Source of the DNA: Pseudomonas viciae
GTDB lineage: Bacteria > Pseudomonadota > Gammaproteobacteria > Pseudomonadales > Pseudomonadaceae
Direction of reading: 5' to 3'
Assembly (NCBI RefSeq): GCF_004786035.1
Contig: NZ_CP035088.1
Location: 2,950,001 to 3,014,000, forward strand
DNA: 64,000 nt
Within the stretch, counting starts at the first letter, position 1, and the number at the start of each line of letters is the position of its first letter. A program made the position numbers and the translations under genes. Of the stretch, positions 1-64,000 are shown piece after piece. Below the pieces are notes generated by a model. That model did not search any database. It saw nothing but the letters and a program-made list of their open reading frames with translations, and was not told the DNA's origin.

Positions 1-1
1 G

Positions 2-1099
2 GTCAGCCGCCTTGGTGCGGCCGGGTTGCTTCAGGAGCAGGAGGATGCTTTCCGCCGCGTGGTGATCGAAAAGCCGTTCGGCTCCGACCTGCAAACCGCC
101 GAGGCACTGAATGCCTGCCTGCTCAAGGTCATGGGCGAGAAGCAGATCTATCGGATCGACCATTACCTGGGCAAGGAAACGGTGCAGAACATTCTGGTCA
201 GCCGTTTCTCCAACAGCTTGTTCGAGGCGTTCTGGAACAACCACTACATCGACCACGTACAAATCACCGCCGCCGAGACCGTCGGCGTGGAGACCCGTGG
301 CAGTTTTTATGAACACACCGGCGCCCTGCGGGACATGGTGCCCAACCATCTGTTTCAACTGCTCGCCATGGTGGCGATGGAGCCGCCGGCGGCATTTGGC
401 GCAGACGCGGTACGTGGGGAAAAGGCCAAGGTGGTGGGGGCGATCCGACCCTGGTCGGTGGAACAGGCCCGCGCCAACTCGATACGCGGTCAGTACAGTG
501 CCGGTGAGGTCGCGGGCAAGCCGGTCAACGGCTATCGCCAGGAAGCCAACGTGGCTGTCGACAGCAGCACCGAAACCTATGTCGCCCTCAAGGTCATGAT
601 CGATAACTGGCGCTGGGTGGGCGTGCCGTTCTACCTGCGCACCGGCAAGCGCATGAGCGTGCGGGACACGGAAATCGTCATCTGCTTCAAGCCGGCGCCT
701 TACGCGCAGTTCCGTGATACCGAAGTCGACGAACTGCAACCTACGTACCTGAGAATCCAGATTCAGCCCAATGAAGGCATGTGGTTCGACCTGCTGGCCA
801 AACGGCCGGGGCCGGCACTCGACATGGCGAACATTGAATTGGGCTTCGCCTACAAGGATTTTTTCGAAATGCAGCCATCCACCGGTTATGAAACCCTGAT
901 CTACGATTGCCTGACGGGTGATCAGACGCTGTTCCAGCGTGCCGACAACATTGAGAACGGTTGGCGTGCGGTGCAGCCGTTCCTTGACGCCTGGAAGCAG
1001 GACGAAACGATCCAGCCTTACAAGGCCGGTGAAGACGGGCCTTCGGCCGCCGATGATCTGCTGACACGCGACGGTCGCGTCTGGCACAGCCTCGGATGA
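2..1099 (+). CDS. zwf: Glucose-6-phosphate 1-dehydrogenase, 3' part (5' end outside window)
   Basis: Oxidises glucose 6-phosphate to 6-phosphogluconolactone with NAD(P)+, feeding the Entner-Doudoroff and pentose phosphate routes in the cytoplasm. The reading frame is open from base 2, so the N-terminal Rossmann part lies outside the window. About 365 residues are visible, which matches the rest of a roughly 480-500 residue enzyme. The family active-site segment RIDHYLGKE is present, as are the conserved EKPFG and DMVPNHLFQLL blocks of the C-terminal domain. The stop overlaps the next gene's start by 4 bp (ATGA), so the two are probably co-translated. Pseudomonads often carry several zwf copies, and I cannot tell which paralogue this is. 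Confidence 0.96.
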   Translation, partial: VSRLGAAGLLQEQEDAFRRVVIEKPFGSDLQTAEALNACLLKVMGEKQIYRIDHYLGKETVQNILVSRFSNSLFEAFWNNHYIDHVQITAAETVGVETRGSFYEHTGALRDMVPNHLFQLLAMVAMEPPAAFGADAVRGEKAKVVGAIRPWSVEQARANSIRGQYSAGEVAGKPVNGYRQEANVAVDSSTETYVALKVMIDNWRWVGVPFYLRTGKRMSVRDTEIVICFKPAPYAQFRDTEVDELQPTYLRIQIQPNEGMWFDLLAKRPGPALDMANIELGFAYKDFFEMQPSTGYETLIYDCLTGDQTLFQRADNIENGWRAVQPFLDAWKQDETIQPYKAGEDGPSAADDLLTRDGRVWHSLG

Positions 1100-1917
1100 G
1101 TGATCAGGTGAAACAACCCATCCGCTTTTTGCTCAGTGACATGGACGGCACATTGCTGCTGCCCGACCATAGTCTCAACCAACGTACCATCGAAGCCGTT
1201 CGCGCCTTGCGCGAGGCCGGTGTGCTGTTCAGTCTCGCCACTGGGCGGCCGCCCCGGGCGATGTTGCAACAGATCGAGGCCCTTGGCGTCGACCTGCCCA
1301 CCGCTGCGTTCAATGGCGGCACCCTGGTTCATCCGGACGGCAGTTTCCTCGCCGTGCATTACCTGCCACCTGAGGCGGCCCTGACCACCCTGGCGCTGTA
1401 CGCCGATCAGCCCGGCATCGAGGTCTGGGTATTTGCCGATGGCGACTGGCTGGTGCGTGACGCCAACGGGCCGATGGTGCCGGTGGAAACCCGCGGTCTG
1501 GGTTATCCGCCGGTACAGGTCGACAGCTTCGAACCCTACCTGGAACGTATCGACAAGATCGTCGCCACCAGCGCCAATACGGAGCTGTTGGTTGAGCTGG
1601 AAGGCCGGCTGCATCCGCTGCTCAAGGGCCAGGCCCAGGTGTCGCGTTCGCAACCGATCTATCTGGACGTCACGGCGATGAAAGCCAACAAGGGCGAAGC
1701 GCTGGCAACCCTGGCGGCGTTTCTGGACGTGCCGTTGGAGCAGACCGCTGCGATGGGGGATGGTGGCAACGACCCGGCGATGTTTCATCGTGCGGGTTTG
1801 TCGATCGCCATGGGGCAGGCGGAGGAGACGATCAAGCGTCAGGCCGATGTCATTACCGCCGCCGTTGTCGACGACGGCGCGGCACTGGCGATCGAGCGGT
1901 ACATCCTGCCTCGATAG
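1096..1917 (+). CDS. HAD-superfamily Cof-type sugar-phosphate phosphatase
   Basis: Predicted cytoplasmic Mg-dependent phosphatase of the Cof/YbiV-like HAD IIB group, 273 aa. Motif I is DMDGTLL near residues 15-21, with the nucleophile and acid/base aspartates. A motif II threonine lies in SLATGRPP, a lysine in the MKANKGEAL region, and motif IV is GDGGNDPAMF near the C-terminus. The large insert between motifs II and III is the type II cap that sets substrate choice. It overlaps zwf by 4 bp, which suggests a role with sugar phosphates such as phosphogluconate or other by-products, but the substrate cannot be read from sequence. Confidence 0.9.
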   Translation: MSDQVKQPIRFLLSDMDGTLLLPDHSLNQRTIEAVRALREAGVLFSLATGRPPRAMLQQIEALGVDLPTAAFNGGTLVHPDGSFLAVHYLPPEAALTTLALYADQPGIEVWVFADGDWLVRDANGPMVPVETRGLGYPPVQVDSFEPYLERIDKIVATSANTELLVELEGRLHPLLKGQAQVSRSQPIYLDVTAMKANKGEALATLAAFLDVPLEQTAAMGDGGNDPAMFHRAGLSIAMGQAEETIKRQADVITAAVVDDGAALAIERYILPR

Positions 1918-1934
1918 CGACCTTTTTAAGGGCT

Positions 1935-1966
1935 CCTGTGGGAGCAAGCTTGCTCGCTCCCACAGG
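1935..1966. repeat. REP palindrome between convergent genes
   Basis: Inverted repeat with arms CCTGTGGGAGC and GCTCCCACAGG around an AAGCTTGCTC-like centre, the core of the common fluorescent-pseudomonad REP family. It sits in the 57-bp gap between the HAD phosphatase and nhaB, which converge, and could fold in both transcripts and protect or end them. Confidence 0.85.
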
Positions 1967-1974
1967 CGTGTGGT

Positions 1975-3477
1975 TTACAACCAATAAGTCACTGCATACC
2001 AGCCCAAGCCACCCATCACCACGGTGTAGGGCAAGGCCATCCAGACCATCCGGCCATAGGACAGGCGAATCAGCGGTGCAATCGCCGAGGTCAGCAGGAA
2101 CAGGAAAGCGGCCTGCCCGTTGGGTGTGGCGACGCTGGGCAGGTTGGTGCCGGTATTGATGGCCACTGCCAGGGTCTCGAACTGCTCACGGCTCATGTGG
2201 CCGGAGACGAAGGCCTGCTTCACTTCGGTAATGTAGATGGTCGCCACGAACACGTTGTCGCTGATGGCCGACAGCAGGCCGTTGGCAATGAACAGCATGC
2301 CCGGCTGTTGATCGGCGGGCAGGGCGAGCACCCATTGAATCAGCGGCGTGAACAAATGCTGGTCATGAATAACCGCGACCACGGCAAAGAACACCACCAG
2401 CAATGCGGTGAATGGCATCGCTTCCTTGAAGGCATTGCCGACACGGTGTTCATCGGTAATTCCGGTAAACGCGGTGATCAGCACAATCACCATCAACCCT
2501 ATCAAGCCGACTTCGGCAATATGCAAAGCCAGGCCGGCGATCAGAATCAGCGCCGCGATGCCTTGTACTATCAGGGCCGCTCGCTGACGGGGGGTGCGCT
2601 GCTGATTGTCCTGTTCAGCAAAATTCGCCAGCACCGAGCGTACGTTATCGGGGAGCAGGACGCCGTAGTTGAACCAGCGCAGCTTCTCCAATGCCACACA
2701 GGTCACCAGGCCGGCGAACAGCACTGGCAGCGAAACGGGTGCGACTTTCAGAAAGAACTCTACAAAATGCCAGCCCATCTCATGGCCGATCAGCAGGTTC
2801 TGCGGCTCGCCCACCAGCGTACACACGCCGCCCAGGGCCGTGCCCACGGCACCATGCATCAACAGGCTGCGCAGGAATGCACGGAATTGCTCAAGGTCTT
2901 GATGGTGCAATGACGGCAGGTCGTGGTCCTCATCAATGTTGCTGTCCTGACGGGGGTCGTTGCCTGAGGCCACGCGGTGATACACAGCATAAAAGCCAAC
3001 GGCGGCGCTGATGATCACCGCCGTGACAGTCAGTGCATCAAGGAACGCCGACAGGAATGCCGAGAGAAAGCAGAACATCAAGGACAACATTGCCTTTGAC
3101 CGCACGCCCAGCAACAGGCGTGAGAATAAAAACAGCAGCAAGTCCTTCATGAAGTAAATCCCGGCCACCATAAACATCAACAGCAAAAGCACCGGAAAAT
3201 TGTGCACCAACTCATCGTAAAGCGCTTTGGGCGTGGTCATGCCCAGTGCCACCGCTTGAATGACTAACAGCCCGCCGGGCATCAGCGGATAGCATTTAAG
3301 AGCCATGGCGAGGGTAAAAATGAACTCGACTACCAACATCCAGCCGGCAATGACCGGGCCAAGGGTCCACAGCACCACGGCATTGAGTATCAGGAAGGTG
3401 ATAATGCACGCCTTGTACCAACGCGGTGAGTGCCCAAGAAAGTTGTGCGCGAACGCTTGAGCCATTGAACCGGACAT
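1975..3477 (-). CDS. nhaB: Na+/H+ antiporter NhaB
   Basis: Inner-membrane sodium/proton antiporter for sodium and pH homeostasis. The 500-residue length is that of NhaB. The sequence begins with the family-like [15 protein letters not shown] segment and contains many hydrophobic spans (for example around residues 20-45, 85-110 and 120-160). It also has the conserved [26 protein letters not shown] and [11 protein letters not shown] blocks, which carry the acidic residues thought to handle cations. An AAAAGGAG ribosome binding site lies just before the ATG. It is monocistronic, convergent with the HAD gene. Confidence 0.96.
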
Positions 3478-3572
3478 CGGCTGCTCCTTTTAATTAGAAG
3501 CGCGCAACTTGCCGTAAGAAATGCGGAATATCAAGCGTAGGAATTGATATAACTCATCCGGGACCGTCCGGC

Positions 3573-4862
3573 TCAGGCCCAATACCGCGCCACCACCGCT
3601 CGATAAATGCCGTGAAGCGAATATCCCCCCACCAGGATTTTTCCGTCAGCCTGCACTGCGACGCAGGTGGCGGTGTCCAGGCTGTAGCCCAGTCGCGTAC
3701 GGACCCAGCCTTTGCCCTGGCCGAAATCCGGATCGAGGCTGGCATCCGGCAAATGCCGGGCGAGCACGAAATCGGCATCGATTCCGCCGATAGTGGCGCC
3801 GACGGTCACCAGTTTTCCGTCCGGTTGAACCTCGGCGGCAGTCCACTGGCTGGGATTGCGCCCAATTTTCAGAAGTCGACATTGGCCCTGGTTGCAGTGG
3901 CGGTCTGGCTTGCCATCCGGGCGCACTTTAAGGGACAGGCTATGCATCGGATCGCGGCTGCTGCCGAATGCCTGCAAATCACCGTTTTCATGTTGAACGA
4001 TCTGGCTGACCATCACGCTGTGATCCTGGGCCATGATGGACATGAAGCCGCCGTCGCCGAAGCTATCATCCAGTTTGCCGCTGGGGTCATAGCGAGCTAA
4101 CAAGCCTTGCTGGGGCAAGTCGATGGCGCCGCCAACCACAATGTTGCCGTCGGCCTGGAGCGCCAGGCAACCCAGCCAGGTGTTTTTCAATAAGCGCCGG
4201 ACCATCACAAAACCGCGACCGTTGAACGAGGTATCCAGTGTGGCGTCCGGCAGGAGCCGGATCAGCACGCCGACATGGTCGGACAATTGGTAATGATGGT
4301 TGGCCAGCAGGAGAATTCGTCCATCGGCCTGCACTTGCATGTCGCAGGCTTCGAGGCCGGGAACGCCGGGTGGGAGCCAGGGATCGCGCAGGCCTTGGGA
4401 GAGATCGCCGCTGAGCCGGATGACCTGCCGTCCGGCGTTGCCGAAGCGTTGGACGAGGCGGCCCTGTTGATCGAACAGCGCCAGGGCGGGAAGGGTACGG
4501 TCGGCGTTTTCGTAGTGCAGGCCTGACAACAGGATATGTCCGTCGGGCAACTCAATCACTTTGCCAGCGGTCGCTTCGAAGTCGTGTTCAAAAGAGCCGA
4601 TGATGCAGCCGCGGGTTCCGAAACCTGGATCGGTCGAACCGTCATGGTTGAGCCGCGCCAGTCCGAACCGGCTGCCGTGGGCGGTCTCGATCCTGGCCGC
4701 AACCAGGATCCGCCCGACGTGATCGATGGTCACCCCGGTGGTCAGGCTTGAAATACTATCGGTGAAATGAACCCAGGCTTTGCCAGTAGTGGCAAAGCCT
4801 GGGTCGAGTTGCCCGGCGTGAGCCGCAGCCGTCGGAAGCGCAAACGCGGATTGATCGAGCAT
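3573..4862 (-). CDS. Delta-60 repeat (DUF5122-type) beta-propeller-like protein
   Basis: 429-residue protein built from repeated units of about 55-60 residues. Each unit starts with an LD-x-x-FG motif: LDPGFATTG, TDPGFGTRG, LDTSFNGRG, LDDSFGDGG and LDPDFGQG, followed by a PDGKIL/ADGRILV-like strand. This is the delta-60 repeat signature seen in predicted beta-propellers. I chose the ATG at 4862 rather than the upstream one at 4925 because AAGGAG lies at the right distance before it. There is no clear signal peptide with this start, although many relatives are secreted. Function is unknown. Confidence 0.82.
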   Translation of the reverse strand: MLDQSAFALPTAAAHAGQLDPGFATTGKAWVHFTDSISSLTTGVTIDHVGRILVAARIETAHGSRFGLARLNHDGSTDPGFGTRGCIIGSFEHDFEATAGKVIELPDGHILLSGLHYENADRTLPALALFDQQGRLVQRFGNAGRQVIRLSGDLSQGLRDPWLPPGVPGLEACDMQVQADGRILLLANHHYQLSDHVGVLIRLLPDATLDTSFNGRGFVMVRRLLKNTWLGCLALQADGNIVVGGAIDLPQQGLLARYDPSGKLDDSFGDGGFMSIMAQDHSVMVSQIVQHENGDLQAFGSSRDPMHSLSLKVRPDGKPDRHCNQGQCRLLKIGRNPSQWTAAEVQPDGKLVTVGATIGGIDADFVLARHLPDASLDPDFGQGKGWVRTRLGYSLDTATCVAVQADGKILVGGYSLHGIYRAVVARYWA

Positions 4863-5049
4863 GCATGCCTCTCCTTGCGCGTCGACCAGCCCGGAAGGGG
4901 CGCGACGACTGCATGAGGGCAACATTCAACCCCTGAACGTGACAGCGCACAACTGTCAGATTCTACAGATACAGGGGCGATTCGTGCCATAACAATGGCT
5001 TTACGACCCAGTACCTAGCCTGCAATCAATAATAGGCTTTAGCGACGTG

Positions 5050-5316
5050 TTATTCAGGCATGGACCAGGATTGCAGTGTGTAACCTTCCTCGCTCAATTC
5101 GGCACGGGCCTGTTTCAACAGGTTGGCCAGTTGGGCTGGGTCGGTATAAGCGCTGCTTGGGATCTGAGTGCGACCAATATGAGTATTGGTGCGGTCGATG
5201 ACGGTCAGACTCAGTTCGCCGTTACCGTCTTGTGGAGCCCAGGCCACGCACTGGAAAGGACGGAATGCGCGGTCGGCAATCAAAAGAGCTTCGTTGATAC
5301 GGAGCGGGGCGTTCAT
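5050..5316 (-). CDS. Small conserved protein of unknown function
   Basis: 88 residues starting MNAPLRINEALL, with an AAGAGAA-type ribosome binding site; the frame continues upstream without a better start. Soluble, no signal peptide or membrane span. Residues 15-50 look like a short antiparallel beta sheet, followed by a predicted helix rich in Leu, Ala and Glu. It resembles the many small, genus-restricted Pseudomonas proteins. I do not recognise a family with confidence. It points away from the sigma-54 activator on the other strand. Confidence 0.6.
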   Translation of the reverse strand: MNAPLRINEALLIADRAFRPFQCVAWAPQDGNGELSLTVIDRTNTHIGRTQIPSSAYTDPAQLANLLKQARAELSEEGYTLQSWSMPE

Positions 5317-5655
5317 GGCATTTTCTCTTAAGTGTGCCCAATCAAATGATCTGCCGTCGGTTGGGCGTACCGTGCGGCGGGTTACTTGTACTGATGTCCG
5401 CAACAGGGGGGCAGGTCACACAATCTTTAAATAAATTTCGACTTTCTTTCAGACAAGGCTTTTAGGCTTTTGTTTGAAAGCTGCATGAAAGATTCAGACG
5501 TGGGCAACTAACGAAGGCTTGCTTATAACCGCTTTGTGGCGATTTCGATAATCAATTGATACAAGGGCGTGTCAACTTCTTGCTACTGTTACATGCAGGT
5601 TTGCCAAACGACTGTTTTTACTAATATTTCTTAATTTTGGCGCCAAGGATCAGTC
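5317..5655. other. AT-rich divergent intergenic region
   Basis: 339 bp between the small protein gene and the sigma-54 activator gene. It is clearly richer in A and T than its surroundings and presumably holds both promoters. I could not pick a convincing -35/-10 pair, operator or small RNA by eye. Confidence 0.5.
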
Positions 5656-6981
5656 ATGATCGAAGCCATCACGTCGCGTCGTCTACTTGTGGTTGATCCT
5701 TGCGATGATTGTCATCGCCTGTTGCCAGGTCTGCGCAGCATCGGCTGGGACGTCGCCAGCTGTTCACTCGAACATGCTGGCGATCGCACCTGCGATGTCG
5801 GGCTTTTGCGCTTGCAGCCTTTTCACCTGGAGCGCCCGGAAGCGGTCAAGGAGTTGATCAGTCGCAGCGGTACCGAGTGGATCGCTGTGCTCAGCCAGGA
5901 AGTGCTGCGTTTACAAAATGTGGGTGATTTTGTCTGTGAGTGGTTTTTCGACTTCCATACCTTGCCATTTGATGTCTCCCGGGTTCAGGTGACACTGGGG
6001 CGGGCGTTTGGCATGGCGCGTCTGCGAGGGCAGGGTTCGGTTCACATTGATCAGCCCGAACATGAGCTACTGGGCGACAGCAAGCCCATACGCGAGCTGC
6101 GTAAGTTGTTGAGCAAACTGGCGCCCGCCGAGTCGCCGGTGTTGATTCGGGGTGAGAGCGGCACCGGCAAGGAACTGGTCGCACGCACGTTGCATTGCCA
6201 GTCTCACCGCCGCAATAAACCCTTCATCGCGATCAACTGCGGCGCCATTCCGGAGCACCTGATCCAGTCCGAGTTGTTCGGCCATGAGAAGGGGGCCTTC
6301 ACGGGGGCTCACCAACGCAAGGTCGGGCGGATCGAGGCGGCCCATGGTGGCACGCTGTTCCTGGATGAAATTGGTGACTTGCCGTTGGAATTGCAGGCCA
6401 ACCTGCTGCGTTTTCTGCAGGAGAAACACATTGAACGGGTCGGCGGCAGCCAGCCGATTGCGGTCGATGTGCGGGTCTTGGCGGCCACCCACGTCGACCT
6501 TGAGGCGGCCATTGAGCACAAGCGTTTTCGCGAGGATCTGTACTACCGCTTGAACGTGTTGCAGGTGGTGATGGCGCCGTTGCGTGAACGCCATGGCGAC
6601 CTGGCGATGCTGGCCAGTCACTTTTCCCATTTCTATAGCCAGGAAACCGGCCGCCGGCCCCGTAGCTTCAGCGAAGATGCGCTGGTGGCGATGGGCATGC
6701 ATGACTGGCCGGGCAATGTGCGGGAGCTGGCCAACCGTGTCCGTCGTGGGCTCGTGCTGGCGGAGGGGCGGCAGATCGAGGCCCGCGACCTTGGCCTGGC
6801 CAGCCATCAGGGTGTCGTTGCACCGATGGGCACCCTGGAGGATTACAAGACCCGCGCCGAGCGCCAGGCACTGAGCGATGTGCTCAACCGCCACAGCGAT
6901 AACCTGAGCGTGGCGGCCAGGGTGCTGGGCGTGTCCCGGCCGACTTTCTATCGGTTGCTGCACAAGCATCAAATCCGTTAG
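5656..6981 (+). CDS. Sigma-54-dependent enhancer-binding protein, VpsR/FleQ-like, next to fap
   Basis: 441-residue transcription activator. Residues 1-125 form a receiver-like domain that lacks a recognisable phospho-acceptor Asp at the end of its third strand (VGLLRL). Residues 138-375 are the AAA+ domain with Walker A GESGTGKE (166-173), the sigma-54 contact loop GAFTGA (213-218) and Walker B GGTLFLDE (231-238). A Fis-type helix-turn-helix ends the protein (NLSVAARVLGVSRPTFYRLL). An AAGGA site precedes the ATG. The domain order fits VpsR/FleQ-type regulators, some of which answer to c-di-GMP rather than phosphorylation. It converges with the fap operon, whose promoter region has a -24/-12 element, so fap is its likely target. 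That link is inference. Confidence 0.9.
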   Translation: MIEAITSRRLLVVDPCDDCHRLLPGLRSIGWDVASCSLEHAGDRTCDVGLLRLQPFHLERPEAVKELISRSGTEWIAVLSQEVLRLQNVGDFVCEWFFDFHTLPFDVSRVQVTLGRAFGMARLRGQGSVHIDQPEHELLGDSKPIRELRKLLSKLAPAESPVLIRGESGTGKELVARTLHCQSHRRNKPFIAINCGAIPEHLIQSELFGHEKGAFTGAHQRKVGRIEAAHGGTLFLDEIGDLPLELQANLLRFLQEKHIERVGGSQPIAVDVRVLAATHVDLEAAIEHKRFREDLYYRLNVLQVVMAPLRERHGDLAMLASHFSHFYSQETGRRPRSFSEDALVAMGMHDWPGNVRELANRVRRGLVLAEGRQIEARDLGLASHQGVVAPMGTLEDYKTRAERQALSDVLNRHSDNLSVAARVLGVSRPTFYRLLHKHQIR

Positions 6982-6997
6982 AGCTTCCAACACAAAA

Positions 6998-7094
6998 CCC
7001 CTTGTCGGAGCGGGCTTGCTCGCGAAGGCGGTATGTCAGTGAGATTGATTAATCTGACACCATGCCTTCGCGAGCAAGCTCGCTCCCACAAGGG
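6998..7094. repeat. REPIN (inverted REP pair)
   Basis: Two REP units in inverted orientation, CGGAGCGGGCTTGCTCGCGAAGG and its near-complement ending in GCTCGCTCCCACAAGG, about 40 bp apart. It fills the gap between the sigma-54 activator gene and fapF, which converge, and can fold into a long hairpin in both transcripts. Confidence 0.85.
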
Positions 7095-7118
7095 ATGCGC
7101 TTAAAGCAATTCTCTGCG

Positions 7119-8399
7119 CTAGAAGTAATACGGAAACTTCAGGCTAAAGGTGAAGTCCGGCGCGTCGTCGGTCAGCCCGATGGACAGGTTGGGCACGATG
7201 GTCAGGTTGTCGCTGGCCGCCACGGTCATGCCGATGTTGAAGTAGCCGGCGTTGGCGTCGCTGGAGACCACCGATTCCCAATCCCCGCCGTCCTGCTTGA
7301 GCTTGCTTTTCTTTTGTATGAGGTCAGAAACCGAGAACGACATGCTCATCTTCTCGTTCAAGGCAAAGGCGATGCCGGCGCCGATCTGGAAGCTGTCGCC
7401 GATCCGCACCTTGCCCGGGACCTTCTGGTTGACGGTTGAACTGATGTCGTCGAATGACTCTTCCAGGTTGTGGGTGTAGGACAGGGTGCCGAACAGCACG
7501 GCCGGGTCGAAGGTCTTGACCAGGGAGATCCCGGGGGTGATCGACCAGACGCCGTTGCCGGTGGGCAGGTCTTCAGGCACGAACAGGTTGGTGTTGGCCG
7601 GGGACTGGCGCAGCTTGATGCCGAACGGATCCTTGCCCGTTGGCGCCTTGACGCGCAGGGTAACCACTGCGTCCGGGGTGTTGATCGATTCGTCCATGAA
7701 CTTGTAGGCGACGCCGAAGTTGACGTCGCCAATGGTGGGATCGCGCGTCACGGTTTCTTCGCTGGTGACGCTGCCTGCTCCTCCACTCGCACCCCCCGAC
7801 TGATAGGTGGACTCGCGATAGACCACTGGCACGTTGAGGTCGAACTGCCAGCGATTGTCGAAGTTATAGCGACCGGTGAGGTCCAGCGTCCAGGTGTCGG
7901 CCTTGATCCGGTCCAGATTGATGTTGCCCAGGAAAATCGAATCCAGGGCCAGGAAGCCGTTGAGGATCAGTTGCCGCGTGTCGTAGCGTGAATAGGTCAC
8001 GCCGGTTTCGAAGCTGAATTTACCGCCGCCAAAGAAGCCACTGGCTTCGTCATACAGGTTGGAGACACTTTGGGCCGGTTGCGAATCATCGGCCAGGGAT
8101 TGCCCGTAGCCGCTGCCGCCGGCCGTGGCCCCGCTGCCAGCTGCGGTCTGGTTGCCTTTCATGTCGGCCGGGGATTTGGCCAGGCGCTTGGGCGGTGGGG
8201 CGGCGGGTTGGTCCTCCACTTGGCGAACCCGCTGTTCGAGCACCGCCAGGGCCTTTTGCTGGACCTCGTATCGTTGCTTGAGCTCGAGAAGTTCCTGTTT
8301 CAGGGCCTCGATGTCCGCGTCCGGTGCCGCTTGCAACACGGTCGCCGGGAACAACGTGCTTAAACACATGACAGCGCGCAACGATACGGATCGATACAT
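7119..8399 (-). CDS. fapF: FapF, outer-membrane amyloid secretion channel
   Basis: 426 residues. FapF is the trimeric beta-barrel pore that exports the Fap amyloid subunits. A signal peptide ends near LQA|APDAD (about residue 25). Residues 27-65 are a heptad-rich coiled coil ([20 protein letters not shown]), the periplasmic plug region of FapF. A Pro/Gly-rich linker follows, then from about residue 115 to the end alternating amphipathic strands, closing with an aromatic C-terminus (FPYYF) typical of outer-membrane barrels. It is the last gene of the fapABCDEF order. The FapE-FapF gap is 46 bp. Confidence 0.95.
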
Positions 8400-8445
8400 G
8401 AAATATGCCGTCCTTATTTGCCCAATGGTCGCAGATCAGCGTAGC

Positions 8446-9192
8446 TCAATAACCGAGGTTACGAAGGCCGCGTAGTTGGGTCAGGTTGCAGTCCAGAGCC
8501 CCGGCACTGGGGCCATTATTGTTCAGCACCACATTGAGCTGCGTCATGTTGTTGACCAGGTTGCTGTTGCCCAGCAGGCGGGTGTTCTGCAGCAAGCCGC
8601 CTTGGGCCACTTGTTGCAGGGTGCTGCCCTGGTTGTGGTTGGCCTGGATAGCCATTTGCACACCGCTGCCGGTGGCAGTGACCGCGACGCTGCCGGCGGC
8701 GTTGCTGCCGCTGATGGTCTGGCCCTTGGTCAGCAACTGCCCTTGGGACGGTGCCAGTGCGGGCGCGTGGCTGCTCTCCTTCACGTTGATGGTGACGTTG
8801 TTGTAGGCGCTGTTGCCATCGCCGGCGGCGCGTACACTCTGGGTTACGCCCTGGCTGCTGCCCAGGCCGGCACCACCGGCGATCGTGCCGCTGCCCTGTT
8901 CCGGGGCGCTGCCGTTGCCGGTTTGCTGGATGGTCGAGACGTAGAATTGCGGTTTGACGGTGGCGGCCTGGATCTGCATGGAACTGCTGGCGCCGATCAG
9001 ATCGCCGCTGGCGTTGCGCCAGGTACTGCTCATGACGATGCCGAAGCTGATGACGCGGCCGGGCATGACATAACGACCGCGTAGCTCGGCAAGCTCCTGG
9101 TCCTTGACTTCGATGGGTTTGAATCCGGCATGGGCATAGCCCGAGGCGGTCGCGGCCAGGCAGGCCAGCGACAGCCAGTGTGAAGTTTTCAT
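8446..9192 (-). CDS. fapE: FapE, minor amyloid/export-associated protein
   Basis: 248-residue exported protein with a signal peptide ending AHA|GF around residue 22. It has a characteristic ELRGRYVMPGR segment at about 35-46, then a long stretch rich in Ser, Gly, Asn, Gln and Thr, and a C-terminal ALDCNLTQLRG motif with a single Cys. Order, length and composition match FapE, reported as a minor fibril component with unclear role. It lies between fapD and fapF. Confidence 0.93.
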   Translation of the reverse strand: MKTSHWLSLACLAATASGYAHAGFKPIEVKDQELAELRGRYVMPGRVISFGIVMSSTWRNASGDLIGASSSMQIQAATVKPQFYVSTIQQTGNGSAPEQGSGTIAGGAGLGSSQGVTQSVRAAGDGNSAYNNVTINVKESSHAPALAPSQGQLLTKGQTISGSNAAGSVAVTATGSGVQMAIQANHNQGSTLQQVAQGGLLQNTRLLGNSNLVNNMTQLNVVLNNNGPSAGALDCNLTQLRGLRNLGY

Positions 9193-9253
9193 GTGTTGCT
9201 CCCGGAGCTTCCTGCCCCTTTTGTACTTATTGGCGTTGGCAGTTTGTCGGCGA

Positions 9254-9934
9254 TTAAAAGAAGTCGCTCTGTATGAAGCCGAAATCCATCAGTTCTGCAT
9301 CCTTGACCGGGTTGAAACCGTCCAGCTTGTTACGTGCCGTCAGCGGTTGCGGAGGGCTGCGCAACGCATTGGTCTTGTCATAACCCGGACCGACGATGGC
9401 AAAGACGATGCCATTCCAGCCTTTGACGAACTCATCATGGCTGTAGCGCTTGTGCCCCAGCACCGGGTCGCCGATGTAGACCCATTGCTTATCGGCCCGC
9501 TGCAACACCACGAAGTGCTTGTAGCCGCGTATTTCCATCAGGACCACCACCGGAATCGTCACCGCTTCGATCTTCTCGGGCGGTATCCGGTAGCCCCGGG
9601 CGCGCATGCCGATGGCTTCCACGTAACGTTTCATGTCCAGCATGGAAAACCCTTGGGTGCGGACCAGGTCATGGTCGGCATTAATCAGCATGCCCTTGAT
9701 GACGTGTTCTTCATCGACGTCAAGCCAATAGGCCTGGCGCAGCACCGTGGCCAGCGCGGCAGCACCGCAGCTGAAATCGGTTTTCTGCTCGACGATGTCG
9801 CTGAACTTGCGCTCGCGTACGCTTTGCACCTGTTTGAAGACCAGCATGCCGCCAGGCAGGGCGGCGACCGGCATTTGCGCAGCTTCAGCCACGCACGCCA
9901 TGCAAAGCAGCAGGGAAAGGGCAGTGGCACGCAT
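9254..9934 (-). CDS. fapD: FapD, C39-like cysteine protease of the Fap system
   Basis: 226 residues from the ATG at 9934. An upstream in-frame start at 10000 would read into the REP element and is rejected. A signal peptide ends near AEA|AQ. It is a C39 peptidase fold with catalytic Cys56 in DFSCGAAALATVL, His140 in GYKHFVVL and Asp156 in YIGDPVLG. FapD is the periplasmic peptidase needed for Fap export and is thought to process Fap proteins. It is separated from fapC by about 174 bp containing a REPIN, the largest gap in the operon. Confidence 0.94.
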   Translation of the reverse strand: MRATALSLLLCMACVAEAAQMPVAALPGGMLVFKQVQSVRERKFSDIVEQKTDFSCGAAALATVLRQAYWLDVDEEHVIKGMLINADHDLVRTQGFSMLDMKRYVEAIGMRARGYRIPPEKIEAVTIPVVVLMEIRGYKHFVVLQRADKQWVYIGDPVLGHKRYSHDEFVKGWNGIVFAIVGPGYDKTNALRSPPQPLTARNKLDGFNPVKDAELMDFGFIQSDFF

Positions 9935-9990
9935 GATCAATACACCTGGTAGAAATCCTGGAAAAAAAAGCCCCCTGCGGGAGCGAGCCC

Positions 9991-10082
9991 GTGGGAGCAA
10001 AGCTTGCTTGCGATAGCGATTTTAAAGCCAGCAGAGGTGCCGTACGTGACGACCTCATCGCGAGCAAACGGTGCTCCCACAG
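9991..10082. repeat. REPIN inside the fap operon, between fapC and fapD
   Basis: Inverted REP pair: GTGGGAGCAAAGCTTGCTTGCG on the left and CGCGAGCAAACGGTGCTCCCAC on the right. Short extra partial units flank both sides (GGGAGCGAGCCC before, CTCCCACAG after). It lies 3' of fapC, the main fibre subunit gene, and would form a stable hairpin in the operon mRNA. Confidence 0.85.
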
Positions 10083-10108
10083 AGCCACTACTCCCACAGT
10101 GGTACTTT

Positions 10109-11092
10109 TTACATGCAGGCTCTGCAGCCAGCGGCGATGGACAGCGAGTTGCTTTGCTGGTTGCCCACGCCCGCCGACACGTTGGCGCCGCCGTTACCGG
10201 AGAAGCCGTTCATGGAGTTGGTCATGGTGGCGTTGTTGATCACAGGGTTTTTCCAGCCGTCGCGGGTCAGCACTTGCTGAGTGTTGGTGCCGGACAGTTC
10301 GAAAGTGCCCACTGCGGAGAACTTGAACTTATCGTCATCGTGACCGCCGCCGTTGCCACCTCTGTTGCCCCATCCGCCATGGTCGTCATCTTCCACGGTG
10401 CCGGTGCCTTTGGCCTTGAAGGTGCCAGAAGCGGCGTAGGTGCTGGTGAGGGTGTCGGTTTTGTAGGTCCGCACGCCTTTGTTGTCGACCACAAGGCCGG
10501 TGGAGGACTGATTGGCCTCGGCAGAGGCCTGTGCGACACGGCCACCCGATACCGCGATGGCCAGGTTGTTTTTCTGTTGGTTGAAGTTACCGGCGGTCAC
10601 GTTGATGCCGATGTTGCCGGAGCCGTTGTTGCCCGCATTGGTGAGCGAGGCGTTGTTGTGGGTCGAGTTGTTTTTTACATAGTTGTTGGTGTTGGTTTGC
10701 GTGGCACTGGAGGCGGCGACAGCCGAGCCGAAGATGAAGCTTTCGTCGGCAGTAGCCAGCGCTGCGGCGTTATCTTGTTGGTTTCCGTCGCCGGCGGCGA
10801 TGTTCGCCCCCATGTTACCGTTGCTGCCATTGAGGGAGTCGGTGGCTTCGGCGGTGTTTTTGGTGCCCTGGTTGAGCACTTCGTTGCCGTCGCTGCTCTG
10901 CTCATCGATCACGGTAGCCATCGCGCTGGCATTGATGGAAAGTTGTTCTTCCCACGTTGGGCCCTTGGGACCATGGTCGCCATGACCATTGCCGTGCCCG
11001 TTGCCGTTACCGTTTCCACCGGCCTGTGCGGCCATTGCCATGACAGCGGCGAGAGCGAAAACCAATGGTTTGAGTGCCATTGTAGGTTTCAT
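10109..11092 (-). CDS. fapC: FapC, major functional amyloid subunit
   Basis: 327-residue secreted fibre subunit with an AAGGAGAAAC site before the ATG. Signal peptide 1-24 (AQA|GG). Three imperfect amyloid repeats rich in Asn, Gln, Gly and Ala at about 77-112, 145-181 and 285-320, each ending GN-QQ-N-a-a-A-like. Linkers are about 30 and 100 residues. The C-terminal CxxC (Cys323, Cys326; CRACM) is typical of FapC. Unusual are a Gly/Asn/His tract after the signal peptide (25-44) and an Asp/Gly/His/Trp-rich patch in linker 2 (233-255). Preceded by fapB, followed by a REPIN. Confidence 0.96.
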   Translation of the reverse strand: MKPTMALKPLVFALAAVMAMAAQAGGNGNGNGHGNGHGDHGPKGPTWEEQLSINASAMATVIDEQSSDGNEVLNQGTKNTAEATDSLNGSNGNMGANIAAGDGNQQDNAAALATADESFIFGSAVAASSATQTNTNNYVKNNSTHNNASLTNAGNNGSGNIGINVTAGNFNQQKNNLAIAVSGGRVAQASAEANQSSTGLVVDNKGVRTYKTDTLTSTYAASGTFKAKGTGTVEDDDHGGWGNRGGNGGGHDDDKFKFSAVGTFELSGTNTQQVLTRDGWKNPVINNATMTNSMNGFSGNGGANVSAGVGNQQSNSLSIAAGCRACM

Positions 11093-11155
11093 GGTGTTTC
11101 TCCTTGCGTGTCGTTGGTTAAGTGTCAGTACTTTCTTATGGGTGCTGTATCCGGG

Positions 11156-11734
11156 TCAGTCAGCGACCCGGATGCTCAGGGTGTTAGCCATGCGGTTCCC
11201 CACCCCGGCACTCTGGTTCACCTGGATGACCCCACGGCTGCCGGTGAATGCCTGGTCGCTGGTGGCGACCTGGCGACTGCCGGTTGGGGTGCCAGTTGCT
11301 CCTGAGTTCGGTAGCAACGCCACGTTCTGTTGAGAAAGGGCGCTGTCGTCAATGCTCTGCGGATGGGCACTGATGCCCACTCGCATGACATTGGCCATCT
11401 GGTTGTTGGCCCCGGCGGACTGGTTGACGCCCAGTACCCCGTTACCGTTGGTGAATGAGTTGCCGCCGATGTGGGCGGTTGCGTTCATGGACGGGTTGGC
11501 TGGCGTGTCCAGGCGTTGGTGTACGCGGGTGGTGGCCTGGGCATGGGTGCCAATGGCGATGGCCCGGGTGTTGGTTTGCTGGGTCTGGTCGCCGGCCGCC
11601 TGGTTGACGTTGAAGTTGCCGGTGTACTGGCTGCCGGAATCCTGCAGGGTGGCGCTACTGACCACCGCCACGCCTGGATCGGCGAGCGCAATGGAGGTGC
11701 CGAGCAGGGTAAGCAGAAACAAGACAGGCTTCAT
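11156..11734 (-). CDS. fapB: FapB, minor amyloid subunit/nucleator
   Basis: 192 residues, signal peptide ending ALA|DP near residue 18. It has three short amyloid repeats with the shared core V-NQ-AG: FNVNQAAGDQTQQTN, VLGVNQSAGANNQMAN and VIQVNQSAGVGNRMAN. FapB resembles FapC and is thought to seed the fibre, like CsgB for curli. It starts 1 bp after the fapA stop, so translation is probably coupled. Confidence 0.95.
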   Translation of the reverse strand: MKPVLFLLTLLGTSIALADPGVAVVSSATLQDSGSQYTGNFNVNQAAGDQTQQTNTRAIAIGTHAQATTRVHQRLDTPANPSMNATAHIGGNSFTNGNGVLGVNQSAGANNQMANVMRVGISAHPQSIDDSALSQQNVALLPNSGATGTPTGSRQVATSDQAFTGSRGVIQVNQSAGVGNRMANTLSIRVAD

Positions 11735-11735
11735 G

Positions 11736-12182
11736 TCACTGGCCTCCCGCCAGCCGACCCAATGGGGCCAGTCCGGAACTCAGCGAGCGGTTGATGGTGC
11801 CGGAGATCGCGCCTCCGCTGCCGCCACCATGACCGGCACTCATGCCGGGCATGCCGTTGGGATTGGTGACGACATTCAGGCCCTGCACGCCGGTGTTCGG
11901 GTTGATGGTGTTGCGGATCGAAGAGCCGCTGGCAACGCTGGCGAACTCGCCATCACTGAGTTCAGTGCTGGTGATCGCCTGATTGATTCGGTCGGATGGG
12001 TTGGCGTTGACGGTGGTCGGGTAGGGGTCTTTGCCACCGTAGCGACCAATGTGCACGGGTTGCACGTCACGGTTGAGCACAATGACGCCGTTGCCCTCGG
12101 CCTGTACCGGTAGGCTGAGTGTCGCGCCGGCGGCGCAGCCGATCACCAGCAGGCAGGTCAAACTTCTTTTGAAAGTCCCCAC
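11736..12182 (-). CDS. fapA: FapA, first gene of the amyloid operon
   Basis: 148-residue exported protein with signal peptide ending VQA|EG near residue 28. The mature part has NRDVQPVHIGRYGGKDPYPTTVN followed by a Gly/Ser/Met-rich tail (GMSAGHGGG). FapA is reported to act in the periplasm and control fibre composition. It is the promoter-proximal gene; the start lies about 45 bp downstream of the expected transcription start of a sigma-54-like promoter. Confidence 0.92.
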   Translation of the reverse strand: MGTFKRSLTCLLVIGCAAGATLSLPVQAEGNGVIVLNRDVQPVHIGRYGGKDPYPTTVNANPSDRINQAITSTELSDGEFASVASGSSIRNTINPNTGVQGLNVVTNPNGMPGMSAGHGGGSGGAISGTINRSLSSGLAPLGRLAGGQ

Positions 12183-12236
12183 GGCATCGATTCCTTCTTC
12201 GGTGGGCTGGCCCTAGTCAGCGTTGGGAAGAAGAGG

Positions 12237-12252
12237 AGCATGTGTTGTGCCG
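12237..12252 (-). promoter_or_regulatory. Candidate sigma-54 (-24/-12) promoter of the fap operon
   Basis: Read on the minus strand the 16 bases are CGGCACAACACATGCT. The -24 GG is at 12251-12250 and the -12 GC at 12239-12238, with the exact 10-base separation of sigma-54 promoters, plus the flanking CAC and TGC. Transcription would start near 12226, giving a leader of about 45 nt before fapA. Only the first base of TGGCAC and the first T of the -12 TTGC differ from consensus. Confidence 0.75.
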
Positions 12253-12315
12253 GGTTTTGGAAGGACTGTTAATTCAATGAGTTAGGTTTTTTTTGCATGG
12301 ACTGCAGAGCGGATC

Positions 12316-12478
12316 TGTTTCATCCGTGAGACAGCCCTGATGGGCGTTAATGGCCGTGCGCTATCGCTTGGCTCTGGATCCAGGCAGTGCAGTGAGGTGT
12401 TTCAAGAAACTGACAGTGACGATGACAATTGTGTGAAAGGGCCCTGGGGCAGGGGTTGACGCACATGGAAGTGTTTCA
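12316..12478. promoter_or_regulatory. Three TGTTTCA motifs upstream of the fap promoter, possible activator sites
   Basis: TGTTTCA occurs at 12316, 12398 and 12472, spaced 82 and 74 bp. The middle copy lies in a palindrome GTTTC-AA-GAAAC (12399-12410), and the first in a near-palindrome GTTTCA...TGAGAC (12317-12332). They lie about 65-220 bp upstream of the -24 element, where enhancer-binding proteins usually bind. The rest of this 335-bp gap shows nothing else that I can name. Confidence 0.35.
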
Positions 12479-12517
12479 GGCATGGAACAAATGTGGCTGT
12501 CACCCCCGTCACAGGGG

Positions 12518-13042
12518 TCAGGCGTCGAGCAGCCGGGTAACGGCTGCGAACACCCGCTCCCGACGTTGCACCCAATCACCTTCGATTACTTGGAAAGGCT
12601 GCTGGTGCCGGACCAGCCAATGCTCGATCGCGTCGAAGAAGCGCAGGCGCTCTGCCAGGTCAGGCTGGCAGCGCAGGCCGTCACCGATCCATTCGACCTG
12701 CTCGGGGCTCAACAGCAGGTGCAAGTCGTAATGGCGCGCGAGCAAGGCCGGCTCGAGCCAGGCTGGGCAGTCATCGAACAGGGTCTGGCTCCAGAGGATA
12801 TTGCTCAACAGATGGGTGTCGAGGATCAGCAACCTCGGCAGCCGGGCACGAGCCATGTCCTCCCAGGCCAATTGGCCGGTGGCGATGTCGGTGATGTCGC
12901 CCAGGCAGGTATCGCGCAGGTGCTGTTCCATGAAATGGCGAACGTATTCATCCACCCGCAAACCGCCGAAATGCGTCTGCAACTGCGCCGCCAGCCAGCT
13001 CTTGCCGCTGGATTCCGGGCCGGTCAGAACCACCACCTTCAT
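12518..13042 (-). CDS. nadR: NadR-like ribosylnicotinamide kinase (P-loop ATPase)
   Basis: 174 residues from the ATG at 13042; the longer frame reads back into pnuC and is rejected. P-loop GPESSGKSW at about 8-16, then VDEYVRHFME and LILDTHLLSN blocks typical of the NadR kinase domain. It phosphorylates nicotinamide riboside to NMN, trapping what PnuC imports. Unlike enteric NadR, it has no N-terminal HTH or NMN adenylyltransferase domain. It overlaps pnuC by 4 bp, supporting a transporter-kinase pair. Confidence 0.88.
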   Translation of the reverse strand: MKVVVLTGPESSGKSWLAAQLQTHFGGLRVDEYVRHFMEQHLRDTCLGDITDIATGQLAWEDMARARLPRLLILDTHLLSNILWSQTLFDDCPAWLEPALLARHYDLHLLLSPEQVEWIGDGLRCQPDLAERLRFFDAIEHWLVRHQQPFQVIEGDWVQRRERVFAAVTRLLDA

Positions 13043-13602
13043 GCGCGCAGGGCCGGATCGGCGCGCCATTCCCGCCAGCCTTGGATCGCCAACAGGGTGA
13101 ACAGGGCGTAGAGCGCGGCGGTGAGGTGCAGGTCCTTGTAGACGAACAGGCCAACGAAGATGACGTCCAGGGCGATCCACAGGGGCCAGCATTGCACGCG
13201 CTTCTGCGCCATCCACCACTGGGCCACGAGGCTGAAACCGGTGAGCGCCGCGTCGAGCCAGGGCTGGGCGGCGTCGGTCCAATGCGCCATGGCGGCGCCC
13301 AGCATCAAGCTGCCTGCGGCACCGATGGCCAACCCGAGCAGCACCGATGGCCCACCCAGGCGCGTCACCTGCCGGCCATCATGATGCTGCCCGGCGCGGG
13401 TCCATTGCCACCAGCCATAGAGTTGCAGCACGGCGTAGATCACCTGCAGCAACATGTCCGAGTACAACTTCACCTCGAAGAAAATCCAGCTGTACAGCAA
13501 CACCATGACCAGGCCGATCGGCCAGCACCAGGGGTTCTGCTTGACGGTCAGCCAGACAGCAATCACGCCGAGGGCTGCGGCAAACAGTTCAAGCCCGGAC
13601 AT
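13039..13602 (-). CDS. pnuC: Nicotinamide riboside transporter PnuC
   Basis: 187-residue inner-membrane protein with about seven hydrophobic spans. Family motifs are visible: WLTVKQNPWCWPIGLV near residue 16, a Tyr/Trp-rich LYGWWQW at about 61-67, and QKRVQCWPLWIALD in the second half. The W-rich motifs line the riboside channel in PnuC structures. Facilitated uptake is driven by downstream phosphorylation, supplied by the overlapping nadR. No obvious riboswitch precedes it; upstream lies REP DNA. Confidence 0.92.
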   Translation of the reverse strand: MSGLELFAAALGVIAVWLTVKQNPWCWPIGLVMVLLYSWIFFEVKLYSDMLLQVIYAVLQLYGWWQWTRAGQHHDGRQVTRLGGPSVLLGLAIGAAGSLMLGAAMAHWTDAAQPWLDAALTGFSLVAQWWMAQKRVQCWPLWIALDVIFVGLFVYKDLHLTAALYALFTLLAIQGWREWRADPALRA

Positions 13603-13690
13603 GGCGATTCCTTGGGGAAGAGGGAGAGGGCGGGGATTGTAAACGTTATGGCGTGGGCAGCTCCAATATCAATGCTGGCTGTGCCGACGC

Positions 13691-13856
13691 TATTGCGAGC
13701 AGGCTCGCTTCCACAAGGGATTTGCGGTGAGGACGAAACCTGGGCTCAGTACACCCCCCTCTGTGGGAGCGAGCTTGCTCGCGATAGCGGTGGCTCAGCT
13801 TGCATCAGTGCTGAATGTGCCGCCGTCATCGCGAGCAAGCTCGCTCCCACAAAGAG
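13691..13856. repeat. REP cluster: one partial unit and one REPIN
   Basis: A single REP (ATTGCGAGCAGGCTCGCTTCC, 13693-13720) is followed by an inverted pair at 13760-13856 with arms CTGTGGGAGCGAGCTTGCTC and its complement. It lies between the start of pnuC and the 3' end of the chemoreceptor gene (both on the minus strand). Confidence 0.85.
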
Positions 13857-13867
13857 TCCATCAATCC

Positions 13868-15502
13868 TTAGACCCGGAACTGTGTGAGCAACCCGTTCAA
13901 TTGTTCACTCAGTGCCTTGAGCCGCGTGCTCGCCAGGCTCGACTGTTCGGCCGCCACGGCCGTGCTGTGGGACAGTCCGGCCGCCTGGGTGACGTTCTGG
14001 TTGATGTCTTCCACGACATGGGCCTGCTGCAGGGTGGCACTGGCGATGGAGGCGTTCAGGCTGTTGAGGTTGCGCAGGGCCTGGCCGATAGCGTTAAGGC
14101 TGGCACCCGCCAGGCCGGCCTGTTCGATGGTCAGTTGGGAGGCGCGGCTGCTGTCGCTGATGACTTTTACCGCGGCCTCGGAATGGTTTTGCAGACGTTC
14201 GATCATCGCCTGGATTTCAGCGGTGGACTTTTGCGTACGCTGTGCCAGCAACCGTACTTCATCGGCCACCACCGCAAAACCACGGCCTTGCTCACCGGCG
14301 CGGGCGGCTTCGATGGCGGCGTTGAGGGCCAACAGGTTGGTCTGCTCGGCAATGGAACGGATCACTTCCAGCACGCTGCCAATCTGGGTGCTTTCGCTCG
14401 CCAGGGTGCGAATCACTTCCACCGCCTGGTCGATGGTCTGGGAGAGGCGGTCGATCTGCTGCAAGCTGCCATCGATATTGACCTGGCCTTGCTGGGCCTG
14501 GGATTCGGCGTCGCGCATCTCACTGGCGGCGTGCTCGGCGTTCTTCGCCACGTCCTGCACGCCATAGGTCACTTCGTTGATCGCGGTGGCCACCAGTTCC
14601 ATTTGTTGCGACTGCTGCTGGCTGCGCTCCTGGGCCTGGGCGGCATCGTTGCCCAACTCGTTGGAGGATTGCCCCAGCGCGCTGGCCGAGGCTTGCAACT
14701 GGGTCACCACTTGCCGCAGCTTGGCGGTAAAGGCGTTGAAGTGCCGCGCCAGTTGCGTGACTTCGTCCTGGCCGTGGGTGTCGAGGGTGCGGGTCAAGTC
14801 GCTTTCGCCGCTGGCGATGTTGGCCATGGCGTTGACCGTTTCCTGCAGCGGTCGGACGATGCTGCGCACGATCAGGGTCAATAACAGCCCCATGAGCAAC
14901 GTGATTGCCAGGCCGATCAACGAGGCTTTGATCAGTTGGGACTGGAACTCGGCTTCCACGTCATCCACGTACACGCCCGAACCGATGATCCAGCCCCAGG
15001 GCTCGAACAGCTTGACGTAGGAAGTCTTCGCCACCGGCGCCTCGGCACCCGGTTTCGGCCAGAGGTAGTTGATCATGCCGGCGCCCTTGGCCTTGGCGAT
15101 GGCGACCATCTCGTTGAACAGCGCATAACCGTTCGGATCGCGGATCGCCGAGAGATTCTGGCCTTCAAGTTTCGGGTTGGTCGGGTGCATGACCATGACC
15201 GGTGTCAGGTCGTTGATCCAGAAATAGTCAGTTTCGTTGTAGCGCAGGCCGCGCACGGCGCTCAGGGCCTGCTTTTGCGCAGCGTCGCGGGTCAGGGTGC
15301 CGGCGGTTTCCAACCCATGGTAGTAGGTCAGCACGCCACTGGCGGTCTGCACCACATGCTGGGTCTTCTGCACCTTGGCCTGATAGAGGTCGGTGTGGAT
15401 CTGTTTCAACATGAACGCGCCCAACGTGAATAACATCACGATGGCTACGACCAATATGAGCCACAAGCGTCGGCTGATCGACACACTGCGCAAGCTATTC
15501 AT
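13868..15502 (-). CDS. Methyl-accepting chemotaxis protein with single Cache domain
   Basis: 544-residue inner-membrane chemoreceptor. TM1 is residues 12-31, a periplasmic sCache_2 domain about 35-188 (motifs [22 protein letters not shown]), TM2 190-212, HAMP about 213-268, then the coiled-coil signalling domain with the conserved hairpin tip around [19 protein letters not shown]. The C-terminus (LTQFRV) lacks a CheR/CheB docking pentapeptide. sCache_2 receptors in pseudomonads often sense small carboxylates; the ligand is not readable here. Confidence 0.94.
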
Positions 15503-15771
15503 ACGCTGTCACTCCGTTTTTATTCTTGTCATAACGACGGCCGGCACTTTAGCGCCCGCCAGGTACGCGTGATTGACCTGGGTCATAACGCGGCAGCGTT
15601 ATCAGGGCTTGTCTGATAGGATTTCGGCCCCGCAGCGCAAAACCTGAGCCTGTCCTGATTTTTTCATTGGTTTTTTTGAGAAATCGCAGTCACCGTGCGC
15701 CTGCTGTTTGCACCTGCATATTGCTTAAAATTTTTATGAGACCTGCGCAAGCATAGTCTTTTGGGGGATGA

Positions 15772-16602
15772 ATGGATTTGTGGACCGCCTTTTCGGCACT
15801 GATTCTTGGCGTGGTAGAAGGCTTGACGGAGTTCCTGCCGATTTCCAGTACGGGGCACCAGATCATTGTCGCCGACTTGCTCGAGTTCGGCGGCGAGCGC
15901 TCGATGGCGTTCAATATCATTATCCAGCTGGGCGCGATCCTCGCGGTGGTCTGGGAGTTTCGGCGCAAGATCTTCGACGTGGTATTCGGTTTGCCAACGC
16001 AACCCGGCGCCCGCCGGTTTACCGCCAATCTGCTGATCGCCTTCCTGCCCGCCGTGGTGCTGGGCGTGCTGTTTGCCGACCTGATCCACGAATACCTGTT
16101 CAATCCGATCACGGTGGCCGCTGCGCTGGTATTGGGTGGCTTGGTGATGCTCTGGGCCGAAAAGCGCCAGCACCAGGTGCACGCCGAAACGGTGGATGAG
16201 ATCACGTGGAAGGACGCCCTGAAGGTCGGCCTGGCCCAGTGCATTGCGATGATTCCCGGCACCTCCCGTTCGGGGGCGACCATCATCGGTGGGCTGCTGT
16301 TCGGCCTGTCGCGCAAGACTGCGACCGAGTTCTCGTTCTTCCTGGCGATGCCGACCATGGTCGGTGCGGCTGTCTATTCGGGCTATAAATACCGCGAGCT
16401 GTTCGTTCCGGCGGATTTCCCGGTGTTTGCCATCGGTTTCGTCACCGCATTCATTTTCGCGATGATCGCGGTCAAGGGCCTGCTGCGCTTCATCGCCAGT
16501 CACAGTTACGCGGTGTTCGCCTGGTACCGGATCGCGTTCGGCCTGTTGATCCTGGCGACCTGGCAATTCGGCTGGGTGGACTGGACGGCTGCCCGGCCAT
16601 GA
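15772..16602 (+). CDS. uppP: Undecaprenyl-diphosphatase UppP (BacA)
   Basis: 276-residue polytopic membrane enzyme that dephosphorylates undecaprenyl diphosphate to recycle the lipid carrier for peptidoglycan and other envelope polymers. Both catalytic signatures are present: [14 protein letters not shown] (16-29), with the active Glu and His, and PGTSRSGA (162-169). About eight hydrophobic helices. Overlaps the next gene by 4 bp. The 269 bp upstream to the chemoreceptor is a divergent region in which I see no clear element. Confidence 0.96.
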
Positions 16603-17024
16603 ACGATCCAGGCACCCGCAAACGCGTGGCGCGCAATACCGACGGCGCCGTGCAGAACCTGCGGCTCAAGTTGATAGTGTTTGTCCTGCTGTGTGCCTTG
16701 CCGTTGTTCGGGTCGCTGCTGCTCGGACTGCGGTCGGTGTCCTGGGTGCCGATGGTGGCCTATGGCGTCGTCAGCCTGCTGGCGTTTCTGCTGTACTGGA
16801 GCGACAAGCGCAAGGCTCGCATTGACGCCTGGCGCACCCCGGAGAACGTGCTGCATGCGGTGGAGCTGGCCGGTGGTTGGCCCGGGGCACTGCTGGCCCA
16901 GCAGGTGTTTCGCCACAAGACCCGAAAGGTGTCGTTTCAGGTGGTGTTCTGGTTCATCGTGCTGTTGCACCAAGTGTTCTGGATCGACCAGTTGTTCCTG
17001 GGGCGCCTGCTGACGTTGCTCTAG
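16599..17024 (+). CDS. DUF1294 membrane protein
   Basis: 141 residues with a basic N-terminus and two or three hydrophobic segments (about 22-45, 50-66 and 110-132). It carries the DUF1294 motif Y-x-SDKRKAR followed by [24 protein letters not shown] and [11 protein letters not shown]. Some relatives have an N-terminal cold-shock domain, which is absent here. It starts on the uppP stop (ATGA), so is probably co-expressed with it. Function unknown. Confidence 0.85.
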
Positions 17025-17371
17025 AGCAGCAACCCGACCTGGGTGCGCTTGGGCAATTTGCTGACCACCAATTGGTGAGAGCGTTGCAGCAGGCCTCGCA
17101 GTTCATCGGCACCCAGCGGGTAGGGCACCTGCATGATGATCCACTGGGCCCGCGCCAGGTAAGGCGCGGGATGAATGCCCGGGCGGTCGCAATGACCGAG
17201 GAACAGATCCTTGTCGACCTTGAACGCCAGCGAATCGCTGCGCAGGCCCTGGAGAGCGAACATCTTGTTCCCGGCGATGGAGAACACCCGCACGCCGCCC
17301 CATTTGTAGTCTTCGCGGGCACCGGGCAAGCCCAGGCAAAACCGTGCGACATCTTCTTCGCTCAAGCTCAT
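17021..17371 (-). CDS. MmcQ/YjbR family protein
   Basis: 116 residues. YjbR-fold motifs: FCLGLPGAREDYKWGG near the N-terminus, KMFALQ, then LARAQWIIMQVP and the C-terminal helix with SHQLVVSKLPK. Members are small cytoplasmic proteins with a CyaY-like fold, sometimes called DNA-binding on weak evidence. The stop codon shares a palindromic CTAG with the stop of the convergent DUF1294 gene. The start overlaps the LysR gene stop by 4 bp, so it is co-transcribed with that regulator. Confidence 0.88.
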   Translation of the reverse strand: MSLSEEDVARFCLGLPGAREDYKWGGVRVFSIAGNKMFALQGLRSDSLAFKVDKDLFLGHCDRPGIHPAPYLARAQWIIMQVPYPLGADELRGLLQRSHQLVVSKLPKRTQVGLLL

Positions 17372-18276
17372 ATCTTTCGTTCTCCACAGCTCTCAAACGC
17401 TTCTACCAGATGGTCGATCCAGGCGCGCACCGCCGGCAGCACGCCGCGTCGATGGGGATAGACCGCCAGGAGCCAGCCATCCGGCAATGACCATTGCGGC
17501 AACAATTCCACCAGTGTGCCGTCGTGCAAATCCTGCTCGCAATACATACTCGGCAATAAGGTAAAACCCAGGCCATCGACGGCGCAGGCGCGGCGCACGA
17601 CGAAGTCCTCGATGCCTAGCCGCGCCTCCAGGGCCAGTTCGACGCTCTGCCCATCGGCTTTACGCAAACGCATATGCACCAGGCGATCGGCCTCCAATGC
17701 CCCTAGCACCGGCAGTTGCTTGAGATCTTCCGGGGTGTCGATTCGCCGCCCTTCGACAAGCGCCGGGCTGGCGACCAGGATCAGTTGCGCCTGGCGCAGG
17801 CGCCGGGTCACCAGCAACGGGTCTTCGTCGCCCAGGTCGCGCACCCGCAGCGCCACATCGAAGCCTTCGCTTACCAGGTCCACGCGGCGATTCATCAGGC
17901 TCATTTCCAGTTGCACCTGAGGAAATTTCGTCAGGAACGTGCCAATCACCTGCGGCAGCATCTGGTGGGCCAGGCCCACCGGGCTCGAGACCCGCAGACG
18001 CCCGCGGGGCTCGCTGGACATGCTTGCCACTGCTTCGTCGGCCATCTCGGCCTCCAACAGCATGGCCTGGCAATGGCGCAGATAACGCTCGCCCACGGCG
18101 GTCAGTTTCAACTGACGGGTGGTGCGCTGCAGCAGACGGGCGCCGAGGCGCTCTTCCAACTCGGCGATACGCCGCGACAGCCGTGATTTGGGAATGCCCA
18201 ACACACGCCCGGCGGCCGCGAAACCGCCGGCTTCGACGACTTTAGCGAAGTAGTACAGATCATTGAGATCTTGCAT
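17368..18276 (-). CDS. LysR-family transcriptional regulator
   Basis: 302 residues. The N-terminal winged HTH (about 1-60) has [22 protein letters not shown], and the rest is the type 2 periplasmic-binding-like effector domain (about 88-295). This subgroup commonly sits divergent to quinone or azo reductases. It is divergent from azoR with 130 bp between the starts. In that gap, TATC at 18329 and GATA at 18349 form an inverted pair that could be part of a LysR box, but this is weak. Probably controls azoR and itself. Confidence 0.92.
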
Positions 18277-18406
18277 ATCGAACTCGATTGTCCTGTCAGT
18301 AGAACGAACTATCGCATTTTTGTTGGCTTATCGACCATTGGTTTCATTGATAGGATTGTCCGCAATTGATCGCCTTGGTTGCGATCCTCACTTGGAGAGC
18401 ACTCAC

Positions 18407-19015
18407 ATGAAACTGCTGCACATCGATTCGAGCATCCTCGGCGACCACTCTGCCTCCCGCCAATTGAGCCGCGAAGTGGTTGAAGCCTGGAAAGCCGCTG
18501 AGCCACAAACCGTGGTGACCTACCGGGATCTGGCCGCTGACGCCATCAGCCATTTCTCCGCCCAGACCCTGGTCGCCGCCGGCACCAGCGCTGAACTGCG
18601 CGATGCCGCCCTGCAGCACGAGGCCGATCTCAGCGCCGCCACGATGGCCGAGTTCCAGGCCGCCGACGCCGTGGTGATCGCTGCGCCCATGTACAACTTC
18701 AGCATTCCGACCCAACTCAAGGCCTGGATCGACCGCATCGCCGTGGCCGGCCAGACATTCCGCTACACCGAAGCCGGCTTCGAAGGCCTGTGCGGCGGCA
18801 AGAAACTGGTGATCGTGTCCACCGCAGGCGGCCTGCATGCTGGTCAGCCGAGCGGCGTCGGCCATGAGGATTACCTGAAAGTGATGTTTGGTTTCCTTGG
18901 CATCACTGACATCGAGTTCGTCCGTGCCGAAGGGCTGGCCAAGGGTGACGAGATGCGCATCAAGGGCATGAGCCAAGCCCAGTCGCAGATCAGCGAACAG
19001 TTCGCCGCTGCGTAA
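18407..19015 (+). CDS. azoR: FMN-dependent NADH:quinone/azo oxidoreductase AzoR
   Basis: 202 residues from the ATG at 18407, with a GGAGAG ribosome binding site; upstream in-frame starts fall in the LysR promoter region. Flavodoxin-like fold: [20 protein letters not shown] phosphate loop, [17 protein letters not shown] at about 90-106, and STAGG at about 139. Reduces azo dyes and quinones by two electrons using NADH. Divergent from the LysR gene that probably regulates it. Confidence 0.94.
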
Positions 19016-19197
19016 GGCTTGTGTAAAAACACCAGGCCCTTCGGGCAAGCTTGGTAAAACTCTGTATTCTGGTCGTCATGGACGGTCAGGGTGCGGAGTT
19101 TTTCCGCGTCTGGCATCAGGCTTTGTGGCGCAGGTTATGCACGGCCACAGCGGCGAGCGGCAGGGGACCCTGTCGGCTGGTGAGGATGGAACATTCG

Positions 19198-20235
19198 ATG
19201 ACACGTCTTGGTGCAGGGCTACTGCTTTGCTTGTTCGCCAGCCTGGGTTCAGTGCAGGCCGCATCGGCACCGCATCCGCATTGGAGCGCTGGTTTTCATG
19301 AGCTGAGCTTTCTCGATCCGCTGGATCGGCAACCGATGCATGCCTTCGCTTTTTATCCGTCCACCGCCAGGGAGCAGTCCAGCCTGCTCGATGGCTACCA
19401 GATCGATGCTGCGCCAGATGCCAAAATTGCTATCGGCCGCTTTCCGCTGTTGATGCTCTCCCACGGCAACACCGGCACACCGCTGGCCCTGCATGACCTG
19501 GCCACCTCGCTGGCGCGCCAGGGCTTCGTGGTGGTAGCGGTGATTCATCCCGGCGACAACGCCCAGGATCACAGCCGGCTCGGGACCTTGAGCAATCTGT
19601 ATGGCCGGCCGATCCAGATTTCCGAAGCCATTACCGCGACGTTGAACGACCCGATGCTCTCGCCCTTTGTTAATGCGGAGCAGGTTGGGGTGATCGGCTA
19701 TTCGGCCGGTGGCGAGACGGCGTTGATCCTGTCGGGCGCCACGCCAGACCTCAATCGCCTGCGCCGCTACTGTCAGGAACGGCCGGACGATCGTGATGCC
19801 TGCAATACCCAAGGCGAATTGATTGCCGACCGCGACGACCTGTCCCCGGTGGCCGACCCCAGGGTCCGGGCATTGTTGCTCATGGCGCCGTTGAGCCTGA
19901 AATTTGGCCGCCACACCCTGGCCGAGGTCCATGTGCCGGTGCTGTTGTACAGCGGCGACGGCGACAAGCTGGTGGCTTTCGATAAAAACGCCGCCGCCTT
20001 GGCCCGCAAGCTGCCTACCGCACCGGATTTCAAGACGCTGGCCGGAGCGGGGCACTTTGTCTTCCTGGCCCCGTGTACTGAAGAGCAGATCGCCGCGATG
20101 CCGGCGTTGTGCACCGACGCTGACGGTGTCGACCGCAAGGACATCCACCGCACCATGATTTCCGAGGCCAGCCGCTTCTTCGGCGAGGCCTTGGGCAAGC
20201 CGACCCGGGCGGGGATGAGGACGGCCGATCAATAA
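19198..20235 (+). CDS. Exported alpha/beta hydrolase, dienelactone-hydrolase-like
   Basis: 345 residues from the ATG at 19198, which gives a clean signal peptide (MTRLGAGLLLCLFASLGSVQA). An ATG at 19186 in the same frame is possible. Catalytic nucleophile Ser in GYSAGG, an oxyanion region LLMLSHGNTG, an Asp in YSGDGDKLV and a His in GAGHFVFL complete the triad. Cys pairs in the C-terminal half fit a periplasmic enzyme. The substrate is not evident. Converges with the MFS gene, overlapping by 7 bp. Confidence 0.82.
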   Translation: MTRLGAGLLLCLFASLGSVQAASAPHPHWSAGFHELSFLDPLDRQPMHAFAFYPSTAREQSSLLDGYQIDAAPDAKIAIGRFPLLMLSHGNTGTPLALHDLATSLARQGFVVVAVIHPGDNAQDHSRLGTLSNLYGRPIQISEAITATLNDPMLSPFVNAEQVGVIGYSAGGETALILSGATPDLNRLRRYCQERPDDRDACNTQGELIADRDDLSPVADPRVRALLLMAPLSLKFGRHTLAEVHVPVLLYSGDGDKLVAFDKNAAALARKLPTAPDFKTLAGAGHFVFLAPCTEEQIAAMPALCTDADGVDRKDIHRTMISEASRFFGEALGKPTRAGMRTADQ

Positions 20236-21422
20236 TGGGCGTTTGTCGCTTGGCGACGTAGCAGCAGGGTCAGGCCCAGCCCGCTGACCGACAGCAACGC
20301 GGCACAGAAGAAGATCGACGAATAGCCCAGGTTCAATGCCACCGCGCCCATCAGCGGGCCGGCAATCGCCAGCGCCAGGTCAAAGAACACCGCATAGGCG
20401 CTCAATCCCGCGCCACGGCTGGTGTTTGGCACTTGCTTGATCGCTTCCACCCCCAGTGCGGGGTACACCAGCGACAGCCCGAAGCCCGCCAGCCCCGCGC
20501 CGATCAGCGCGACCGCGGTGTTCGGCGCCAGCCAAAGCAATACCAGCCCCAGGGTTTCGATGCTCATGCAGGCAATGGCCGAGCTGAAGCCGCCGAAGCG
20601 GGCGATGCTGGAGATGAATATCAACCGCGCCAGGATGAAGCAGACGCCGAAAACCGTCAGGCACCAGGCCGCTCCGGTCCAGCCGCGGCTGATATAGAAG
20701 AGCGTGATGAACGTGGTGAGTGTGCCGTAGCCGATCGAGGCCAGGCACAGGCTCGCTCCGTATGGCGCAATGCGCCCGAACACCGCCCAGAAGGGCAAGC
20801 GCTCGCCACGAATGACCGGCACCGACGGTTTGTTGCGAATCATCAACAGCGCTATGCCGGCCAGCATCGACAGGGCGATGCCCAGGCTGGCGAAGCCCAG
20901 CTCGCCGACCATCACCACCCCCAGTGGCGCGCCGATGGCGATGGCCCCGTAAGAGGCGATGCCATTCCAGGAAATCGAGCGGGCGGTGTGTTCCACGCCC
21001 ACCTGGCCCATGCACCAACTGATGGTGCCCACGCCAATCAGCCCCTGGGCCACGCCGAGCAGCAATCGGCCGGCAATCAGAATCAGCAGGCTGGTTAGAG
21101 GGAAGCTTTGCAGCAGGGTCGAGATCAGCGTCAGCACACCGCTGAGTACAATCCCCGATAACCCGTAGACGATCGCCCGCTTGGTGCCAACGCTGTCCGA
21201 CAACCGCCCGGCCATGGGGCGGCTGAGCAGGGTCGCCAGATACTGTGAGCCAATGGTCAGCCCGGCCACCACTGCACTGAAACCCAGCTGCTCGTGGACA
21301 TACCCGGGCAGAACCGCAATCGGCAGGCCGATGCAGAGGAAGGCGATGAAGGTATAGAACACAATGGAGACGATCTGCAGGGTGATCGACAGGGAGCTGG
21401 GGGCAGATGAGGGCGTTGGCAT
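20229..21422 (-). CDS. MFS transporter, YhhS/YfcJ subfamily
   Basis: About 397 residues with 12 predicted membrane spans, starting at the ATG at 21422. The longer frame would run through a REP and is rejected. Subfamily signatures shared with E. coli YhhS are LQIVSIVFYTF, IGLPIAVLPGYVHEQLGFSA, QYLATLLSRPMAGRLSDS, SWNGIASYGAIAIGAPLG and FITLFYISRGW. Proton-driven efflux is likely. Substrate unknown. Confidence 0.9.
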   Translation of the reverse strand: MPTPSSAPSSLSITLQIVSIVFYTFIAFLCIGLPIAVLPGYVHEQLGFSAVVAGLTIGSQYLATLLSRPMAGRLSDSVGTKRAIVYGLSGIVLSGVLTLISTLLQSFPLTSLLILIAGRLLLGVAQGLIGVGTISWCMGQVGVEHTARSISWNGIASYGAIAIGAPLGVVMVGELGFASLGIALSMLAGIALLMIRNKPSVPVIRGERLPFWAVFGRIAPYGASLCLASIGYGTLTTFITLFYISRGWTGAAWCLTVFGVCFILARLIFISSIARFGGFSSAIACMSIETLGLVLLWLAPNTAVALIGAGLAGFGLSLVYPALGVEAIKQVPNTSRGAGLSAYAVFFDLALAIAGPLMGAVALNLGYSSIFFCAALLSVSGLGLTLLLRRQATNAHY

Positions 21423-21520
21423 GGGGCTCGTTCGCGGGCAGCGGTAGGAGAGCCTCATCATGGCGCGAGGTGGGGATAAAAGAAAGCAGGCTAACGGTTT
21501 GCATTGGTGGAGAATGTGCC

Positions 21521-21552
21521 GCCGCCATCGCGAGCAAGCTCGCTCCCACAGG
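21521..21552. repeat. Single REP unit
   Basis: GCCGCCATCGCGAGCAAGCT followed by CGCTCCCACAGG, the same REP family as elsewhere, without an intact partner. It lies between the MFS gene start and the ybiT terminator. Confidence 0.8.
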
Positions 21553-21570
21553 TTTTTACCCTTGGAAGAC

Positions 21571-21602
21571 AAAAAGCCCTGTCACAACGGACAGGGCTTT
21601 CA
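21571..21602 (-). terminator. Rho-independent terminator of ybiT
   Basis: Perfect 11-bp stem AAAGCCCTGTC / GACAGGGCTTT (complementary arms around ACAACG), followed on the minus strand by a short T-run. It is 28 bp beyond the ybiT stop. Confidence 0.88.
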
Positions 21603-21629
21603 CGTGCAGCGTGCAGCTAAGGGCGGTGC

Positions 21630-23219
21630 TTAGAACACCACACCCTGACTGCGCAGGTAGTCATCATAGGTGCCGCTGAAGTCGACCACGCCGTCCGCGC
21701 TCAGCTCGATGATACGGGTGGCCAGGGACGAAACGAACTCACGGTCATGGCTGACGAAGATCAGCGTGCCCGGGTAGTTTTCCAGCGCCAGGTTCAGCGC
21801 TTCGATGGATTCCATGTCCAAGTGGTTGGTCGGTTCGTCCATCACCAGCACGTTCGGTTTTTGCAGGATCAGCTTGCCGAACAGCATGCGACCCTGTTCA
21901 CCACCGGAAATGACCTTGACCGACTTGAGGATCTCGTCGTTGGAGAACAGCATGCGGCCCAAGGTGCCACGAACCAGTTGTTCGCCACCCTGGGTCCATT
22001 GGCCCATCCAGTCGAACAGGTTGACGTCGTCTTCGAAGTCGTGGGCGTGGTCCTGGGCGTAGTAGCCCAGTTCCGCGGCGTCGGTCCATTTCACCGTACC
22101 GGCATCCGGTTCCAGTTCATTGACCAGGGTGCGCAGCAAGGTGGTCTTGCCGATGCCGTTCGGGCCAATGATTGCCACGCGCTCGCCGGCTTCGACGGTG
22201 AAGCTGAAGTCCTTGAACAGCGGCTTGCCGTCAAAGCCTTTAGCCATGCGCTCGACAATGACCGCCTGGCGGTGCAGCTTTTTGGTCTGCTCGAAACGAA
22301 TGAACGGGCTGACACGACTCGACGGCTTGACCTCGGCCAGTTGGATCTTGTCGATCTGCTTGGCGCGGGAGGTGGCTTGCTTGGCTTTCGAGGCGTTGGC
22401 CGAGAAACGGCTGACGAACGATTGCAGTTCGGATATCTGCGCTTTCTTCTTGGCGTTGTCCGACAGCAACTGCTCGCGGGACTGGGTCGCCACGGTCATG
22501 TACTCGTCATAGTTGCCCGGGAACAGGCGCAGCTCGCCGTAGTCCAGGTCCGCCATGTGGGTGCAGACACTGTTCAGGAAGTGACGGTCGTGGGAGATGA
22601 TGATCATCAGGCTCGAACGCTGGGTCAGCACGTTTTCCAGCCAGCGGATGGTGTTGATATCCAGGTGGTTGGTCGGCTCGTCCAGCAGCAGCACTTCCGG
22701 GTCGGAGAACAGCGCCTGGGCCAGCAGTACACGCAGTTTCCAGCCTGGCGATACTTCGCTCATCGGGCCGAAATGCTGCTCGATGCCAATCCCCAGGCCC
22801 AGCAGCAGTTCGCCAGCACGGGACTCTGCGGTGTAGCCGTCCATCTCGGCGAATTCGGTTTCCAGCTCGGCCACGGCCATGCCGTCTTCTTCGGTCATTT
22901 CCGGCAGCGAATAGATGCGATCGCGCTCGGCCTTGACCTTCCACAGCTCTTCGTGACCCATGATCACGGTGTCGATCACGGTGAATTCTTCGTAGGCGAA
23001 CTGGTCCTGGCGCAGTTTACCCAGGCGCACGTTCGGCTCGAGCATCACCTGGCCGCCGGACGGCTCGAGGTCACCACCGAGGATTTTCATGAAGGTCGAC
23101 TTGCCGCAACCGTTGGCGCCGATCAGGCCGTAGCGGTTGCCCGCGCCGAACTTGACCGAGACGTTTTCGAACAGCGGCTTGGCGCCGAACTGCATGGTGA
23201 TGTTAGCTGTAGAGATCAA
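21630..23219 (-). CDS. ybiT: ABC-F family ATPase YbiT
   Basis: 529 residues, almost the same length as E. coli YbiT. Two ABC domains: Walker [10 protein letters not shown] (about 34-42) and GPNGIGKTT (about 347-355), Walker B plus catalytic Glu [11 protein letters not shown] and [11 protein letters not shown]. The first signature is degenerate (VSPGWKLR), as is usual in YbiT, and the second is SGGEQGRM. Between them is the charged linker of ABC-F proteins ([14 protein letters not shown]). ABC-F proteins act on the ribosome as translation factors; no membrane partner is expected. Ends at a strong terminator. Confidence 0.95.
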
Positions 23220-23260
23220 AGGTTTATCCTGCGGAACATTCAGAGTAGCTAAGGGTGCGG

Positions 23261-23282
23261 CAGTACCTGTTCAGTACCTGTT
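23261..23282. repeat. Tandem 11-bp direct repeat upstream of ybiT/lpxO
   Basis: CAGTACCTGTT is repeated twice head to tail in the roughly 400-bp divergent gap between ybiT and lpxO, about 45 bp upstream of the ybiT start. It could be a regulator site or a chance duplication. Nothing else identifiable was seen in this gap. Confidence 0.6.
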
Positions 23283-23623
23283 TGCGCAGGGCCCGACCGC
23301 GCAAAGGCGTCGCGGTCGCAAGCGCAAGGGTCCATCCGGCATAAGAGGACAGCAGCATACGGAGCGCCTGGCCCGAGTTGACGTGCGCCGAAGCCGGGTT
23401 TCCGGTATCGACCAAAGGGGGCGCATGATGTTTGGCGGCGATTGTACTGATATGGCCGCATTAACGATAGGGTATTGCCTGGGCATGACAGTTTTTCACA
23501 ACTGAAGGATAACTTTCGCTTACAAACTCTGGCTAAAATGCCATCTCACCCGACGCCACCTCCCTTGCCGCTCGGCTGGCCGGGAGAAAGCAGCCTGTTC
23601 ACTTCTGATTTGTGACGGATTCC

Positions 23624-24523
23624 GTGAAACTTATCTTTGCCACGATCTACCTTCTGTCCATTGGCTATGTGCACTTGCGTGGGCGCGTGCGGCACAAGTT
23701 CGGACGCCAGTTGAGTGATCACTCGTCGTTTCTCGCTCCGATCAACTGCTTGCTCTACCTGTGCTCGAGGTTTCCTAATAAAGCTTTCCTGAGCCCGGCG
23801 GATTTCCCGGACCTGAGCCCGTTGCAGACCCATTGGGAAGAAATCCGTGCCGAAGGCCAGCGCCTGCTGCAAGCGGGGGAGATCAAGCGTTCCAATCAGT
23901 ACGATGACGTCGGCTTCAATTCGTTCTTCAAGACCGGTTGGAAGCGTTTTTACCTGAAGTGGTACGGCGACAGCCATCCTTCGGCCATGAAGCTCTGCCC
24001 GCGCACCACCGAGCTGGTGCAGGGCATCGGATCGATCAAGGCGGCAATGTTTGCCGAGTTGCCGCCAGGTTCGAAGTTGGTTCGTCACCGCGACCCGTAT
24101 GCCGGGTCCTATCGTTATCACTTGGGCCTGGAAACGCCCAACGATGCTGGATGCTACATCAACGTTGATGGCGAGCATTACCATTGGCGTGATGGCGAGG
24201 CGGTGATATTCGACGAGACGTTCATTCATTACGCCGAGAACACCACCCCCCATAACCGCATTATTTTGTTCTGTGATGTGGAACGCCCCCTGAAGTTTCG
24301 CTGGGCCACAGCGTTCAACCGCTGGTTCAGTCGCACCGTCATGGCCGCCGCCGGTGCGCCCAATGACGCGGGTGACAGGACGGGGGGCTTGAATCGGGCG
24401 TTTTCCCGGCTCTACAAGATTCGTCTGCAAGGCAAGGAACTGAAGAAGCGCAACCGCAAGCTGTATTACTTGCAGAAATGGGCGTTCTTTGGTGGTTTGT
24501 TGGCAGTCTTCATCTGGATCTGA
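23624..24523 (+). CDS. lpxO: Lipid A hydroxylase LpxO
   Basis: 299 residues if started at GTG 23624; another GTG lies at 23612. An N-terminal hydrophobic anchor (KLIFATIYLLSIGYVHL), then an aspartyl/asparaginyl beta-hydroxylase fold with Fe(II) ligands in RHRDPYAG and FDETFIHYAEN, and the 2-oxoglutarate-binding Arg near HNRIILFCDV. The C-terminal hydrophobic tail is a second anchor. LpxO adds a 2-hydroxyl to a secondary acyl chain of lipid A at the inner membrane, which changes outer-membrane properties and peptide resistance. Confidence 0.92.
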   Translation: MKLIFATIYLLSIGYVHLRGRVRHKFGRQLSDHSSFLAPINCLLYLCSRFPNKAFLSPADFPDLSPLQTHWEEIRAEGQRLLQAGEIKRSNQYDDVGFNSFFKTGWKRFYLKWYGDSHPSAMKLCPRTTELVQGIGSIKAAMFAELPPGSKLVRHRDPYAGSYRYHLGLETPNDAGCYINVDGEHYHWRDGEAVIFDETFIHYAENTTPHNRIILFCDVERPLKFRWATAFNRWFSRTVMAAAGAPNDAGDRTGGLNRAFSRLYKIRLQGKELKKRNRKLYYLQKWAFFGGLLAVFIWI

Positions 24524-24540
24524 GCCCACACCCATTGTGC

Positions 24541-24580
24541 AGGCGCTGGCGAAGCCTGCGATCTTTTGATCTTGAGACTT
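24541..24580. repeat. Partial repeat of the GCGATCTTTTGATC family
   Basis: CGAAGCCTGCGATCTTTTGA matches one arm of the longer palindromic element at 47510-47611. It is a solitary fragment between lpxO and ku, which converge. Confidence 0.5.
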
Positions 24581-24640
24581 TTACCAGCGACTCAATGGAT
24601 TGGGACAAGATCACAACCCAGACGCTTGCCGACCTCGCCA

Positions 24641-25519
24641 TCAACCCCGGGAGGTCTTTGTGGTTTTTTTAGCGGGGGCGGACTTGGTGCTCTTCGCCGG
24701 TTTTGCTGCGGGCTTGGCCGGCGACTTGCCTTTGCCGCCCAGGCTGCGCTTGAGCAGTTCGGTGAGGTCGATGACATCGGCGCTCTTGCGTTGCTCTTCG
24801 CCCGGGTCGGTTTCCACGGCTTCGAGTCGACCTTCCTTGGCCTTTTTCTCTACCAGTTCCATGATCTTGTCCTGGAAACTGTCGCGGTATTCTTCCGGAG
24901 ACCAGTCGGCGCTCATGTCTTGCACCAGGCGCTTGGCCATCTCCAGCTCGCCCTTGGCCAGGGTCGGGTGGGTCACTTCATCGCCCAGTTCCAGGATGTC
25001 GAGTTCACGCACTTCTGCCGGCCAGCGCAGCATGACCAGGACCAGGGCCGATTCCAGGGGCATGAGGGCGGCCAGATGCTGGCGGGTGTGCAGCACAACC
25101 AGGGCCAGGGCCACCTTGTTGCTCTTGATCAGGGTTTCGCGCAGCAAGGCGTAGACCTTGCCGCCACGCTTGTCGGGGGCAAGAAAGTAGGGTGTGTCGA
25201 TGTTTTGCAGTGGGATTTTCTCGCTGTCGACAAAGGAAAAGATATCGATGGTCTGTGTGGACTTCGGGTGGGCGGAGCGGATTTCCTCTTCGCTGAGCAG
25301 CACGTATTGGCCTTTCTGGTATTGGACGCCCTTGACGATGTCTTCCTTGGTGACTTCCTTGCCCGTGACCTTGTTGACCCGCTTGTAGCCCACCGGGTCC
25401 ATGCTGCGCTTGTCCAACCAGTCGAAATCCACGCCCTGGGAGGCGGTGGCTGACACCAGCGCCACAGGAATGTGGACCAGTCCGAAGCTGATTGCGCCTT
25501 TCCAGATTGCCCGTGCCAT
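24641..25519 (-). CDS. ku: Ku protein, non-homologous end joining
   Basis: 292 residues from the ATG at 25519, which has an AAGGA site; the longer frame starts in the upstream intergenic DNA. Bacterial Ku core at about 1-230 beginning MARAIWKGAISFGLVHIPV, with KRVNKVTGKEV and FVDSEKIPLQNIDTPYFLAP blocks. The C-terminal tail (about 255-292) is rich in Lys, Ala and Pro, as in many Ku proteins that bind DNA and recruit LigD. It binds double-strand ends as a homodimer. LigD is not in this window. Confidence 0.95.
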   Translation of the reverse strand: MARAIWKGAISFGLVHIPVALVSATASQGVDFDWLDKRSMDPVGYKRVNKVTGKEVTKEDIVKGVQYQKGQYVLLSEEEIRSAHPKSTQTIDIFSFVDSEKIPLQNIDTPYFLAPDKRGGKVYALLRETLIKSNKVALALVVLHTRQHLAALMPLESALVLVMLRWPAEVRELDILELGDEVTHPTLAKGELEMAKRLVQDMSADWSPEEYRDSFQDKIMELVEKKAKEGRLEAVETDPGEEQRKSADVIDLTELLKRSLGGKGKSPAKPAAKPAKSTKSAPAKKTTKTSRG

Positions 25520-25733
25520 GGTGCAGTTTTCCTTGCCGATGAGTGTCTCTCTGGTGACCTTGGGGCCTTGGGAAAAGTTTCCACCGCGCGCCGTCTGGCT
25601 CATGGCGGGAGCAAGCCCGCTCCCCTCTGTTTTGGAGACGCTTAGTTACATCTTCAGGAGGATCTTTTACTTAACAATGGCGAACCTGCGGCGTAGCGTG
25701 TTTTCGATATGCCTGAATCCATGAGGTGTTCCG

Positions 25734-26075
25734 ATGAACAGGCTGATGCTCGCCATCATGACATTACTGCTGACCACCGCTGTTCAGGCTGCAACGCCTG
25801 ACGCTGGCACCGTGCTCGTGGCTCAGAATCTGCCCGGCAACAACAACCCCTACAACAGCCCGACTCGCCGGGCCAATCCCAATAGCATGCAGGGCACCCG
25901 GCCCAACGTGCCGATGATTCACAACAACCCGACGATTGCCGTCCCTCGTCCACCCACCCTGGAAAACGGCGGAATCGGCAATGGCTACCCTCGTTCCGGC
26001 CAGCCTGCGGGTTCGCCACGACCTACCATCGAATCCCCAACCCTGCCCAGGAAAACCAACAACGGCGATCGCTAG
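25734..26075 (+). CDS. Small exported Pro/Asn-rich protein
   Basis: 113 residues with a GAGGTG site before the ATG. The signal peptide ends VQA|ATP near residue 19. The mature part is low complexity, rich in Pro, Asn, Arg and Gly (PGNNNPYN, RPNVPMIHNNP), with no Cys and probably disordered. No family recognised. It precedes the PQQ dehydrogenase gene by 47 bp on the same strand and may be expressed with it. Confidence 0.7.
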   Translation: MNRLMLAIMTLLLTTAVQAATPDAGTVLVAQNLPGNNNPYNSPTRRANPNSMQGTRPNVPMIHNNPTIAVPRPPTLENGGIGNGYPRSGQPAGSPRPTIESPTLPRKTNNGDR

Positions 26076-26122
26076 GCGCTGAACCCTGGCTGTTTCTTTC
26101 CACTCCACAGAAGGACGTGTGC

Positions 26123-27271
26123 ATGTTGCGTAAAACACTCTTGGCCACACTCGGCGCCAGCGTTGTTCTGAGCTTTGCTACTCCGGCCTCTGCCGTGCAA
26201 ACCCAGCAAGTGAAAAGCGAGGAGGGCACCCTGGAGGTGACCACGGTGGTCAAGGGCCTGGAGCACCCTTGGGCGGTGGCGTTCCTGCCGGATCAGCAAG
26301 GCATGCTGGTCACGGAGCGATCCGGCAACCTGCGTCTGGTGAGCCCCGCGGGCCAGTTGTCGGCGCCGTTGAGTGGCGTCCCCAAGGTCTGGGCCAGGGG
26401 CCAGGGCGGCTTGCTGGATGTGGCGCTGTCACCGGATTTCAAACAGGACCGCACCGTTTACCTGTCCTATGCCGAGGCCGGTGAAGACGGCAAGGCCGGC
26501 ACTGCTGTGGGCCGTGGGCAGTTGTCGCAAGACTTGAAGACGCTGAACGGCTTCGACGTGATCTTCCGTCAGCAACCCAAACTGTCCACGGGCAACCACT
26601 TTGGCTCGCGCCTGGTGTTCGACCGCGAGGGTTACCTGTTCATTACCCTGGGGGAAAACAACGACCGTCCGACGGCCCAGGACCTGGACAAATTGCAAGG
26701 CAAGATCGTGCGCCTCTACCCCGACGGCAAGGTGCCGGAGGATAACCCGTTTGTCGGCCAGGAAAACGTAAGACCCGAGATCTGGGCGTACGGCATTCGC
26801 AATCCTCAGGGTGCCGCCCTCAACCCCCGCAACGGTACGTTGTGGGAGAACGAACACGGGCCCAAGGGGGGCGATGAGCTGAACATCATCGAGCGTGGCA
26901 AGAATTACGGCTGGCCGCTGGCGACTCACGGCGACAACTACTCCGGCGCCCCGATTCCCGAAGCCCAGGGTAAAACGGTCGACGGCACCCTCGGCCCTTA
27001 CCATGTATGGCAGGTCTCACCGGGGCTCAGCGGCATGGCGTTCTACGACAACGATCGCTTCAAGGCCTGGCAACACAACGTGTTCATCGGTGCGCTGGTT
27101 TCCAAGAACCTGATCCGCCTGCAATTCAAGGATGATAAGGTCGTACACGAAGAGCGTTTGCTCGGTGAACTCGATGAACGTATCCGTGACGTTCGCCAAG
27201 GGCCGGATGGTTACCTGTATGTGCTGACGGATGAAGGCGATGGGTCGTTGTATAAAGTTGGCCTGAAGTAA
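26123..27271 (+). CDS. PQQ-dependent aldose sugar dehydrogenase (soluble, periplasmic)
   Basis: 382 residues from ATG 26123, preceded by AAGGA; a GTG at 26117 is too close to that site. Signal peptide about 1-24 (ASA|VQ). Six-bladed propeller of the soluble glucose dehydrogenase/YliI type with GLEHPWAVAFLPD, TGNHFGSRLVFD (catalytic His region), YGIRNPQG, ENEHGPKGGDELN (Ca/PQQ site) and NYGWP. Oxidises aldoses in the periplasm. Electron acceptor unknown. Confidence 0.93.
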   Translation: MLRKTLLATLGASVVLSFATPASAVQTQQVKSEEGTLEVTTVVKGLEHPWAVAFLPDQQGMLVTERSGNLRLVSPAGQLSAPLSGVPKVWARGQGGLLDVALSPDFKQDRTVYLSYAEAGEDGKAGTAVGRGQLSQDLKTLNGFDVIFRQQPKLSTGNHFGSRLVFDREGYLFITLGENNDRPTAQDLDKLQGKIVRLYPDGKVPEDNPFVGQENVRPEIWAYGIRNPQGAALNPRNGTLWENEHGPKGGDELNIIERGKNYGWPLATHGDNYSGAPIPEAQGKTVDGTLGPYHVWQVSPGLSGMAFYDNDRFKAWQHNVFIGALVSKNLIRLQFKDDKVVHEERLLGELDERIRDVRQGPDGYLYVLTDEGDGSLYKVGLK

Positions 27272-27342
27272 CTTGTGGCGGAACTAGGCCAGCTGGGTAT
27301 TTTGGATTGACTTGGCCCCCATCTCCCAGCTAACTTCCAACC

Positions 27343-27408
27343 ATGACTTCCACCGTACTGCGCAGCCAGCCAAGCATTATTACCGCCATTCCTTATTTGG
27401 CGGGCTAG
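27343..27408 (+). CDS. Probable leader peptide of the ilvA attenuator
   Basis: A 21-residue ORF (ATG 27343, TAG 27406-27408) too short for normal gene calling. It contains Ser-Ile-Ile-Thr-Ala-Ile (ATT ATT ACC GCC ATT) just before a hairpin series and a terminator, as in amino-acid attenuators. There is no good Shine-Dalgarno. A possible promoter TTGACT-N18-TAACTT would start transcription at about the ATG, so it might be translated leaderless. Its role is inferred from position and codon content. Confidence 0.55.
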   Translation: MTSTVLRSQPSIITAIPYLAG

Positions 27409-27450
27409 CTGACGACTGCACCCAACCCGCCCTAGAGGCGGGTTTTTTCT
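27382..27450 (+). terminator. Transcription attenuator before threonine dehydratase
   Basis: Terminator stem ACCCGCC (27425-27431) with GGCGGGT (27437-27443) followed by six T. The segment GGCGGG at 27399-27404, at the end of the leader ORF, can pair with CCCGCC 27426-27431 as an antiterminator. CCGCC at 27383-27387 can instead pair with 27399-27403 as a protector. A ribosome stalled on the Ile codons at 27376-27381 would cover the protector arm and free the antiterminator. It could also simply end the upstream transcript. Confidence 0.65.
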
Positions 27451-27488
27451 TTCTGTCTCCAGGGTTCTGCCCCAACCAGGAGACCGCC

Positions 27489-28496
27489 ATGACCGCAACC
27501 CCCACCGACCAAGCCCTGCTGGAACACTACGTCAAAAAAATCCTCGCCGCGCCGGTCTACGAATTGGCCGTGCGCACGCCACTGCAAGCGGCCCCTGCGT
27601 TGTCCGAAGCCTTGGGCAACCTGATCCTGCTCAAGCGCGAAGATTTGCAGCCGACTTTTTCCTTCAAGATCCGCGGCGCCTACAACAGACTGGTCCAATT
27701 GACCCCCGAACAGCGGGCTCGTGGCGTCATCACCGCCTCGGCTGGCAATCATGCCCAGGGCGTGGCGCTGGCGGCGCGGGAGTTGGGGATCTCGGCCACG
27801 ATCGTCATGCCCTTGACCAGCCCGCAATTGAAGGTGCTCGGCGTACGCAACCGGGGCGCCGAAGCGTTGCTGCACGGGGAGAGTTTTCCGTATGCCCTGG
27901 AGTACGCGCTGGACCTGGCCCGGCAGACCGGACGGGAATTCGTGTCGCCTTTCGATGATCCGGATGTGATCGCGGGGCAGGGCACCGTTGCCATGGAAAT
28001 CCTGCGCCAGCACCCAGGCCGGCTGGATGCGATTTTTGTCCCGGTCGGCGGCGGTGGGCTGATCGCCGGAATTGCGGCGTATGTCAAATACCTGCGACCG
28101 GAAGTGCGCATCATTGGTGTCGAATCGCAACACTCCGCCTGTTTGCAGGCGGCGTTGGTGGCCGGGGAGCGGGTGACGCTGCCAAGTGTCGGAACCTTCG
28201 CCGATGGTGTGGCCGTGGCGCAGATCGGCGCCCATGGCTTCGAAATCTGCCGTTTCTGCGTCGATGAGGTCATGACCGTCAGCAACGACCAACTTTGCGC
28301 GGCGATCAAGGACATCTATGACGACACCCGCTCAATCACCGAACCCTCCGGCGCCCTCGCGGTGGCTGGCATCAAGCAGTACGTGGCCCGAACCGGGGCC
28401 CGAGGTCAAACCCTGGTGGCGATCGATTCCGGGGCCAATATCAACTTCGACAGTTTGCGTTATGTGGCCGAGCGTGCGGCGGAGGGCGTGATTTGA
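27489..28496 (+). CDS. ilvA: Threonine ammonia-lyase, short form without ACT domain
   Basis: 335 residues with AGGAG before the ATG. PLP enzyme converting threonine to 2-oxobutanoate, the first step to isoleucine. PLP-binding Lys60 in FSFKIRGAYNR, ASAGNHAQGVA cofactor loop and PVGGGGLIAG tetraglycine loop. Full-length biosynthetic IlvA is about 500 residues with a C-terminal regulatory ACT part; here the protein stops after the catalytic domain, so allosteric Ile inhibition is not expected through that domain. A leader/terminator upstream suggests control by attenuation instead. Confidence 0.93.
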   Translation: MTATPTDQALLEHYVKKILAAPVYELAVRTPLQAAPALSEALGNLILLKREDLQPTFSFKIRGAYNRLVQLTPEQRARGVITASAGNHAQGVALAARELGISATIVMPLTSPQLKVLGVRNRGAEALLHGESFPYALEYALDLARQTGREFVSPFDDPDVIAGQGTVAMEILRQHPGRLDAIFVPVGGGGLIAGIAAYVKYLRPEVRIIGVESQHSACLQAALVAGERVTLPSVGTFADGVAVAQIGAHGFEICRFCVDEVMTVSNDQLCAAIKDIYDDTRSITEPSGALAVAGIKQYVARTGARGQTLVAIDSGANINFDSLRYVAERAAEGVI

Positions 28497-28670
28497 GTTT
28501 TTACTGCCTGTCACACTTTTTTTGAACGAGGCGACGGATGCCCGCTCCCCCTGCTGCAATAGGGTCTACTCTAGCTTTCGACAGGAGAAAAGCGATTGCA
28601 GCTTGCATGGTTTTTTTACCGTTACCTTGCATTCTGCACGACCGGTCCGGCGCCAGGCGAAGCTAAGTAT

Positions 28671-28684
28671 TTGATTTGAGTCAA
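28671..28684 (+). promoter_or_regulatory. Possible Anr/Dnr (FNR-type) box
   Basis: TTGATTTGAGTCAA matches the FNR-type consensus TTGAT-N4-ATCAA except for one base. It lies about 190 bp upstream of the DUF1652 gene in a 379-bp gap in which I recognise nothing else. Chance is possible. Confidence 0.35.
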
Positions 28685-28875
28685 GCCAGGGCGTCGTGAG
28701 TTCAGGCATGTTATTTGCGGGATGATTCAGGAGTTCGCTTAATGGGGCTCATTTATTAGAAACGCCAAAAACGAACGACACGGTATTCGCAGTCCCAGTC
28801 CGCATGGAAGAAACGGACGAAAAGAATGCCGCCGTTGTGTACATGAATTGGCCGCCTCAACAGGAGAGAGTTGCC

Positions 28876-29163
28876 ATGTTTTTATCTGCCCTCGAAATGC
28901 GAAATATCATTGAAAGCAGCTTGCTGCCCAAGCGCTCGCAATGCACCTTGTCACCCGATTTGTCGATGACCATCAAAATCTACGACGATCATGAAACCGA
29001 CCGCGTGGCCTTGGTCAAAACGGGCATCGATGCTCAGAAACTCACGGGTTGCCGTGCAATCAACGACCTGATTGCCGAACTGCGCACCGAACTTGACCAC
29101 AACCAGCACCACAATCCCGTCGGCAATCATTTTCATCAGTTACATCGGATGACCGGGCGTTAA
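28876..29163 (+). CDS. DUF1652 protein
   Basis: 95 residues starting MFLSALEMRNIIES after an AGGAGAG site; an in-frame upstream ATG (28804) lacks such a site. The family pattern is visible: LLPKRSQCTLSPDLSMTI, a TGID segment, and the strongly conserved RAINDLIAELRTEL helix. These small cytoplasmic proteins are nearly limited to pseudomonads and have no known function. Followed by a likely terminator. Confidence 0.88.
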   Translation: MFLSALEMRNIIESSLLPKRSQCTLSPDLSMTIKIYDDHETDRVALVKTGIDAQKLTGCRAINDLIAELRTELDHNQHHNPVGNHFHQLHRMTGR

Positions 29164-29188
29164 ACCACGCGCTCCGTTCAATCACATC

Positions 29189-29231
29189 AACGCCTGGCCC
29201 GGTCATTGTCCGAGCCGGGCGTTGTTTTGTT
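29189..29231. terminator. Likely bidirectional terminator
   Basis: GC-rich hairpin with AACGCC...GCCCGG on the left and CCGGGCGTT on the right, followed by TTGTTTTG. It lies between the DUF1652 gene and the end of the mannitol operon, which converge. Confidence 0.6.
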
Positions 29232-29253
29232 CGCAATTCGCGGGCTGGAGCCC

Positions 29254-30192
29254 TCAGCTCAATTGTTGCCGGTAAGGCAGGTCTGGCCCGGTCTTTGCGC
29301 AGGTCAGCGCTGCGGCGCGTATCGCGAAATCGAGCATGGCGCTGATCTGATCGCGGGTCAGGGTGTTCAGGCCTTCGACCGAATCCAATTGCTGTTCGGT
29401 GAGCCAGGTAATCAATGCGGCCTGGAAGGTGTCGCCCGCGCCCACAGTGTCGGCGATCTTTACCGAGCAGGCGGGCATCGTCCATGTGCCGTGGCGGCGA
29501 CTGAACACCGTGGCGCCCTGGCCACCGCGGGTCAGGAACACCAGTTGGCAACGGTGCTGCAGCCAGCCATCAATCACTGCTTGCGGTTCAAGCTCGGGGT
29601 AGAGCAGGCTCAGGTCTTCGTCGCTCACCTTGATCAGGTCGGCATATTGCACCAGTGTTGCGATCCGCGAGCGCCACAGTTCGATATCTGGCTGCGGGTT
29701 GAGGCGCACGTTCGGATCGAGGCTGATCAGACGCTTGCCGCTCTCGCGCTGCACCAGGGCCAGCAGGGTGTCGGCAATCGGCTGGACCACCAGGGAGAAC
29801 GAGCCGAAATGCAAGCCGCGCACCTCCGGGCCCAACGTCGGCAGGTGAGCCTGGCTCAATTGCCGGTCCGCGCAGCCTTCGCCGCGAAAGCTGTAGTGGG
29901 GCGAGCCGTTGGCGCCGACGGCGACCATCGCGAGGGTCGTCGGTGCGTCAAAGTCCATGAGGTATCGGGCGCTGACACCTTCGTTGAGCAGCACTTGCTG
30001 CAAGCGTCGGCCAAGGTAGTCGGTGGATAACCCGGCAAACAGTGCGGACTCGACGCCCAGGCGCCGCAACCCTACCGCCACATTGAACGGCGAACCGCCG
30101 GCAATGGCCTTGAAGTTCACTTGCGAGGCCGGACCACCCGTCTCGGTTTCACTGAAAAAATCAAATAGCGCTTCACCACACACCAAATACAT
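29254..30192 (-). CDS. mtlZ: Fructokinase of the mannitol operon (PfkB family)
   Basis: 312 residues. Ribokinase/PfkB fold with GGSPFNVAVGLRRLG near the N-terminus and the catalytic signature DTVGAGDTFQAALI (Asp base) near residue 250. It phosphorylates the fructose made by MtlD. It is the last gene of the mtlEFGKDYZ order known from P. fluorescens, 12 bp after mtlY. Confidence 0.93.
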   Translation of the reverse strand: MYLVCGEALFDFFSETETGGPASQVNFKAIAGGSPFNVAVGLRRLGVESALFAGLSTDYLGRRLQQVLLNEGVSARYLMDFDAPTTLAMVAVGANGSPHYSFRGEGCADRQLSQAHLPTLGPEVRGLHFGSFSLVVQPIADTLLALVQRESGKRLISLDPNVRLNPQPDIELWRSRIATLVQYADLIKVSDEDLSLLYPELEPQAVIDGWLQHRCQLVFLTRGGQGATVFSRRHGTWTMPACSVKIADTVGAGDTFQAALITWLTEQQLDSVEGLNTLTRDQISAMLDFAIRAAALTCAKTGPDLPYRQQLS

Positions 30193-30204
30193 AGTTTCCC
30201 GCTC

Positions 30205-31692
30205 TCAAAGGGTTGCGACGTGTTGTCGATACTGTTCATACGCTTGTTGGGAGGCCGCGACGTGCTCGGCGATGGGCCGGGTTTCACTGCCCAGGTCAAG
30301 CTTGACGCAGCGCTCGCACAGTTCGGCCAGGTGTTCTTGCGTGCCTGAATGGCACCATGCTGCCTGAATCGCCGCGCCCAGGGCAGCGGCCTCGCTCTGT
30401 TGGGTGCAGATGACCGTGGTATTCATGATATCGGCGACGATCTGCCGCCACACCGGGCTCTTCGAGCCGCCGCCGATCAGGCGGATACTCTGGGCCTCAA
30501 GCCCGTTGGCCCGCAGCAGGTCCAGGCCGTAGCGCAAGCCGAAGGTCGTGCCTTCGACCACGGCGCGGCACAGATTGGCCCGCGTCAGGTTGGTGGTCGT
30601 CAGGCCCAGCAGGCTGCCGGTGGCATGGGGCAGGGCGGGAACGCGCTCGCCGTTGAGAAACGGCAGCATGCACACGCCCTCGGCGCCAATCGGGGCCTGG
30701 GCCACCAGGGCGTTGAAGGCGGCGATGTCCAGCTCCAGCAACTCGCATATCGCCCCGGTGGCATTGGTCAGGTTCATGGTGCAAATCAGCGGCAGCCAGC
30801 CACCGCTGGAAGAGCAGAAGGTCGCCACCGAAGCCTCTGGGCTGACCGCAGGTTCTGCGGCATAGGCGTAGACCGTGCCGGAGGAGCCGAGGCTCATGGT
30901 GATCACGCCGGGCTGGATGTTACCGGTGCCGATGGCGCCCATCATGTTGTCGCCGCCACCGCTTGCCACCACCGCATCCGGGTTGATGCCCAGGTGCGCG
31001 GCGATGGCCGGGAGAATCCGGCCGACCGGCTGATGGGCCTCGATCAGTTCCGGCAACGCCGCTTGCAAGCGCCCGCTCGGGTCGATGTGCTGCAGCAACG
31101 CTACATCCCATTGGCGGGTGCGAACGTTGAAATAACCGGTGCCCGAGGCGTCGCCATATTCGCTGCAATGGCGGCCGGTCAGCCAATGATTCAGGAAGTC
31201 GTGGGGCAGCAGGATGCTGTTGATGCGGGCGAAAACCTCAGGATGCTGTTCGCGGGTCCACAACAGCTTGGATACCGTGTAACCGGGGGCGATGACTACA
31301 CCGAGGCGTTCCAGGGAAGCGTTTTCTCCACCCAGGTGCGCCAGGAGTCGATCGTTTTCAGCGGTGGTTTCGGTGTCGCACCACAGTTTGGCCGGGCGCA
31401 GGACCCGGCCTTGCTCATCGAGCAAGACCAGGCCGTGCTGCTGGCCGGAGACGCCAATGCCGAGGATGGCCTGGCCATCGACCCCAGCGGCGGCCAGCGC
31501 CTGATGGGTCGCCTGGGTGAACGCGTCCAGCCATTGCTGGGTGTCTTGTTCACGGCATCCGTTGGGGCCGCTGATCATGCTGTGGGCCGCGGCACCCTGG
31601 CCCAGGACTTGACCGGTGGTGGTGTCCAGGACAAGCGCCTTGGTGCCTTGGGTGCCGCAGTCGATGCCTAGGAACAGTTGTTGGTTTGCCAT
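30205..31692 (-). CDS. mtlY: Xylulokinase of the mannitol/arabitol operon
   Basis: 495 residues, FGGY kinase family. N-terminal ATP/phosphate loop LGIDCGTQGTKALV, the FGGY-type GVSGQQHGLVLLD block, HDFLNHWLTGR and the C-terminal RLIGGGSKSPVWRQI signature. Phosphorylates D-xylulose, which MtlD makes from D-arabitol, so the operon handles both polyols. Lies between mtlD and mtlZ. A REP sits in the 122-bp gap to mtlD. Confidence 0.94.
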   Translation of the reverse strand: MANQQLFLGIDCGTQGTKALVLDTTTGQVLGQGAAAHSMISGPNGCREQDTQQWLDAFTQATHQALAAAGVDGQAILGIGVSGQQHGLVLLDEQGRVLRPAKLWCDTETTAENDRLLAHLGGENASLERLGVVIAPGYTVSKLLWTREQHPEVFARINSILLPHDFLNHWLTGRHCSEYGDASGTGYFNVRTRQWDVALLQHIDPSGRLQAALPELIEAHQPVGRILPAIAAHLGINPDAVVASGGGDNMMGAIGTGNIQPGVITMSLGSSGTVYAYAAEPAVSPEASVATFCSSSGGWLPLICTMNLTNATGAICELLELDIAAFNALVAQAPIGAEGVCMLPFLNGERVPALPHATGSLLGLTTTNLTRANLCRAVVEGTTFGLRYGLDLLRANGLEAQSIRLIGGGSKSPVWRQIVADIMNTTVICTQQSEAAALGAAIQAAWCHSGTQEHLAELCERCVKLDLGSETRPIAEHVAASQQAYEQYRQHVATL

Positions 31693-31768
31693 AAAAATCC
31701 TTGGTCGTCAGATCAATATCCGCAAGAAATAGCCGCTCGGTCAAACAATGCTCAGGCAAACACAAAAC

Positions 31769-31803
31769 CCGTGGCGATGGAGCTTGCTCCCTCGCCACAA
31801 CGG
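31769..31803. repeat. Palindromic repeat inside the mtl operon (mtlD-mtlY gap)
   Basis: GTGGCGATGGAGC on the left and GCTCCCTCGCCAC on the right form a near-perfect hairpin around TT. It is the GTGGCGAGGGAGC family, distinct from the GTGGGAGCGAGC family seen in most other gaps. Confidence 0.8.
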
Positions 31804-31814
31804 CAGACCGCAGT

Positions 31815-33296
31815 TCAGTCCGAGTCAGCCAACACCCGCTCAAGCGTCCGTGTAACGCCGTGCTCGCGCAAGCTGTTGCAGCACCATTCGAATGCTGCCA
31901 CGAACTCTGGCGAACGGGGGATGGCGGTGCCAAAGATTTCTTCCACTTCGAGCAACCGCTGGGTCACCAGCGCATCGTCAGCCACCAGCGCCTGGCAGAA
32001 CGCCGCCCGTGGGTCCGGGATCGAATAGGTCAGACCATTCTCGTCCACGCCTTTGAGGTACACGGCCCAGGCCGCCACCACCAGCGCCGCGCGGCGGGTT
32101 TGGCCACCGTCGGCAATCAAGCGGTTGATCGTCGGCACGGTGAATTTCGGAAATTTCGACGAACCGTCCGAACACACCCGTTCCAACTGGTCGGCGATGG
32201 CCTGGTTGGAGAAACGCGCCACCAGGGTGTTCTTGTAGTCGGTCAGGTCGATGCCGGGTACCGGCGCCAGTTGCGGCGTTACATCCAGGTCCATGTAGGC
32301 GCGCATATAGCGCACGAACAGTGGGTCGTTCATGGTCTCGTGGACGAAACGATAGCCCTTGAGGAATCCCAGATACGTCAGCGCCAGGTGACTGCCGTTG
32401 AGCAGCTTGATCTTCATCTCTTCGTAGGGTGAAACGTCATCGGTGAACTGCACACCGACCTTTTCCCAGGCCGGGCGTCCGTTGACGAATTTATCTTCCA
32501 GCACCCATTGCACGAAGGGTTCGCAGACCACTGGCCAGGCGTCGTCAATGCCGTGTTCGTCATGCAGTTGCAGGCGATGGGCGACACTGGTCATCGGCGT
32601 GATGCGGTCGACCATGGCGTTGGGAAAGCTGACGTTGTGGTCGATCCAATGCCCCAGTTCAGCATCGCGCAACGCGGCGAACGCCAGTAATGCCTTGCGG
32701 GTTACGGCGCCGTTGTGGGGCAGGTTATCGCAGGACATCAGGGTAAACGCCGGGGTGCCGGCGGCGCGGCGCTTGGCCAGGGCGGCGCAAAGGAAGCCAA
32801 ATACTGTTTTTGGATCGTCGGGATGGGCCAGGTCGTGCTGGATCTGCGGCAGGTGGGCCATGAACTCGCCGTTGCTGTCGTCGATGCAGTAGCCGCCTTC
32901 GGTGATGGTCAGCGAGACAATGCGGATGTGCGGATCGGCGAGTTTGTCGATCAGCGCCTGGGCGCCGTCTTCGGCCAGCAGCATGTCGGCGATGGCGCCG
33001 ATTACCCGGACTTCGGTGTCGTCGGTATCGCCCAATTCATACAGCGTGAAGAGGTAGTCCTGGCCGGCCAGGTCGTCCCGGGCACGGCGGTCTTCAGCGC
33101 GCAAGCCGACGCCGCAGATGGCCCAGTCCAAGTCAGCGCCGGTGTTCATCAGCGCATCGGTGTAGTACGCCTGGTGAGCGCGGTGGAAACCGCCGACCCC
33201 AATGTGGGCAATACCCTGGCGAATCTCGCTCAAGGAGTAGGCGGGCAGGGCGATCTCAGGCTTGAGGTGGTGCAGGTTCTGTCGGTTGAGTTTCAT
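31815..33296 (-). CDS. mtlD: Mannitol 2-dehydrogenase
   Basis: 493 residues from ATG 33296, the same length as the studied P. fluorescens enzyme. Long-chain, NAD-dependent, metal-free dehydrogenase oxidising mannitol to fructose and arabitol to xylulose. Rossmann start GVGGFHRAHQAYYTD near residue 30, and the catalytic Lys/Asn/His cluster in KIKLLNGSHLAL near residue 295. Cytoplasmic. Sits between mtlK and mtlY. Confidence 0.96.
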   Translation of the reverse strand: MKLNRQNLHHLKPEIALPAYSLSEIRQGIAHIGVGGFHRAHQAYYTDALMNTGADLDWAICGVGLRAEDRRARDDLAGQDYLFTLYELGDTDDTEVRVIGAIADMLLAEDGAQALIDKLADPHIRIVSLTITEGGYCIDDSNGEFMAHLPQIQHDLAHPDDPKTVFGFLCAALAKRRAAGTPAFTLMSCDNLPHNGAVTRKALLAFAALRDAELGHWIDHNVSFPNAMVDRITPMTSVAHRLQLHDEHGIDDAWPVVCEPFVQWVLEDKFVNGRPAWEKVGVQFTDDVSPYEEMKIKLLNGSHLALTYLGFLKGYRFVHETMNDPLFVRYMRAYMDLDVTPQLAPVPGIDLTDYKNTLVARFSNQAIADQLERVCSDGSSKFPKFTVPTINRLIADGGQTRRAALVVAAWAVYLKGVDENGLTYSIPDPRAAFCQALVADDALVTQRLLEVEEIFGTAIPRSPEFVAAFEWCCNSLREHGVTRTLERVLADSD

Positions 33297-33311
33297 CACA
33301 AGTCTCGGCAA

Positions 33312-34415
33312 TCAGGCGGCGGCGCGTAGCGCACGGGTGACCGCTACGCCTTCGGCATCGAATAGGTGGCAGTGCTCGGCGTCCAGGTGCAGGCTCAGTT
33401 GCTCGCCGAATTGGCTCGCCAGGTCTCCGCGAACGCGCATGGTCAAGGCTTCGCCGGACGCGGTCACGACGTGGCAGAAGGTGTCGCTGCCCAGGCGTTC
33501 GCTGACATCGGCGGTGACTTGCAGCGTGCAATCGCCCGGTTGTGCCAGGTTCAGGTGCTCCGGACGAATCCCCAGGGTCACCGCGCCGCCGACGCTCAAG
33601 TTGGCCCCGCTCAACGGCAAGCTGATACGGGTTCCGGCGTCCAACAGGACTTCACAACCCTGGCTGTCCAGGCGCGTAACCTTGCCTTTGAGAAAGCCCA
33701 TTTTCGGCGTGCCGAGGAACCCGGCGACAAACAGATTGGCCGGTTGGTGATACAGCTCCAGCGGCGAGCCGACCTGCTCGATGCGCCCGCCATTGAGCAC
33801 CACCACCTTGTCGGCCAGGGTCATGGCTTCGACCTGGTCGTGGGTCACGTAGATCATGGTCGCTTGCAACTCCTTGTGCAGCCGGGCCAGTTCCAGGCGC
33901 ATCTGTACGCGAAGGGCGGCGTCAAGGTTGGACAAGGGTTCGTCGAACAGGAAGATTTTCGGGTTGCGCACGATGGCCCGGCCAATTGCCACACGCTGGC
34001 GCTGGCCGCCAGACAGTTGCTTGGGCTTACGCTCGAGCATTGGCCCCAGTTCGAGGATGCGTGCCGCTTCGTTGACCTTCTTCTCGACCTCGGCCTTGGG
34101 CACGCCGGCCAGGTCCAGGGCGAAGGACATGTTCTTGCGCACGCTCATGTGCGGGTACAGGGCGTAGGTCTGGAACACCATCGCCAGGTCGCGTTTGGCC
34201 GGGCTGACTTCGGTGATGTCCCGGCCGTCCAGTTCGATGGTGCCGTCGCTGACTTCTTCCAGGCCGGCAATCAGCCGCAGCAGCGTGGATTTGCCACAGC
34301 CCGACGGGCCGACGAAAACCACGAATTCCTTGTCGTTCACTTCCAGGTCGATGCCTTTGATGATGGAAAAGCCTTCGAAGCCTTTTTGCAGGTTCTTGAT
34401 TTTCAGGTTGGCCAT
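33312..34415 (-). CDS. mtlK: Mannitol ABC transporter, ATP-binding protein
   Basis: 367 residues, the MalK/UgpC group. Walker [10 protein letters not shown] (36-44), signature [15 protein letters not shown], Walker [12 protein letters not shown] and switch His in MIYVTHDQ. The C-terminal third is a TOBE regulatory domain (GIRPEHLNL). It drives the MtlF/MtlG permease. 39 bp after mtlG. Confidence 0.95.
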
Positions 34416-34454
34416 GATGATGGGCCTCCACTTCTGAGTAGTGTGTAGAGCGCG

Positions 34455-35285
34455 TTATTTCACGGCGCCAAAGGACAAACCGCGCACCAGCTGTTTCTGG
34501 CTGATCCAGCCAAAAATCAGGATCGGCGCGCAGGCCAGGGTCGAGACGGCCGACAATTTGGCCCAGAACAGACCTTCGGGGCTTGAGTAAGAGGCGATCA
34601 ATGCCGTCAGTGGCGCGGCTTTGGACGATGTGAGGTTCAGTGACCAGAAGGCCTCGTTCCAGCACAGGATCAGCGACAGCAGCACGGTGGACGCCAGGCC
34701 ACCCTTGGCAATCGGCAGCAGCACGCGGACCATTTCCTGCCACAGCGTGGCGCCATCCAGACGCGCGGCTTCGAGGATGTCGCGGGGAATGTCCTTGAAG
34801 TAGGTGTAAATCATCCAGACCACAATCGGCAGGTTGATCAACGTGTAGATGATGATCAGCGCTATCCGGGTGTCCAACAGGCCAAAACTCTTGGCCAGCA
34901 GGTAGATCGGCATCAGCACGCCTACCGGTGGCAGCATCTTGGTGGAGAGCATCCACAGCAGCGTGCCTTTGGTGCGCTGGGTTTCGTAGAACGCCATGGA
35001 GTAGGCCGCCGGCACCGCGATCAGCAGGCACAGGGCGGTGGCACTGAAGGAAATCACCACCGAGTTCCAGGCAAAACTGAAGTAGTCGCTGCGCTCGTTG
35101 ATGTGCAGGTAGTTTTCCAGCGTCGGGGTGAAGATGAATTGCGGTGGTGTGGCGAAGGCATCGATTTCGGTCTTGAAACTGGTCAGCACCATCCAGAAGA
35201 TCGGGAAGAAAATCAGGATCGCGATGGCCCAGGCCAGTGTGCCCAGCAGCAGGCTTTGCAGCCGGCGGGATTGTTGAAGAGTCAT
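34455..35285 (-). CDS. mtlG: Mannitol ABC transporter permease MtlG
   Basis: 276 residues, six membrane spans, MalG-type. Starts MTLQQSRRLQSLLLG with the first span at about 14-36. The cytoplasmic EAA loop that contacts the ATPase reads EAARLDGATLWQEMVRV. Periplasmic loop and C-terminus as in family members. Pairs with MtlF, whose gene ends 10 bp upstream. Confidence 0.95.
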   Translation of the reverse strand: MTLQQSRRLQSLLLGTLAWAIAILIFFPIFWMVLTSFKTEIDAFATPPQFIFTPTLENYLHINERSDYFSFAWNSVVISFSATALCLLIAVPAAYSMAFYETQRTKGTLLWMLSTKMLPPVGVLMPIYLLAKSFGLLDTRIALIIIYTLINLPIVVWMIYTYFKDIPRDILEAARLDGATLWQEMVRVLLPIAKGGLASTVLLSLILCWNEAFWSLNLTSSKAAPLTALIASYSSPEGLFWAKLSAVSTLACAPILIFGWISQKQLVRGLSFGAVK

Positions 35286-35295
35286 GGCGGCGGCC

Positions 35296-36228
35296 TCAGT
35301 GCTTGTCGGTGAGGTTTTTGCCGATCATCCGGACAAGGATGATGGCGGCGATGTTGGCGATGACCACGGCAATCAGGCCACCGGCCGACGCCATGCCGAC
35401 GTCGAACTGCACCAGCGCCTGGTTGTAGATCAGGTAGGCGAGGTTGGTCGAGGCGTAGCCAGGGCCACCGTTGGTGGTGGTGAAAATCTCGGCGAACACC
35501 GACAGCAGGAAAATCGTCTCGATCATCAGTACCACGGCAATCGGGCGGGCCAGGTGCGGCAAGGTCAGGTGCCAGAAAATCGCGATGGGACCGGCGCCAT
35601 CCAGGCGCGCGGCTTCTTTCTGCTCCTGGTCGAGGGACTGCATGGCGGTCATCAGGATCAGGATCGCGAAGGGCAACCATTGCCAGGACACAATGATGAT
35701 GATCGACAGCAGCGGGTAATGGGCCAGCCAGTCCACCGGTTGCGCGCCGAACAGTTTCCACACCGAGGCGAGGATCCCCGAGACCGGGTGGAAAATCAGG
35801 TTCTTCCAGATCAGCGCGCCCACGGTGGGCATGATGAAGAAGGGCGAGATCAACAGTACACGTACGATGCCGCGACCGAAAAACTCACTGGCCTCCAGCA
35901 GCGCGCTGATCAACACCCCGAGCACGATACTGATCAGCAACACGCTGCCCACCAGCAACAGGGTGTTGGTGGCGCCGGGCATGAAACCCGAATCGGTGAG
36001 GAAATAAGTGAAATTCTCCAGTCCCACGAATTCGTTTTCGCCGGGATAGAGCAGGTTGTAGCGGATCAGCGAGAAATAGACGGTCATGCCCAGCGGCACG
36101 ATCATCCACAGCAGCAATAAGGCGACCGAAGGGCTGACCAGGAACCAGCCGGGGTTGGCCAGGCGGAGCTTGCGCGCCGGTGGGGCGATCTCGATGGGTG
36201 CTTTGGCGGTTGTCGTTGAACTATTCAT
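35296..36228 (-). CDS. mtlF: Mannitol ABC transporter permease MtlF
   Basis: 310 residues from ATG 36228; the longer frame runs through a REPIN and is rejected. MalF/UgpA-type permease with six spans. EAA loop EAARLDGAGPIAIFWHLTLP. The N-terminal 30 residues are hydrophilic. No strong ribosome binding site precedes the ATG, and a REPIN separates it from mtlE, so its level may be lower than that of the binding protein. Confidence 0.94.
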   Translation of the reverse strand: MNSSTTTAKAPIEIAPPARKLRLANPGWFLVSPSVALLLLWMIVPLGMTVYFSLIRYNLLYPGENEFVGLENFTYFLTDSGFMPGATNTLLLVGSVLLISIVLGVLISALLEASEFFGRGIVRVLLISPFFIMPTVGALIWKNLIFHPVSGILASVWKLFGAQPVDWLAHYPLLSIIIIVSWQWLPFAILILMTAMQSLDQEQKEAARLDGAGPIAIFWHLTLPHLARPIAVVLMIETIFLLSVFAEIFTTTNGGPGYASTNLAYLIYNQALVQFDVGMASAGGLIAVVIANIAAIILVRMIGKNLTDKH

Positions 36229-36263
36229 GGCATTGAACCGATTTTGTGCAGGCCTACGAAAAT

Positions 36264-36360
36264 CCCCTGTGGGAACGGGCTTGCTCGCGAATAGAGCAGC
36301 ACATCCAACATCAATGTGACTGACAGATCGCTTTCGCGAGCAAGCCCGCTCCCACAAAAG
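36264..36360. repeat. REPIN inside the mtl operon, between mtlE and mtlF
   Basis: Inverted REP pair with arms TGTGGGAACGGGCTTGCTCGCG and CGCGAGCAAGCCCGCTCCCACA about 50 bp apart. It lies 3' of the binding protein gene, where such hairpins are known to protect the upstream mRNA. Confidence 0.87.
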
Positions 36361-36378
36361 GAAGAGCGGCGGCGCGGG

Positions 36379-37689
36379 TTACTTGGGATACCCAGCGCGT
36401 TTCATCTCGCGTTCGGTGGTGGACTGCGCGGCGGTCAACGCCTGGTCCACGGTCTGCTGGCCGGTCAGCGCGCCCGCAAAGAATTTGCCTACCTGGGTGC
36501 CGATGGCCTGGAACTCGGGAATGGTCACCAACTGGATGCCGATGTAGGGCACAGGTTTGAGGGTTGGCGCTTTCGGGTCGGCGACTTTCAACGATTCCAG
36601 GGTCACCTTGGCAAACGGCGCGGCCTTCATGTAGTCGTCGCTGTAGGTCGAGGTGCGTGTTCCTGGCGGTACGTTGGCAATGCCGTCGGTCTTGGCGACC
36701 AATTGGCCGTACTCCTTGGAAGTCGCCCACGTGGTAAAGACCGTGGCGGCGTCCTTGGCTTTGGAACTGGTGGGGATGGCCAGCGACCAGGAGTACATCC
36801 ACGAGGTGCCTTTGTCGGTTTTTTCGTGGGGGGCGAAGGTGAATCCAACGTGATCGGCCACCTTGCTCTGGGTCTTGTCGGTGACGAACGAACCGGCGAC
36901 GCTGGCATCGACCCAGATCGCGCATTTGCCGCTGTTGAACAGCGCCAGGTTTTCGTTGAAACCGTTGCTGGAAGCACCCGGCGGGCCGGATTTCTTCATG
37001 TTGTCGACGTAGAAGTTGAGTGCGTCTTTCCACTCGGGCCCATTGAATTGCGGCTGCCACTTCTCATCGAACCAGCGCGCGCCATAACCGTTGGCCAGGG
37101 TGGTGATGAGCGCCATATTCTCGCCCCAACCGGCTTTGCCCCGCAGGCACAGGCCATATTGTTCCTTGCTCTTGTCGGTGAGTTTTTCTGCGAACTCACC
37201 GATCTGGGTCCAGGTCGGGTGTTCGGGCATGGTCAGCCCGGCATTCTTGAACAGGTCGGTGCGGTAATACGTGATCGAACTTTCGGCATAGAACGGCAGG
37301 GCGTAGAGCGTGCCTTTGACTGACAGACCTTCGCGTACCGATGGGAATATATCGTCGAGGGCGTAACTGGCCGGCAGATCCTTCATCGGCTCCAGCCAGC
37401 CCTTGGCGCCCCAGAGTGCGGCTTCGTACATGCCAATGGTCAGCACGTCGAACTGGCCGCCCTGGGTGGCGATGTCGGTGGTCAGGCGCTGGCGCAGCAC
37501 GTTTTCTTCGAGCACCACCCAGTTCAGCTTGATATCCGGGTGCTCGGCCTCGAAGGTTTTCGAGAGCTTTTGCATGCGGATCATGTCGCTATTGTTGACG
37601 GTGGCAATGGTGAGGGTCTGTGCGCCGAAACTGACGCTGCTGAGGGTCATGCAGGTGGAGACAAGCAGAGCTTTTACCGAAGGTTTCAT
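36379..37689 (-). CDS. mtlE: Mannitol/polyol ABC transporter substrate-binding protein
   Basis: 436-residue periplasmic family 1 binding protein. Signal peptide about 1-22 (VSFGA|QT). Conserved parts include LTIATVNNSDMIRMQKL, FDVLTIGMYEA and the GKCAIWVDASVAGSF region in the C-lobe. It delivers mannitol and related polyols to MtlFG. First gene of the operon; its promoter and a likely MtlR site lie directly upstream. A GGAG site precedes the ATG. Confidence 0.95.
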   Translation of the reverse strand: MKPSVKALLVSTCMTLSSVSFGAQTLTIATVNNSDMIRMQKLSKTFEAEHPDIKLNWVVLEENVLRQRLTTDIATQGGQFDVLTIGMYEAALWGAKGWLEPMKDLPASYALDDIFPSVREGLSVKGTLYALPFYAESSITYYRTDLFKNAGLTMPEHPTWTQIGEFAEKLTDKSKEQYGLCLRGKAGWGENMALITTLANGYGARWFDEKWQPQFNGPEWKDALNFYVDNMKKSGPPGASSNGFNENLALFNSGKCAIWVDASVAGSFVTDKTQSKVADHVGFTFAPHEKTDKGTSWMYSWSLAIPTSSKAKDAATVFTTWATSKEYGQLVAKTDGIANVPPGTRTSTYSDDYMKAAPFAKVTLESLKVADPKAPTLKPVPYIGIQLVTIPEFQAIGTQVGKFFAGALTGQQTVDQALTAAQSTTEREMKRAGYPK

Positions 37690-37775
37690 CGCGCACTCCT
37701 TTTCCGCGCCCGGAAGGCTGCAGAAGGACAGTTATTGTTTTTGTGTCTTCCGAATGAAGGGAAGAATGTGCGCTG

Positions 37776-37804
37776 ATTACAGCCCTCTATGGACGGCGTG
37801 ACAA
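37776..37804 (-). promoter_or_regulatory. Sigma-70 promoter of the mtl operon
   Basis: On the minus strand, -35 TTGTCA (37804-37799), exactly 17 bp spacing, and -10 TGTAAT (37781-37776). Transcription would begin near 37769, leaving an 80-nt leader before mtlE. Confidence 0.75.
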
Positions 37805-37841
37805 ATCATCCGTCGCACTTATGCTGATACTTTTTTGCACT
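37805..37841 (-). promoter_or_regulatory. Direct repeat, likely MtlR operator
   Basis: On the minus strand AGTGC begins at 37841 and again at 37819, a 22-bp (two-turn) phasing, each followed by an A/T-containing stretch with partial matching. The proximal copy ends right at the -35 hexamer. Tandem half-sites abutting -35 are the usual layout for AraC-type activators. Confidence 0.6.
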
Positions 37842-37871
37842 GATGAAGATTCAGGCCAAACAAAGAACCCC

Positions 37872-37935
37872 GTGGCGAGGGGATTTATCTCCGCTTTGTG
37901 GGAGCAAGCTTTGCTCCCACATAAATCCCGCCACA
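37872..37935. repeat. Nested palindromes downstream of mtlR
   Basis: Outer arms GTGGCGAGGGGATTTAT and ATAAATCCCGCCAC enclose an inner palindrome TGTGGGAGCAAG...CTTTGCTCCCACA. Two repeat families are combined. It lies between the mtlR stop and the mtlE promoter (both genes are on the minus strand) and may end the mtlR transcript. Confidence 0.75.
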
Positions 37936-37951
37936 GGATCATTCGAGCGTG

Positions 37952-38857
37952 TCAGCCCTGGTTCTGCTCGGTCAAGCGCTGTACCGCCAGCCGCCGGTAG
38001 TGGGAAGGGGTCATGCCCTTGAGCTGCTGGAAACGCCGGTTGAAGTTGGAGATGTTGTTGAAACCGGATTCAAAGCACACGTCCGTCACCGGTTTATCGC
38101 CATCGGCCAGCAATTCGCAGGATTTGCTGATGCGCAGCCGATTGACGAATTCGATGAAACACCGCCCGGTGGCCTGTTTGAACACCCGGCTGAAGTAGGT
38201 GGGTTTCATGCCCAGGTGCTCGGCGACTTCTTCCAGGGACAGTTCCCGGGCGTAATGGGCGAAAATGTAATCCACCGCCCGGTTGGTGCGGTCGATGCTG
38301 TGTTCGTCCGCCGTTTGCGGGGCCGTGGCGCCGGAGAGCAGTTGATAGTCATCCGTGGCGGCCAGCAGCTCCATCAGAATGAAAAAATGCCCCAGGCGGC
38401 TCATGCCCCGGGAGTCGGCGATGCGCTGCATCAGGATCATGGCCTGGCGGATGGTGCGCTTGCAGCGAAATTCGATACCGTACTGGGCGCGTTCAAGCAG
38501 CGGCGCGACGGTCTTGAGCTCGGCAAACACTTGATGGCCGCTTTCGAACAATTCGTCGGTGAAATTCACCAGCATGTCGCGCTTGGGCACCACTTCGTCT
38601 TCGGCCACCTGGCTGATCCAGTTGTGGGGCAGGTTGGGGCCGGTGAGAAACAGCGACTGCGGATAGAAGTTGCCGATGTAATCGCCAATGAACACCTTGC
38701 CGGAACTGGCGACGATCAGGTGCAGCTCGTATTCCTTGTGGAAATGCCAACGCACCAGTGGGCAGGGGAAACCGTGCTGACGGTAGATGATGGACAGCCC
38801 GTTATGGTCGTCCATCAACTCGTAGGAAGGATCGGTGATTCGCGCTGTTCGGGTCAT
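37952..38857 (-). CDS. mtlR: AraC-family activator of mannitol genes
   Basis: 301 residues from ATG 38857. N-terminal cupin-like sensing domain (WHFHKEYELHLIV at about 38-50) and a C-terminal pair of HTH motifs (LSLEEVAEHLGMKPTYFSRVFK and the FNNISNFNRRF segment). MtlR activates the mtl operon with polyols in P. fluorescens. Same strand and directly upstream of mtlE, but with its own promoter likely, because a strong palindrome separates them. Confidence 0.94.
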   Translation of the reverse strand: MTRTARITDPSYELMDDHNGLSIIYRQHGFPCPLVRWHFHKEYELHLIVASSGKVFIGDYIGNFYPQSLFLTGPNLPHNWISQVAEDEVVPKRDMLVNFTDELFESGHQVFAELKTVAPLLERAQYGIEFRCKRTIRQAMILMQRIADSRGMSRLGHFFILMELLAATDDYQLLSGATAPQTADEHSIDRTNRAVDYIFAHYARELSLEEVAEHLGMKPTYFSRVFKQATGRCFIEFVNRLRISKSCELLADGDKPVTDVCFESGFNNISNFNRRFQQLKGMTPSHYRRLAVQRLTEQNQG

Positions 38858-38948
38858 GTGCCTGACGTCTTTTGTTGTTATCGCCGCTGAATAATGCCCC
38901 CATCGCCGCACAGGTGCCACCCTGATTGGGGAGGTGGCACTTACGCCC

Positions 38949-40241
38949 CTAGGCGTTGCGATTCTTTTCTTCGATCCACTGGGACATGTATTGGGTGCTC
39001 TTGTGCTGGTGGTGACGCAGCATGCTGCCGGTGAAATTGTCCCGGCGTCGTTGCGCAAGCTCGGCCCGGCAGGCCGTGATGCTTTCAATCAGCGCCGGGC
39101 CGTGTACCTGACGCTGGTAACGGTTCGCCAGCAAGGCCAGGCCGGCATCCTGGGCCTCGGTCCAGCGCACCGGGTCGCTGTACAACTGCACGGCGGCGCG
39201 GGCGATGTCTTCGGCGCTTTGGGCAATCGACCCGGGCCAGGGCAGTTCGCCGTACATGGCCTCGGCGCCGATGGGCGTGGTGACGTTGGGCGTGCCGCAG
39301 AGCATGGATTCGATCAGTTTGCCCTTGATGCCGGCGCCAAAACGCAAGGGTGCCAGGCAGACCCGTGCCGCCGACATCACCTGCAAGGCGTCTTCGGCCC
39401 AGTTCATGATGTGGAAACCCTGGGCCGGGTTGTGCAACGCGGCAGCCTTGGGCGGGGTGTAGGCGCCGTATAGATGCAGTTGCGCACCGGGCAGTTGTTG
39501 GCGGATCAGCGGCCAGATGGCGTTTTTCATCCAGAGCACCGCGTCCCAGTTCGGCGCATGGCGGAAGTTGCCGATGCTCAAGAAGTGCGCCCGCTCTTCG
39601 AACGGCACGAGTGGTTCACTCGGCAGGTCGAGCATCAACGGGCACCAGAGCAGCAGGCTGCGGGGCAGTTTGAAGTGTTCCACCAGCAGTTCGATTTCAA
39701 CCTCGGACACCATCAGGTTGAGGTCGCAGCGGTACAGGGCGGCGATTTCCCGCTGGGCCAGGTCGGTGCCGGCCATCAGTGCGAACTCTTCATGCAGGGC
39801 CGGGGCAAAAACGTCGCTGAAATCCTGGGAAACGTCATCGACCTTCAAGCGATCCTTCAGGCGCTGATGACGGGCGTGGCGTAGGCTCTGCAGGTCGGAA
39901 GTCTCCAGCACGCGCAGGGCGTGCGGGCAGTTTTTCTCGACGCGCCAGCCGAATTGTTCTTCCATCATGAACTGGTCGAACAACACGATATCCGGGGCCA
40001 ACTCACGGATGAACGCATCGAAACGGCTGCTATTGAGCTCGATCGGCACTTCGCGGATGCCCAGCGCGATCAGGTCGGCGCGGTTTTCGCCTGGGTTTGC
40101 GGGGCTGCTGAAGGTGATGTCCCAGCCTTGCCCGAGGAAAGTCTCCAGCAGTTGCATGACGTGTCCACCGGCGGCCGATGAGCGCGGCTCGGGCCAGACA
40201 TAGCCGATAACCAGGACCTTGGTGGCGGAGGGATGAGGCAT
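38949..40241 (-). CDS. Glycosyltransferase, GT4-like
   Basis: 430 residues, two Rossmann-like halves. The first begins KVLVIGYVWPEPRSSAAGGHVMQ; the second has FLSIGNFRHAPNWDAVLWM and the donor-binding LAPLRFGAGIKGKLIESMLCGTPNVTT, with the Glu of the E-x7-E type motif. No membrane span. Relatives modify polysaccharides or glycans. A single gene here with no other glycan genes, so the acceptor is unknown. Confidence 0.85.
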   Translation of the reverse strand: MPHPSATKVLVIGYVWPEPRSSAAGGHVMQLLETFLGQGWDITFSSPANPGENRADLIALGIREVPIELNSSRFDAFIRELAPDIVLFDQFMMEEQFGWRVEKNCPHALRVLETSDLQSLRHARHQRLKDRLKVDDVSQDFSDVFAPALHEEFALMAGTDLAQREIAALYRCDLNLMVSEVEIELLVEHFKLPRSLLLWCPLMLDLPSEPLVPFEERAHFLSIGNFRHAPNWDAVLWMKNAIWPLIRQQLPGAQLHLYGAYTPPKAAALHNPAQGFHIMNWAEDALQVMSAARVCLAPLRFGAGIKGKLIESMLCGTPNVTTPIGAEAMYGELPWPGSIAQSAEDIARAAVQLYSDPVRWTEAQDAGLALLANRYQRQVHGPALIESITACRAELAQRRRDNFTGSMLRHHQHKSTQYMSQWIEEKNRNA

Positions 40242-40332
40242 GGACGGGCGTTTCCTTGGATTGAATCAGCTTGGAGCGAATCAGGCGCAGTCAAGCAGGG
40301 GGCGCCGATAGTGACCAAGAATCCGCCTGGGC

Positions 40333-40704
40333 TCAAGCCAGAATGCTTTTGACCTTGTCACGCAACTGATCGATGGAGAAGGGCTTGCCGATGACTGCCA
40401 TGCCTTCGGGTATATCGATGCTTTCGGCATAACCGCTGGCAAACAGGATCGCCAGCCCAGGCCGCACCAGGCAGGCCTGCTTCGCCAACTCACGCCCGTC
40501 CATTATCGGCAGGCCGACGTCCGTCATCATCAGGGCGATGGGTTGCTCGTCGTCGCGCAGAAACGCCAATGCCTGTTCACAACCGTCCGCTTCCAACACC
40601 TGGTATTCCAGCTCTTCCAGTACGTCGACGATCAACATACGCACAATGTCGTCGTCTTCGACGACCAGAATGGTGGGTTGAGTGGCGGGAGCGGGGATGG
40701 ACAT
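40333..40704 (-). CDS. Single-domain response regulator
   Basis: 123 residues from ATG 40704; the longer frame lacks a site. A receiver domain only: acidic pair VVEDDD (near 14-19), phospho-acceptor Asp62 in MMTDVGLPIMDG, Thr/Ser switch in LFASGY, Lys in IGKPFS. No output domain. It is divergent from the large hybrid kinase gene by 254 bp, and the sequence is of the type that pairs with hybrid kinases (DVGLP-type). Confidence 0.9.
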   Translation of the reverse strand: MSIPAPATQPTILVVEDDDIVRMLIVDVLEELEYQVLEADGCEQALAFLRDDEQPIALMMTDVGLPIMDGRELAKQACLVRPGLAILFASGYAESIDIPEGMAVIGKPFSIDQLRDKVKSILA

Positions 40705-40958
40705 AGTGGCATTCTCAAAATGGGGTCGGGAAGGGCATAAAAAAACCGCCTCATGCATGAGTAAGTGGCAAGGCAGCACAAGTTCCCTGAGTTGTACAAG
40801 AAAGGATCTATAGTACAAGAGCTGACAAGGATAGTCGCTTCTTGGCTACAAGGCAGTTCGCCGCAGGATTAGCGTCTTTGTCTCGTCAGAAATGTGGATC
40901 CAACCGATGTTTTTCGGGCAGAATCCATGGTTTTCAACTGTCCACCAAGGCCTTTTCC

Positions 40959-43900
40959 ATGACTCCTTCGTCTTCGGTTGACGAGCACAGTTTTCGCAAG
41001 CTTTTGAGCCGTAATATCAGCCTGCCGCTGGGCATGGGTGCCCTCAGCGCGGTGTTCTTCATCGTGTTGATCACCTATCTGCTGTCGGTCATTCAATTGG
41101 TCGGGCATACCGACCGGGTGATCAATAATGCCAACGAAGCGCTGAAACTGAGCGTGGACCTGGAGACCGGCATGCGTGGCTACCTCCTGAACGGCGATGA
41201 GCATTTCCTCGAGCCCTATGAAGTCGCCAAACCGCGGATTGCCGTGGCGCTGGAAACATTGTTGGAATTGACAGCCGACAACCCCATCCAGACCGACCGC
41301 CTGCACAAGGTACAAGCGCTTCAGGTGGAATGGGCCAATTACGCCCAGAGCCTGATCGACCTGCAACGCAGCAGCGGCGATTACAGGGGCATAGTGAGGG
41401 GTGGGCGCGGCAAACGCCTGACGGACGAGATTCGCAGGACCTTCGAAGACATCGTCGAGACCGAGCAGCACCTGCGCGCGCGGCGCAACGAGGAGGTGCG
41501 CGCCACCACCGTCTGGAGCATCTCCCTGTATCTGCTGTTTGTTGCCGCCGTCAGCGGGTTACTGGCCTACGTCGGTCGCCGGGACCTGCTGACCCTGTCC
41601 AGCAACTACAGCGCGAGCCTCAAAATCCAGCAGCAGAGCGCCTTGCACCTGGAGAAACAGGCTTGGCTGCGCAATGGCCAGACACTGCTGGCCGAGCAGG
41701 TCCTGGGGCAACTGACGCTGAACCTGCTGGGGCGCAACATCCTGCAGTTTTGTGCGCAGTACATGGGTACTGTCGTGGCGGCGCTTTATACGCGGGAGGA
41801 GAACGGCCTGCTCAAGCGCGTGGCCACTTATGGCATGTCTCGGGAGGAGGATGAACAGCATCAGGTGATCATCGTCGGTGAAGGCATTGTTGGCCAAGCC
41901 GTACAGCAAGGACGTCCGATCCGCCTGGATGATGTGCCCAACGATTACCTGAAAGTCAGCTCGGGACTGGGCCAGGGCTTGCCCAATAGCGTGGTGGTGG
42001 TGCCGACCAGCGACGACGACCGGATCAACGGTGTCATCGAACTGGGTTTCCTGCGCCCACTGAGCGAGCGCGACATCGAACTGCTGGAACTGGTGGCTGG
42101 CAATATTGGCACCTCCATTGAAGCAGCGCGTTATCGTCAACGCTTGCAGGAGGTGTTGGCCGAGACCCAACAGTTGAACGAAGAGCTGCAAGTCCAGCAG
42201 GAAGAGCTCAAGACGGCCAACGAAGAGCTGGAAGAACAATCACGCATCCTCAAGGAATCCCAGGTTCACCTGGAAACCCAGCAACTGGAACTGGAGCAGA
42301 CCAACGAACAATTGGCGCAGCAGCGCGACATCATGGACCAGAAGAACAGCGAGCTGAACCTGGCCCAGGTCCAATTGCAGGAACGTGCCGAAGAGCTGCA
42401 ACGTTCGAGCAAGTACAAGTCCGAGTTCCTGGCCAACATGTCCCATGAACTGCGGACACCGCTCAACAGTTCGCTGATCCTGTCCAAGCTGTTGGCGGAG
42501 AACCCGCAGCAAAACCTCAGCGAAGAGCAGGTCAAGTTTGCCGAGTCGATCTACTCCGCGGGCAACGACCTGTTGAATCTGATCAACGACATTCTTGATA
42601 TCTCCAAGGTCGAGGCCGGGAAACTGGAAGTGCGCCCGGAAAACACCAGTGTGCCGCGCTTGGTGGAAGGGTTGCACGATATGTTCAAGCCACTGGCGGC
42701 CGAAAAGGGCCTGGGTTTCGAGGTGGAGATGCTGGCTGACGCGCCGGCGATGTTGTACACCGACCGCCAGCGGTTGGAGCAGGTAATCAAGAACCTGTTA
42801 TCCAACGCCGTGAAGTTCACCGAGCAGGGGGCCGTGCGCCTGTCTGTTGCCGGCCAGCCGGGCTCAGGCATCGCGTTCATGGTGCGCGACTCGGGTATCG
42901 GTATCGCCGCCGATCAGCAGCAAAGCATCTTTGAGGCGTTCCGCCAGGCCGATGGCACCACCAACCGCCGTTACGGCGGCACCGGTCTGGGGTTGTCGAT
43001 TTCCCGCGACCTGGCCACGTTGTTGGGTGGTTCGATCTCGGTGACCAGTGAACCGGGGCAGGGCAGTGTGTTTACGCTGGTCTTGCCTGAACGCTATGTC
43101 GAGCCGGGGCCAACTCCGGCACAGCCGAGAGTATTCACCCCGACGGCCACCACGTTGGCGCCGACACCTCAGAAACCTGCGCCGGCGCCGCCGATCGCCC
43201 AGCTGGACACCTCCATCGCCCGCTTCGCCGATGACCGCGACAAGGCGCCGTTCGACACCCGCTGCATCCTGGTAATCGAAGATGAGTCTGAGTTTGCCCG
43301 GATCCTGTTCGACCTGGCCCATGAGCTCGGTTACCAGTGCCTGGTGGCCCACGGCGCCGATGAAGGCTTTGACCTGGCCTTGAAACTGAGCCCCGACGCT
43401 ATTCTGCTGGACATGCGCCTGCCGGATCATTCCGGGTTGACGGTATTGCAGCGGCTCAAGGAGCAGGCCGAAACCCGGCATATCCCGGTGCACGTCATTT
43501 CCGTCGAGGATCGCGTCGAAGCGGCAATGCACATGGGCGCTGTCGGTTATGCGGTCAAGCCGACCACCCGCGAGGAGCTCAAGGACGTGTTCGCCCGCCT
43601 GGAGGCCAAATTGACCCAAAAGGTCAAGCGCGTGCTGCTGGTGGAAGACGACGACTTGCAGCGTGACAGCATTACCCGCCTGATCGGCGACGATGACATC
43701 GAAATCACCGCCGTCGGCCTGGCCCAGCAAGCGCTCGACCTGCTGCGCACCAACGTCTATGACTGCATGATCATCGACCTCAAGCTGCCGGACATGCTGG
43801 GCAATGACCTGCTCAAGCGCATGTCCACCGAAGAGATCTGTTCGTTCCCTCCGGTGATCGTCTACACCGGGCGCAACCTGACCCGCGACGAAGAGGCCGA

Positions 43901-44441
43901 GCTGCGCAAGTATTCGCGTTCGATCATCATCAAGGGCGCCCGCTCGCCAGAGCGCCTGCTGGACGAGGTGACACTCTTTTTGCACAAAGTCGAATCCCGG
44001 TTGTCCCATGAACGGCAGCGGATGCTCAAGACCGCCCGCAGCCGCGACAAGGTTTTCGAAGGCCGCAAGGTGCTGCTGGTGGACGACGATGTGCGCAACA
44101 TCTTTGCCCTGACCAGCGCCCTGGAGGCGAAGGGGGCGATCGTGATCATCGGCCGTAACGGCTTTGAGGCGATCGACCGTTTGAATGAAGTCGAAGACAT
44201 CGACCTGGTGCTGATGGACGTGATGATGCCGGAGATGGACGGTTTTGAAGCCACCGCGTTGATCCGCAAGGATCCGCGCTGGCGCAAGTTACCGATCATT
44301 GCCGTGACGGCCAAGGCCATGAAGGATGATCAGGAGCGCTGCCTGGCGGCGGGTTCCAACGATTACCTGGCCAAGCCGATCGACCTGGATCGTCTGTTCT
44401 CACTGATTCGCGTGTGGTTGCCGAATATGGAAAGAATTTAG
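40959..44441 (+). CDS. CHASE3-GAF hybrid histidine kinase with three receivers
   Basis: 1160 residues from ATG 40959 (AAGG site). Two spans (about 22-45 and 184-206) flank a periplasmic CHASE3 domain. Cytoplasmic parts: GAF about 240-385, a long coiled coil rich in Gln/Glu/Leu (385-485), HisKA with His496 in MSHELRTPL, an HATPase with GGTGLGLSI, then receivers with Asp818, Asp940 and Asp1087. The first two receivers may gate phosphoflow and the third looks canonical (LMDVMMPEMDG). The stop overlaps the cheR GTG by one base. Confidence 0.93.
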   Translation: MTPSSSVDEHSFRKLLSRNISLPLGMGALSAVFFIVLITYLLSVIQLVGHTDRVINNANEALKLSVDLETGMRGYLLNGDEHFLEPYEVAKPRIAVALETLLELTADNPIQTDRLHKVQALQVEWANYAQSLIDLQRSSGDYRGIVRGGRGKRLTDEIRRTFEDIVETEQHLRARRNEEVRATTVWSISLYLLFVAAVSGLLAYVGRRDLLTLSSNYSASLKIQQQSALHLEKQAWLRNGQTLLAEQVLGQLTLNLLGRNILQFCAQYMGTVVAALYTREENGLLKRVATYGMSREEDEQHQVIIVGEGIVGQAVQQGRPIRLDDVPNDYLKVSSGLGQGLPNSVVVVPTSDDDRINGVIELGFLRPLSERDIELLELVAGNIGTSIEAARYRQRLQEVLAETQQLNEELQVQQEELKTANEELEEQSRILKESQVHLETQQLELEQTNEQLAQQRDIMDQKNSELNLAQVQLQERAEELQRSSKYKSEFLANMSHELRTPLNSSLILSKLLAENPQQNLSEEQVKFAESIYSAGNDLLNLINDILDISKVEAGKLEVRPENTSVPRLVEGLHDMFKPLAAEKGLGFEVEMLADAPAMLYTDRQRLEQVIKNLLSNAVKFTEQGAVRLSVAGQPGSGIAFMVRDSGIGIAADQQQSIFEAFRQADGTTNRRYGGTGLGLSISRDLATLLGGSISVTSEPGQGSVFTLVLPERYVEPGPTPAQPRVFTPTATTLAPTPQKPAPAPPIAQLDTSIARFADDRDKAPFDTRCILVIEDESEFARILFDLAHELGYQCLVAHGADEGFDLALKLSPDAILLDMRLPDHSGLTVLQRLKEQAETRHIPVHVISVEDRVEAAMHMGAVGYAVKPTTREELKDVFARLEAKLTQKVKRVLLVEDDDLQRDSITRLIGDDDIEITAVGLAQQALDLLRTNVYDCMIIDLKLPDMLGNDLLKRMSTEEICSFPPVIVYTGRNLTRDEEAELRKYSRSIIIKGARSPERLLDEVTLFLHKVESRLSHERQRMLKTARSRDKVFEGRKVLLVDDDVRNIFALTSALEAKGAIVIIGRNGFEAIDRLNEVEDIDLVLMDVMMPEMDGFEATALIRKDPRWRKLPIIAVTAKAMKDDQERCLAAGSNDYLAKPIDLDRLFSLIRVWLPNMERI

Positions 44442-45256
44442 TGGACCGTGACACTGATATTGAACTTCGGTTGTTGATCGAAGCGATCTACCTCAAGTAC
44501 AGCTACGATTTTCGCGATTACTCTGGTGCGTCCATCAAGCGCCGGGTCCACCATGCGCTGCGCCAGTTCGAGTGCCGGACCATCTCGGCACTGCAGGAGC
44601 GCGTGCTGCATGACCCGGGCGCGTTCATGCAGTTGCTGCAACTGCTGACGATTCCGGTCAGCGAGATGTTTCGCGACCCAGCGCATTTCCTGGCGATCCG
44701 CGAGGAAGTGGTGCCGCTGCTCAGGACGTATCCGTCGATCAAGATCTGGATCGCCGGGTGCAGCACAGGCGAGGAGGTCTACTCCATGGCGATTCTACTG
44801 CGTGAGGAGGGCCTGCTGGATCGCACGCTCATCTATGCCACTGATATCAATCCACGCTCACTGGAAAAAGCCAAGCAAGGCATTTTTTCCCTGGAAAACA
44901 TACGGGCCTACACCCAAAACTACCAGCGTGCCGGGGGGCGGCAATCGTTTGCCGATTACTACACCGCCGCCTACGATTACGCGATGTTTGATAAAACCCT
45001 GCGTGAGAACGTGACCTTTGCCGATCACAGCCTGGCAACGGATAGTGTTTTCTCAGAAACTCAGTTAATTTCATGTCGTAACGTATTGATATATTTCAAT
45101 AAAAAACTTCAGGATCGTGCGTTTGGATTGTTTCATGAGTCCCTCTGCCACCGCGGTTTCCTGGTGTTGGGCAGCAAGGAGACGCTGGATTTTTCGGCTT
45201 ACGGCCATCGATTCGACGCGCTGATCAAACAGGAACGGATCTATCGCAAGTTATGA
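44441..45256 (+). CDS. CheR-type protein-glutamate methyltransferase
   Basis: 271 residues from a GTG at 44441 (TAGTG overlap, GGAAAG site). N-terminal helical domain about 1-75, then the SAM-binding domain with IAGCSTGEEVYSMAI, YATDINPRSLEKA and the catalytic-site SCRNVLIYF. It methylates Glu residues on signalling proteins. No chemoreceptor or CheA/W is adjacent, so its target is probably the coiled-coil part of the neighbouring kinase. That is inference. Confidence 0.92.
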   Translation: MDRDTDIELRLLIEAIYLKYSYDFRDYSGASIKRRVHHALRQFECRTISALQERVLHDPGAFMQLLQLLTIPVSEMFRDPAHFLAIREEVVPLLRTYPSIKIWIAGCSTGEEVYSMAILLREEGLLDRTLIYATDINPRSLEKAKQGIFSLENIRAYTQNYQRAGGRQSFADYYTAAYDYAMFDKTLRENVTFADHSLATDSVFSETQLISCRNVLIYFNKKLQDRAFGLFHESLCHRGFLVLGSKETLDFSAYGHRFDALIKQERIYRKL

Positions 45257-45840
45257 ATTACATGATGGACAGATCCAGATCCCGAATCGAGGCCATTGTC
45301 GTTGGCGCCTCCGCTGGCGGCGTCGAAGCGCTGCTCAAAGTCTTCGGGCACCTGCGCAAGGGGTTCGGCGTGCCAATCCTGGTGGTGCTGCATTTGCCGG
45401 ATGAGCGCGATAGCCAACTGGCCAGTGTGTTCGGCCACCGGCTGGCCGTGCCGGTGGAAGAGGCGCGGGACAAGCAGGACGTCGTGCCGGGTACCTTGTA
45501 CGTGGCATCGCCCGGCTACCACTTGTCGGTCGAGGCCGACCGCAGTTTGTCGTTGAGCCTGGAGGACCCGGTGCACCATTCGCGGCCGTCCATTGATGTG
45601 CTGTTCGAGTCGGCCGCCGATGTCTACGGGGCGAACCTGCTGGCGGTGGTCCTCACCGGTGCCAATAGCGACGGTGCCAAGGGGCTGGCCAGGGTCCGGG
45701 AGCTGGGCGGCGTCACGGTGGTCCAGGATCCCGACGAAGCACACGTCTCGACCATGCCCGAAGCCGCGCTGGCTCTGCATGAGCCCGACCATATCCTTAC
45801 TTTGCAAGACATCGGCCAGTTGCTGGCCGGGCTGGAATGA
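45253..45840 (+). CDS. CheB-type methylesterase without receiver domain
   Basis: 195 residues, just the catalytic domain. Triad residues: Ser in VVGASAGGVEAL, His in VVLHLPDERD, Asp in VLTGANSDGAKG. Typical CheB is about 350 residues with an N-terminal receiver that regulates it; that is missing here. Overlaps cheR and the next kinase gene by 4 bp each. It presumably reverses CheR methylation on the same target. Confidence 0.92.
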   Translation: MNYMMDRSRSRIEAIVVGASAGGVEALLKVFGHLRKGFGVPILVVLHLPDERDSQLASVFGHRLAVPVEEARDKQDVVPGTLYVASPGYHLSVEADRSLSLSLEDPVHHSRPSIDVLFESAADVYGANLLAVVLTGANSDGAKGLARVRELGGVTVVQDPDEAHVSTMPEAALALHEPDHILTLQDIGQLLAGLE

Positions 45841-47126
45841 ACCACATGCCAAGAGATATTCAAGCCAAGCTGCTGATCGTTGACGATCTGCCGGAGAATC
45901 TGTTGGCCCTGGACGCGCTGATCAGGCGCGATGACCGCGAGGTCTTCACGGCCCTGTCGGCTGACGAAGCGCTGTCCCTGTTGCTGCAGCATGAGTTTGC
46001 CCTGGCCATCATTGATGTGCAGATGCCGGGAATGAACGGTTTCGAACTGGCCGAGCTGATGCGCGGTACTGAAAAGACCCGCAGCATCCCGATCATTTTT
46101 GTCAGCGCCGCGGGTCGTGAACGCAACTACGCCTTCACCGGTTATGAAAGCGGCGCGGTGGACTTCCTGCATAAGCCGTTGGACACCCACGCGGTCAAAA
46201 GCAAGGTCAATGTGTTCGTCGAGCTCTATCGCCAGAAAAAGGCAATGAAGGAACAGGTTGTTGCCCTGGAGCAGAGTCGCCGGGAGCAGGAGATTTTGTT
46301 GCAGCAGTTGGAGGCCACTCGCAGCGAGCTGGAGCAGGCAGTGCGGATGCGTGATGACTTTATGTCGATCGTCGCCCATGAGGTTCGTACTCCCCTCAAT
46401 GGCCTGATCCTCGAGACGCAACTGCGCAAGATGCACTTGGCCCGGGACAACGCCGCAGCCTTCAGCCTGGACAAGGTGCGGGCGATGGTCGAACGCGATG
46501 AGCGCCAGATCAAGAGCCTGATCCGCTTGATCGAAGACATGCTGGACGTCTCGCGGATTCGCACCGGTAAGTTGTCCATCCGTCCCTCGCGCTTCAACCT
46601 GACGGCGCTGGTGCAGAACCTGTTGCACAATTTCCAGCCACAGATCGCCGCTGCCGAATGCTCATTGATCTGCACCGCGGAGCCGGAAGTGGAGGGGTTC
46701 TGGGATGAGTTCCGGGTCGAACAGGTGGTGTCGAATCTGCTGACCAACGCCTTGCGCTATGGCGGTAGAAGCCCGATCGAGGTGCGCGTCTACAAGACGC
46801 AGGACCATGCTTGCGTCGAAGTCCAGGACCACGGCATTGGCATCAGCGAAGAAAACCAGAAGCGTATCTTCCAGCAATTCGAGCGGGTGTCGTCCAAGGC
46901 GGTTGCCTCCGGCCTGGGGTTGGGGCTGTTCATCTCCGAGCAGATTGTTAGCGCTCATGGGGGGACAATCACGGTCAATAGTCGCATCAACGAAGGGGCG
47001 TTATTCCGTGTTTGCCTGCCTTTGCTGAAAACCACCTTGCACAAAACCATCGAACAGACGCAACCTCTGGGTGACCCTAAGGTCGTATCAGCAGCTATTG
47101 ATCGAACAAAGGCTTCTCATGAGTGA
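45837..47126 (+). CDS. Receiver-histidine kinase
   Basis: 429-residue soluble protein. Receiver about 10-125 with Asp60 in IIDVQMPGMNG, a short coiled coil, HisKA with His181 in VAHEVRTPLNG, HATPase with NALRYG (N box), DHGIGI and GLGLGLFI. Being receiver-first, it can be a relay between the hybrid kinase and the small regulator that follows. Overlaps cheB by 4 bp and the next gene by 8 bp. Confidence 0.92.
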   Translation: MNHMPRDIQAKLLIVDDLPENLLALDALIRRDDREVFTALSADEALSLLLQHEFALAIIDVQMPGMNGFELAELMRGTEKTRSIPIIFVSAAGRERNYAFTGYESGAVDFLHKPLDTHAVKSKVNVFVELYRQKKAMKEQVVALEQSRREQEILLQQLEATRSELEQAVRMRDDFMSIVAHEVRTPLNGLILETQLRKMHLARDNAAAFSLDKVRAMVERDERQIKSLIRLIEDMLDVSRIRTGKLSIRPSRFNLTALVQNLLHNFQPQIAAAECSLICTAEPEVEGFWDEFRVEQVVSNLLTNALRYGGRSPIEVRVYKTQDHACVEVQDHGIGISEENQKRIFQQFERVSSKAVASGLGLGLFISEQIVSAHGGTITVNSRINEGALFRVCLPLLKTTLHKTIEQTQPLGDPKVVSAAIDRTKASHE

Positions 47127-47496
47127 AGATGCGCAAGACGTTGTACTGATCGTCGAGGATGACCCGTCGATCCTGATGGTGCTGTCTGCCTACCTGTCGG
47201 GCGAAGGGTATCGGATACTGCAGGCGGAAAACGGCGAGCAGGCGTTCGAGATCCTGGCAAGCAAGCCCCACCTGGACATGATGATCACCGACTTCCGCCT
47301 GCCGGGCGGCATCACCGGTGTGCAGATCGCTGAACCGGCGGTCCGGTTGCGCCCCGACCTGAAAGTCATTTTCATCAGCGGTTATCCGCAGGAAGTGCGC
47401 GAGACCGACAGCTCAATCACCCGCACGGCCCCGATCCTGGCAAAACCGTTCGACCTGGATGTGTTGCAGGAAATGATGCAGGCCATGCTGTCATAA
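47119..47496 (+). CDS. Single-domain response regulator
   Basis: 125 residues from ATG 47119. Receiver only: IVEDDPS, Asp58 in MMITDFRLPGG, FISGYP switch, LAKPF Lys. Last gene of the run cheR-cheB-kinase-regulator, overlapping the kinase stop. No DNA-binding domain, so the output is by protein contact or phosphotransfer. Confidence 0.9.
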   Translation: MSEDAQDVVLIVEDDPSILMVLSAYLSGEGYRILQAENGEQAFEILASKPHLDMMITDFRLPGGITGVQIAEPAVRLRPDLKVIFISGYPQEVRETDSSITRTAPILAKPFDLDVLQEMMQAMLS

Positions 47497-47509
47497 CCAT
47501 CTCACCTGC

Positions 47510-47611
47510 CCTGTAGGAGCTGCCGAGTGCAACGAGGCTGCGATCTCGCCCCAGACAATTGAGTCGCAAGCGAAAGATCAAAAGATCGCCGCCTTCGGCA
47601 GCCTCTACAGG
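47510..47611. repeat. Palindromic repeat of the GTAGGAGCTGCCG family
   Basis: CTGTAGGAGCTGCCGAGTGC at left and CGGCAGCCTCTACAG at right, with GCTGCGATCT/AAAGATCGCCGCC inner arms. A different family from the GTGGGAGC REPs. Its right end supplies the stop codon of the next (minus-strand) kinase gene. Confidence 0.75.
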
Positions 47612-49272
47612 ATCATTTCCCGCACCTTGGCCGTCAACAAATCAAAGGTGAACGGTTTGGTGATCATCTGCATGCCCGGGTCCAGGAAGCCGCCACGGAC
47701 CGCCGCATGCTCGGCATACCCGGTGATGAACAACACCCGCAGGTCCGGGCGGATCTGCCGGCCGATTTCCGCCAGTTGCCGGCCATTCATGCCCGGCAGG
47801 CCTACGTCGCTGATCAACAGATCGATGCGTTGGTCGGACTGGAGCAGCGGCATCGCGCCGTCGGCGTCGGCGGCCTCGACAAACGCATAGCCCAGTTCGC
47901 TCAACACGGCACTGACCAGCACCCGTACCGCCGGATCGTCCTCGACGATCAGCACCGTCTCGCCATCCCGCGCATGCGGCGCGTGCGGGGTGACGACCGG
48001 GGGCTCCTGTATCGCTTCACCGACGAAGCGTGGCAGGTAAAGATTGACCGTGGTGCCCTTGCCGACTTCGCTGTCGATCGTCACATGGCCACGCGATTGC
48101 TTGCTGAACCCATAGATCATCGACAGGCCCAGCCCGGTGCCCTGGCCGATGGGCTTGGTGGTGAAGAATGGGTCGAATGCGCGATTGATGACCGCTTCGG
48201 GCATGCCGCAACCAGTGTCCCGGACACTCAGCACGACATAGTCGCCGGGCTCCAGGTTACTGTAGGCGTCGGTGAAACCGGCATCCAAGTGTCGGTTGAA
48301 CGTCTGAACCACCAGCTCTCCGCCGTCCGGCATGGCGTCACGGGCGTTGAGTACCAGGTTAAGTAACGCGCTTTCCAGTTGGTTGGGGTCGGCTTCGGCG
48401 ATCCAGAGCTGATCGTCCAGTTGCATGTCCAGCCGCACGCTCTCATTGAGGCTGCGTTGCAGCAGCTCCCCCATGGACAGCACCAGTGTATTCATCTGCA
48501 CGGCTTTTGAATCCAGCGATTGTCGGCGGGAGAAGGCCAGCAAGCGATGGGTCAGGCCGGCGGCGCGGTTGGCCGAGGTCACGCCGAGGTCGATCAGGCT
48601 GTCCAGGTCCTCGGTGCGGCCCCGGGCCAGGCGCCGGCGCAGCAACTCAAGGCTGCCGATGATTCCGGTGAGCATGTTGTTGAAGTCATGGGCAATGCCG
48701 CCAGTGAGCTGGCCGACGGCTTCCATTTTCTGCGACTGGCGCAGGGCTTCTTCGTTATGCCGCAATTGGGCCGTGCGTTCCTCCACCTGCTGCTCGAGGG
48801 TTTCGAGGATCGTTTGCAGGCGCAGTTCACTGTTGCTGAGGTCGATCAGGCGGTCCCGGGCTTCGTACTGCCTTCGGCGACCGCGTACGGCAGTGGTCAC
48901 CAGGCTCACCAGGGTCACCGGGTGAAAAGGGCGCTCGAGGAACGTCACGTTACCCAGTTGGGCACCGATGCGGGCTGCCGGGTTCTGTTCAGGGCCGCCG
49001 TGGTGGGTCAACAGGACGATGGGCAGGTCGGACCAGGCCGGTTGCTGTTCGATATGCAGGAGCAGGGTTTCGAGGTCCGGCCCGACCAGGGCCTCCGAGG
49101 ACACCACCAACAGGCCGGCACCGTGCTCCAGTTCTTCGCACAGGTGCCCCAGATGGCGACAGATGAGGCCGGCAAAGCCGGCTTCGTTGAGGATCATCAG
49201 GGCGATCTGGCTGTCCCGTCCCAGCGGTGCGAGGATCAATGCCCGCTCCGACAGGGGCTCGGCCAACGTCAC
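47605..49272 (-). CDS. Hybrid kinase with pseudo-receiver N-terminus, coupled to KaiC-like gene
   Basis: 555 residues, soluble. Residues about 8-130 look like a receiver fold but read VVSSEAL where the phospho-Asp should be. A coiled coil leads to HisKA with His195 in [11 protein letters not shown], HATPase ([12 protein letters not shown]), then a C-terminal receiver with Asp489 in [12 protein letters not shown]. The ATGA overlap with the KaiC-like gene upstream indicates coupled translation. The stop codon lies within a palindromic repeat. Confidence 0.92.
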
Positions 49273-50786
49273 GGTAAGTCATCCTTGAGCAGCGGGTTAT
49301 CCGCTCCCACATAGTTTGGCACCCCACGCAATACGCCCTGGAACGCTTCCAGCGGTTCGCCGATGGTCATGCCCTGGGGGCTGATGCGGTATTCGCGAAT
49401 GGTGGATTCGTGGCTGCCGGTGCGTTTCTTGATGATGGATATCGCGCGGCGGACCTTGCCCAGCGCCTCGAAATAACGCAACAGAATCACCGTGTCGGCC
49501 AGGTAGGTAATGTCCACAGGCGCCTGCATGTCGCCCACCAGGCCGTGTTGTGCCACGGTCATGAAGGTCGCCGCGCCCCTGCGGTTCAGATAGAGCAGCA
49601 GCTCATGCACATGCAGCACCAGGGCGTTTTCCTCCGGCATGGCGGCCTGGTAGCCGTTGATACTGTCGATCACAACGGTCTTGATGTTGCCTTCATCGAC
49701 GCAGCTGCGCACCCGATGTGAGAATTCGCCGGGGGACAGCTCGGCGGCGTCCACCTGTTCGATCACCAGGTTTCCGGTCCTTCTCAGCGCCTCCAGGTCG
49801 ATGCCTACGTTCTTCATGCGCTCGAACAGCAGGCCCAACTCTTCGTCGAAGATGAACAGCGCGGCTTTCTCGCCGCGCTGCACGGCAGCGGCGGCAAAGA
49901 TCATCGAAATCAAGGACTTGCCGGTGCCGGCGGGACCCAGGATCAACGTGCTGGAGCCGGTCTCGATACCGCCACCGAGCAGGGCGTCCACGCCATCCAG
50001 GCCGCTGGAGAGCTGTTGGCGCAGGTACTGCCCGCGGTGTTCGGCTGCCACCAGGCGCGGAAAAACATGGATGCCGTCGCCCATGATGGTGAAATCATGA
50101 AAGCCACCGCGGTATTTTTGCCCGCGATATTTCACCACCCGGATCCGCCGCCGCTCGGCGCCATAATTGGGGGTCAGTTCTTCCAGGCGGATCACCCCGT
50201 GGGCGACGCTGTGCACGGTCTTGTCCAGGGACTCGGTGGTCAAGTCGTCCAGCAGCAACACCGTAGCGTCATAGCGCACGAAGTAGTGTTTGATCGCCAG
50301 GATCTGGCGGCGATAGCGCAGGGAGCTTTGCGCCAGCAGGCGGATCTCCGACAGGCTGTCGAGCACCACCCGGGTCGGCTTGACGCGCTCGACCACTTCG
50401 AAGATCTGGCGGGTCGCTTCGCCCAGCTCCAGGTCCGAGGAGTACAACAGGCTTTGTTGATGCTCGGCATTGAGCAGGCTTTCGGGCGGGGTCAGCTCGA
50501 AAATATGAACGTTCTCATCGATGGTCCAGCCGTGGGATGCCGCGCCCTGGCGCAGTTCACGCTCGGTTTCCGACAGCGTGATGTACAACGAACGTTCACC
50601 GGCTTTGGCGCCGGCCAGCAGGAATTGCAACGCGACCGTGGTCTTGCCGGTCCCCGGTTCCCCTTCCAGCAGGAACACATGGCCGCGGGACAGGCCACCG
50701 CAAAGGATATCGTCCAACCCTTCAATACCGGTGGCGGCTTTTGCGCTGATCAACTCAATAGATGTAGACAAAAATAGCCCTCTCAT
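49269..50786 (-). CDS. Double-domain KaiC-like RecA-family ATPase
   Basis: 505 residues with two KaiC domains, each with Walker A: GEPGTGKTT (42-50) and GPAGTGKS (284-291), plus Walker B-like VVLDSLSEIRLL and VVIDSINGYQ. Acidic catalytic positions appear as SETE and FDEE. By hand alignment the cyanobacterial Ser431/Thr432 pair corresponds to Thr-Tyr here (DITYLADT). No kaiA or kaiB is near. The ATG at 50786 lacks a ribosome site; a TTG at 50771 has GAGAGGG before it and may be the true start. Confidence 0.92.
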   Translation of the reverse strand: MRGLFLSTSIELISAKAATGIEGLDDILCGGLSRGHVFLLEGEPGTGKTTVALQFLLAGAKAGERSLYITLSETERELRQGAASHGWTIDENVHIFELTPPESLLNAEHQQSLLYSSDLELGEATRQIFEVVERVKPTRVVLDSLSEIRLLAQSSLRYRRQILAIKHYFVRYDATVLLLDDLTTESLDKTVHSVAHGVIRLEELTPNYGAERRRIRVVKYRGQKYRGGFHDFTIMGDGIHVFPRLVAAEHRGQYLRQQLSSGLDGVDALLGGGIETGSSTLILGPAGTGKSLISMIFAAAAVQRGEKAALFIFDEELGLLFERMKNVGIDLEALRRTGNLVIEQVDAAELSPGEFSHRVRSCVDEGNIKTVVIDSINGYQAAMPEENALVLHVHELLLYLNRRGAATFMTVAQHGLVGDMQAPVDITYLADTVILLRYFEALGKVRRAISIIKKRTGSHESTIREYRISPQGMTIGEPLEAFQGVLRGVPNYVGADNPLLKDDLP

Positions 50787-50924
50787 GACTAGGGAAGTGG
50801 GCAGCAGGCTGGAGTACGCCTGAGAATGAACTGCCTGAACACTTGACCTTTTGCGATGATGGCGGTTCCGCTTTCTGTTGCAAAACGAGGTCTACTGCAC
50901 AATTTCTGGCTGGTGGTGCGATGC

Positions 50925-51980
50925 CTACAGGCCTTGCTGCAAGGCCGGATCGTCGGGGTTGAGCTGCTCGAGTTGGGCCAGCAGGATCTGCACATTCTGC
51001 AATTGTCCGGTCTCCTTCCAGTAGTTGATCAACAACACTCGGGCCTTGCGGTCGGCGGGGTAGCGCTGGACGATTTCCTGTAGCTGTTTCTGCGCGGCTT
51101 CCAGTTCCTGCTCGGCGTGCAGGGTGGTTGCCAGGTCATAACGGTATGTGCGGTTATTGGGTTCAAGTTCCACGGCTTTTGCCAGGCCCAGTACCGCGTA
51201 TTCGTTCTGGCCATGTTGCAGCAGCCACAGGCCCAATGCATGTTGCAGATAAGCCGAGTCCGGTTGGGTTTGCAACTGCCGGGCGAGCAAATGTCTTGCG
51301 GCTTCGCCCTGGCCCTGTTTGTCCAGCACTTCGATCTGCATGACCAACGCCGGCAGGTTGTCCGGTTGCAGGCGCAAGGTGTGTTCCAGCGCCTGCTGGG
51401 CCTTTTTCAGCTCGGCGTTGTGCAAGTGCAGGCGGGCAAGCTGATAGTGCGACTCGGCCGTTTGCGGGCCGTCTTCAAGCACCTGCTCCCAGGTGTCGAT
51501 GGCGAGCTGCATCGCGCCGAAATACAAGCCGAGGTCATCCGGTGACGAACCCAGTAGTGCGTTCACGGCGGCGAATCGGACGCTCTGGTCATCATCATCG
51601 AGCAACGGTCCCAGCAATAGGCTGCGTTGGCCTGTCGGCACCAGCCCGACGATGCTGCCAATGGCCGCTCGACGTACATCTGGCGATTCGCTGTGCAGGT
51701 CCGCGGCCGCCAGTTTGAGGGCCTGAGGGCTTGGGTAGTTGGGCAACTCGGCGTGCAGCCACACGCGCCGCTTGGGTGAGAGGTCCGGGCGTCCCAGTTG
51801 TTGATAAAGCATTCGCGCCGCGCCCGGCTGCCCGTTGCGGGCCTTTTCCAGGGCTTCACTGTAGCCACGCTTGATCGCCTCGGGGATCTGCGGGGTAGTG
51901 CTGCGTAGCCACACCGCGAGGAGACCGATCACCAACAGGACGGACAGGCTGATAAGCAGATAGCGGCGGGGCAGATGCAT
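50925..51980 (-). CDS. Membrane-anchored TPR/HEAT-like repeat protein
   Basis: 351 residues from ATG 51980. One N-terminal span (about 7-27), then a HEAT-like part (residues 90-150, DVRRAAIGSIVGLV and SVRFAAVNALLG) and tetratricopeptide repeats from about 165 to the end (AESHYQLARLHLHNAELKKA, YRYDLATTLHAEQEL). Probably a periplasmic scaffold. Same strand as the KaiC-like gene, 138 bp upstream of it. Whether it belongs to the signalling set is unclear. Confidence 0.82.
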   Translation of the reverse strand: MHLPRRYLLISLSVLLVIGLLAVWLRSTTPQIPEAIKRGYSEALEKARNGQPGAARMLYQQLGRPDLSPKRRVWLHAELPNYPSPQALKLAAADLHSESPDVRRAAIGSIVGLVPTGQRSLLLGPLLDDDDQSVRFAAVNALLGSSPDDLGLYFGAMQLAIDTWEQVLEDGPQTAESHYQLARLHLHNAELKKAQQALEHTLRLQPDNLPALVMQIEVLDKQGQGEAARHLLARQLQTQPDSAYLQHALGLWLLQHGQNEYAVLGLAKAVELEPNNRTYRYDLATTLHAEQELEAAQKQLQEIVQRYPADRKARVLLINYWKETGQLQNVQILLAQLEQLNPDDPALQQGL

Positions 51981-52098
51981 GCAGGAAATCCATAACCAGA
52001 AGCGCGAAATGTCGCAAGCTTCGGCCAGGTGCGGGCCTGAGTCAAACCTTAAGGACGCTTCGGGTGATGCCGTGGGCTTCAACCAGACCGCGTCATCG

Positions 52099-52200
52099 TT
52101 GATCGCGAGCAAGCTCGCTCCCACAGGGATTGGTTGTGGAAGCAGACTTTGTGATTGCCCGCAAACCAATGTGGGAGCGAGCTTGCTCGCGATGGCGGCG
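52099..52200. repeat. Two REP units in reversed arrangement
   Basis: CGCGAGCAAGCTCGCTCCCACA at the left and TGTGGGAGCGAGCTTGCTCGCG at the right. Here the CCCAC ends face each other, opposite to the REPINs elsewhere in this window. Confidence 0.8.
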
Positions 52201-52262
52201 GCACATTCAACATTTGAGCAGGCAGCTCTACCACTATTGCCGGAAGAGCCCGGCTCCCAAAC

Positions 52263-53030
52263 TCAAACCTCCGGCAACGTCGAACCGCCGTCGACCACCA
52301 GGGTTTGTCCGGTGACATAGGCGGCCAGGTCCGAGGCCAGGAACAGCATGGCCCCAGCGATGTCGCTCGGCTTGCCGAGGCGCCCCAGCGGTACCCGGCG
52401 GGCGATGTCCTGGTTGACTTCATCGTCCCCGAGGTTGGCCATGGCCGGTGTTGCGATCATGCCGGGCTCGACACCGTTGACCCGCACATTCTCAGCGGCC
52501 AGTTCCAGCGCCGCGTTACGAATGAAACCGTTGACCCCGGCCTTCGACGCCGCGTAGTGGCTCAGGCCCGGATACGCGACCCGCGGGCCGGTGACCGAGG
52601 AGGTCACCAGCACGCAACCCTGGCCCTGGCGCCGGAACATCGGCAGCGCGGCCTGGGTCAGCCAGAACAGCGCCGACAGGTTCACCGCCAGCGTTCGCTC
52701 AAGCAGCAGCGGCGTGATCCGGGCGAAGGGCGTCAGCGGGAAATACCCGGCGTTATGCACCAGGATATCCAGCCTGCCCAAGCGTTGCTCCAGCCCGGCC
52801 ATCATCCCGGAGATCGCCGTAGCGTCGGCCAGGTCGACGCCCACGGCTTCCACCTGACAACCCTCGGCAGTCAATTGACTCGCCACTGCCTCGGCTTGCG
52901 CCAGGCCCAGGTCGGCGATCACCACGCAGGCCCCGCGCAGGGCGAAGGCTTCAACGATGGCCCGGCCAATGCCTTGGGCGCCGCCGGTCACCAGCACGGT
53001 TTTTCCGCTGAAATCCAGATCCTCAGGCAT
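52263..53030 (-). CDS. Short-chain dehydrogenase/reductase
   Basis: 255 residues from ATG 53030. NAD(P)-binding TGGAQGIG (15-22), NAG at HNAGYF, catalytic Ser in VTSSVTG, YAASK (Tyr/Lys), C-terminal DGGSTLPEV. Overlaps the second SDR by 8 bp. Probably oxidises or reduces an alcohol/ketone in the amine or aromatic pathway of the neighbouring genes; substrate unknown. Confidence 0.9.
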   Translation of the reverse strand: MPEDLDFSGKTVLVTGGAQGIGRAIVEAFALRGACVVIADLGLAQAEAVASQLTAEGCQVEAVGVDLADATAISGMMAGLEQRLGRLDILVHNAGYFPLTPFARITPLLLERTLAVNLSALFWLTQAALPMFRRQGQGCVLVTSSVTGPRVAYPGLSHYAASKAGVNGFIRNAALELAAENVRVNGVEPGMIATPAMANLGDDEVNQDIARRVPLGRLGKPSDIAGAMLFLASDLAAYVTGQTLVVDGGSTLPEV

Positions 53031-53823
53031 GGGCTTGCTCCATCCGACTGAAAGCCAGGGTTGGCACATCTACGATGCTGGAACCGCCGTCGGCCACCAA
53101 CGTCGCACCCGTGATGATCGAGGCTTGTTCCGAAGCGAGGAAGCGACAGACATTGGCAATCTCCTGCGCGCTGGCGGGGCGGCGCAATGGCACATCGGCG
53201 CAGACCCGGTCGTAGGCCTGTTGCAGCGTCTCGCCATGAAACTGCATCAATACCTGCATTTCCTCATCGGCCATCGGCGTGCGGACCCAGCCAGGGCAGA
53301 CGGCGTTGACCCGCACGCCTTTGGGACCATAGTCCCGTGCCAGGGAGCGGTTCAGGCCCAGTAGCGCATGCTTGGCGGTGGTGTAGCCGCAGACTTGGGG
53401 GCCTGCCGCCAATGACGCAATGGAGGCGATCAGCACAATGTTGCCAGCGTTTTCCCGCAGCAGCGGCAGGCAAGCCCGGGCGCTGTAGAAGGCGCTGTCG
53501 AGGTTGCTGCGCAGGGCCGCTTCCCAGGACGGCGGGCTGGTCTCGGTGGCGCTGCCCAGCCCCATGCCGCCGGCACAGGCCAGCAACACATCGAGTCGGC
53601 CATAGCGCTCGCGGATCTGCGCGATGAAGCCGTCCCAGGTCGTCGGGCAGGCCGCATCGCCCACCAGCACCAGGCCGCCGATTTCCCTGGCCAGTTGCTC
53701 CAGGGGCTCGCGACGCCTGCCGATCAACACCAGGTTGGCGCCTTCGGCGGCATACGATCGGGCGCAGGCGGCACCGATGCCGGTGCCTGCGCCGGTGATC
53801 ACGACGGTGCGTAATTCAGGCAT
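53023..53823 (-). CDS. Short-chain dehydrogenase/reductase
   Basis: 266 residues from ATG 53823. TGAGTGIG (10-17), RRR after the second strand suggesting NADP preference, CAGG, Ser in IASIASL, catalytic Tyr/Lys in YTTAK, DGGSSIVD at the end. It overlaps both neighbours by 8 bp, so moaF-SDR-SDR is one translationally coupled block. Confidence 0.9.
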   Translation of the reverse strand: MPELRTVVITGAGTGIGAACARSYAAEGANLVLIGRRREPLEQLAREIGGLVLVGDAACPTTWDGFIAQIRERYGRLDVLLACAGGMGLGSATETSPPSWEAALRSNLDSAFYSARACLPLLRENAGNIVLIASIASLAAGPQVCGYTTAKHALLGLNRSLARDYGPKGVRVNAVCPGWVRTPMADEEMQVLMQFHGETLQQAYDRVCADVPLRRPASAQEIANVCRFLASEQASIITGATLVADGGSSIVDVPTLAFSRMEQAHA

Positions 53824-54637
53824 CGGGATACTCCGTCCGGTTGAGCACCTGGCAGTAGGAGCTGACCGGGAAATTGGAAAACTCATCGAAGGAGGCGCCG
53901 GCGTAGCCGAAGATCTTGCCGTCGCTGCGGTGTTGTTGCAGGTCGATCAGCACCAGGCCCAGGGTTGGGATGATCTTTTCCCGCCAGACGAACAGGTACA
54001 ACTGATCGGCGATCTTGTAGGTGTCGCAGCGATCGGTGTCGCACAGGCCTTGTTCAACGCCCTTGAGGCATTGCCACGAATAGAACTGGTCGTTGAGGTA
54101 AATGTGTTCATAGACCTCGCTCGGGCTGTAGCGATACAGGTTGCGCAGCCCCACCAGTTCGCTGGTCGGGGCGTGCGGGCACAGGCCTGGCTGCCAGGGG
54201 CGGTCGAGGCTGCCGTGGAGGAACTGCACTTCAACCGAGGTCAGTGGCTTGCCGGCCAAGGCGCGGCTGTAAAGGCCTTCACGGGTTTGCTCCGGCGCGG
54301 GCATACGGCCGATCACGGCGGTGAATGCAGCGCTGGCGGTATCGAGCACAAGGCTGACCGAAAAGGTTTGCGCGCCTTCACCCTTGAGGAAATCCACCAG
54401 GTACAGACCTGGGCGTACCGACGTGGCCCGATAGACCGCGGTGCCGCTGGAGTGCCCGTCAGCCGCGTCCCAGGACACGGTGTCTTGTTCAAATCGATGC
54501 TCGATCTGCCAGCCATTGGCGAAATTCAGGGTGAAGGTCTTGCCCTTCAGATCCGCCAGGTTGGGCAGGATGAAGGCTTCAGGGGCGAAGCCGTCGGCCA
54601 GGGCGCCGACGGTGATCCAGTCTGTAGGTGTGCTCAT
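53816..54637 (-). CDS. moaF: MoaF-like protein
   Basis: 273 residues from ATG 54637. Lipocalin-like beta-rich fold with two halves: LKGKTFTLNFANGWQIEHRF (about 30-49) and LYLFVWREKIIPTLGLVLIDL late. It matches MoaF of the monoamine regulon, in which moaF neighbours tyramine/aromatic monoamine oxidation genes. The name molybdenum cofactor protein F is misleading. Exact role unknown. Overlaps the SDR by 8 bp. Confidence 0.8.
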   Translation of the reverse strand: MSTPTDWITVGALADGFAPEAFILPNLADLKGKTFTLNFANGWQIEHRFEQDTVSWDAADGHSSGTAVYRATSVRPGLYLVDFLKGEGAQTFSVSLVLDTASAAFTAVIGRMPAPEQTREGLYSRALAGKPLTSVEVQFLHGSLDRPWQPGLCPHAPTSELVGLRNLYRYSPSEVYEHIYLNDQFYSWQCLKGVEQGLCDTDRCDTYKIADQLYLFVWREKIIPTLGLVLIDLQQHRSDGKIFGYAGASFDEFSNFPVSSYCQVLNRTEYPDA

Positions 54638-54722
54638 TGCAAGGCTCCGGTTGGGTGAGATAGCCACCCGGATCATGCGGTTCTGAGCAACGGCGGCCTA
54701 TCAACCGTATGGTTGAACTGCG

Positions 54723-55382
54723 CTAGAGGAACAGGGCACTGACCAACTCGGTACGACTGCTCACGCCAACCTTGCGGAACAGGTTGATCAGGTGAGTCTT
54801 GATGGTCGGCAAGCCCACATCCAACTCCCGAGCCAACTGTTTGTTGCTTACGCCTTGGCGCAGCAGCAAGGCAATCTGGCGTTCCTTGGGCGTCAGGTCG
54901 CTTAATGCGTCCTCATGGGCTGGCAGATAGGCGACCGCCAGTTGCAGCAAGGCCTGTAACGCGTTGAGTTGGGTCAACTGCTGGTGGGTGAAAACGCCTT
55001 GGTCGACAGTGCGCAATAACGAAATGGCAGCTTGAGGCTGACCGTCCCGATGGGCGAAGACTTCCACGACATCTACCACGCCGTAGCGCTGCAAGAAGCT
55101 GCGATAGCGCTCGCTGTCCCGCATCGGTTGGCGGGCCATGGCCAGGCCCAGCGGCACCACGGCCAGGTCGCTGGACACGTAGTATCGCGGTTGCAGCGGG
55201 TCGAACTGGCGGTAGTGGTCCAGATAGTCGCGATGCATCTCGCCGCTCATGCCCTGCAAGCTGAAGTCATGGGCCTGCAGGTGCCGGTCGACGCAGTAGA
55301 AGGCCGCCCGGCTGGCGGGAATGAGCTGGGTGAACGCGTGCAGGCAGTGGCCGGCGATGTCCTGGGTGGGGATGACGTTCAT
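54723..55382 (-). CDS. LuxR-type transcriptional regulator
   Basis: 219 residues from ATG 55382 (AAGG site). The N-terminal two thirds look like a small-molecule sensing domain without receiver Asp. The C-terminal HTH contains LTPKERQIALLLRQGVSNKQLARELDVGLPTIKTHL. No LuxI nearby. Position at the head of the moaF-SDR genes suggests it controls the amine genes. Effector unknown. Confidence 0.88.
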   Translation of the reverse strand: MNVIPTQDIAGHCLHAFTQLIPASRAAFYCVDRHLQAHDFSLQGMSGEMHRDYLDHYRQFDPLQPRYYVSSDLAVVPLGLAMARQPMRDSERYRSFLQRYGVVDVVEVFAHRDGQPQAAISLLRTVDQGVFTHQQLTQLNALQALLQLAVAYLPAHEDALSDLTPKERQIALLLRQGVSNKQLARELDVGLPTIKTHLINLFRKVGVSSRTELVSALFL

Positions 55383-55434
55383 GGTCGCGACCTTCGTCAA
55401 AAGGGCCGCCGCTGGGGCCGGCGGCCGGGTCCGA

Positions 55435-55800
55435 TCAGGCTACCGCGAAGTAGTGTTTGACGAAACTTTCGCTGACCACTTCCCACAGCACGGGCGTGCC
55501 CTTGGTCACGAACCAGCTGTCGCCCGCCTGGTAGCGGGTGCTTTGGCCGGTGGCTTCGTCGGTGAGCACCACTTCGCCGGTGACCACGGTGGCTTGTTCG
55601 CAGAACGGATAAACCATTCGGAACTTGCCCTGTGTCGTGCCGAAGTAGGCACTACTGATCGGGTCGTTCGGTGCGCCAAAGGTCATCTTGCCGAAGGCTT
55701 TGACTTCGCCTTCGAGAATTTGTGAGCCGAGATCGGCGACGGTGCCCCAGGCGTCCAGTTCGGACAGCTGGATGTCTTTTTTGAGGGTGATGAGGGGCAT
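55435..55800 (-). CDS. Small cupin-domain protein
   Basis: 121 residues from ATG 55800 with CAGGAG site. One cupin barrel of the DUF861 type: VVTGEVVLTDEATGQ, YQAGDSWFVTKGTPVLWEV. Such cupins often sit beside FAD amine oxidases (PuuB-like), as here. Activity unknown. Confidence 0.85.
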   Translation of the reverse strand: MPLITLKKDIQLSELDAWGTVADLGSQILEGEVKAFGKMTFGAPNDPISSAYFGTTQGKFRMVYPFCEQATVVTGEVVLTDEATGQSTRYQAGDSWFVTKGTPVLWEVVSESFVKHYFAVA

Positions 55801-55916
55801 GGCAGTGACTCCTGGTGATTGAAATAACAAAGGTGGGGTGTGTCCAGTGCCAGTCAGTTAAACCTCGCTCCCACAAGGGGTTGCTTAACTGACCGACATC
55901 CAGGGGTGTCTGGCCG

Positions 55917-57215
55917 TCAGCGACGGCCATTCCAGTAACCCGACAGCTGATGCCAGGACTTGCCGGCGGTCAGTAGCAGTGGGCGGATGGCGTCTTTGCC
56001 GATGATGGTCGGGCGGTGGATCGAGCTGACCAGGTCGTAGCGCGCCGAGCCCTCGCTCATGCCTTCGGCCAGCACCTTGCAGATGATGTGGCTCGGCGTG
56101 ACGCCAAAGCCTGAGTAACCCTGGACGAAAAACGCATTGCTGCGACCGGGCAGGGTGCCGATTTGCGGGAACAGGTTCGGACTGCACGCCATCGGGCCGC
56201 CCCAGGCCAGGTCGATCTTCACGTCCTTGAGATACGGGAAAATCTTCAGCATCAGGCGTCGGTTCCAAGCCTTGAGGTCCTGGGGAATATGCTCCACCAA
56301 GGGCGTGGCGGCACCGAACAGCAGGCGGTTTTCGTTGGTGACGCGGTAGTAGTCGATCACCGGGCGAATATCGCTGTAGGCGCCGCGAATCGGGCTGATG
56401 CGCTGGATCAGTTCGTCCGACAACGGCTCGGTCATCATCTGGAAGGCGTAGGTGTTGATGGTCGAGCGGTGCAGCTCCGGCTCCAGCTTGTTGAGGAAAC
56501 TGTCGCAGGCCCAGAGCAGCTTGCTGGCCTTGACCGAACCGCGGCCGGTACGCACGGTGATCCGTTCGCCATAGCTGACCTCCAGGGCCGGGCTGTTTTC
56601 GAAAATTCGCACGCCGTGGCTGACCAGCGCCTTGGCTTCACCCAGCAGCAGGTTCAGCGAATGCACGTGCCCACCACCCATGTGCAGCAAGGCGCTGCCA
56701 TAGGCCTTGGAACCGATGATCTGCTGCACGTCGGAGCCGCCGAGAAAGCGGATCTCGTGCTTGCTATTGACCGACTTGAAGTCTTTTTCCCAGGCTCGCA
56801 GGGTTTTTTCCTGGCGAGCGTTGAAGCCCATATAGCCGTAGCCGTGGCAGAAGTCGGCATCGATGGCGTACTTGGCAATGCGGTCCTTGATGATGTCCGC
56901 GCCCAGGTCGCTGATCTCGAAGATCTGGCGCAGGCCTTCTTCACCGACGTCCTTCTTGATTTTTTCCAGGTCATGACCGATGCCGGCCATGATCTGCCCG
57001 CCGTTGCGCCCGGTGCCGCCGAAGCCCAGGTAACGCGCCTCCAGCACCACGATGTTGGTGATGCCTTTTTCGGCGAGCTCCAGCGCGGTATTGATGCCGG
57101 AGAAACCGCCGCCAATCACCACAACGTCGGCTTCCACATCCTGTTCCAGGGTAGGGAAGCTGAGGTTGTATTTCTTGGTGGCCGTGTAATAGGTGGGCGT
57201 TTCGATATTGATCAT
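55917..57215 (-). CDS. FAD-dependent amine oxidase, DAO/PuuB-like
   Basis: 432 residues from ATG 57215. N-terminal dinucleotide fold VVVIGGGFSGINTAL with the acidic end at LEARYLGFGGTGRNGGQI, a DAO-family layout close to gamma-glutamylputrescine oxidase, and the C-terminal FVQGYSGFGVTPSH. Oxidative deamination of a primary amine to an aldehyde is likely. The aromatic genes around suggest an aromatic amine, for example tyramine. That substrate is inference. Confidence 0.85.
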   Translation of the reverse strand: MINIETPTYYTATKKYNLSFPTLEQDVEADVVVIGGGFSGINTALELAEKGITNIVVLEARYLGFGGTGRNGGQIMAGIGHDLEKIKKDVGEEGLRQIFEISDLGADIIKDRIAKYAIDADFCHGYGYMGFNARQEKTLRAWEKDFKSVNSKHEIRFLGGSDVQQIIGSKAYGSALLHMGGGHVHSLNLLLGEAKALVSHGVRIFENSPALEVSYGERITVRTGRGSVKASKLLWACDSFLNKLEPELHRSTINTYAFQMMTEPLSDELIQRISPIRGAYSDIRPVIDYYRVTNENRLLFGAATPLVEHIPQDLKAWNRRLMLKIFPYLKDVKIDLAWGGPMACSPNLFPQIGTLPGRSNAFFVQGYSGFGVTPSHIICKVLAEGMSEGSARYDLVSSIHRPTIIGKDAIRPLLLTAGKSWHQLSGYWNGRR

Positions 57216-57527
57216 GACGCAACCTGACAAAGTGAAAGGAAACTCCGTTGCAGCGCCTTCGCAAAGCGCTGCATGCGTTGGCCCTATTAAGAGCCCTGGC
57301 GGGAACGCCTGTCTTGATCATCCGTGCCGGGGTATTTGATCGAGCGCGCCATGTGGCTGAAACCGGCGCCATGAAAAGTACAATCTTGGATCTGGAAGGT
57401 GCATTTTTCGCTGGCTCTCGATTACCCATACTGGAGCGGCCTTAATCATTGATCCCGCCGTTTCCGCACCCTCAGGTTGCCGGGAAAACGCGGGATCGGT
57501 AGATGCCAATAATAAAAGAGCCCGTCC
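57216..57527. other. Divergent promoter region, amine oxidase / hydroxylase
   Basis: 312 bp between the FAD oxidase and the 4-HPA hydroxylase genes. It must hold two promoters. I see no convincing -35/-10 pair, sigma-54 element or copy of the HpaR palindrome. A 66-codon ORF inside is not convincing. Confidence 0.5.
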
Positions 57528-58697
57528 ATGAAAAAGCCAAATCCGCTGCTCGAAGACCTCAAGCCTATCCTGCCGGCGATTGCCGCCAATGCCTTCCAGG
57601 CGGAAAAGGACCGTAGCGTCCCTGCCGAGAATATAGCCCTGCTCAAAGGCATCGGCATGCACAAGGCCTTCCAGCCGAAAAAGTACGGGGGCATGGAGAT
57701 TTCCCTGCCGCAGTTCGCCGATTGCATCGCGTTGCTGGCCGGTTCCTGCGCCAGCACCGCCTGGGCCATGAGCCTGTTGTGCACCCACAGCCATCAACTG
57801 GCAATGTTCCCGGCCAAGACTCAGGAGGAAGTCTGGGGCGATGATCCCGATGCCACCGCCAGCAGCAGCATCGCGCCGTTTGGCCGCACCGAGGAAGTCG
57901 AGGGGGGTGTGACGTTCAGCGGTGAGATGGGCTGGAGCAGTGGTTGCGACCATGCCGAGTGGGCGATCATGGGGTTTCGCCGTAAAAACGCCGAAGGCAC
58001 CCAGGACTATTGCTTCGCCGTGTTGCCTCGCAGCGATTATGAGATTCGCGATGACTGGTTCGCGGTGGGCATGCGCGGCAGTGGCAGCAAGACATTGATC
58101 GTCGATAACGCGTTCGTGCCGGAGCATCGGATCCAGAAAGCCAAGGACATGATGGAAGGCAAATCCGGCGGGTTTGGCCTGTACCCCGACAGCAAGATTT
58201 TCTACTCGCCGTATCGTCCGTATTTCGCCAGTGGGTTTTCCACCGTCAGCCTGGGCGTGGCCGAACGCATGCTGGAGGTCTTTCGTGAGAAAACCCGCAA
58301 CCGCGTGCGCGCCTACACCGGTGCAGCGGTAGGCGCGGCCACCCCGGCGTTGATGCGGCTGGCCGAATCTACCCATCAAGTCGCGGCGGCCCGGGCCTTC
58401 CTGGAGAAAACCTGGCAGGAGCACGCCGAACACGGTGAGCGCCAGCAATACCCCAGCCGTGAAACCCTGGCGTTCTGGCGGACCAACCAGGCGTATGCCA
58501 CCAAGATGTGCATCCAGGCAGTGGATCGCCTGATGGAGGCGGCCGGTGGTGGCGCGTGGTTCGAGAATAACGAACTGCAGCGACTGTTCCGCGATGCCCA
58601 CCTCACCGGCGCTCACGCCTACACCGATTACGACGTCTGTGCGCAGATCCTCGGTCGTGAATTGATGGGCCTGGAGCCCGATCCCACCATGGTTTGA
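57528..58697 (+). CDS. 4-hydroxyphenylacetate 3-hydroxylase, oxygenase component (C2 type)
   Basis: 389 residues of the acyl-CoA dehydrogenase-like flavin monooxygenase fold: MEISLPQFADCIALLAG, SGEMGWSSGCDHAEW, GMRGSGSKTLIVD and GGGAWFENNELQRLFRDAHL. Close in layout to C2 of Acinetobacter baumannii 4-HPA hydroxylase and not to E. coli HpaB. It uses reduced flavin from C1 to make 3,4-dihydroxyphenylacetate. The reductase gene follows 71 bp later. Confidence 0.87.
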   Translation: MKKPNPLLEDLKPILPAIAANAFQAEKDRSVPAENIALLKGIGMHKAFQPKKYGGMEISLPQFADCIALLAGSCASTAWAMSLLCTHSHQLAMFPAKTQEEVWGDDPDATASSSIAPFGRTEEVEGGVTFSGEMGWSSGCDHAEWAIMGFRRKNAEGTQDYCFAVLPRSDYEIRDDWFAVGMRGSGSKTLIVDNAFVPEHRIQKAKDMMEGKSGGFGLYPDSKIFYSPYRPYFASGFSTVSLGVAERMLEVFREKTRNRVRAYTGAAVGAATPALMRLAESTHQVAAARAFLEKTWQEHAEHGERQQYPSRETLAFWRTNQAYATKMCIQAVDRLMEAAGGGAWFENNELQRLFRDAHLTGAHAYTDYDVCAQILGRELMGLEPDPTMV

Positions 58698-58768
58698 CCG
58701 CCTGCTCACCGAGCCCGGCTCATATAACAACAATCGAGGCCGTCGCCTGAGGCGGCCGGGAGTCTTGC

Positions 58769-59710
58769 ATGTCTAATGTTTGCGATACCGCTTTCGACAC
58801 CCGCGCGTTCCGTCGCGCCCTGGGCAACTTTGCCACGGGCGTGACCGTGGTCACCGCCGCGACTGACGATGGCCGCAAGGTCGGCGTGACGGCCAACAGT
58901 TTCAATTCGGTGTCCCTGGACCCGCCGCTGATTCTCTGGAGCATCGACAAACGCTCCAGCAGTCACGGCGTGTTCGAAGCGGCCAGCCATTTTGCCGTGA
59001 ACGTGCTGGCCGCCGACCAGATCGACCTGTCGAACAACTTCGCCCGGCCCAAGGAGGACCGCTTCGCCGAGATCCAGTTCGAGGCCGGTGAAGGTGGGGC
59101 CCCCGTGTTCGTGGACTGCTCGGCGCGCTTTCATTGTGAAAAATTCCAACAGGTTGACGGCGGCGATCACTGGATCATGATCGGCAAGGTCGTGGCCTTT
59201 GACGATTTTGGGCGTTCGCCATTGCTCTATCACCAGGGGGCCTACTCGATGGTCTTGCCCCACACCCGCATGACCAAACGGGAAGAGGGGCAGTCCCCCA
59301 GTAGTCACTTCCAAGGTCGCTTGAGCCACAATCTGTATTACCTGATGACCCAGGCGTTGCGGGCCTACCAGGCCAGCTACCAGCCTCGCCAGTTGTCCAC
59401 TGGGTTGCGTACCAGTGAAGCGCGGATGTTGATGGTGCTGGAGAACGACGCCGGGCTGGGCCTCTGCGATCTGCAGCGGGAAGTGGCGATGCCGGTGCGC
59501 GAGATCGAAGAAGCCGTGGCCAACCTCAAGCGCAAGGGCCTGGTGAGCGATGAAGGCGATCGAGTGCGCCTGACCGTCAAAGGTGTCGATGAAACCGAAG
59601 GGCTCTGGGCAATTGCCAAGGAACAGCAGGATAAGGTGTTCGGCCAGTTCAGCGAGGAGCAGGTCGAGCATTTCAAGGAGGTGCTCAAGGGCGTGATCAA
59701 AGGCGCTTGA
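58769..59710 (+). CDS. 4-HPA 3-hydroxylase, flavin reductase component (C1 type) with MarR-like tail
   Basis: 313 residues, GGGAG site. Residues about 10-165 are a flavin reductase domain (FATGVTVVTA, VGVTANSFNSVSLDPPLIL, IMIGKV). Residues 185-313 resemble a MarR-type winged helix (LRTSEARMLMVLENDAGLGL, LKRKGLVS). This is the known C1 architecture, in which the tail lets 4-HPA stimulate NADH oxidation. The length matches A. baumannii C1 (about 315). Confidence 0.9.
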   Translation: MSNVCDTAFDTRAFRRALGNFATGVTVVTAATDDGRKVGVTANSFNSVSLDPPLILWSIDKRSSSHGVFEAASHFAVNVLAADQIDLSNNFARPKEDRFAEIQFEAGEGGAPVFVDCSARFHCEKFQQVDGGDHWIMIGKVVAFDDFGRSPLLYHQGAYSMVLPHTRMTKREEGQSPSSHFQGRLSHNLYYLMTQALRAYQASYQPRQLSTGLRTSEARMLMVLENDAGLGLCDLQREVAMPVREIEEAVANLKRKGLVSDEGDRVRLTVKGVDETEGLWAIAKEQQDKVFGQFSEEQVEHFKEVLKGVIKGA

Positions 59711-59728
59711 GCCTGTATCGACAGCAAT

Positions 59729-59762
59729 CCCATGGCGAGGGAGCAAGCTCCCTCGCCATGGG
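59729..59762. repeat. Perfect palindrome, GTGGCGAGGGAGC family
   Basis: Arms CCCATGGCGAGGGAGC and GCTCCCTCGCCATGGG around AA. It lies just after the C1 stop and would form a strong hairpin ending or protecting the hydroxylase mRNA. Confidence 0.85.
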
Positions 59763-59841
59763 GACCTCGATGGTTCATGGCTACTTGATCCTGATCCAGA
59801 CTCTTTGAATGGATGGTTCGGTATTGGCTGGAAGCTGTTAA

Positions 59842-59867
59842 GATTTAGTTAACTCATTAACTAAATC
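59842..59867. promoter_or_regulatory. Perfect inverted repeat, likely HpaR operator
   Basis: GATTTAGTTAA, spacer CTCA, then TTAACTAAATC: an 11-bp perfect inverted repeat ending 20 bp before the hpaR start. MarR-type repressors usually bind such AT-rich palindromes, so this is a likely autoregulatory site. Confidence 0.7.
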
Positions 59868-59887
59868 CCCTTTCGCGAACACCCTCC

Positions 59888-60310
59888 ATGCCCAAACCGC
59901 GCCAATCCTTGACCCTGACCCTGCTACAGGCCCGTGAAGCGGCCATGGGTTTTTTCCGTCCGTCCCTCAATCAGCGCGGCTTGACCGAACAGCAATGGCG
60001 GGTCATCCGTATTCTCAGCCAGCACGACGAGCTGGAGATCAATCGCCTGGCCGAACTGGCCTGCATTCTTAAGCCCAGCATGACCGGCGTGCTGGTGCGT
60101 ATGGAAGCGGCGGGCATGGTGGAGCGGCGCAAGACCGAACAGGATCAGCGGCGGGTGCTGGTGCGCCTGGCTCCCCAGGGGCAGGCATGCTTCGATTCGA
60201 TGAGCCAGAGCATGGAGGAGAATTACCAGCGCTTGCAGGGCCAGTTGGGGGAGGAAAAGCTGCAGACGTTGCTGGGGTTGCTCAATGACTTGAAAGCGAT
60301 CAGGCGCTGA
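59888..60310 (+). CDS. hpaR: MarR-family repressor HpaR
   Basis: 140 residues. Winged HTH: LTEQQWRVIRIL, ELEINRLAELACILKPSMTGVLVRMEAAGMVERRK, DQRRVLVRLAPQG. The close match in layout to HpaR (homoprotocatechuate degradation repressor), together with hpaI and hpaH next door, supports the name. An operator-like palindrome precedes it. Convergent with hpaI across a repeat. Confidence 0.9.
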   Translation: MPKPRQSLTLTLLQAREAAMGFFRPSLNQRGLTEQQWRVIRILSQHDELEINRLAELACILKPSMTGVLVRMEAAGMVERRKTEQDQRRVLVRLAPQGQACFDSMSQSMEENYQRLQGQLGEEKLQTLLGLLNDLKAIRR

Positions 60311-60335
60311 GACATCCAGGCGGCTCCACTCAGCT

Positions 60336-60433
60336 TTTGTGGCGAGGGGGCTTGCTTCCGCTCGATTGCGTAGCAATCGTAAGAAAGCGGGGCCGCTTCG
60401 CGACCCAGCGGGAGCAAGCTCCCTCGCCACAAG
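60336..60433. repeat. Long palindromic repeat between hpaR and hpaI
   Basis: Outer arms TTGTGGCGAGGGGGCTTGC and GCAAGCTCCCTCGCCACAA, inner GATTGCGTAGCAATC hairpin. It is a full-length member of the GTGGCGAGGG family, in the gap between convergent genes. Confidence 0.83.
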
Positions 60434-60448
60434 AGGTTTGTGTTGCTA

Positions 60449-61246
60449 TCAGTACACACCACCCGCCGCAGGCTTTGGTGTGTCTTTGAACGTCGCGGCC
60501 AGGGTCTGCAAACCGCGCATCAACACCGTGGTGTCGACGCCCACCGCGACAAACGCGGCGCCAAGTTCGATGTATCGCCGAGCCAGTTTTTCATCGGCGC
60601 TGAGAATCCCGGCGGCTTTACCCGCCTGGCGGATCCGGCCGATGGCGTCCTCGATGGCGGCTTGCACATCCGGGTGGCCGGGATTGCCACGAAAGCCCAT
60701 GGACGCGCTCAGGTCCGCCGGCCCGATGAACACCCCGTCAACACCGTCCACCGCAGCGATGGCGTCCAGGTTGGCCAGGCCCTCGCGACTTTCGATCTGC
60801 ACCAGCAGGCACATCTGTTCATCGGCCTTGTCGAGGTAGCCGGGGATGCTGTTCCAGCGCGACGCCCGGGCCAGTGCGCTGCCGACCCCGCGCACACCGA
60901 GGGGTGGGTAGTGCATGGCACGCACCAGCTCGCGCGCCTGGTCGGCGCTTTCCACCATCGGTACCAGCAAGGTTTGCACGCCAATGTCGAGCACTTGCTT
61001 GATCAGCGCGTTGTCGCCAATCACCGGGCGGATCACCGGTTGGCAGGGGTAGGGGGCCAAGGCCTGGAGCTGGCCGAGCATCGTGCGCAGGTCATTGGGC
61101 GCGTGTTCGCCGTCAATCAGCAGCCAGTCGAAGCCGGCGTTGGCGGCGAGTTCGGCGCAGTAGGCATCGGCCAGGCCCAGCCACAGGCCGATCTGCGCTT
61201 CACCGCTGCGCAGGCGTTGTTTGAAGGTGTTGATAGGCATGTCCAT
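60449..61246 (-). CDS. hpaI: 4-hydroxy-2-oxoheptanedioate aldolase
   Basis: 265 residues from ATG 61246 (GGAG site). Class II metal-dependent aldolase: [37 protein letters not shown] (catalytic Arg), VQIESREGL (metal Glu) and [10 protein letters not shown] (metal Asp). Splits the product of HpaH into pyruvate and succinic semialdehyde. 14 bp after hpaH. Confidence 0.95.
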
Positions 61247-61260
61247 GAACCGGTCTCCGA

Positions 61261-62064
61261 TCAGACGAAACGGCAAGCGATGGAACCGAGCATGTCGTAG
61301 TCGACATGGAAGGTATCGCCCGGGTTGGCCGCCACGGGGCGGGTGAAAGAGCCACCCAGAATGATTTGCCCCGGTTGCAACGTCACGTCGTAGGCCGCCA
61401 ACTTGTTTGCCAGCCAGGCCACGCCTTTGGCCGGATGATTGAGTACCGCCGCCGAGACTCCGGATTCTTCGATCACGCCGTTGCGGTAGAGCACCGCTGG
61501 CACCTTGCGCAGGTCGATCTCCGTGGGACGTACCGCCCGCCCGCCCATCACCACGCCCGCGTTGGCGGCATTGTCGGAAATGGTGTCGAAGACCTTGCGG
61601 GTGGCCTTGGTCTGCGGATCGATTTGCTGGATGCGCGCATCGATGATTTCCAGCGCCGGGATCACCCATTCGGTGGCGTCCAGCACATCGAACACGGTCA
61701 CGTTCGGGCCCTTCAACGGCTTGCCGAGGATGAACGCCAGTTCGACTTCCACCCGTGGCACGATGAAGCGTTCGAATGGGATGTCGGTGCCTTCGTCGAA
61801 AAACATATCGTCCAGCAGCGCGCCGTAGTCTGGTTCGGTGATGTTCGACGAAACCTGCATGGCCCGGGACGTCAGGCCGATTTTGTGGCCGACCAGCTTG
61901 CGGCCGTCCTTGATCTTTTGCGCGACCCAGGCGCGCTGGATGGCGTAGGCATCATCGATCGTGATGTCCGGGTGGTCGAGGGAAAATTGCCGCACCTGTT
62001 CGCGCGAACGTTCGGCGTGGTCGAGGCGGGCGGCGGCTTGTTGGATGAGGTTCTGGTCGAGCAT
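61261..62064 (-). CDS. hpaH: 2-oxo-hept-4-ene-1,7-dioate hydratase
   Basis: 267 residues of the MhpD/HpaH family: [35 protein letters not shown] (metal-binding Glu pair) and [24 protein letters not shown]. Hydrates the dienoate for the HpaI aldolase. Cytoplasmic. Between the transporter and hpaI. Confidence 0.95.
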
Positions 62065-62076
62065 GGCAAGGATCTC

Positions 62077-63381
62077 TTAGTGAGGATTGACGATGGCGGC
62101 CCGGGTGCGCAGCACCAGCAGGCCGCCAAGGGCGATGAGCAGCGCCAGCACATACAGGGCCAGGCTGGCGCTCTGGGTGGTGTCGCGCATCCAACCGATC
62201 AGGTAGGGGGCGAAGAACGAAGCGATGCTGCCGAAGGAGCTGATCAGGGCGATGCCGGCGGCCTGGGTGCTGTTGGACAGGAAGGCCGGTGGCAGTTGCC
62301 AGAACATCGGCAACGCTGCGCTGGCGCCCATGCCGGCGACAATCAGGCCAGCCAGCACCAGGGTCGGGTTGCTGGGCGAGAGCCCGGCGAGCGCGATGCC
62401 GGCCGCCGCCATCAGCAGCGGTACACACAGGTGCCAACGCCGTTCGCGATTACGATCGGAGGACCGTCCGCAGCCGATCATGAAGAAGCAGCCCGCCAGG
62501 TAGGGCACGGCGCTGAGCAGCCCAACCTTGCCGTCGCTGCCGATGCCGGCGCCGTGGATCAAGGTGGGCATCCAGAAGGCCAGGGTATTGACCGCCAGCA
62601 TCACCGCGAAATACACCGCCACCAGCAACCAGACCTGCGGGTTGTTGAGGATCGCCGAGAACGAGGTAATGGATTTGCCTTGCTCTTCAACGCTCAGTTG
62701 TTCGCGCAGTTGCTGCTTGGCTTGCGGCGTTAGCCAACTGACCACCTCGAAACTGTCCGGCAGGCACTTGAGCACCACCAGGCCGAGCAGGATCACCGGC
62801 AGCCCTTCGATGACGAACATCCACTGCCAGCCGCGCAAACCGCCAACATCATGGAAATGCTCGAGAATACCACCGGACAATGGCCCGCCGATCACCCCGG
62901 CCATCGGCACGGCAATGGCGAACAGCGCGGTCACCTGGGCCCGGCGCCGAGCCGGGTACCAGCGGTTGAGAAACACCAGGATCCCCGGGAAGAAACCGGC
63001 CTCGGCCATCCCCAGCAGGAAACGCAAGACGTAGAAGCCAGCTGCGCTTTCAATCAGGAACATGCCGGTGGACAAGGCACCCCAGATCACCATCAGTGTC
63101 GCGATCCAACGGCGCGGGCCGATCCGGTCCAGGGCCATGTTGCTCGGCACGCCAAACAGCGCATAGGCGATGAAGAACAGACCGGCGCCGAAGCCGTAGA
63201 CCGTGTCGCTGAATTGCAGGTCAGCGCTCATCTGCATCTTGGCGAAGCCGATGTTGATGCGGTCCAGGTGGGCGAAGAGGTAGCAGACCAACAGCAGCGG
63301 CATCAGCCGCCAGGTGATGGTGGCATGGGTGCGGTCGTGCGCGATGGTGCCGACAGTGTCGGCGGTATTGGCTGTGCTCAT
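62077..63381 (-). CDS. hpaX: MFS transporter, probable 4-hydroxyphenylacetate permease
   Basis: 434 residues, 12 spans, anion:cation symporter family. Family patterns: LDRINIGFAKMQM, GLFFIAYALFGVPSNM, GMAEAGFFPG, and a cytoplasmic loop around 200-235. It is embedded between hpaF and hpaH, as in other hpa clusters, so import of 4-HPA or a related aromatic acid is likely. Gene name by context. Confidence 0.85.
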   Translation of the reverse strand: MSTANTADTVGTIAHDRTHATITWRLMPLLLVCYLFAHLDRINIGFAKMQMSADLQFSDTVYGFGAGLFFIAYALFGVPSNMALDRIGPRRWIATLMVIWGALSTGMFLIESAAGFYVLRFLLGMAEAGFFPGILVFLNRWYPARRRAQVTALFAIAVPMAGVIGGPLSGGILEHFHDVGGLRGWQWMFVIEGLPVILLGLVVLKCLPDSFEVVSWLTPQAKQQLREQLSVEEQGKSITSFSAILNNPQVWLLVAVYFAVMLAVNTLAFWMPTLIHGAGIGSDGKVGLLSAVPYLAGCFFMIGCGRSSDRNRERRWHLCVPLLMAAAGIALAGLSPSNPTLVLAGLIVAGMGASAALPMFWQLPPAFLSNSTQAAGIALISSFGSIASFFAPYLIGWMRDTTQSASLALYVLALLIALGGLLVLRTRAAIVNPH

Positions 63382-63432
63382 GATTTTGTACTTTTTGTCA
63401 GAGAGGCCGAAGGGACGAGCGGGTCGGCAGGC

Positions 63433-63825
63433 TTAACGCGTCTGGGCCTTGAGGAAGGCGTGGACGTTGTTGGCCTTGAAGTTGAGCTGTTCGTGCAGCT
63501 CGATCATCTCGAACGACAGGGCCAGCAAACGTTGAGCCTGGAGTTCGGCGAAGTGCGCGGTGATCACCTCGAAGAGTTTTTCCGCGACTTTCTGGCGCGT
63601 GGCCAAATCGCGACCATGGCCGACTTTCAGCGTCATGTGGACGAAGGCGTAGTCGTGCTTGCCGTCGGCCATGCGCCAGGTGTCCAGGCGCACGCCGCGG
63701 CTGCGGATGCCGCCCAGGGGAAACACGCCGCTGTCGCCCAGCAAGGTGTGGACCTTTTCAAACAGGCCGGGCAGGTCGGCCTGTTGTTCGATGTTGTCGG
63801 TGTATTCAGCGATGAAGTGCGGCAT
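63433..63825 (-). CDS. hpaF: 5-carboxymethyl-2-hydroxymuconate isomerase
   Basis: 130 residues from ATG 63825 with a strong GGAGG site. CHMI family: starts MPHFIAEYTDNIEQQ with the catalytic N-terminal Pro after Met removal, and has GIRSRGVRLDTWRMADG. Isomerises the ring-cleavage product of HpaD after HpaE oxidation. Confidence 0.94.
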   Translation of the reverse strand: MPHFIAEYTDNIEQQADLPGLFEKVHTLLGDSGVFPLGGIRSRGVRLDTWRMADGKHDYAFVHMTLKVGHGRDLATRQKVAEKLFEVITAHFAELQAQRLLALSFEMIELHEQLNFKANNVHAFLKAQTR

Positions 63826-63860
63826 GGAAGCCTCCTGCGACGACAGCGTGAAGCTGTTGC

Positions 63861-64000
63861 TCAAACGGGGAAAATGGCGTTGATCTGGCCGGTGCCGGAG
63901 CTGCCGAAAGGCTCGGTGATGATTTCGGCAGGCTTGTCGTAATCCGGCCCCCCGAGCAGCCCCAGAAGCATGGCGGTGTCATGCATCTTGCCTTCGCCGA
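63861..64000 (-). CDS. hpaD: Homoprotocatechuate 2,3-dioxygenase, 3' end (rest outside window)
   Basis: Last 45 residues, missed by a minimum-length ORF scan: GKMHDTAMLLGLLGG, YDKPAEIITE, FGSSGTGQINAIFPV. This is the C-terminus of the LigB-type class III extradiol enzyme HpaD that opens 3,4-dihydroxyphenylacetate. It stops 35 bp before the hpaF start. The gene continues past the right edge. Confidence 0.9.
   Translation of the reverse strand, partial: GEGKMHDTAMLLGLLGGPDYDKPAEIITEPFGSSGTGQINAIFPV

Follow-up and report, generated by a model that had tools for sequence, protein, structure and literature searches.

We analyzed a 64,000-nucleotide stretch of Pseudomonas viciae DNA (NZ_CP035088.1, 2,950,001-3,014,000; assembly GCF_004786035.1), hereafter the window, and positions are given within it unless stated otherwise. 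A preliminary description had placed a set of signaling genes at 40333-51980, and Pfam domain calls bear out both the genes and their positions. The features are given below, where recU and kaiH are labels of our own.

40333-40818, minus strand: recU, a lone REC protein divergent from cfcA, with a KaiH-type receiver (Pfam Response_reg, 2e-13)
40959-44441, plus strand: cfcA, a CHASE3-GAF-coiled coil-HisKA-HATPase-3xREC hybrid kinase (Pfam), phospho-histidine at residue 496
42123-42416, plus strand: coiled coil of CfcA, residues 389-486, a candidate CheR/CheB target judging from its conservation
44441-45256, plus strand: cfcB, a CheR methyltransferase (Pfam CheR, 4e-39; CheR_N, 1e-9)
45253-45840, plus strand: cfcC, a CheB methylesterase domain without a receiver (Pfam CheB_methylest, 2e-55)
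45837-47126, plus strand: cfcD, a REC-HisKA-HATPase kinase (Pfam)
47119-47496, plus strand: cfcE, a lone REC protein with a KaiH-type receiver (Pfam), start ATG 47119
47605-49272, minus strand: kaiH, a pseudo-receiver-HisKA-HATPase-REC kinase overlapping kaiC by 4 bp
48853-49272, minus strand: pseudo-receiver of KaiH, a candidate KaiC-coupling domain by its predicted fold and its place behind KaiC
49269-50786, minus strand: kaiC, a two-domain KaiC homologue (Pfam KaiC ATPase, two stretches, 1e-75; PDB KaiC chains, best 1.9e-60)
50925-51983, minus strand: a TPR/HEAT-repeat protein upstream of kaiC, a looser neighbor (Pfam); its frame runs to 52169, with a likely ATG near 51983

The TPR/HEAT gene lies mostly inside the range 40333-51980 but went unnamed in the preliminary description. 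The cfcA frame (40842-44441) opens at TTG 40842, and ATG 40959 is the likelier start; the cfcB frame opens at GTG 44414, and a comparison of starts across ortholog rows makes GTG 44441 likelier. With the chosen starts, the four plus-strand junctions overlap by 1 bp (cfcA/cfcB; 28 bp with the first GTG, 44414), 4 bp (cfcB/cfcC), 4 bp (cfcC/cfcD) and 8 bp (cfcD/cfcE, from ATG 47119). These values agree with the overlaps of 1-8 bp originally described, as does the 4-bp overlap of kaiC and its kinase on the minus strand. The gene arrangement is not due to chance, because the same order recurs in neighbor loci.

Although the island had been called uncharacterized, its plus-strand run is a cluster of the P. 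putida cfcABCDE type, with five genes headed by a CHASE3-GAF hybrid kinase (Pfam calls set beside passages of PMC4951495). The cluster of P. putida KT2440 (PP_3761 = CfcA; passages of PMC4951495 and PMC6849547) further resembles it in having CheR and CheB genes inside, H496, a CfcD receiver most like that of CfcR, and a GGDEF/EAL regulator encoded elsewhere. As a difference from the KT2440 cluster as those passages describe it, P. viciae has the divergent lone receiver gene recU upstream of cfcA. Counted from ATG 40959, the phospho-histidine of CfcA is residue 496, the same number as in the P. putida protein. According to sections of PMC4951495, P. putida requires H496 of CfcA, mutated in that study, and D65 of CfcR for cyclase activity, CfcA activates CfcR in vivo, and the CfcD receiver is the best match to the CfcR receiver genome-wide (48%).

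The absence of a DNA-binding output gene from the island, correctly noted before, follows from the likely output, CfcR, being encoded elsewhere. The likely CfcR is a REC-PAS-GGDEF-EAL frame of 743 residues located 3.2 Mb from the island (6221911-6224139 of the chromosome; likely start residue 37), with D63 at the phospho site. It was picked from the 20 of 43 genome GGDEF matches that were scanned, three of these 20 being cut at the front. Among the island receivers, to which the comparison was confined, that of CfcD matches the candidate's receiver best (54% over 121 residues). Across 199 genomes of the genus, both CfcA and CfcR are present in 171, only CfcA in 12, only CfcR in 11 and neither in five, at cut-offs of 1e-250 and 1e-150 and with paralogues possibly included. 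The two proteins co-occur loosely, and this pattern carries little weight.

Both KaiC domains of the minus-strand KaiC carry Walker A motifs. When aligned through a PDB KaiC match, all 38 sequences compared carry T427-Y428, S72-E73 and D314-E315. We take positions 427-428 to be the phosphosite pair of canonical KaiC, and 72-73 and 314-315 its catalytic pairs. An S/T phosphosite pair joined with EE catalytic pairs in both domains, by which we would recognize a clock KaiC, is not found in this protein. A search of the genome for KaiB gave no match, and the same search was positive in Synechococcus. The cyanobacterial KaiABC system with KaiA and CikA has in common with this pair a two-domain KaiC and a kinase with a pseudo-receiver. 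It differs in that the P. viciae genome has no KaiB match, the pseudo-receiver here heads the kinase that follows KaiC, the phosphosite pair is T-Y, the catalytic positions are S-E and D-E, and the KaiC C-terminus is short. KaiC-like proteins of environmental Pseudomonas, which share genus and protein family with ours, are reportedly involved in stress resistance and biofilm formation, to go by the title of the 2023 work of Terrettaz et al. (doi 10.1111/1462-2920.16330). Passages of PMC5520375 describe a Tyr at the second phosphosite in some KaiC3 proteins, and also the kaiBC genes of Rhodobacter sphaeroides, where KaiC likewise shares an operon with a histidine kinase but, unlike in P. viciae, KaiB is present. 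In the open-licence PMC literature, no paper was found that treats kaiC together with cfcA.

The pseudo-receiver of KaiH is predicted to adopt a (beta-alpha)5 fold (pLDDT 86.5), strand 3 ending at S58, a position held by S or A in relatives. A PDB fold search brings up receivers generally; KaiA and CikA, whose pseudo-receivers are regulatory (passages of PMC12632262), are both absent from the best 50 listed. The domain matches no Pfam family above cut-off and no NCBIfam family, and it is present once in the genome (300 bits, the next match reaching 25 bits). The KaiH core is nearest to PRK13557 and CckA by NCBIfam, both below cut-offs.

The place of this domain is highly constant. Outside the genus, all 24 loci have a KaiH-like gene next after kaiC in the same orientation, and the pseudo-receiver heads the encoded kinase in every one, including 16 loci not used to build the model. 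On plasmids, it is found on the KaiC-following kinase in 59 of 59 comparable records (in one only when read across the record start) and likewise in six of six further plasmid records inspected. Within the genus, a PAS domain stands between pseudo-receiver and kinase core in 12 of 40 KaiH sequences, all 12 of which have the pseudo-receiver, as do the kinases of all four genus loci whose KaiC is 50-52% identical. With the more distant KaiC proteins of loci L238 and L245 (26-28% identical), the neighboring kinase lacks it, which limits the rule to one KaiC subfamily. The partner kinase cores differ (of the 17 scanned, 10 have HisKA with REC and seven have HWE), and in two loci (L093 and L094) kaiH with its pseudo-receiver is kept and kaiC is missing. 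The pseudo-receiver is probably the coupling domain of KaiC. A domain so constant after KaiC, while the kinases that carry it differ in type, marks the likely contact point.

Within the genus, the KaiC pair and the Che run do lie together, kaiC adjoining cfc in 106 of 109 KaiC carriers (199 genomes); outside it, each is found alone. The two are separated in genomes G020 and G043. G083, considered as a KaiC genome without cfc, was rejected as such when cfcA was found on a different contig from kaiC, and it was left out of the 106. The gap between cfc and kaiHC is longer in 21 of 102 cases, and linkage is still kept. Outside the genus, KaiC-kinase pairs recur without cfc in 24 of 24 loci, and none of the 19 read at 13.6-19 kb has cheR- or cheB-like genes. 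Conversely, none of 20 CfcA loci fetched contains KaiC, whereas cfcA, cfcB and cfcC occur together in 13 of them, 12 with cfcD. The kaiC label changes eight times on a tree of 55 CfcA sequences, at least six of these changes being forced by well supported branches, and cfc is kept throughout. Since either half turns up alone outside the genus, and the KaiC pair has repeatedly been lost within it while cfc stayed intact, cfc and the KaiC pair are two modules that can dissociate yet have persistently remained neighbors in much of the genus.

The explanation that we favor, and hold to be reasonably probable, is that a cfc module for c-di-GMP signaling and a KaiB-free KaiC-KaiH switch lie side by side, with KaiH feeding the lone receivers. 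It builds on features computed here, namely gene identities, orders, conservation and dissociation and the fold and constant place of the pseudo-receiver behind KaiC. From these we infer the phosphotransfer routes, the coil methylation, the action of KaiC via the pseudo-receiver and the step from KaiH to CfcE and RecU. The membrane kinase CfcA would autophosphorylate at H496 and pass its phosphoryl group to the CfcR receiver, either directly or via its own receivers and CfcD. Phosphorylated CfcR would then raise c-di-GMP and promote biofilm formation. CfcB and CfcC most likely tune CfcA through reversible methylation of its glutamate-rich coil. Without KaiB, KaiC would set the kinase activity of KaiH by acting on its N-terminal pseudo-receiver. 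KaiH would phosphorylate its own receiver and probably also CfcE and RecU, whose receivers are sisters to it, and in this way the one locus would contribute to biofilm and stress control. If the pair does talk to cfc, it would represent a KaiB-free KaiC with a defined output (c-di-GMP, biofilm) in common soil bacteria.

Circumstantial evidence from receiver kinship points to crosstalk between KaiH and cfc through CfcE and RecU. The RecU receiver is 46% identical to that of KaiH and ranks fourth among 65 genome matches, self included; the CfcE receiver (37%) ranks fifth. A hybrid kinase elsewhere in the genome (2323452) has a receiver 68% identical to KaiH's, closer than either. In loci without kaiC, recU is kept in 18 of 20 and cfcE in 19 of 20, and this persistence implies other partners for both proteins.

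The KaiC pair and cfc could instead be functionally unrelated neighbors, their adjacency going back to a single ancestral arrangement and persisting by chance. We regard this as unlikely, though a serious contender. It is in keeping with the eight kaiC label changes on the CfcA tree, with the occurrence of each module alone outside the genus and with the separations in G020 and G043, but it sits poorly with how local the linkage is. Of 31 linked loci, 22 have the TPR gene next to the island and only one has window genes from beyond the TPR gene there, as against linkage of cfc and kaiHC in 106 of 109 genomes; the 31 were chosen for linkage, the comparison covers the kaiC side alone, and several extend just 2-3 kb past the TPR gene.

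A bolder extension of the side-by-side reading strikes us as rather improbable. Here, a dedicated pseudo-receiver, joined to exchangeable HisKA or HWE cores, would read the ATP or phosphorylation state of KaiC as a KaiB-free switch. Beside cfc, the step from KaiH to CfcE and RecU and a memory of coil methylation by CheR/CheB, in a kinase that is no chemoreceptor, would jointly set c-di-GMP via CfcR.

Very unlikely is the idea put forward in the preliminary description, an obligate integrated unit of KaiC timing, phosphorelay and methylation memory. Such a unit would account for the conserved adjacency, for the receiver kinship of KaiH, CfcE and RecU, and for the presence of CfcA in 109 of 109 KaiC-bearing genomes versus 74 of 90 others in the genus (raw counts, kinship ignored). 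However, the halves recur apart outside the genus, the KaiC pair has repeatedly disappeared from loci that retain an intact cfc, cfcC is broken in locus L087 and missing in L088 although both keep kaiC and cheR, and the genome has no KaiB match.

Within the favored two-module arrangement, the CheR/CheB pair may act on the CfcA coil by methylation, for which the evidence is circumstantial. In 37 sequences, 69% of the coil is invariant versus 29% for CHASE3 and GAF, although it is no more conserved than the CfcA receivers (67-74%), and HisKA reaches 82%; coils of the other two island kinases are 28% and 44% invariant. S20, H47 and D140 of CfcC, presumably its catalytic residues, are kept in 53 of 53 sequences. 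As originally stated, no CheA or CheW accompanies CheR and CheB: a CheW-domain search, which covers CheA, gave no match in the window and 17 in the genome, the nearest about 0.4 Mb away. That CfcB and CfcC are a spare adaptation pair working on ordinary chemoreceptors is scarcely credible, for despite the kept catalytic residues and the chemosensory systems elsewhere that the 17 matches represent, this CheB lacks an N-terminal receiver, CheA and CheW are missing nearby, and cfcB and cfcC accompany a CfcA-type kinase in 13 of 20 loci. For P. putida, a chemotaxis role of both proteins is described as ruled out in a passage of PMC4951495 citing Garcia-Fontana 2013. The same source mentions, as its authors' unpublished result, that the crinkle phenotype is retained when cfc genes apart from cfcA are mutated, so CheR and CheB are at most modulators in that species. 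If CheR does methylate the coil of a histidine kinase, methylation adaptation would extend beyond chemoreceptors.

An assignment of CfcB as P. putida CheR1 was dropped, as a passage of PMC6363813 puts cheR1 in a wsp-like cluster. CfcA-like proteins of 1900-2120 residues were considered as CheB-CheR-kinase fusions and rejected; the fusion test identified none, and Pfam, applied to two of the five fetched, shows poly-HAMP arrays. The Wsp pathway also ties CheR/CheB-type proteins to c-di-GMP and biofilm formation, but the island lacks a receptor, CheA, CheW and WspR. Elsewhere, near 1.24 Mb, the genome has a distinct Wsp-like cluster with CheB, CheW and GGDEF domains.

The window is G000:C1:2950001-3014000 in a genome of 6.70 Mb, and the preliminary description had presented the region at 40333..51980 as an uncharacterised signalling island. 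Pfam agrees with its list of domains, and the overlapping gene junctions measure 1, 4, 4, 8 and 4 bp, given likely starts. CheA and CheW were said to be absent, and the window indeed yields 0 CheW-domain matches. The label "uncharacterised" does not hold, since the plus-strand run contains the same kinds of genes in the same arrangement as P. putida cfcABCDE, as described in PMC4951495. There, CfcA is a hybrid kinase whose H496 is required for CfcR cyclase activity, and CfcB and CfcC are CheR and CheB proteins for which a chemotaxis role is described as ruled out. The histidine of the P. viciae CfcA is also residue 496 when translation starts at the ATG at 40959. The main features are as follows.

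40959..47496, plus strand: cfcA to cfcE, encoding a hybrid kinase, CheR, CheB, a REC-kinase and a lone receiver; a further lone receiver gene, recU, is divergent from cfcA
47497..47604: gap where cfcE and kaiH converge, containing an inverted repeat that resembles a Pseudomonas REP element
48853..49272, minus strand: pseudo-receiver, the front domain of the kinase KaiH, whose gene overlaps kaiC by 4 bp
49269..50786, minus strand: kaiC, with a TPR gene upstream

The output that the preliminary description found missing is most likely CfcR. Frames were scanned at 20 of the 43 GGDEF matches of the genome, three of them cut at the front. One frame has the architecture REC-PAS-GGDEF-EAL, its receiver matching strongly at 2.5e-26; two others (L038 and L042) are GGDEF-EAL with weaker receiver matches, and another (L047) is REC-GGDEF without EAL. 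Among the island receivers, that of CfcD is closest to the receiver of the first frame (54% identity over 121 residues), followed by CfcA receiver 3 (43%). The assignment draws on this architecture and on the likeness to CfcD, whose receiver is also the best match to that of CfcR in P. putida (PMC4951495).

A kinase coiled coil had been proposed as the methylated target. In the CfcA coil, 69% of positions are invariant among 37 sequences. This value falls within the range of the receivers (67%–74%), is lower than that of HisKA (82%), and is higher than those for CHASE3 and GAF (29%), HATPase (55%), the CfcD coil (28%) and the KaiH coil (44%). Such conservation would fit a sequence-specific role such as methylation, although signal relay to HisKA could also explain it. 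Two loci lack an intact cfcC (broken in L087 of genome G058, without a match in L088 of G114) and retain cfcA, cfcB and kaiC, and in G083 and G183 cfcA is present with only a distant best CheB match. CheR in the absence of CheB would put the methylation proposal to a natural test. Across 52 neighbour loci, cfcC evolves faster than the other genes of the run, with a median protein identity of 68% versus 86% for CheR, 79% for CfcA, 80% for CfcD and 74% for CfcE.

KaiC aligns to solved KaiC chains across both domains. The positions of the canonical phosphosite pair are occupied by T427-Y428 and those of the two catalytic pairs by S72-E73 and D314-E315, all of them invariant among 38 sequences. 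Its 80 best named relatives are all from Pseudomonas, with 98% identity for the proteins of Pseudomonas sp. Q11 and P. tehranensis and 93% for that of P. corrugata. KaiB gave 0 matches in a genome search. The front of KaiH is a receiver-like domain by a 31-sequence alignment and by its PDB matches, which are receivers. Its predicted model (pLDDT 86.5) has strands and helices in receiver order, with S or A at the end of strand 3 in place of the would-be phospho-aspartate. This pseudo-receiver occurs once in the genome (300 bits; next match 25 bits). The simplest reading is that it is KaiC's contact on the kinase. The pseudo-receivers of cyanobacterial KaiA and CikA are regulatory, as stated in PMC12632262.

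The pairing extends beyond the genus. At a cut-off of E ≤ 1e-100, KaiC was found in 26 of 299 genomes sampled across the phylum, 22 of them outside Pseudomonas with 24 matches. All 24 loci carry a KaiH-like gene directly downstream on the same strand, and all 24 partners bear the pseudo-receiver (71–186 bits), with 8 of these loci having contributed sequences to the model and 16 not. The domain is likewise present in 12 of 12 genus loci, with a PAS domain behind it, in 4 of 4 genus loci where KaiC is 50%–52% identical, and on a Sphingobium plasmid. The kinase core nonetheless varies: among the 17 partners scanned, 10 are of the HisKA type and end in a REC, some of them also bearing PAS or GAF, and 7 are HWE kinases without REC. 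The pseudo-receiver was not found on kinases beside distant KaiC proteins (26%–28% identical; L238 and L245). L238 holds a second KaiC of this genome (G000:C1:5618610-5620031, 28% identical), directly adjoined by a 348-residue kinase frame lacking the domain.

On plasmids, the pseudo-receiver occurs at 260 places in 224 records and KaiC at 312 places in 258 records (1e-20), many being near-copies and hence non-independent. Among the matches listed, 104 records have the pseudo-receiver and 65 have KaiC, with 59 in common. In 58 of these the pseudo-receiver starts 2–72 bases downstream of the KaiC match and on its strand, and in the remaining one the pair spans the record start. Six of six further records opened have a KaiC-sized "ATPase domain-containing protein" preceding the pseudo-receiver gene. 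Plasmids of Alphaproteobacteria and Burkholderiales, some of them conjugative, commonly carry such pairs; on Sphingobium indicum plasmid pSRL1 (L034) a YfiR family gene lies nearby.

Inside Pseudomonas, the adjacency of cfc and the KaiC pair is real and persistent. KaiC at ≥75% identity is present in 109 of 199 genomes, with a few copies truncated or split. Among the 105 with a listed CheB match, 102 have KaiC within 15 kb, always downstream and convergent; the distance is 18.8 kb in G140. With G149 (L089), G058 and G114, where KaiC is linked to cfc genes, and with G083 not counted, 106 of 109 genomes are linked. The two lie 1.04 Mb apart in G020 and 161 kb apart in G043; in G020, cfcE remains beside kaiH and recU-cfcABCD lies elsewhere. 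CfcA occurs in 109/109 KaiC genomes versus 74/90 others (raw counts, uncorrected for kinship). On a CfcA tree of 55 tips, a quick build from a non-random sample, presence of KaiC switches 8 times, with no fewer than 6 of these changes forced, although it is clustered by kinship. These changes speak against a single unit.

Among 40 cfc loci without KaiC, just two give a strong pseudo-receiver match, L093 and L094, where kaiH is retained and kaiC is gone; L095, L096 and L101 hold just fragments of kaiH or kaiC, including a pseudo-receiver remnant in L096. For comparison with a slow decay of gene order, 31 loci chosen for linkage were viewed on the kaiC side (two cut short, several extending just 2–3 kb past the TPR gene): the TPR gene lies beside the island in 22, and the closest relative alone keeps the window genes past it next to the island. 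The CheB–KaiC distance is longer in 21 of the 102 linked genomes. A frame of 1315–1584 residues lies between cfcE and kaiH at L072:8266-12207, L073:8250-12998 and L074:6865-11595, without a Pfam match in the two scanned; among the few gaps opened, that of L083 has a DUF2599 frame instead.

Outside the genus, cfc and the KaiC pair stand apart in the loci read. No cheR/cheB-like genes were found at 19 non-genus KaiC loci read at 13.6–19 kb, or in 25 kb around the Sphingobium KaiC. In the 299-genome sample, 39 genomes carry CfcA at E ≤ 1e-200, and none of the 20 loci fetched (one, L265, from Pseudomonas) contains KaiC. Thirteen of the 20 have cfcA, cfcB and cfcC together (L281, one of them, with an extra frame between cfcB and cfcC), and 12 of the thirteen also have cfcD. 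Of the remaining seven, L268 has cfcA alone, L275 lacks a cfcC match, and L276–L280 encode large kinases without CheR/CheB; those of L276 and L280 are CfcA-like hybrids of 1900–2120 residues that combine three receivers with arrays of 8–11 HAMP domains. Both cfcABC and KaiC are present in three non-Pseudomonas genomes (G402, G490 and G221), on different contigs in each. With the pair and cfc apart outside the genus, and kaiC and cfcC lost separately inside it, an obligate single module is unsupported.

The best reading is that the cfc cluster acts on CfcR, beside a KaiC–pseudo-receiver kinase switch that may share this output; no paper linking cfc with KaiC was found in the open-licence literature. 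The C-terminal receiver of KaiH has 65 matches in the genome; besides itself, the best are two hybrid kinases (164 and 79.4 bits), recU (78.9) and cfcE (75.7), after which the score drops to 52.8. Thus, its closest stand-alone relatives are the lone receivers at the two cfc ends, both kept in loci without kaiHC. The CfcD and CfcR receivers form a group separate from those of KaiH, recU and cfcE. At one locus from another class (L271), the place of cfcD behind cfcABC is taken by a REC-kinase-REC protein that shares 52% identity with KaiH across 488 residues.
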